In this document: positions 1 through 32,375 of the stretch, one piece after another
How positions within the stretch are numbered: the first letter of the stretch is position 1
Layout: every line of letters starts with the position of its first letter
Assembly (NCBI GenBank): GCA_947628685.1
Contig: CANRAT010000004.1
Coordinates: forward strand, 1-32,375
Reading direction: 5' to 3'
Source of the DNA: an uncultured Bacilli bacterium
Lineage (GTDB): Bacteria; Bacillota_I; Bacilli_A; RF39; UBA660
DNA length: 32,375 bases
Position numbers and translations under genes: made by a program
The notes under the pieces: generated by a model
Databases searched by the model: none
What the model was told of the DNA's origin: nothing
What the model saw: the letters and a program-made list of their open reading frames with translations, nothing else

Positions 1-112
1 ATTTTTATTAATGTGTTATAATAAATGCAACCAAAACTATACAAAAAACAACTTAAAATTGGTAGAACGCAACTAGTATATTCAATATAATTATGGATAG
101 AAAGGAGAAATT

Positions 113-1630
113 ATGAATTTACAAGATAATTTAAAAAAGATAAGAAAAGATAATAATTTATCTCAAGAAGATTTAGCGGAAAAACTTGGAGTATCAAGAC
201 AGTCAGTATCCAAATGGGAATCAGGTTTAGCATACCCAGAAATGGATAAGGTACTTCAAATATGTAAAATGTTTAATCTTAATATTGATGAATTACTTAA
301 TCAAGATATTACCGAGGTAAAGGAAAGTAAAGAATCTAAATCAAATATAAATAAATTTATAGATGATTTTCTTGGATTTATAACTAAAACTGTAGATATG
401 TTCTCAAGTATGAAATTAAAGTCAAAAATAAAATGTATCTTAGAACAAATAGTAATAATACTTTTACTTCTATTATTCTTTCTAACTCTTGGTAAAGTTT
501 TAAGTTTTGTAGTATATAGAATACTTAGAGGATTAAACTTTTTAATTCCAAACTATTTTCTTGTTAACATCTTAGAATCACTTTATATAATATTTGCTTT
601 AGTGTTTGGAGCATTAATATTTTTTCACATCTTCAAAATTAGATATTTAGATTATTATGTAATAGTTAAAGACAAAACTTTAGAACCTTCAAAAAATACT
701 AAAGAAGTAAACGATAAAATATATTTAGAAAAAAAGCCTGAGACCATAGTAATTAGAGATCCTAAATACTCTAGTTATAGATTTATAAAAAGTATATTTA
801 AAATAATGTTATTTTTCTTTAAAATACTTATAATTGCTTTTTCATTCTTCTTATTATTTGTACTAGTAATTCAATTTATTATGCTTATATTATCGTTTAT
901 GATTATTAAAACAGGTTTATTTTATATAGGTATATTCTCTTCAATAGTTGCAACTATAATTTTGAACTTAACACTCCTATATATAATCTATAATTTAATA
1001 TTTAATAAAAAAATAAATAAATTCAAACCTAGTATATTATTTGTTACATCAGTTATATTTATTGGAATAGGTATAGGACTAACTTTAATATCATTAAAAG
1101 ATTTTGACTATATTGATAATTTAGATTCAAATTATTACTTTTATGATACTAAAGTTATCGAGATGAAAGATAATCTATTTATTGATAATTTTTACAAAGT
1201 AGAATTTGTTGAAAGTGATATTGACGATATTGAAATAACTTGTGTTCATTCAAAATTTTATAAATTTGAAATAGATAATAGTTACGACCAAATTTATTTT
1301 AGAATATATGATGATTCAAATTTTCCAAATCAATTAAATGAACAATTAAAAGATTTTAATAATCGTAAAATTGTAGATTATTCAAATTATAAAATTTATG
1401 TAAAAGCATCTAAAGAAAATATAACTAAAATTAAAGAAAATCGTGAAAATTATCTAAAACTACAAAATCAAAAATATTATGAAGAATTAAACTATCAAAA
1501 TAAAGTAGATAAATTAAAAAGAGAATTACAAGAAAAAGAAGATAATATATATGAGTTAGAATCCAAACTTGAAGATAAAGAAAATATAATATCAGAACTT
1601 GAAAATACCTTAAAAGAATATGAGGGATAA
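113..1630 (+). CDS. XRE-family HTH regulator fused to a multi-pass membrane region and C-terminal coiled coil
   Basis: N-terminal MNLQDNLKKIRKDNNLSQEDLAEKLGVSRQSVSKWESG is a classic HTH_3; several hydrophobic segments follow; C-terminus is Lys/Glu heptad-rich. SD aaaggag upstream of ATG. Confidence 0.85.
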   Translation: MNLQDNLKKIRKDNNLSQEDLAEKLGVSRQSVSKWESGLAYPEMDKVLQICKMFNLNIDELLNQDITEVKESKESKSNINKFIDDFLGFITKTVDMFSSMKLKSKIKCILEQIVIILLLLLFFLTLGKVLSFVVYRILRGLNFLIPNYFLVNILESLYIIFALVFGALIFFHIFKIRYLDYYVIVKDKTLEPSKNTKEVNDKIYLEKKPETIVIRDPKYSSYRFIKSIFKIMLFFFKILIIAFSFFLLFVLVIQFIMLILSFMIIKTGLFYIGIFSSIVATIILNLTLLYIIYNLIFNKKINKFKPSILFVTSVIFIGIGIGLTLISLKDFDYIDNLDSNYYFYDTKVIEMKDNLFIDNFYKVEFVESDIDDIEITCVHSKFYKFEIDNSYDQIYFRIYDDSNFPNQLNEQLKDFNNRKIVDYSNYKIYVKASKENITKIKENRENYLKLQNQKYYEELNYQNKVDKLKRELQEKEDNIYELESKLEDKENIISELENTLKEYEG

Positions 1631-1660
1631 TTAAAAAGACCAAATGGTCTTTTTAATTTA
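1629..1660. terminator. Bidirectional intrinsic terminator between convergent genes
   Basis: aattaaaaagacc-aaat-ggtctttttaattt perfect hairpin with A/T flanks between + gene ending 1630 and - gene ending 1653. Confidence 0.8.
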
Positions 1661-2399
1661 AAGTTTCATCTATAATCTTATCGTCAAAATCAAAAATATT
1701 ATACTTATTAGGTGTTCTTTCACTACCTATTTCTACTAAAAAACTTCTTAATTCTAAGTTTTGAGAATCCTCTATGTTATTCATTAAAGCATCTTCTCTT
1801 GTTGTAAAATCAAAAGAAACTCTAACGTGAACATACTCATTATCATCACTATCAAAGAAATTATTATAAACATTGTTTGTATTAATAATAACTGCAATAC
1901 CTAAATTTGTACATTTTCTAACTAAATTAGCCAAAAATTCAACTCCATCATCATTAGATATAATATCAGTAGCCTCATCAATTGCAATAACAATAAAAGG
2001 TAATTTTTCAACTCCATTTATATTATTGTAAGAATCAAAGTTCTTTACATAATTTTTAATGAGTAAATTTTCTCTTTCTTCTACTAAATCATCAATAATT
2101 TTAATAGCCACATCTTTGTTACTTATAACCTTACAATAATTATATTTAGAATCCGCATAGCAATTTAATTCAACCCTAGTTTTAGAAATTGGAATTATTT
2201 TTAAGTCCTCAAAAGAATTTTTACTTATTAATTCTAGTAGTATTTCATGCATCATAATAGATTTACTTGTACCAGTAGATCCTGTTATTAAAATACTAGG
2301 ATTTTCTTTTATGTTAATTTTTAAATTTTTATCATCATTATATCCCAATATAACTTCAAAATTATCACGATTTTCTTTTAAAATTTCACTAAATTTCAT
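1653..2399 (-). CDS. Stand-alone FtsK/SpoIIIE-core-like P-loop ATPase with degenerate Walker A
   Basis: PSILITGSTGTSKSIMMHEILLELIS and PFIVIAIDEATDII align by eye with the FtsK motor of this same window (PHLLVAGSTGSGKSVCINSILASIL / PFIVVIIDELADLM); no TM or gamma domain. Confidence 0.65.
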   Translation of the reverse strand: MKFSEILKENRDNFEVILGYNDDKNLKINIKENPSILITGSTGTSKSIMMHEILLELISKNSFEDLKIIPISKTRVELNCYADSKYNYCKVISNKDVAIKIIDDLVEERENLLIKNYVKNFDSYNNINGVEKLPFIVIAIDEATDIISNDDGVEFLANLVRKCTNLGIAVIINTNNVYNNFFDSDDNEYVHVRVSFDFTTREDALMNNIEDSQNLELRSFLVEIGSERTPNKYNIFDFDDKIIDETLN

Positions 2400-2473
2400 A
2401 CTATCACCTTAATCATTATAACATTTTTATTTTATTAAATAAAGATATTTGGTATAATAAGTTTGGTGGTAGA

Positions 2474-2839
2474 ATGGATAGTGTAAATAAAGTGCTTGAT
2501 AAACTATCTAAATCAAAATTTAGAAGTAGTTTTAAATTAAAACAAGAAGATATAGAATATATAGATAAAAAAGGTTTAAAGAAAATAGAAGAACATGCTT
2601 TAGAATTTATAAATAACAGATTAGCCCCTAAATATATAGCAAATGATGGAAAACAAACCCCAATGAAAGGCCATCCCGTATTTAAAGCGCAACACGCAAC
2701 AGCTACTTGTTGTCGCAATTGCTTATTTAAATGGCACTATATAACTCAAAATAAAGACCTTACAGATGAGGAAATTAAATATATAGTGAGATTAATAATG
2801 ACTTGGATTGCACGTGAGTATTATGATTTTAAACGTTAG
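2474..2839 (+). CDS. DUF4186 family protein
   Basis: FINNRLAPKYIANDGKQTPMKGHPVFKAQHATATCCRNCLFKWHYI resembles DUF4186 proteins; -10 TATAAT and GGTGG SD upstream. Confidence 0.7.
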   Translation: MDSVNKVLDKLSKSKFRSSFKLKQEDIEYIDKKGLKKIEEHALEFINNRLAPKYIANDGKQTPMKGHPVFKAQHATATCCRNCLFKWHYITQNKDLTDEEIKYIVRLIMTWIAREYYDFKR

Positions 2840-3713
2840 CGGTAGAACAGATATTGTAGCCTTTTATACGAAGTGGTTTATGAATAGGTATAAAGAGGGC
2901 TTTTTAGATGTAAGGAATCCATTTTATCCTAAGAGTGTAAGTAGAATATATTTTAAAGATGTAGATGCAATTTGTTTTTGTACTAAAAATCCAATACCAA
3001 TAATTCCATATTTAAAAGAAATAAATAAACCAATAATATTTCATGTAAGTTTAACTCCATATAAAAAAGATATAGAGCCAAATATCCCACCTAAAGGAAC
3101 AATAATAGAAGCAATAAAAAAAATATCTAATATAATTGGAATTGATAATGTTTATGTTAGGTATGATCCTATATTAATAAATGATAAATATACTCTAACT
3201 TATCATATAAAATCTTTTGATAATATGTGTAATTTACTTAAAGGGTATGTTAAGCATATAATAGTATCATTTGTAGATGAATACAAAAACGTTAAAAATA
3301 ACAAAGATATATTAAAAAACAAAGAATTTACTTTAGAAGATTATAAGGAAATTGGAACTAACTTTGCAACTAGTGCGCATATGTATGGTATGACAGTACA
3401 AACTTGTAGTGAAGAGAATAGATTAACTGAATATGGTTTTATCAAAGAAGAGTGCATGAGTGGTAATTTAGCCTTTAAAATAACAGGAAAAACTGATTTT
3501 AAAAGATGGACATCTCGCAATAATAAAAATTGTAAATGTATAAACATGGTTGATATTGGTGTTTATAATACTTGTAGACATTTTTGTAAGTATTGCTATG
3601 CCAATTTTGATGAAAAATTAGTAAATACTAATTATAGTCTTCACGATGATAATAGTTCATTATTAATAGGACATATAAAAGATGATGATATTATAACCAT
3701 AAGACATTCTTAG
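2823..3713 (+). CDS. DUF1848 family protein (C-terminal CxxxCxxC cluster motif)
   Basis: ILNVSGRTDIVAFYTKWFMNR start and C-terminal DIGVYNTCRHFCKYCYANF typical of DUF1848. ORF track starts at TTG 2808; ATG 2823 is the more likely start. Confidence 0.75.
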   Translation: MILNVSGRTDIVAFYTKWFMNRYKEGFLDVRNPFYPKSVSRIYFKDVDAICFCTKNPIPIIPYLKEINKPIIFHVSLTPYKKDIEPNIPPKGTIIEAIKKISNIIGIDNVYVRYDPILINDKYTLTYHIKSFDNMCNLLKGYVKHIIVSFVDEYKNVKNNKDILKNKEFTLEDYKEIGTNFATSAHMYGMTVQTCSEENRLTEYGFIKEECMSGNLAFKITGKTDFKRWTSRNNKNCKCINMVDIGVYNTCRHFCKYCYANFDEKLVNTNYSLHDDNSSLLIGHIKDDDIITIRHS

Positions 3714-3791
3714 TTTACACAGTAAAATCTTTATTTATCAAGAATTATATTATTTTAAACGAATTTATGGTATACTAATAGTGGTGAAAAT

Positions 3792-4250
3792 ATGAAGATC
3801 ATAGTGCTTAATATAAAACAAGAAGAAGATTTGTATGAAAAATATAGTAATAATGTATCCCGCGATTTAATAAATTATTTAATTAGAGAAACTAAATACG
3901 TAAATGATGATATAAAAATAAGGATAAATACAAAATTAAAAACAGATAATATAGAAAATATTATTAAAAATGGTTTAATGAAAATTTATAATGAATCAAG
4001 AAAATTCGATAAAATATTAGATTCAAAACAAATAATGTTTTTTATAATAGGAGTAATGTTTTTATTACTATCTAGTTTAATACCAACTGCTTTAATTAAG
4101 GAAATAATAATTATAGCAGGTTGGGTTGCAATATGGGAAGTTGTAGATATATCTTTAAATGTAGATAGTGAATTAAAACTAAATAGAAAACTTGTAAAAA
4201 AACTTATGAATTCAAATATAGAAATTAATAAGGAGAAAGACTTTGAGTAA
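3792..4250 (+). CDS. Hypothetical protein with central hydrophobic segments
   Basis: ORF with GGTGA SD and TATACT -10; hydrophobic IMFFIIGVMFLLLSSLIPTALIKEIIIIAGWVAIW. Confidence 0.6.
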   Translation: MKIIVLNIKQEEDLYEKYSNNVSRDLINYLIRETKYVNDDIKIRINTKLKTDNIENIIKNGLMKIYNESRKFDKILDSKQIMFFIIGVMFLLLSSLIPTALIKEIIIIAGWVAIWEVVDISLNVDSELKLNRKLVKKLMNSNIEINKEKDFE

Positions 4251-4693
4251 ATATATTAAATTTATAGGAATTATTTTTATATTAATGACGTGTGGATGCA
4301 GTAAAGATAAATATATACTATGTACAAATAAAGTAGATAATAAAATACAAAATTATGAATTGTATGCAGAATATAAAATATATTACGATGGTAACTTTGT
4401 AAAAAAAATAGAAAAACTTGAAAAATATAGTTCTAACGATTTAGAAGTTTTAGATTATTTTGAAGAATATAAAGATTTATATTATAACAATTTCAAAGAT
4501 TTGTATGGAGGTTATACATATACAATAAATAAAGATAAAAAAAATGTAGAAATTAAAACCACAATAAATTTGGAAGAAGTAAATATAAAGCAAATGATAA
4601 GAGACGATATATTAGATAAAAATTATTCAAATTCAAATAAACTGACTAAAAGTGGAGCAATATATTATTATGAAGGAATAGGAGCAATCTGTA

Positions 4694-4701
<8 letters not shown>
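4243..4701 (+). CDS. Putative small lipoprotein
   Basis: TTG start with aaggag SD; signal peptide IKFIGIIFILMTCGCSKDK with lipobox-like Cys; overlaps both neighbours. Confidence 0.6.
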
Positions 4702-6378
<1,677 letters not shown>

Positions 6379-6594
6379 TTCCTTTTTAATATACTATAAA
6401 TTTAATAAATATCAATTAAAAAAGTAAAATTATTTTGTATTTTTTTCTAAAATAAAAAGGAAATTCGATATTTTTTACAGTATAATATATATTGAGGTAC
6501 TAAATTAATTATATTTAAAAAATACTTAAATAAAATTATAGAAAAAATTTATTAATTCATGATATAATATTTGTAGAAACTATGGAGGTTGTTT

Positions 6595-8796
6595 ATGCCA
6601 AAGAAGAAAAAAAGAAAAGAAGAAAATACAGAGCCAAGTGGATATATAGTAGAATTAAAAGGAATAGGACTTGTTTTAATATCTATCATAGGTTTATGTC
6701 CTTTTGGACCTGTTGCAGATTTTATAAAGGGATTTTCTTGCTTTCTATTTGGAACACTTTGGGCACTATTTTTAGTTGCTTTAGGAATAGTAGGGTGTTA
6801 CATAATAGTAAAAAGAAAAATGCCGAAGTTATTAAATGGTAAAACTATAGGTTTATTTGTAATACTTATTGGAATTTTAACGTTATTACATTCATCTTAT
6901 ATAAAAGCAGAAGGTATAGATCCAAATAAGTTTAATTTGGTAAAAGATGGAGCGAATGTACTAAAATCAACAATTGATAATGTTTTAAGAAGTATAAATG
7001 AAGGTGGAAATACATGGTTTCCTGAAACAGGCGGAGGAGTAATAGGCGCTATATTTATAAGTATATTTACAACACTCCTAACGCTTAATGGGGCCAAATT
7101 TATATGTGTTGCTTTAATAATTTGTGGTGTAATTATTTATACAGGATTATCAATATATGATTTAATTAAAAAGACAAAAGATGGAGTTAAGAGTGTAGCA
7201 AGTCATATGGGTGAAAAACACAAATCTGATAAAGAGATTAAAGAAGATGTAAGTAAAGCAGAAATAGAAGGACCAAAAGAAGAGCCTAAAGAGTTAAATG
7301 ATGATGTAGTACTTGTAAATAGTGAAAATAATGATAATGTAATCAATAAGAAATATACATTGCCACCTATAAATCTATTAAATAAATTAAATAAAACTGA
7401 CAATAAAGAAAATGAACTTTTAATAAAAAAGAATATACCTATATTAACACAAGTTTTAATGGACTTTGGTATAGAAGCAAAAGTAGTTGCAACCCATGTA
7501 GGTCCTGCAGTAACACAATATGAACTTGAAATAAAAGCAGGGACAAAGGTTAGCAAAATACTTAGTTTAAATAGGGAAATCGCACTTGCACTAGCAGCAA
7601 AAGATGTTCGTATACAAGCGCCTATCCCAGGTAAAAATACAATAGGAGTAGAACTTCCAAATAAAAATATTTCTATGGTATCAGTAAGAGAGGTTTTAAG
7701 TAGTGTGCCACCTGAAAAAGCAAATTCAAAACTACTTGCAGTTTTAGGTAGAGATATAATGGGCACACCACAGTGGATGGAAATAAATAAAACTCCACAC
7801 CTATTAGTTGCAGGATCAACAGGAAGTGGTAAATCAGTTTGTATAAATAGTATATTAGCCTCAATTCTTATGAGAACTAAACCTGATGAAGTTAAACTTG
7901 TATTAGTTGACCCTAAAAAAGTAGAACTTTCAATATATAACGGAGTTCCTCATTTACTTGCTCCGGTAGTAACAGATCCAAAGCGTGCGAATGTCGCATT
8001 AAAAAAGATTGTTGCTGAAATGGAGAGACGCTATGATGTCTTTGAAGAAAGTAAAACAAAAAATATAGAAAGTTATAATGCATACATAGATAAGAAAAAC
8101 GAACAATTACCTCTAGATCAAAAAGAAAAACACATGCCTTTTATAGTTGTTATAATAGATGAACTTGCAGACCTTATGTTGGTCGCTGCAAAAGAGGTAG
8201 AAGATTCTATCATGCGTATAACTCAAATGGCGCGTGCTGCTGGTATACACTTAATAGTTGCCACACAACGTCCATCAACAGATGTAATAACAGGTGTTGT
8301 TAAGGCAAACATTCCATCTCGTATATCATTTGCAGTATCGAGTGGTATAGATTCAAGAACAATTCTAGATATGGTTGGAGCAGAAAAATTACTTGGAAAA
8401 GGAGATATGCTTTTTCTACCACAAGGAACTAATGCACCAATGCGTATCCAAGGTACATTTATATCTGAAGATGAAACTAAAAAAATTGTAGATTATGTGT
8501 GCAATGAGCAAAAAGCACACTATGATGAAACGTTACTTATGGATAATGAAGAAGCAAATGCTACGACAATGGTAGATAATAACGATGACTATGAAGAACC
8601 TTTATATAACGAAATAGTAGAATTTGTAACAGAACAAGGAAAAGCGAGTGCATCACTTTTACAAAGGAGATTTCGTTTAGGATATAATAGGGCTGCAAGA
8701 TGTATAGATTTACTTGAAGAACGTGGAATAGTAGGCCCACCAAATGGATCTAAACCTCGTGAAGTTTTAGTAAAAGGAAACAAAGAAGAAGAATAA
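6595..8796 (+). CDS. ftsK: DNA translocase FtsK/SpoIIIE
   Basis: N-terminal TM segments, GSTGSGKS Walker A, ATQRPSTDVITG, C-terminal winged-helix gamma domain (ASASLLQRRFRLGYNRAARCID). ATG 6595 preferred over TTG 6589 (SD ggagg). Confidence 0.95.
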   Translation: MPKKKKRKEENTEPSGYIVELKGIGLVLISIIGLCPFGPVADFIKGFSCFLFGTLWALFLVALGIVGCYIIVKRKMPKLLNGKTIGLFVILIGILTLLHSSYIKAEGIDPNKFNLVKDGANVLKSTIDNVLRSINEGGNTWFPETGGGVIGAIFISIFTTLLTLNGAKFICVALIICGVIIYTGLSIYDLIKKTKDGVKSVASHMGEKHKSDKEIKEDVSKAEIEGPKEEPKELNDDVVLVNSENNDNVINKKYTLPPINLLNKLNKTDNKENELLIKKNIPILTQVLMDFGIEAKVVATHVGPAVTQYELEIKAGTKVSKILSLNREIALALAAKDVRIQAPIPGKNTIGVELPNKNISMVSVREVLSSVPPEKANSKLLAVLGRDIMGTPQWMEINKTPHLLVAGSTGSGKSVCINSILASILMRTKPDEVKLVLVDPKKVELSIYNGVPHLLAPVVTDPKRANVALKKIVAEMERRYDVFEESKTKNIESYNAYIDKKNEQLPLDQKEKHMPFIVVIIDELADLMLVAAKEVEDSIMRITQMARAAGIHLIVATQRPSTDVITGVVKANIPSRISFAVSSGIDSRTILDMVGAEKLLGKGDMLFLPQGTNAPMRIQGTFISEDETKKIVDYVCNEQKAHYDETLLMDNEEANATTMVDNNDDYEEPLYNEIVEFVTEQGKASASLLQRRFRLGYNRAARCIDLLEERGIVGPPNGSKPREVLVKGNKEEE

Positions 8797-8847
8797 AATT
8801 CGACAAAAAAAACCTTTGATTTAAGCTACAATAAAAATGGTGATAAT

Positions 8848-9303
8848 ATGAAAAAATATTTATTAACTTTTTCGGTGGCTTTAATCATTGGTTTTTTTCT
8901 TTCTAATTTTTTTATAAGACAATATAATAATTTTAACGGAATAAAAGTTGGAGGTATGGGTGAAGAATTATATTTTGTACAATATGGTGTCTATTCTAAT
9001 TTAGAAAGTTTAGAAGATAATACAATTTCACTTCAAAATTATGTATATAATGAGCAAGATAATTTATATTATGTATATGTCGGAATCACAAAATTAGAAG
9101 AAAATGCTAATAAGATTGTTAAACACTACAAAGATTTAGGATATGATGCAATAATAAAGAAATTTGAAATAACAAATAAAGATTTTTTAGAATTACTTGT
9201 AAATTATGATGAAATATTAAAAGGTACAGATGATGATACTGCAATTTCATCTATAATAAATCAAGTTTTAATGAAGTATGAGGAGGTTGTAATAAATGGT
9301 TAA
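8848..9303 (+). CDS. Membrane-anchored SPOR-like domain protein
   Basis: Single N-terminal TM; YFVQYGVYSNLESLEDNTISLQNYVYNEQDNLYYVYVGIT...ANKIVKHYKDLGYDAIIKKF is SPOR-like. Confidence 0.6.
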   Translation: MKKYLLTFSVALIIGFFLSNFFIRQYNNFNGIKVGGMGEELYFVQYGVYSNLESLEDNTISLQNYVYNEQDNLYYVYVGITKLEENANKIVKHYKDLGYDAIIKKFEITNKDFLELLVNYDEILKGTDDDTAISSIINQVLMKYEEVVING

Positions 9304-9982
9304 AATAAAAGATATACCAGTACTTGATAGACCAAGAGAAAGATTAATACATTATGGAGTTGAAAGTCTAAGCAATGAAGAATTACTTGCAATAATATTT
9401 AAAACAGGAACTAAAGGAAACTCTGCAAAAGATTTAGGTATAAATCTATTAAGTAAAATAAGTAGTATAAAGAGGTTAAATGATATAAACTTTGAGTACT
9501 TAAAAAATATAAAAGGTATAGGTGAGAGTAAAGCATGTGACCTACTTGCTACAATAGAATTAGGAAAAAGAATAAATAGAGAAGTAGATACACTAAAGAA
9601 TGTTAAACTTACAAATACAAGTGTCGTTTTTAAATACTATAAAGATAAAATAGGAGATAAAAAGCAAGAGTGTTTTTATTGCGTATACTTAGATAGCAAT
9701 AAAAAAATATTAGGAGATAAATTAATGTTTATGGGAACAGTAAACTATAGTTTAGTTCACCCAAGAGAAATATTTAAAGAAGCATACTTACTTGGCGCTA
9801 GCGCGATTATATGTGTACATAATCATCCAGGAGGAAATCCAATTCCAAGTAAGCAGGATTATGAAATAACCAATAATTTAATAGAAGCATCTAAAATATT
9901 AGGTGTGAAATTTTTAGATCATGTAATAATATGTAAAAATAATTATTATAGTTTTTTAGAAAATGATGATATTAACTTTTAA
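9296..9982 (+). CDS. radC: RadC family JAB/MPN protein
   Basis: DRPRERLIHYGVESLSNEELLAIIFKTGTKGNSA; HNHPGGNPIPSKQD. Confidence 0.95.
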   Translation: MVKIKDIPVLDRPRERLIHYGVESLSNEELLAIIFKTGTKGNSAKDLGINLLSKISSIKRLNDINFEYLKNIKGIGESKACDLLATIELGKRINREVDTLKNVKLTNTSVVFKYYKDKIGDKKQECFYCVYLDSNKKILGDKLMFMGTVNYSLVHPREIFKEAYLLGASAIICVHNHPGGNPIPSKQDYEITNNLIEASKILGVKFLDHVIICKNNYYSFLENDDINF

Positions 9983-10021
9983 AATAAGGTAATCTGTATT
10001 ATAATAAAAATAGGTGATAAA

Positions 10022-10864
10022 GTGAAAAAGAAAAAAAATATTAAAATAATTATTGCAATAGTAGTCATATTTGGATTGCTTCTTGGAATTAGTTCATATA
10101 AAGTTAAAGATGATAATAATTTGAACTTTTTTGAAAAAGCCATAAAAGATACAACTACATTTATAACTAAAATCTTTTCTTCACCTATAAATTATATAAA
10201 AGAAGAATTAGAATCATATAACGAAAAAAAAGATTTATATAAAAAATATACTGCATTAAAAGAAAAAGTAGATAAAACAGATTTTTACTATGCTCAAATA
10301 GAAGAATTACAAAAAGAAATAACAGATTTAAAGTCGACATTAGAACTTAATGCTACACTCTCTGAATATACTTATGTAAATGCAACAGTAGTAAATAGAA
10401 ACATTGGATATTGGTATAATAGTCTTGTAATAGATAAAGGACAGAAAAATGGTATAAAAAAAGGAGATGCAGTTATAACATCTAATGGATTAATTGGAAG
10501 AATAATTAGTGTTAGTAACTTTTCAAGCACAGTTAAACTTTTAACTACTGATGAAATAAGTAATAAAATATCTGTAAAAATAAGTTCTAATGATGAAGAT
10601 TTATATGGACTTTTAACAGGATATGATAAAGAATTAAACGTATATAAAATTGAAGGCGTAACTAGTTCTAATAATATAGAAGAAGGAAATATAGTTACAA
10701 CTACAGGGTTGACAGATTATTTTCCAAGTGGAATATTAATAGGTAAGGTATCAAAAGTAGTAAAGGATGAATATGATTTAAATAGCGTTGTAGAAGTAAT
10801 GCCAGCAGTAGATTTTAAAAATATAAGTATCGTAACGGTATTAAATAGGAAGGCTTTAGAATGA
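10022..10864 (+). CDS. mreC: Rod shape-determining protein MreC
   Basis: N-terminal TM and coiled coil, VNATVVNRNIGYWYNSLVIDKGQKNGIKKGDAVITSNGLIGRI; GTG start with AGGTG SD. Confidence 0.9.
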   Translation: MKKKKNIKIIIAIVVIFGLLLGISSYKVKDDNNLNFFEKAIKDTTTFITKIFSSPINYIKEELESYNEKKDLYKKYTALKEKVDKTDFYYAQIEELQKEITDLKSTLELNATLSEYTYVNATVVNRNIGYWYNSLVIDKGQKNGIKKGDAVITSNGLIGRIISVSNFSSTVKLLTTDEISNKISVKISSNDEDLYGLLTGYDKELNVYKIEGVTSSNNIEEGNIVTTTGLTDYFPSGILIGKVSKVVKDEYDLNSVVEVMPAVDFKNISIVTVLNRKALE

Positions 10865-11340
10865 TTTATATATTAATTATATTATCTTTTATTTTAGAGG
10901 CAGTATTATCTAATATAATAAGTATTCCATTACTGACTCCTTTATTTTTGATTGTGTCTTTAACAATTTCATATCCATATTTTAAAAATAATAAATTTAA
11001 TTTTGTAATGACTTGCGCACTTACAGGATTAATATATGATATATCCTTTAGTGATTCTTTATATATAAATACAATTAGTTTTGGACTTTTAAGTGCCATA
11101 GTAATAATTGGTTATGACTATCTTAAATATAATATAATTAATTGTAATATCATTAATGTTATAGTAATAATATTTTATAGAATAATCAGTTACTTATTAT
11201 TATGTTTTATAGATTATATAAATTTTAACTTTAAATTGTTACTTGAGGGGATATATAATTCTCTTATCTTAAATATAATATATGCTACATTAATATATTT
11301 AATTTTACATTTTACATCAAAATTATTTAAAACTAAATAA
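10861..11340 (+). CDS. mreD: MreD-like membrane protein
   Basis: Multi-TM, overlaps the mreC stop (ATGA), canonical position after mreC. Confidence 0.75.
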   Translation: MIYILIILSFILEAVLSNIISIPLLTPLFLIVSLTISYPYFKNNKFNFVMTCALTGLIYDISFSDSLYINTISFGLLSAIVIIGYDYLKYNIINCNIINVIVIIFYRIISYLLLCFIDYINFNFKLLLEGIYNSLILNIIYATLIYLILHFTSKLFKTK

Positions 11341-11396
11341 TTCTTTTTTTTTATAAAATTGTATGATACAATATATGTAGAATAAAAGGAGTATTT

Positions 11397-12002
11397 ATGG
11401 AAGATAACATTATTAATATAGTAACAGTTTTAATAGTATCTGTAATAATTGTCACATGTTCTATAGGGATTATAGTAGCAAGTACTTTTCAACAAAAGAA
11501 AAAGAAAAAATATAATGAGTTTTTAAAAATATTAGAAGAAAAAAACGATTCTACATTTCAAGTTAAGGACTATTTAACCAAAGATGAAATAAATAAGATA
11601 GATAGTGAAATAGATGTAGATCTTTTAATGAAAAATTTATATGAAACTTATTTGACATTAGAAAATAAAATGAATACATTTGACGATAATCTTGACGAGG
11701 TACTTACTGGATATTTAAAAGATTTCTACATTAATAAAATAGAAAATTTTAAAGAAAAAAATTTTGCAGATATTAAAGATCGTATAGAATTAGTAGGATA
11801 TTGTATAACTGAATTTAAAAAAGAGGCTTTAAAGTTTAGAGTAACAATTAATTGTTTAAGTTATAAGATGATTAACAATAAAATAGTAAGTGGTAGTAAT
11901 CTAGATAAAGTACAAGAAATCTTATTATTATCATATAAAAAGATTGATGATAAATGGTTAATTGAATCATATGAAAAGATATATGAAAAAAAAATTGAGT
12001 AA
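11397..12002 (+). CDS. Membrane-anchored protein, possibly Tim44-like C-terminal domain
   Basis: One TM then VDLLMKNLYETYLTLENKMNTFDDNLDEVLTGYLKDFYINKIENF... Tim44-like by eye. Confidence 0.45.
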   Translation: MEDNIINIVTVLIVSVIIVTCSIGIIVASTFQQKKKKKYNEFLKILEEKNDSTFQVKDYLTKDEINKIDSEIDVDLLMKNLYETYLTLENKMNTFDDNLDEVLTGYLKDFYINKIENFKEKNFADIKDRIELVGYCITEFKKEALKFRVTINCLSYKMINNKIVSGSNLDKVQEILLLSYKKIDDKWLIESYEKIYEKKIE

Positions 12003-12020
12003 TTAAATTTACTCTTTTTT
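11997..12020 (+). terminator. Intrinsic terminator
   Basis: gagtaa-ttaaat-ttactc followed by tttttt. Confidence 0.7.
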
Positions 12021-12051
12021 AATTTCTGTAAATTATTAGTTACAATTTTTC

Positions 12052-12065
12052 TAAACAAATGTTCG
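12052..12065. promoter_or_regulatory. LexA/DinR (SOS) box-like site upstream of recA
   Basis: TAAACAAATGTTCG vs Bacillus consensus CGAACNNNNGTTCG; 10 nt upstream of the -35. Confidence 0.6.
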
Positions 12066-12074
12066 TAAAAAGTA

Positions 12075-12103
12075 TTGACAAATATTTTTTTATCTAGTAT
12101 AAT
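12075..12103 (+). promoter_or_regulatory. recA sigma-A promoter
   Basis: TTGACA-17 nt-TATAAT, consensus. Confidence 0.9.
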
Positions 12104-12133
12104 TAATTTGTACTTATAAAAGGAGGAAAACAG

Positions 12134-13171
12134 ATGGCTAAATCAGTAAGTAACGATAAAACATTAGATCAAGTCTTATTAGACATAGAAAAACAATTTG
12201 GTAAGGGTTCTGTTATGAGATTAGGAGAGCATGAAAATCAAAAAATAGATACTATACCTAGTGGTTCAATTTCTCTTGATATAGCGCTCGGAATAGGCGG
12301 ATATCCAAAAGGAAGAATAATAGAAATATTTGGACCAGAATCAAGTGGTAAAACTACTTTCGCACTTCATGCCATAGCAGAAGCACAAAAAAAGGGAGGA
12401 AGAGCGGCATTTATAGATGCAGAACATGCATTAGACCCTGTATATGCATCTAAACTTGGAGTAAATATAAATGAGTTATTACTATCTCAACCAGATAATG
12501 GTGAACAAGCATTAGAAATTTGTGAAGCGCTTGTTAGAAGTGGCGCTATTAGCATCATAGTAATAGATTCTGTTGCAGCTTTAGTACCTCAAGCAGAGAT
12601 AGAAGGAGAAATGGGAGATTCACACGTTGGATTACAAGCAAGGCTTATGAGTCAAGCATTAAGAAAACTTTCAGGAGTAGTTAATAAAACTAATACTGTT
12701 GTAATATTTATAAATCAATTACGTGAAAAAGTAGGAGTTATGTTTGGAAATCCAGAAGTTACTCCAGGTGGAAGAGCACTTAAATTTTATGCTTCAATTA
12801 GACTTGAAATAAGAAAAGGAGAACAAATTAAATTAGGAAGTGAATCAATAGGTAATAGAACTAATATCAAAGTTGTAAAAAACAAAATGGCTCCACCATT
12901 TAAATCTTGCTCAGTAGATATAATTTATGGAGAAGGTGTATCTATAACTGGAGAAATTGTAGATTTAGGTGTAGAAGCACACGTACTTGAAAAAAGTGGC
13001 GCATGGTATTCATACAATGGAGAAAAAGTTGGACAGGGTAAAGAAAATGTAAAGGAATGGCTAAAGAAGAATCCTAATATGAAAGAAGAAATAGAAAAAA
13101 AGGTTAGAGATTACTTTGAAAATCATGATGCACTTCAACTTGGTAATGTAAATGAACCTTTAGAAGATTAA
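12134..13171 (+). CDS. recA: Recombinase RecA
   Basis: [53 protein letters not shown]. Confidence 0.98.
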
Positions 13172-13183
13172 AATATGTGTCGT

Positions 13184-13213
13184 TAAAAAGAATAGATTTT
13201 TCTATTCTTTTTT
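13184..13213 (+). terminator. recA intrinsic terminator
   Basis: aaaaagaataga-ttttt-ctattctttttt. Confidence 0.8.
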
Positions 13214-13236
13214 AGTATAATTATAGTGGTGATGAT

Positions 13237-14307
13237 ATGGCAAAGAGAAAAAGATTGAATAAAAGGGGTAAAAGATTACTTAGTGTATTAATACTCCTTA
13301 TAATAATTATAGTTGCGGTTATTATATGTTTAAATATCCCAAAAGGAAATAATAATACTAAAGAAAAAGAAAGTGAAAGTAATGACAATCAAAATACACC
13401 AAAACCTGTTGAAAAATTAAAAATAATAGATTTAGATTCTGATTCTAGACCATATGCTGTTATGATAAATAATATAAAAACGGTATGGGGATATCAATCA
13501 GGCATTCAAGATGCATATCTTGTATATGAAATAATAGTTGAAGGTGGATATACTAGATTGATGGCCATTTATAAAGATAAGAATTTAGATAGAATAGGTT
13601 CAGTTAGATCTTCAAGACATTATTTTTTAGATTATGCTTTAGAAAACGATGCAATATACGTACACTTCGGTTGGAGTCCACAAGCAGAAGCAGATATTAA
13701 AAAATTGGGTGTTGATAACATAAATTTCTTAAGTTATAATGGTTATACGAGAGATACTTCACTAGGTTTAGCGACTGAACATACCGCATTTACGACAACT
13801 GATAAAATAATGAAAGGCGCAAATAATTACAAATATAGAACAACTACTGATGAAAAACCATTATTAGAATATAGTGTAAGTTCAGTAAATTTAGAAAATA
13901 TGGATGGTTCTAAACCGGCAAATAAAGTTTATATTGATTATTCTAGTAGTAGATCTACATCATTTGAATATGATAGCGTAAATAAAGTTTATAAAAGATT
14001 TCAAAATAATATCGAACATATAGATCATGAGACAAAACTACAATATACTGTAAAAAATATAATAACTTATCAAGTAAATAGTTACACAATAAGTGGAGAT
14101 GATAAGGGAAGACAAGATTTTGAAAACTTAGGAAAAGGAACAGGTTGGTATATATCAGAAGGTTATGCTGTTCCAATAACTTGGGAGAAGACCTCAAGAG
14201 CAGGTAAAACAGTATATAAGTATACTGATGGTACAATAATAAAGGTTAATGATGGAAATACACATATAGAAATACAACCATCAGGAAGAAATTTAACCAT
14301 TGAATAA
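13237..14307 (+). CDS. DUF3048 domain-containing (YerB-like) membrane-anchored protein
   Basis: RPYAVMINNIKTVWGYQSGIQDAYLVYEIIVEGGYTRLMAIYKDKNLDRIGSVRSSRHYFLDYALENDAIYVHFGWSPQA. Confidence 0.85.
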   Translation: MAKRKRLNKRGKRLLSVLILLIIIIVAVIICLNIPKGNNNTKEKESESNDNQNTPKPVEKLKIIDLDSDSRPYAVMINNIKTVWGYQSGIQDAYLVYEIIVEGGYTRLMAIYKDKNLDRIGSVRSSRHYFLDYALENDAIYVHFGWSPQAEADIKKLGVDNINFLSYNGYTRDTSLGLATEHTAFTTTDKIMKGANNYKYRTTTDEKPLLEYSVSSVNLENMDGSKPANKVYIDYSSSRSTSFEYDSVNKVYKRFQNNIEHIDHETKLQYTVKNIITYQVNSYTISGDDKGRQDFENLGKGTGWYISEGYAVPITWEKTSRAGKTVYKYTDGTIIKVNDGNTHIEIQPSGRNLTIE

Positions 14308-14335
14308 GCATTGATTTTCAATGCTTATTATAATT
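14303..14335 (+). terminator. Intrinsic terminator
   Basis: aataagcattga-ttt-tcaatgcttatt, 12-bp perfect stem overlapping the stop codon. Confidence 0.75.
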
Positions 14336-14419
14336 TTGTCATAAAATGGTTACAAAAAGCATTATAATTTTTTTAAAAATGTGATATAATGTAGTAGTAA
14401 CTGAGGTGAGTATAAAGGT

Positions 14420-14932
14420 ATGACAAAATACAAAAAGGATCAAGAATACCTACAAATCATAGATAATATAATGTCAAATAAAGAATTTAGAAAAATAGAT
14501 AATATAAAACACCATAATACAACTAGATTAGATCATTCTCTAAAGGTATCATATTATTCTTATAAAATAGCAAAAACTTTAAAGTTGGATTATAAAGATG
14601 TTGCAGTTGGTGGATTATTACATGATTTTTATATAGATAAAATAAGTGATTGTGCTAATGTAAAGGACAAAATAAAACTATTTTCAACAGGTCATCCTAA
14701 AGATGCAGTAAACAATTCACTTACATATTTTAATTTAACTGATAAAGAAATTAACATAATAGAAACACACATGTTTCCTGTTGATTATAAAATACCAAAA
14801 TATGCGGAGAGTTGGTTAGTAAGTTTTGTAGATAAAATATTAAGTTTAGGTGAAGTTTCTAGTAAATTTAGTTATAAACTTACATATGTATTTAATTTAT
14901 ACTTATTGTTTTTGTTTAATATATTAAAATAG
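14420..14932 (+). CDS. HD-domain hydrolase
   Basis: HHNTTRLDHSLKVSYYSYKIAKTLKLDYKDVAVGGLLHDFY. Confidence 0.8.
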   Translation: MTKYKKDQEYLQIIDNIMSNKEFRKIDNIKHHNTTRLDHSLKVSYYSYKIAKTLKLDYKDVAVGGLLHDFYIDKISDCANVKDKIKLFSTGHPKDAVNNSLTYFNLTDKEINIIETHMFPVDYKIPKYAESWLVSFVDKILSLGEVSSKFSYKLTYVFNLYLLFLFNILK

Positions 14933-14960
14933 ACTTATTAATTTAAGTCTATTGTCTTTT
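14928..14960 (+). terminator. Intrinsic terminator
   Basis: aatagactta-ttaatt-taagtctatt then gtctttt. Confidence 0.7.
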
Positions 14961-14962
14961 AT

Positions 14963-15039
14963 GTCCTCGTAGCTCATCAGGATAGAGCAAAAGTTTCCTA
15001 AACTTTAGGTGGTAGGTTCGAGTCCTATCGAGGACACCA
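14963..15039 (+). tRNA. tRNA-Arg(CCU), CCA encoded
   Basis: Acceptor GTCCTCG/CGAGGAC, D-arm GCTC/GAGC, anticodon stem AAAGT-TTCCTAA-ACTTT (anticodon CCT), T-arm GTAGG-TTCGAGT-CCTAT, 3' ACCA. Confidence 0.95.
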
Positions 15040-15111
15040 GATAGATACTAAGTTCGGACTTTGATGTTCGGGTTTTGTGATACAATAATCATGTTTAAGG
15101 AGGTTTTGGAA

Positions 15112-15918
15112 GTGGATTTTAATGCAAGTTTGAGTAAATTAAGAAATAAAAAAAGTAGTATATTACAATCTATAAAAGATTTAAATAATAGTAAAGAACA
15201 AGAAATTAAAGAAGCAATACAAAAAATTGAAGAGAAATATGCAAGTTTAGGTCAAAAATATGAGGATAAGTTTGATATCGCATATATTCAAACATATAAT
15301 TATTGCAATCTTATAGAAAAATATTCTATTTTAAATAGAGAAGATATTAGTATAGTTTTGAGTGAACTTATTAGCACTTTTGAAGGAAAAACTTATGTTC
15401 CACAAAGTTTATTATATCATGTTGATGGTGAGTCGCCTGCAGCATTTTGGAATATTTTTATGATTATGCCAAAGGGTATAATTGAAAAAATTAAAGATCC
15501 TAGAAGAGTACAAGTAAGATACATTAATCATTTATTGAAAAATGGTTTTGCTATTAAATTATGTGATGAATGGTCACAAAGTAAATGGCCTAATGAATTA
15601 TCATTTTATAAGACAGATGGAATGTGTAGAGTTAATCAAAATATAAGTTTTAAAGGGTTCACATATGTTAAATGCTTTATTGATTTTGTAATTAATTATC
15701 GAATAGAAAATAAAATTGATGAAATTTCATTTGAAGATTTAGAAAAACTAAAAGAACAATTTATTTTAATGAATATTGATACTATAGAAGATAGATATAA
15801 AACACTTGCAGATGCTGAACAAAGTAAAATCAATGAAATAATTAACGATGATTATAAACATAAACAAAAGTTACTAAAAAGATTTGTAAACAAGATAGAA
15901 AATAAAAAAAATAATTGA
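15112..15918 (+). CDS. Hypothetical coiled-coil protein
   Basis: AAGGAGG SD at 15097-15103 points to GTG 15112 (VDFNASLSKLRNKK...) rather than the track start 15061; Lys/Glu-rich coiled-coil ends. Confidence 0.65.
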   Translation: MDFNASLSKLRNKKSSILQSIKDLNNSKEQEIKEAIQKIEEKYASLGQKYEDKFDIAYIQTYNYCNLIEKYSILNREDISIVLSELISTFEGKTYVPQSLLYHVDGESPAAFWNIFMIMPKGIIEKIKDPRRVQVRYINHLLKNGFAIKLCDEWSQSKWPNELSFYKTDGMCRVNQNISFKGFTYVKCFIDFVINYRIENKIDEISFEDLEKLKEQFILMNIDTIEDRYKTLADAEQSKINEIINDDYKHKQKLLKRFVNKIENKKNN

Positions 15919-15994
15919 AAATAATTTTACTTTGTTAATATAGAAAACACACTTGTATATTGTCAAAGACAATAAATAAGAAAGAGGTAATACT

Positions 15995-16777
15995 ATGTGG
16001 GGAGCAGTTATTGGCGATTTAGCGGGTTCTATATATGAATATCAACAAAATAACCATTTTTCAAAATTAAATCCTAAAGAAATCATTAGTGAAAAAAGTT
16101 TCTATAGTGATGATACTATATTAACTATAGCTATTTTAGATGCTATTTTAAATGATAAAAATTATGAGTATTATTTAAGAAAATACGCAAAAAACTTTTT
16201 AACATATAAACCAGACTTTACCCCTTATTTCAAAAGTATTTTTTCACCTGGATTTACAAAATGGGCATTAGATCAGAAAAATGGAAAAAGCATTGGTAAT
16301 GGAGCAATGATGAGAATTTCTGCAGTTGGTTATTTGTTTAACAACAAAAAAGATATAATTAATAATGCACGTTTGGCTACTATCCCATCTCACGATTCTT
16401 TAGAAGCAATAAATTGCGCTACAACAATTGCATTAATTATTTTTTTAGCACGTTTAGGTTTTTCAAAAGAAGAAATAATAAAAGAATTGAATTTAAAGTT
16501 AAATTATTCTGATTTTAATGAATTTAATACAACATGCTATAAAACAATTGACAATTGTTTATATGCTTTATTTACTTCAAACAATTTTGAAGAATCACTG
16601 ATAAAAGTTATATCTTTTGGAGGTGATACAGATACAAATGCTTGTATAGTTGGTTCAATGGCAGAGGCATTATATGGAATTCCAAATGAATTAATAGAAA
16701 AAGCAAAGAAAAAAATACCTGATAATTTTAGTAATTTATTATCTAAAGGTTATTCTAAAGTTTTAAAAAAGCAATAA
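15995..16777 (+). CDS. ADP-ribosylglycohydrolase family protein
   Basis: MWGAVIGDLAGSIYEY, SFYSDDTILTIAILDAI, GGDTDTNACIVGSMAEALYGIP metal-binding motifs intact. Confidence 0.92.
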   Translation: MWGAVIGDLAGSIYEYQQNNHFSKLNPKEIISEKSFYSDDTILTIAILDAILNDKNYEYYLRKYAKNFLTYKPDFTPYFKSIFSPGFTKWALDQKNGKSIGNGAMMRISAVGYLFNNKKDIINNARLATIPSHDSLEAINCATTIALIIFLARLGFSKEEIIKELNLKLNYSDFNEFNTTCYKTIDNCLYALFTSNNFEESLIKVISFGGDTDTNACIVGSMAEALYGIPNELIEKAKKKIPDNFSNLLSKGYSKVLKKQ

Positions 16778-16821
16778 TAGTTGTCAGTCCTACTTTGAAA
16801 CACTAAATTGATAATAAATTT

Positions 16822-16916
16822 AAATTTTTCAAGTATAACAAAAGATGACTTGCAAAAAAGTCGCTTTTATGTTATTATGAATATGTCAAGGGAACTTGCA
16901 TAAAATAAAAAAGGGA
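16822..16916 (+). repeat. Direct repeat copy 1: promoter/leader block
   Basis: ~95 nt, 5 substitutions vs 17246-17340 (counted by eye); offset 424 bp. Confidence 0.95.
16850..16878 (+). promoter_or_regulatory. Promoter of structured RNA unit 1
   Basis: TTGCAA-17 nt-TATTAT; identical in unit 2. Confidence 0.75.
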
Positions 16917-17195
16917 ACATTCAGTTTTTTCGAGTTGAATGTCTACCCAAAATAAATTTGTTTAGGCACTTATTCTAGCGAATGAGTGTCATTTTTTTAT
17001 AACCACTATCATAATGATAAGGAGAAATAAAATGATAGTAATGAACTTGAGAACTTTTAAAATAAAAGTCTTAGTTTTCACTATATCAAACCTCCTTTCT
17101 ATAAAGATTGGAGGTAGACACTCAACAACTGATATTCCCTATAAAAAGTATACTATTTATTACATACAAAAACAAGTGTTTGAGTAATATTTTAT
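16885..17195 (+). ncRNA. Candidate structured RNA unit 1 (unassigned family)
   Basis: Promoter just upstream; hairpins 16887-16898, 16917-16942, 16965-16990 (11 bp), 17005-17039 (8 bp), 17090-17115; long-range closure 16913-16926/17127-17139; terminator-like hairpin 17158-17195. Confidence 0.6.
17032..17187 (+). CDS. Possible 51-aa small ORF inside RNA unit 1
   Basis: AAGGAG SD (17019-17024), ATG 17032: MIVMNLRTFKIKVLVFTISNLLSIKIGGRHSTTDIPYKKYTIYYIQKQVFE*. Not preserved in unit 2, so may be fortuitous. Confidence 0.3.
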   Translation: MIVMNLRTFKIKVLVFTISNLLSIKIGGRHSTTDIPYKKYTIYYIQKQVFE

Positions 17196-17245
17196 TAAAA
17201 AATTGTTATACTTCCTCTTTATACGTACCAGATTGAACTAAACTT

Positions 17246-17340
17246 GAATTTTTCGAGTATAACAAAAGACGACTTGCAAAAAAGTCGCTTTTATGTTATT
17301 ATGAATATGTCAAGGGAACTTGCATAAAATAGAAAAAGGA
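17246..17340 (+). repeat. Direct repeat copy 2: promoter/leader block
   Basis: GAATTTTTCGAGTATAACAAAAGACGACTTGCAAAAAAGTCGCTTTTATGTTATTATGAATATGTCAAGGGAACTTGCATAAAATAGAAAAAGGA. Confidence 0.95.
17274..17302 (+). promoter_or_regulatory. Promoter of structured RNA unit 2
   Basis: TTGCAA-17 nt-TATTAT. Confidence 0.75.
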
Positions 17341-17598
17341 TACATTTGACTCCAGAATCAAATGCAATCCCTTATGGAATGCATCTGAAATCAACTATTG
17401 TTGAAATCAGATGCTTTTGCTATTTTAGGAGTAAAATTATTACAACTAAGAATAGGAGTAATATTATGATAAATTGAGAAAGTTCTCTTTTTGTCATAAA
17501 TACCACCACCTTTCTTTTATCATTCGATAAATAGAAAGGGAAAGCATCTGATATATTTCAAATGTATCCATGAACATTATATCAAACAAATGTTCTTT
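17309..17598 (+). ncRNA. Candidate structured RNA unit 2 (unassigned family)
   Basis: Hairpins 17311-17322, 17338-17370, 17381-17414, 17438-17463, 17464-17499, 17509-17539; perfect 12-bp long-range closure 17338-17349/17558-17569; terminator-like hairpin 17572-17598. Confidence 0.6.
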
Positions 17599-17696
17599 AA
17601 GCAATACTTCCATTAAAATTATGTCTAATATATAAAATAATTTTAAAATATTGAGTTTTATATTTCATTTTGTTATAATTATATCGGTGTATATAT

Positions 17697-18368
17697 ATGA
17701 TGTTTTTAAAAATTTTATTTATTTTTGCCTTATTTTCGATTGTAGGTTGGATTCTTGAAGTAATATATAGAAGTTTAATGGTAAAAAAATTTGTTAATCC
17801 AGGATTTATGACAGGCTGTGTGGTGCCTATTTATGGTTTTGGAGCAATAATATTAAATATTATTTGTAGTGCGTTAGATGGTATAAATTCAAATAATAAA
17901 ATTTTAATTATATTTCTCGTATCGTTTCTTTCTTTAACGCTCTTAGAATTTATATCAGGATATGTATTATATAAATTTATGCATGTTAAATTATGGGATT
18001 ATAGCAACTATAAATTTAATTATAAAGGATTTATATGTTTAAGATTTTCTATTATATGGGGTGTGTGTGCGTTTATATTTTATTTTTTAGTATATCCTTG
18101 GATAAATGAAGTTGCTTTAAGTTTTACAAGTAATATTATAGGAATATTCTTTTTAGGAATTTACTCTGGAATATTTTTAGTGGATTTAGGTGTATCTATT
18201 AATCTTTTAAAACAACTTGTCAAATATGCCAAAGATATAAAAGAAATTGTAGATTTAGAAAAGTTAAAATTAACTGCTCGAATGAAAGTAAGAAGAAAAA
18301 AATTCCTAAATGCTATATACCCTTATGTTTCTATAAATAGATTCTTAAAAGAAAAAATAAAAAGGTAG
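17697..18368 (+). CDS. Putative ABC-transporter-type permease (CmpB-like, multi-TM)
   Basis: FALFSIVGWILEVIYRSLMVKKFVNPGFMTGCVVPIYGFGAI is characteristic of this membrane family. Confidence 0.75.
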   Translation: MMFLKILFIFALFSIVGWILEVIYRSLMVKKFVNPGFMTGCVVPIYGFGAIILNIICSALDGINSNNKILIIFLVSFLSLTLLEFISGYVLYKFMHVKLWDYSNYKFNYKGFICLRFSIIWGVCAFIFYFLVYPWINEVALSFTSNIIGIFFLGIYSGIFLVDLGVSINLLKQLVKYAKDIKEIVDLEKLKLTARMKVRRKKFLNAIYPYVSINRFLKEKIKR

Positions 18369-18378
18369 TCTGATTATT

Positions 18379-19014
18379 ATGGAATATGAATTAGATGGTA
18401 AAACTTTTGAAGTTGTAATAGAAAAAAAGAATAATAAAAATTTATATATAAGAGTTAAAGAAGATGAAAAAATCTATGTCACTTGCAATTATTTAACGAG
18501 TAAAGCAATGATTAAAAAAGTATTGGATCAAAACATAAATACTTTACGAAAAATGGTTAAACATATAGAATTTCAAAACAAAAAAAGCAATAAATTCTTT
18601 TATTTAGGCAATTCTTATGATATAATAATAAATGAAAACATAAATGAAGTAGCGATATTAAATGGTAAAATATATACTAAAGATTTAAAAATGCTAGATA
18701 AGTGGTATAAAGAGGAAACAATTAAAGTATTTGATGATAGATTCGTTTATATATTTAATCATTTCAATGAAAACATAAAATCTCCAATATTAAAAATAAG
18801 AAATATGAAAACAAGATGGGGAGTTTATAATAAAAAAAATCACACCATAACACTCAATTCAAAACTAATAGAATTTGATATATCTAAAATAGATTATGTA
18901 ATAGTTCACGAATTATCTCATATAATACATTTTAATCATTCTAAGGAGTTTTGGTCTTTAGTAGGTAAATATGTTCCAAATTATAAAGAAATAAGGAAAG
19001 AGATGAAAGAATGA
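18379..19014 (+). CDS. YgjP-like metallopeptidase (M48-type HExxH)
   Basis: MKTRWGVYNKKNHTITLNSKLIEFDISKIDYVIVHELSHIIHFNHSKEFW. Confidence 0.88.
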   Translation: MEYELDGKTFEVVIEKKNNKNLYIRVKEDEKIYVTCNYLTSKAMIKKVLDQNINTLRKMVKHIEFQNKKSNKFFYLGNSYDIIINENINEVAILNGKIYTKDLKMLDKWYKEETIKVFDDRFVYIFNHFNENIKSPILKIRNMKTRWGVYNKKNHTITLNSKLIEFDISKIDYVIVHELSHIIHFNHSKEFWSLVGKYVPNYKEIRKEMKE

Positions 19015-20246
19015 AAAAATTTTTAAAAAAGTCAAAATATTTACTAATAATACTAATTTTACTAGTTGTTAATTTTTCAATGCCAACTAAAGAAGTTGCT
19101 GAAGCCAAAACATTAAGAGATTTAAAAGCAGAACTTAATGCTGCAAAAAAGAAATATGAAGAAAGTCAAGATGATAAAAAATTAACAGAAGAACAAATTT
19201 CTAAAAAAAATGAAGAGATTAATGCTATAAGTAGAGAAATAGAAGATATTAGAGAAGAAATACAAAATTTAAACTTAGAAATAGAAACTTTGGAAAAAGA
19301 GATAGTAGAAAAAGGGGAAGAAATAAAAAAAATAATCAATTACTATCAATTATCTAGTAGTGAATCTGCATATTTAGAATATATATTTGAGGCTGCTGAT
19401 TTTACAGACTTCATATATAGAATGGCCGTTTCAGAACAATTATCAAGTTATAATGATAGACTTATAGACGAATACAATCAAACAATAAAAGAAAATGAGC
19501 AAAAGAAAAAAGATTTAGACGCAAAGACTATTTCTTTAGGTGAAAAACAAATCACTTTACAAAAAGATTTAAATAGTTTAGGTTCACGATTAAGTGATAT
19601 TACTGATATTAGTATAAGTGCGGAAAAAGAAATAGAATCTTTAGAAGAATTAGTTAATACATATGAAAATGAATTAAAATGTGATTTAGATGAAGATATA
19701 AATAATTGTGGTAATGGGCAACTTCCACCTGGAACAGCTTTTTATAGACCAGTAGTTTCAGGATATATTTCAAGTGATTTTGGACCAAGAACTTATTATT
19801 TAAAAGGAAAGAAAGTATCTGATTTCCACTATGGAGTAGATTTTGGTGGTGCGGGACACGGAGCACCAGTTTATGCTGCTGCTAATGGTAAGGTTGTATT
19901 TATAACAAGAAAATCAAATTGTGGAGGAAATATGGTGTATATTCAACACACAGTAAACGGTCAAAAATACACAACAGGATATTTCCATTTAGCAAAAATT
20001 AATGTAAACTTGAATGATATAGTTACAACAAATACGGTAATTGGAGCAGTAGGTGGAGATCCAAATATTGAAACTTGGGATGGATGTTCAACAGGTTCAC
20101 ATCTTCATTTTCAAGTTGCAACAGGACATATACCTTATCAAGTAGGTTTTTATACGGCTTTTACAGCGAACTATATAAATCCTAGAACTGTGTTAAATAT
20201 ACCTAAAGAAGGCGTAAGATTTAGCGATAGAACAACTAAATATTAA
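19011..20246 (+). CDS. M23 family metallopeptidase with N-terminal coiled coil (EnvC-like)
   Basis: Signal/TM, long coiled coil, then SGYISSDFGPRTYYLKGKKVSDFHYGVDFGG...GSHLHFQVATG. Confidence 0.92.
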   Translation: MKKFLKKSKYLLIILILLVVNFSMPTKEVAEAKTLRDLKAELNAAKKKYEESQDDKKLTEEQISKKNEEINAISREIEDIREEIQNLNLEIETLEKEIVEKGEEIKKIINYYQLSSSESAYLEYIFEAADFTDFIYRMAVSEQLSSYNDRLIDEYNQTIKENEQKKKDLDAKTISLGEKQITLQKDLNSLGSRLSDITDISISAEKEIESLEELVNTYENELKCDLDEDINNCGNGQLPPGTAFYRPVVSGYISSDFGPRTYYLKGKKVSDFHYGVDFGGAGHGAPVYAAANGKVVFITRKSNCGGNMVYIQHTVNGQKYTTGYFHLAKINVNLNDIVTTNTVIGAVGGDPNIETWDGCSTGSHLHFQVATGHIPYQVGFYTAFTANYINPRTVLNIPKEGVRFSDRTTKY

Positions 20247-20263
20247 TCGACAAAAAATAATAG

Positions 20264-20298
20264 TCACTGCTATTAAAATAATAGTGGTGATTTTTTTT
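20264..20298 (+). terminator. Strong intrinsic terminator overlapping the next gene's SD
   Basis: tcactgctatta-aaa-taatagtggtga, 12-bp stem followed by T8. Confidence 0.85.
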
Positions 20299-20469
20299 AT
20301 GAAAGTAAAATTATTTGACGAATCTCATGAATTAGATTTAGAGAAAAGTATTAATAAGTTTTTAAGTGAAAAAGAAATAGATTTAATTGATATTAAATAT
20401 CAAGTGGCTATAAGTATATGTGGTGAAGAGCAAATATACTGCTTTAGTGCGATGGTAATTTATCGGTGA
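20299..20469 (+). CDS. Cse60-like small protein
   Basis: MKVKLFDESHELDLEKSINKFLSEKEIDLIDIKYQVAISICGEEQIYCFSAMVIYR resembles the sporulation protein Cse60 family; ATG 20299 preferred over GTG 20284. Confidence 0.6.
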   Translation: MKVKLFDESHELDLEKSINKFLSEKEIDLIDIKYQVAISICGEEQIYCFSAMVIYR

Positions 20470-20533
20470 TTTTGTTGTATAAAATTTAATTTTTTTATTC
20501 ATTATAGACATAGAATAATATAGGAGGGATACT

Positions 20534-22837
20534 ATGTATAATAGTTTTACAGAAGAAGCAAGAAAAATATTAATGTCTGCAAAAGAAGAGATGAAAAAAC
20601 TTAAACATCCTTATATAGGTAGTGAACATCTTCTTCTTTCAATATTAAAAGATAATAATGAAATAAGTGAAAAATTAAAAGAATATGACTTAGACTACAC
20701 AAGATTTAGAAATGAAATAATAGAAATAGTAGGAGTCGGAAGTAAGGAATCAGAATGCTTTTTATACACACCACTTTTAAAAAGAATAATGGAAAATGCA
20801 GTATATGACAGTAAAGAAAATAACAATGGGAGTGTAACTGTTAATCATCTTTTCTCTGCAATGTTAGAAGAAGGAGAGGGAATAGCTATTAGAATTCTTA
20901 TAGGCATGGATATAGATCTAGATGAATTATATCAAGAATTTGCATATAAACTTCCAACTAAAAAGTCAAAAAATAAAAAACTTCTTATAGACGAACTTGG
21001 TGTAGATTTAACTAAAAAAGCAAGAGATTTTGAACTCGATCCAGTAATAGGAAGAGATGAAGAAACTAGAAATGTAATTGAAATATTAAGTAGGAGAAAG
21101 AAAAATAATCCTATTTTAATAGGCGAAGCAGGAGTTGGTAAAACTGCTATTGTAGAAAACCTTTGTAAAATGATCGTAAATGGAGAAGTACCTAATAATT
21201 TAAGGAATAAAAGAGTAATTTCGCTTGATATGGCAACTACTGTTGCAGGGACTAAATATCGTGGTGAGTTCGAAGAGAGAGTAAATAAAATATTAAAAGA
21301 ATTAGAAGAGAATGATGATATAATTCTTTTCATAGATGAGATACACACACTTGTTGGAGCAGGTGGAGCAGAAGGAGCAATTGATGCATCAAATATATTT
21401 AAGCCTGCACTCGCTCGAAATAAAATAAGATGTATAGGCGCAACTACTACATTAGAATATAAAAAATTTATATCTGGTGATAAAGCACTCGATCGTAGAT
21501 TTCAAAAAGTAGAAGTAAAAGAACCTAATAGGAAAGTAGTAAAAGAAATACTTTTAAAATCAAGAGATATATATTCTAAATATCACAAAGCAATTATTTC
21601 AGATGATATAATAGACTATATCATAGAACTTTCAAATAAATATATAAAAAATAGATTCGAGCCAGATAAATCAATAGACATATTAGATGAAGTGTCCGCA
21701 CACGCATCACTTAAAGAAAATAAAAAACTAAAGACCTATAATAGTTTAAATAAAGATTTAAGTGAAATAATAAAAATAAAAAAAAATTACCTAATAAAAA
21801 AAGATTACGAAAATGCTTCAATATACAAAGAAAAAGAAAATAAATTAATGACAAAAATAAATAAACTAGAACTTAAACTTTCTAAAGAAACTGCAAATAT
21901 AGTAACGCGTGAAGATGTCATTAAAGTAGTAAGTAGAAAAAGTAATATACCAATATATGAATTAAAAGATATGGACGTATCTGATATAACTAGTTTTTCT
22001 AAAACTTTAAAAGAAAAAATAATAGGTAATACAAGTAATATAGATGAAATAGTTAAAGTTTATAAAAAATTAAAACTAGGATTTAAAGATGATAATATGT
22101 GCTATTCACTTATTTTTGTAGGACCTAGTGGAGTTGGGAAAACAGAACTTGCTAAACTTTTTGCAAATAAAATTTCAAGCAATGTAATTAGACTTGATAT
22201 GAGTGAATATAGTGAACCACACCAGGTGAGTAAATTAATAGGTTCTCCTGCAGGATATGTAGGATACTCTGATAATAAAAATATATTTGAAAGCGTTAAA
22301 GATAATCCTTTTTCAGTAATTATATTAGACGAAGTAGAAAAAGCACATCAAAATGTCTTAAATTTATTCTATCAAATACTAGATGAAGGTAAATTAAAAG
22401 ATTCTAAGGGTGATGATATATATTTTAATAACTCGATTATAATTATGACATCAAATATAGGTTACAATACCCAAAGTATAGGATTTAATAATAAAAACAA
22501 AGTAAATAATGAGTTAAAAGAAACACTCGGTATACCATTTATAAATAGAATAGATAATATACTTGAATTTGATTTTTTAACAAGAGAAGATATAAAAAAA
22601 ATAGTATCTATTAGGTTAAATAAATTAAAAGATAAATATAAAAATAAAGGAGTTAAAGTTAAAATTAATTCTAATGTTATAGATGAAATAATAGAACTGT
22701 CTAATTTTGAAGAATTTGGAGCAAGAAAGATAGATAAAATAATTAAAAATAAATTAGAAACAATAATTATAAATAATGTATTAGATAATATTTATAATAT
22801 TAATATAAAAACAATTAAAAATGAAGTTTTAAATTAG
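20534..22837 (+). CDS. clpC: ClpC-type AAA+ unfoldase
   Basis: Clp_N repeats, GEAGVGKTAIVENL, short middle domain (KKNYLIKKDYENASIYKEKENKL), GPSGVGKTELAKLF, second AAA and D2-small domain. Confidence 0.9.
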   Translation: MYNSFTEEARKILMSAKEEMKKLKHPYIGSEHLLLSILKDNNEISEKLKEYDLDYTRFRNEIIEIVGVGSKESECFLYTPLLKRIMENAVYDSKENNNGSVTVNHLFSAMLEEGEGIAIRILIGMDIDLDELYQEFAYKLPTKKSKNKKLLIDELGVDLTKKARDFELDPVIGRDEETRNVIEILSRRKKNNPILIGEAGVGKTAIVENLCKMIVNGEVPNNLRNKRVISLDMATTVAGTKYRGEFEERVNKILKELEENDDIILFIDEIHTLVGAGGAEGAIDASNIFKPALARNKIRCIGATTTLEYKKFISGDKALDRRFQKVEVKEPNRKVVKEILLKSRDIYSKYHKAIISDDIIDYIIELSNKYIKNRFEPDKSIDILDEVSAHASLKENKKLKTYNSLNKDLSEIIKIKKNYLIKKDYENASIYKEKENKLMTKINKLELKLSKETANIVTREDVIKVVSRKSNIPIYELKDMDVSDITSFSKTLKEKIIGNTSNIDEIVKVYKKLKLGFKDDNMCYSLIFVGPSGVGKTELAKLFANKISSNVIRLDMSEYSEPHQVSKLIGSPAGYVGYSDNKNIFESVKDNPFSVIILDEVEKAHQNVLNLFYQILDEGKLKDSKGDDIYFNNSIIIMTSNIGYNTQSIGFNNKNKVNNELKETLGIPFINRIDNILEFDFLTREDIKKIVSIRLNKLKDKYKNKGVKVKINSNVIDEIIELSNFEEFGARKIDKIIKNKLETIIINNVLDNIYNINIKTIKNEVLN

Positions 22838-22868
22838 AAAAATGTAGTATAATTATGTAGGTGGTTTT

Positions 22869-23918
22869 ATGTATAGAAATACGTGTGCGAAAATTTATTT
22901 AAACAATATAAAATATAATGTAGAAAAAATAATTTCTACATTTAAAAATTATAAATACTATATAGGAGTAGTTAAGGCAGACTCATATGGACATAATAGT
23001 AAAAAAACAGTTGAGGCTATTATTAGTGGTGGGTGTAATTATCTTGCAGTATCTTCTCTTGATGAGGCCCTAAATTTAAGAAAATATTTTACTATACCAA
23101 TATTATGCCTTGGAATAATAGATTCAAAATATATAGATATATGTGAGGAAAATAATATAGATATAACTGTTACTAATTTAGAATATTTAAATAAAATAAA
23201 AGATAAAAATGTAAATATTCATATAAAAATAGATACAGGTATGAATAGATTAGGTGTTAAAGAAAAAGATGAATTTAATAAAATGATAGATATAACAAAT
23301 AATAGTAATGCTAAATTAAAAGGTTTATATACTCATATTTTTGCTGCAACAGATAAAAAAAGTTTTAAAAGACAAATAGAAATTTTTAAAGATATTACAA
23401 GTGATATAGACTTAAACAAAATAGATATGGTACACATCGCACAAAGCGATACATTAATAAATAATGAAAAAATACCATTTTGTAATGGTTGCAGACTGGG
23501 AATAATAATGTATGATTTAACACCTAATAACTTAAATTTAAAAAGTACTATATCCCTAGAAAGTGAAATAGTCGAAATAAAAACCTTAAAAAAAGGTGAA
23601 ACAGTAGGTTATAATGGAATATATAAAGCAAAAAAAGATACTTTGATAGGTATAGTATCAATTGGATATGCAGATGGAGTAAATAGACACCTTAAAGGAG
23701 CGCATGTATATATAAACAATAAAAAATATGAAATAATCGGTAATATATGCATGGATATGCTTACTTTAAAAATTGATTCAAGTATAAAAATAAAAGATAA
23801 AGTATATATTTATAAAGATAGTGAGCATATAAAGTATTTAAGTAAATATATAGACACAATTCCATATGAACTTATCTGTAATATATCTAAAAGAGTTCCA
23901 AGAAAATATATTGGTTAA
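22869..23918 (+). CDS. alr: Alanine racemase
   Basis: VVKADSYGHN PLP-Lys motif; IKIDTGMNRLG; SIGYADGVNR; GNICMDMLTL. Confidence 0.95.
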   Translation: MYRNTCAKIYLNNIKYNVEKIISTFKNYKYYIGVVKADSYGHNSKKTVEAIISGGCNYLAVSSLDEALNLRKYFTIPILCLGIIDSKYIDICEENNIDITVTNLEYLNKIKDKNVNIHIKIDTGMNRLGVKEKDEFNKMIDITNNSNAKLKGLYTHIFAATDKKSFKRQIEIFKDITSDIDLNKIDMVHIAQSDTLINNEKIPFCNGCRLGIIMYDLTPNNLNLKSTISLESEIVEIKTLKKGETVGYNGIYKAKKDTLIGIVSIGYADGVNRHLKGAHVYINNKKYEIIGNICMDMLTLKIDSSIKIKDKVYIYKDSEHIKYLSKYIDTIPYELICNISKRVPRKYIG

Positions 23919-23924
23919 AAAATA

Positions 23925-23953
23925 TTGACATAAACTACTATTTGTGTTAAGAT
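23925..23953 (+). promoter_or_regulatory. secE-nusG promoter
   Basis: TTGACA-17 nt-TAAGAT. Confidence 0.75.
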
Positions 23954-24019
23954 TTATTTGTAAACACGAAATAGTGTTTTTATTTTAGAAAAAATCATAA
24001 TATTAAGAGTAGGTGGAAT

Positions 24020-24199
24020 ATGAAAAAAATAGCAAGATTTTTTGTAAATGTAAAAAAAGAAATGAAAAAGGTTAGATGGCCAAATAAAAAAGAGATGATC
24101 ACACTTTCAACTGCTACAATAAGTGTAATTATATTCTTTATGGTATTTTTCTCTTGTATAGACGGGATACTTACATTAGTAGAGAAGGTGTTTAACTAA
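24020..24199 (+). CDS. secE: Preprotein translocase subunit SecE
   Basis: 59-aa ORF absent from the supplied track: MKKIARFFVNVKKEMKKVRWPNKKEMITLSTATISVIIFFMVFFSCIDGILTLVEKVFN*; stop overlaps nusG ATG. Confidence 0.95.
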   Translation: MKKIARFFVNVKKEMKKVRWPNKKEMITLSTATISVIIFFMVFFSCIDGILTLVEKVFN

Positions 24200-24732
24200 T
24201 GGAAAAAGAATGGTATGTCGTAAATACTTATTCTGGTCATGAGAATAAAGTAAAAGAAAAACTTTTAATGCGTGCAAGTTCAATGGGCATGGAAGATTAT
24301 ATATTTCGTGTAGTTGTTCCATCTCAAAAAGAAATAGTAGTAAAAAATGGAAAAGAAGTAGAAAAAGATTCTAAGATGTTTCCAGGATATATATTAGTTG
24401 AGATGGTTATGACTGATGAAGCATGGTTTGTAGTTCGTAATACACCAGGTGTTACAGGATTTATAGGTTCAAGTGGTAAAGGAGCTAAACCATTTCCATT
24501 AACAAAACAAGAAGTAGATAAAATACTTGGAAATATGGGAATGAGTAGAATAGACGTTATAAATGAAATAAAAGAAGGCGACACAGTTAAAGTAATAAGT
24601 GGAGCATTTGCTAATATGTTTGGTAAAGTTAAAAATGTCGATATGCCAAATCAAAAAATTGAAGTCGCTCTAGACCTTTTTGGACAAGAAACTATTGTTG
24701 AAGTATTATTTACTGAAATAGAAAAAGCATAA
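24199..24732 (+). CDS. nusG: Transcription termination/antitermination factor NusG
   Basis: EWYVVNTYSGHENKVKEKL; FPGYILVEMVMTDEAWFVVRNTPGVTGFIG; KOW motif GDTVKVISGAFANMFG. Confidence 0.98.
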   Translation: MEKEWYVVNTYSGHENKVKEKLLMRASSMGMEDYIFRVVVPSQKEIVVKNGKEVEKDSKMFPGYILVEMVMTDEAWFVVRNTPGVTGFIGSSGKGAKPFPLTKQEVDKILGNMGMSRIDVINEIKEGDTVKVISGAFANMFGKVKNVDMPNQKIEVALDLFGQETIVEVLFTEIEKA

Positions 24733-24736
24733 ACAC

Positions 24737-24765
24737 TTTACAAACAAAAAAAAATATGTTATTAT
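24737..24765 (+). promoter_or_regulatory. rplK-rplA promoter
   Basis: TTTACA-17 nt-TATTAT. Confidence 0.7.
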
Positions 24766-24766
24766 T

Positions 24767-24879
24767 ATATGGCTATATTGATTTTAATATAGATTTGTGG
24801 GAGCTAATGGACAAGATTTATCTTAAAGCGGAGCATTTGAACCACAACGAAAAGCTAAAATTTATAGGAGGTGTTTTTC
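24767..24879 (+). promoter_or_regulatory. L11-L1 operon leader (putative L1-binding autoregulatory RNA)
   Basis: TTTGTGGGAGCTAATGG...CATTTGAACCACAACG; TGTGG/CCACA closing stem, reminiscent of Firmicutes rplK leaders. Confidence 0.5.
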
Positions 24880-25302
24880 GTGGCACAAAAAGTTAAAGAA
24901 ATAAAATTACAAATTCCAGCAGGAAAAGCAACACCAGCCCCACCAGTTGGAACTGTGCTTGGACCAGCAGGAATTAATTTACAAGATTTTTGTACAAAAT
25001 ATAACGATGCAACTAAAGATAAAATGGGAGATATATTACCTGTTGTAATTTCTATTTATGAAGATAGAACATTCGATTTTGTAATTAAGACTCCACCAAC
25101 ACCATTCTTGATAAAGAAAATATGTGGTGTTAAAAAAGGTTCTAGTAAAGGTTCTAAAGAAATTAGTGGAACAATGACAAAAGAACAACTTAAACAAATT
25201 GCTGAGATTAAGTTACCTGATTTAAACTGTTATACAGTTGAAGAAGCCATGAAGATTGTTGCAGGTACTGCAAAAAACATGGGTGTTAAGGTAGAAGAAT
25301 AA
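24880..25302 (+). CDS. rplK: 50S ribosomal protein L11
   Basis: VKEIKLQIPAGKATPAPPVGTVLGPAGINLQDFC; GTG 24880 after GGAGG preferred over 24871. Confidence 0.97.
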   Translation: MAQKVKEIKLQIPAGKATPAPPVGTVLGPAGINLQDFCTKYNDATKDKMGDILPVVISIYEDRTFDFVIKTPPTPFLIKKICGVKKGSSKGSKEISGTMTKEQLKQIAEIKLPDLNCYTVEEAMKIVAGTAKNMGVKVEE

Positions 25303-25378
25303 TTTATTAATAATAATTAAATGATTATGATGTCCGCTTTTCATATTTTCATTTAAAAAATTAAAATAGGAGGTTAGT

Positions 25379-26074
25379 ATGAAAAGAGGAAAAAAATATT
25401 TAAATGCTTTAAGTAAAATTGAAAAAGGTAAAGCATATGAAGTTAGCGAAGCAGTAAAACTTTTAAAAGAAAACAAAATCGCTAAATTTGATGAATCAGT
25501 TGAATTAGTATTAAGACTTAACTTAGATACTAAGAAAGCCGATCAACAATTAAGAGGCGCTACAGTTTTACCAAATGGAATTGGAAAGTCAAAAAAAGTT
25601 TTAGTACTTGCTCGTGGTGCAAAAGCACAAGAAGCGAAAGATGCTAATGCTGACTTTGTTGGTGAAGTAGATATGATAGATAAAATTGCTAATGAGAATT
25701 GGTTTGATTTTGATACTATCATTGCTACACCAGATATGATGCCTGCATTAAGTAAAATAGGACGTGTTTTAGGACCTAAAGGATTAATGCCAAATCCTAA
25801 AACAGGAACAGTTACTATGGATATCGCTAAAGCTGTTAGTGATGTTAAAAAAGGACGTGTTGAATATAGAACTGATTCTTTTGGAAATGTTGCAGTTTTA
25901 GTTGGAAAAGTATCATTTGATGAAGATAAGTTAGTTGAAAATATTAATGCTTTCATATCTTTAATCAATAAAACAAAACCTAGTACAGTAAAAGGTAAAT
26001 ATATCTTAAATATATCATTATCTAGTACAATGGGTCCTGGAATTAAAATTGATACTACAAATTTTGAAAATTAA
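25379..26074 (+). CDS. rplA: 50S ribosomal protein L1
   Basis: [46 protein letters not shown]. Confidence 0.98.
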
Positions 26075-26076
26075 TA

Positions 26077-26105
26077 TTTACAATTAAAATAAGATGTGCT
26101 ATAAT
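26077..26105 (+). promoter_or_regulatory. rplJL promoter
   Basis: TTTACA-17 nt-TATAAT. Confidence 0.8.
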
Positions 26106-26111
26106 AAATGC

Positions 26112-26241
26112 AATTGGAAGTTATACCGTAGACAGTAGGGGAGAAATCTTAATAATCCTACCGAGGAACTTAAATACTAAAATAAGTTTAGTCTACACGT
26201 ATAGTGTAGACTTTTACGGTTTAAAGATTAGGAGGTGTATT
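26112..26241 (+). promoter_or_regulatory. L10 leader-type autoregulatory RNA with terminator hairpin
   Basis: ACCGTAGACAGTAGGGGAGAAATC...ATCCTACCGAGGA typical of L10 leaders; AGTCTACAC-gtata-GTGTAGACTTTT terminator with GTAGAC/GTCTAC antiterminator option. Confidence 0.8.
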
Positions 26242-26733
26242 ATGGCAAATCCAAAAATATTAGAAAAAAAACAAAGTGTAATAGATGAAATTACTAATAA
26301 TGTAAAAGAATCTAGTTCATTCATATTCTTAGATAACAACGGTTTAACTGTTAAAGAAACTATGGAACTAAGAAGAAAATTAAAAGAATCTAATTCTGAA
26401 CTTAGAGTCTATAAAAATACTTTAGTTGCAAGAGCACTTAAAGATTTAAACATAGATGTAAGTTCTGAATTAAATGGTCCAAAAGTAGTTGCTTTTGGTA
26501 AAGATATTATAGAACCTATTAAAGCAGTATCTGAGTTTGCAAAAACTCATGAAAACTTAGTTATGAAAATAGGTATCGTTGATGGGAAGGTAACTTTAGT
26601 CGACGAACTTAAAAAACTTGCTACAATTCCATCAAGAGAAGGATTACTTACAATGTTTGCAAGTGGATTACTTGCTATCCCAAAAGATTTTGCAATTTGC
26701 TTAGATTTACATAGCAAAAATTTAGAAAGTTAA
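26242..26733 (+). CDS. rplJ: 50S ribosomal protein L10
   Basis: L10 signature (ELRRKLKESNSELRVYKNTLVARAL) and position. Confidence 0.95.
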   Translation: MANPKILEKKQSVIDEITNNVKESSSFIFLDNNGLTVKETMELRRKLKESNSELRVYKNTLVARALKDLNIDVSSELNGPKVVAFGKDIIEPIKAVSEFAKTHENLVMKIGIVDGKVTLVDELKKLATIPSREGLLTMFASGLLAIPKDFAICLDLHSKNLES

Positions 26734-26755
26734 AAAATAAAGGAGGAATAAAATT

Positions 26756-27127
26756 ATGGCAAAATTAAGCGCAAAAGAAATTATTGATTCACTAAAAGAA
26801 ATGTCTCTTTTAGAAATTAAAGAAGTAGTAGATTTAATGAAGGAAGAATTTGGTGTTGACCCATCTGCTGTTGCAGTTGCTGCTGCTCCAGCTCAAGCAA
26901 GTAACACTAATGAAGGACCAAGCACTGTTGATGTTGTACTTGCAAGTGCTGGTGCTAACAAAATTGCTGTTATTAAAATAATTAAAGAAGTTACAGGTCT
27001 TGGACTTGGAGATTCTAAAGCAATCGCTGATAACGGTGGAGTTGTTAAAGAAAAAGTTGCTGCTGATGAAGCTAATGAACTTAAAGCTAAATTTGAAGAA
27101 GCTGGCGCTACTATAGAATTAAAATAA
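26756..27127 (+). CDS. rplL: 50S ribosomal protein L7/L12
   Basis: STVDVVLASAGANKIAVIKIIKEVTGLGLGDSKAIADNGGVVKE. Confidence 0.98.
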   Translation: MAKLSAKEIIDSLKEMSLLEIKEVVDLMKEEFGVDPSAVAVAAAPAQASNTNEGPSTVDVVLASAGANKIAVIKIIKEVTGLGLGDSKAIADNGGVVKEKVAADEANELKAKFEEAGATIELK

Positions 27128-27145
27128 TTAATTTAATTTGTTTTT

Positions 27146-27190
27146 AAGCCTGTACTAATGAAAAATTAGTATGGGCTTTCGCCGTTTTAA
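27146..27190 (+). terminator. Hairpin after rplL (terminator/attenuator)
   Basis: AAGCCTGTACTAAT/ATTAGTATGGGCTT, 14 pairs with GU, followed by TTTCGCCGTTTT. Confidence 0.6.
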
Positions 27191-27227
27191 AAAGTAGGTA
27201 TAATATTATAGATAGAAAAGGAATAAT

Positions 27228-27815
27228 ATGAGTTATTATTTTGATAAAGAAACAAATGTAGAAAGTAAAATATTTACAACTAGAGCAAATATAAAAAATA
27301 AACTTTATACATTTAAAACAGATAATAATGTTTTTTCTAAAAAAGGATTAGATTTTGGGACAAGGACATTAATAGAAAGTATCGATATAAATACTTTAAG
27401 TGGAGATATATTAGATTTTGGATGTGGATATGGACCTATTGGAATTTACATAAAAGATAATACAAATTCTAATGTAGATATGGTAGATATAAATTCTCGC
27501 GCACTTTCTTTAGCTAGGAAAAATGCTAATATAAATAATGTAGATGTAAATATATTTGAAAGTGATATATATAGTAACGTAGTTAAAAAATATGATTATA
27601 TAATATCAAATCCACCTATTAGAGTAGGTAAAAAAATATTATATGAAATATTAATAAAAGCAAATGAACATTTAAAAAGTAAAGGACACTTAATATTTGT
27701 AATAAATAAAGACCAAGGTGCTAAAAGTGTCGTTAAAGATATGAGCGAATATTATGATGTAAAAGTACTAAAAAAAAATAAAGGATTTTTTGTAATTGAT
27801 TGTCAAAACCGTTGA
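27228..27815 (+). CDS. RsmC-like class I SAM-dependent rRNA methyltransferase
   Basis: DILDFGCGYGPIGIYI and IISNPPIRVGKKI; canonical position between rplL and rpoB. Confidence 0.85.
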   Translation: MSYYFDKETNVESKIFTTRANIKNKLYTFKTDNNVFSKKGLDFGTRTLIESIDINTLSGDILDFGCGYGPIGIYIKDNTNSNVDMVDINSRALSLARKNANINNVDVNIFESDIYSNVVKKYDYIISNPPIRVGKKILYEILIKANEHLKSKGHLIFVINKDQGAKSVVKDMSEYYDVKVLKKNKGFFVIDCQNR

Positions 27816-27911
27816 CATATTGATACAAATGATGTAGAATTATAAATTGGCGGCATATATTATTCTTCACAATATATGCTTACTAGAAAATATAGTTTAT
27901 GGGGTGAAAAA

Positions 27912-32375
<4,464 letters not shown>

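Follow-up and report, generated by a model that had tools for sequence, protein, structure and literature searches.

Two tandem candidate type I toxin–antitoxin loci from a many-copy family in uncultured gut Bacilli

We propose, with a probability of about 0.9, that each of two tandem repeat units in the analyzed window (32,375 nucleotides of an uncultured Bacilli bacterium; GCA_947628685.1, contig CANRAT010000004.1, positions 1 to 32,375) is a type I toxin–antitoxin locus. The basis is the conservation and strand of a short ORF, the copy number, the position of a terminator and the predicted folds; from these we infer transcription, toxicity, neutralisation and RNase III cutting. According to our model, the minus strand of each unit would be transcribed from its own promoter into an mRNA of ~240 nt for a 25-30-aa single-pass hydrophobic peptide. 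The 5′ end of this mRNA would pair with its 3′ end and the Shine-Dalgarno (SD) sequence would lie in a hairpin, holding translation back. The plus strand would be transcribed convergently from a shared promoter into a three-hairpin RNA of ~115 nt ending at a terminator by the toxin stop codon. By analogy with TxpA/RatA and BsrG/SR4, this antisense RNA would pair with the 3′ UTR of the toxin mRNA and RNase III would cut the duplex, keeping the toxin silent. In other words, the ~115-nt RNA would commit a self-locked toxin mRNA to degradation. When the antisense RNA drops, the processed mRNA would be translated and the peptide would damage the membrane.

The preliminary description of this DNA had proposed a novel structured RNA pair. 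A repeated, structure-conserving RNA-encoding element is indeed present and belongs to no Rfam family, but its units are best read as type I toxin–antitoxin loci, which leaves a new RNA class unneeded. The two units are spaced 424 nt apart and begin with a direct repeat of 102 nt that is 94% identical. The promoters reported earlier are in place, both with an upstream TG, and the leader hairpin CAAG-GGAA-CTTG (16887-16898 in unit 1) has an identical copy in unit 2.

16815-16916, plus strand: unit 1 shared block, with antitoxin promoter, leader and toxin mRNA termination region; 94% identical to 17239-17340
17239-17340, plus strand: unit 2 shared block, 94% identical to the unit 1 block
16850-16878, plus strand: unit 1 antitoxin promoter TTGCAA-17-TATTAT, TG before the -10 box (promoter scan)
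17274-17302, plus strand: unit 2 antitoxin promoter TTGCAA-17-TATTAT, TG before the -10 box (promoter scan)

Beyond these blocks the unit bodies have diverged in sequence yet retain their pairing. The stems of the second hairpin described before, H2, are real in both units (GGCACTTATTC/GAATGAGTGTC at 16965-16990 in unit 1 and GCATCTGAAATCAAC/GTTGAAATCAGATGC at 17381-17414 in unit 2), as is the closing helix of unit 2, GGATACATTTGA/TCAAATGTATCC, in which 17338-17349 is 100% complementary to 17558-17569. The Rfam comparison called for earlier gave zero credible matches across all 4227 families at gathering and permissive thresholds; the best off-threshold match of the permissive covariance-model search had an E value of 0.13. 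Within unit 2, a hairpin with T-rich flanks at 17269-17288 overlaps the antitoxin -35 region and scores as a terminator on both strands; it may serve as a reserve terminator, either of the toxin mRNA or of transcription arriving from upstream. The pair of units adjoins an ADP-ribosylglycohydrolase gene (PF03747, 15995-16777), which was not found beside the permease gene in the flanks of seven genus relatives. Elsewhere in the window, 26108-26226 is an ordinary ribosomal protein L10 leader (RF00557).

The region had been described as having no long ORF. That is correct, but each unit carries a short minus-strand ORF with a strong SD, which had been missed.

16989-17081, minus strand (17081 to 16989): unit 1 toxin ORF, 30 aa, VKTKTFILKVLKFITIILFLLIIMIVVIKK, GTG start, directly behind the SD AGAAAGGAGG
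17420-17497, minus strand (17497 to 17420): unit 2 toxin ORF, 25 aa, MTKRELSQFIIILLLFLVVIILLLK, ATG start, directly behind the SD AAAGAAAGGTGGTGG; subfamily dN/dS 0.13
17091-17098, minus strand: unit 1 toxin SD, AAAGGAGG; the predicted fold pairs it with ACCTCC at 17110-17115
17503-17513, minus strand: unit 2 toxin SD, AAAGGTGGTGG; partly paired to upstream CCTTTC in the predicted fold

The AGGA(G) elements formerly taken as SD-like on the plus strand are the complement of codons of these ORFs (e.g. CTC CTT, CTC CTA), and the actual SDs are complementary to CCTCCTTT (17091-17098) and CCACCACCTTT (17503-17513). Both peptides are very hydrophobic, with peak 15-residue hydropathy of 4.02 for the 25-aa and 3.69 for the 30-aa product. 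Two other candidates were dropped: a small plus-strand ORF of unit 1 (MIVMNLRTFK...) after AAGGAG, which has modest hydropathy, sense-strand ORFs having passed in 0/122 units, and a mimic of the 16S 3′ end (ACCTCCTTTCT, plus strand), which is explained as the complementary strand of the toxin SD region.

The leader was used as a pattern against a species-representative collection; the matches listed, pooled with loci fetched earlier, gave at least 122 distinct units. An ORF antisense to the leader, preceded by an SD and with a peak hydropathy of at least 3, is present in 102 of the 122, compared with 0/122 on the sense strand and 0/610 in dinucleotide shuffles. These units hold at least 79 distinct peptides, which fall into a few subfamilies (MTKRE..., MKTKTF..., MxKKDF..., MKKKDL..., MRKQEKYLCT...). 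In the four largest, dN/dS is 0.13, 0.42, 0.21 and 0.17, values pooled over pairs with within-genome copies included and possibly lowered somewhat by hydrophobic codon bias. As judged from these comparisons, the peptide ORF is under purifying selection and coding lies on the minus strand; the products are probably single-pass membrane peptides of 25-30 aa that act as toxins. Searching nine of the peptides against Pfam/NCBIfam, including TxpA/BsrG, Fst, Ldr, Hol_Tox and the other toxin families modelled there, gave no near-threshold match, and the PHROG and PADLOC families gave no match.

On the plus strand, transcription starts near 16885 and 17309, as suggested before, are plausible. Instead of the ~290-310-nt noncoding RNAs envisaged, the prediction is a transcript of ~115 nt that ends at the H2 hairpin, its intrinsic terminator. 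The terminator of unit 1 (16965-16990) is followed by ATTTTTTTAT.

16885-16998, plus strand: unit 1 antitoxin RNA, ~114 nt, with leader hairpin 16887-16898, middle hairpin and terminator hairpin 16965-16990 plus U-run; fold z -3.8
17309-17424, plus strand: unit 2 antitoxin RNA, ~116 nt, with terminator hairpin 17381-17414, then TTTTGCTATTTT; fold z -3.8; terminator position conserved in the family

Across the family, an intrinsic-terminator-like hairpin with a T-run lies ~104 nt past the plus-strand start in 81/102 units, against 7/510 shuffles. Its placement is tight, 97-123 nt from the start, and it adjoins the toxin stop codon. The plus-strand transcript thus probably ends ~104 nt after the promoter, beside the toxin stop codon, and is predicted to fold into leader, middle and terminator hairpins (z -3.8). 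The sequence has a promoter, a terminator position and complementarity to the predicted toxin mRNA for this putative antisense RNA. Because the predicted antitoxin stops beside the toxin stop codon, it would be fully complementary to the 3′ UTR of the toxin mRNA and not to the start region or SD. In addition, most of the shared leader falls outside the toxin mRNA, past its 3′ end, and the pairing body has diverged together with the toxin; each RNA would therefore be expected to act chiefly on its own toxin.

The ends of the toxin mRNAs were placed from promoter and terminator.

16905-17140, minus strand: unit 1 toxin mRNA, ~236 nt, terminator hairpin 16913-16948; fold -71.1 kcal/mol, z -7.5, 5′ and 3′ ends paired
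17328-17569, minus strand: unit 2 toxin mRNA, ~242 nt, 5′ GGAUACAUUUGA pairing with 3′ UCAAAUGUAUCC; fold -84.4 kcal/mol, z -9.6; consensus fold of 32 relatives
17147-17175, minus strand: unit 1 toxin promoter TTGTTT-17-TATACT, read directly from the sequence, below the promoter-scan threshold
17576-17604, minus strand: unit 2 toxin promoter TTGCTT-17-TATAAT, TG before the -10 box, read from the sequence; the element recurs in aligned relatives

The -35 boxes of the toxin promoters are weak, and testing for promoters across the family (92/102 units vs 253/510 shuffles) discriminates weakly, since shuffled AT-rich DNA often passes. The predicted toxin mRNAs of 101 units have a median fold z of -8.2, and their 5′ and 3′ ends are predicted to pair in 83/101, compared with 258/1010 shuffles. 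In the predicted folds, a hairpin encloses the unit 1 SD, and part of the unit 2 SD is paired; at least 60% of the SD bases are paired in the predicted folds of 69% of 100 units. The consensus fold of 32 MTKRE-type relatives reaches -52.3 kcal/mol on the toxin strand vs -37.6 kcal/mol on the other strand, with double changes at 7 pairs on the toxin strand. Counts of G.U and A.C cells on the toxin strand are mixed (140 GU and 78 AC over the union of pairs, 3 vs 8 at the common pairs), and the strand assignment therefore rests on fold energy and the ORF. These models assign the long-range fold chiefly to the toxin mRNA; it would exist because the strand opposite the predicted antitoxin encodes a small hydrophobic peptide on an mRNA with paired 5′ and 3′ ends.

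A search of related genomes, also called for earlier, brought far more matches than chance. The bacterium's own 1.29-Mb assembly holds more than 12 further copies, several of them in tandem, and more are found in genus relatives; the region matched 22 of 38 genomes, all genus members among them. A toxin HMM, built from peptides that include those of this genome, finds 17 places in it at E<=10, 12 of these at E<=1e-4. The 1.3-Mb genome thus has ~12–17 copies, a density near one per 100 kb. At E<=1e-4, a sample of 199 genomes from the class gives HMM matches in 11/25 same-family genomes (this one included) and zero outside that family. When 194 genomes of the order were sampled, 74 contained the leader pattern; every one of these belongs to the same family, and the reversed-pattern control is zero in every row. 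Among the genomes searched, copies were found only in one family of uncultured gut Bacilli. Named records among the matches listed are uncultured Bacilli, 'Tenericutes', Bacillales and Erysipelotrichaceae MAGs and Candidatus Ventrenecus, and the sample names of many listed records refer to rabbit ('Lapin') or ruminants. In seven genus relatives that share the permease and YgjP-like gene pair, the examined flank (up to ~1.5 kb) lacks such a unit, so the location looks accessory.

Of the 20 units that have no intact toxin by our criteria, 10 retain a recognisable toxin translation and 10 do not. The latter keep the leader and first hairpin, and 8/10 score a terminator before other sequence follows, so the antitoxin is probably a discrete unit of ~115 nt. 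Toxin-less orphan copies of the predicted antitoxin do exist. Orphans with promoter, leader and usually terminator, the toxin half being lost or absent, were seen in the same genome (C54:4038, L013) and at L038, L087, L108 (5759), L110, L135, L138, L151, L162 and L168. Decayed toxin ORFs, with a lost start, truncation or broken frame, lie beside intact leaders at L102, L106, L115 and L066. Tandem arrays occur at L132 (four units, mixing two toxin subfamilies), at L108 and at 16815-17604 of the window. It is conceivable, although rather unlikely, that the copies act as one lineage-wide type I network instead of isolated modules, with a nearly invariant promoter and leader, swappable toxin bodies and orphan antitoxins acting in trans (anti-addiction) against the toxins of other copies.

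Could the peptides be small regulatory or structural membrane peptides, non-toxic and controlled by an antisense regulator? No named toxin family matched them, and their toxicity is deduced from their features. Even so, we regard this as very unlikely: size, hydropathy, end charges, SD sequestration, 5′-3′ pairing, a convergent antisense RNA and the multicopy habit jointly fit type I toxins (PMC8309996, PMC6733600, PMC4147584), and some units lost the toxin while the RNA was kept. A new class of ~300-nt structured noncoding RNA on the plus strand, with the minus-strand ORF incidental, would account for the conserved promoter, leader and fold and the missing Rfam match. It would leave unexplained a minus-strand ORF that 102/122 units retain, whose dN/dS is far below 1 and which has no comparable plus-strand counterpart, as well as the plus-strand terminator at ~104 nt and the better consensus fold of the minus strand, and is highly improbable.

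The dispersed and tandem copies, in a position that genus relatives do not share, might also recall a non-autonomous mobile element that folds through its inverted repeats and whose peptide is a passenger or a product of chance. The unit bodies, however, vary by subfamily while leader and toxin anatomy are retained, the ORF is under purifying selection, and plasmids, phages and viral contigs gave no match; we give this explanation almost no weight. The reading as type I toxin–antitoxin loci agrees with the features that sequence can address. The small (<60 aa), hydrophobic, usually cationic peptide is represented by products of 25 and 30 aa here and by ORFs in 102/122 units, and the SD-sequestering structure of the toxin mRNA, common though not universal in type I systems, is predicted. 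By these features the units are a new family of a known kind, and we found no description of it in the open-licence literature.

Gene callers and homology searches easily overlook short toxin genes of this kind, and reports of type I systems come from few phyla, in part owing to biased searching (PMC12390103). In this lineage the conserved leader of the antitoxin serves as a DNA tag and exposes a whole family, with at least 79 distinct peptides, among uncultured gut Bacilli with small genomes. The family is notable for its copy number, mosaic subfamilies and orphan antitoxins. It offers many natural pairs, both cognate and non-cognate, along with tandem duplicates, decayed copies and orphans, which make antitoxin specificity and anti-addiction testable by comparison.

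Among the closest known systems are TxpA/RatA and BsrG/SR4 of Bacillus subtilis, which have, as predicted here, a convergent toxin mRNA and antisense RNA with 3′ overlap and a short hydrophobic toxin. All Gram-positive type I systems described to 2014 have such a convergent 3′ overlap (PMC4147584). RatA promotes degradation and leaves the coding and initiation regions of txpA free of overlap (PMC4147584); the antitoxin predicted here also stays off these regions, with its terminator at the toxin stop codon and its 3′ overlap sparing the SD. TxpA, however, is longer (59 aa; PMC4147584), has like BsrG no sequence match to our peptides, and the two systems sit on the skin and SPbeta elements (PMC4147584), whereas we see many dispersed copies and found no phage link. 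Ibs/Sib of Escherichia coli shares the very short hydrophobic peptide (IbsC is ~19 aa; PMC8309996) and a multicopy habit, being first noticed as a repeated sequence in five copies (PMC4147584). Sib, though, covers the whole ibs ORF and its ribosome binding site (PMC4147584), and the units here are not Ibs/Sib because their predicted antitoxin ends at the toxin stop codon, leaving the ORF uncovered. AapA/IsoA of Helicobacter pylori is also present in several chromosomal copies and makes a small toxic protein (PMC6733600, PMC8309996). Membrane-associated type I toxins are hydrophobic, shorter than 60 aa and in general have cationic residues at their C-terminal end (PMC8309996); in AapA these residues are essential (PMC6733600, PMC8309996). 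AapA mRNAs are locked by a 5′-3′ long-distance interaction and SD-sequestering hairpins (PMC6733600, PMC8309996), as predicted here in the mRNA pairing of most units; the lineage and, presumably, the sequence differ, and our predicted antitoxin lies over the 3′ UTR of the toxin mRNA. Finally, CD2517.1-RCd8 and the other modules of Clostridioides difficile, 13 on the chromosome, have convergent toxin and antitoxin genes, and their toxins have no homology to other type I toxins (PMC6563280). These modules are known by experiment, whereas ours are known from sequence and likened to them by description.
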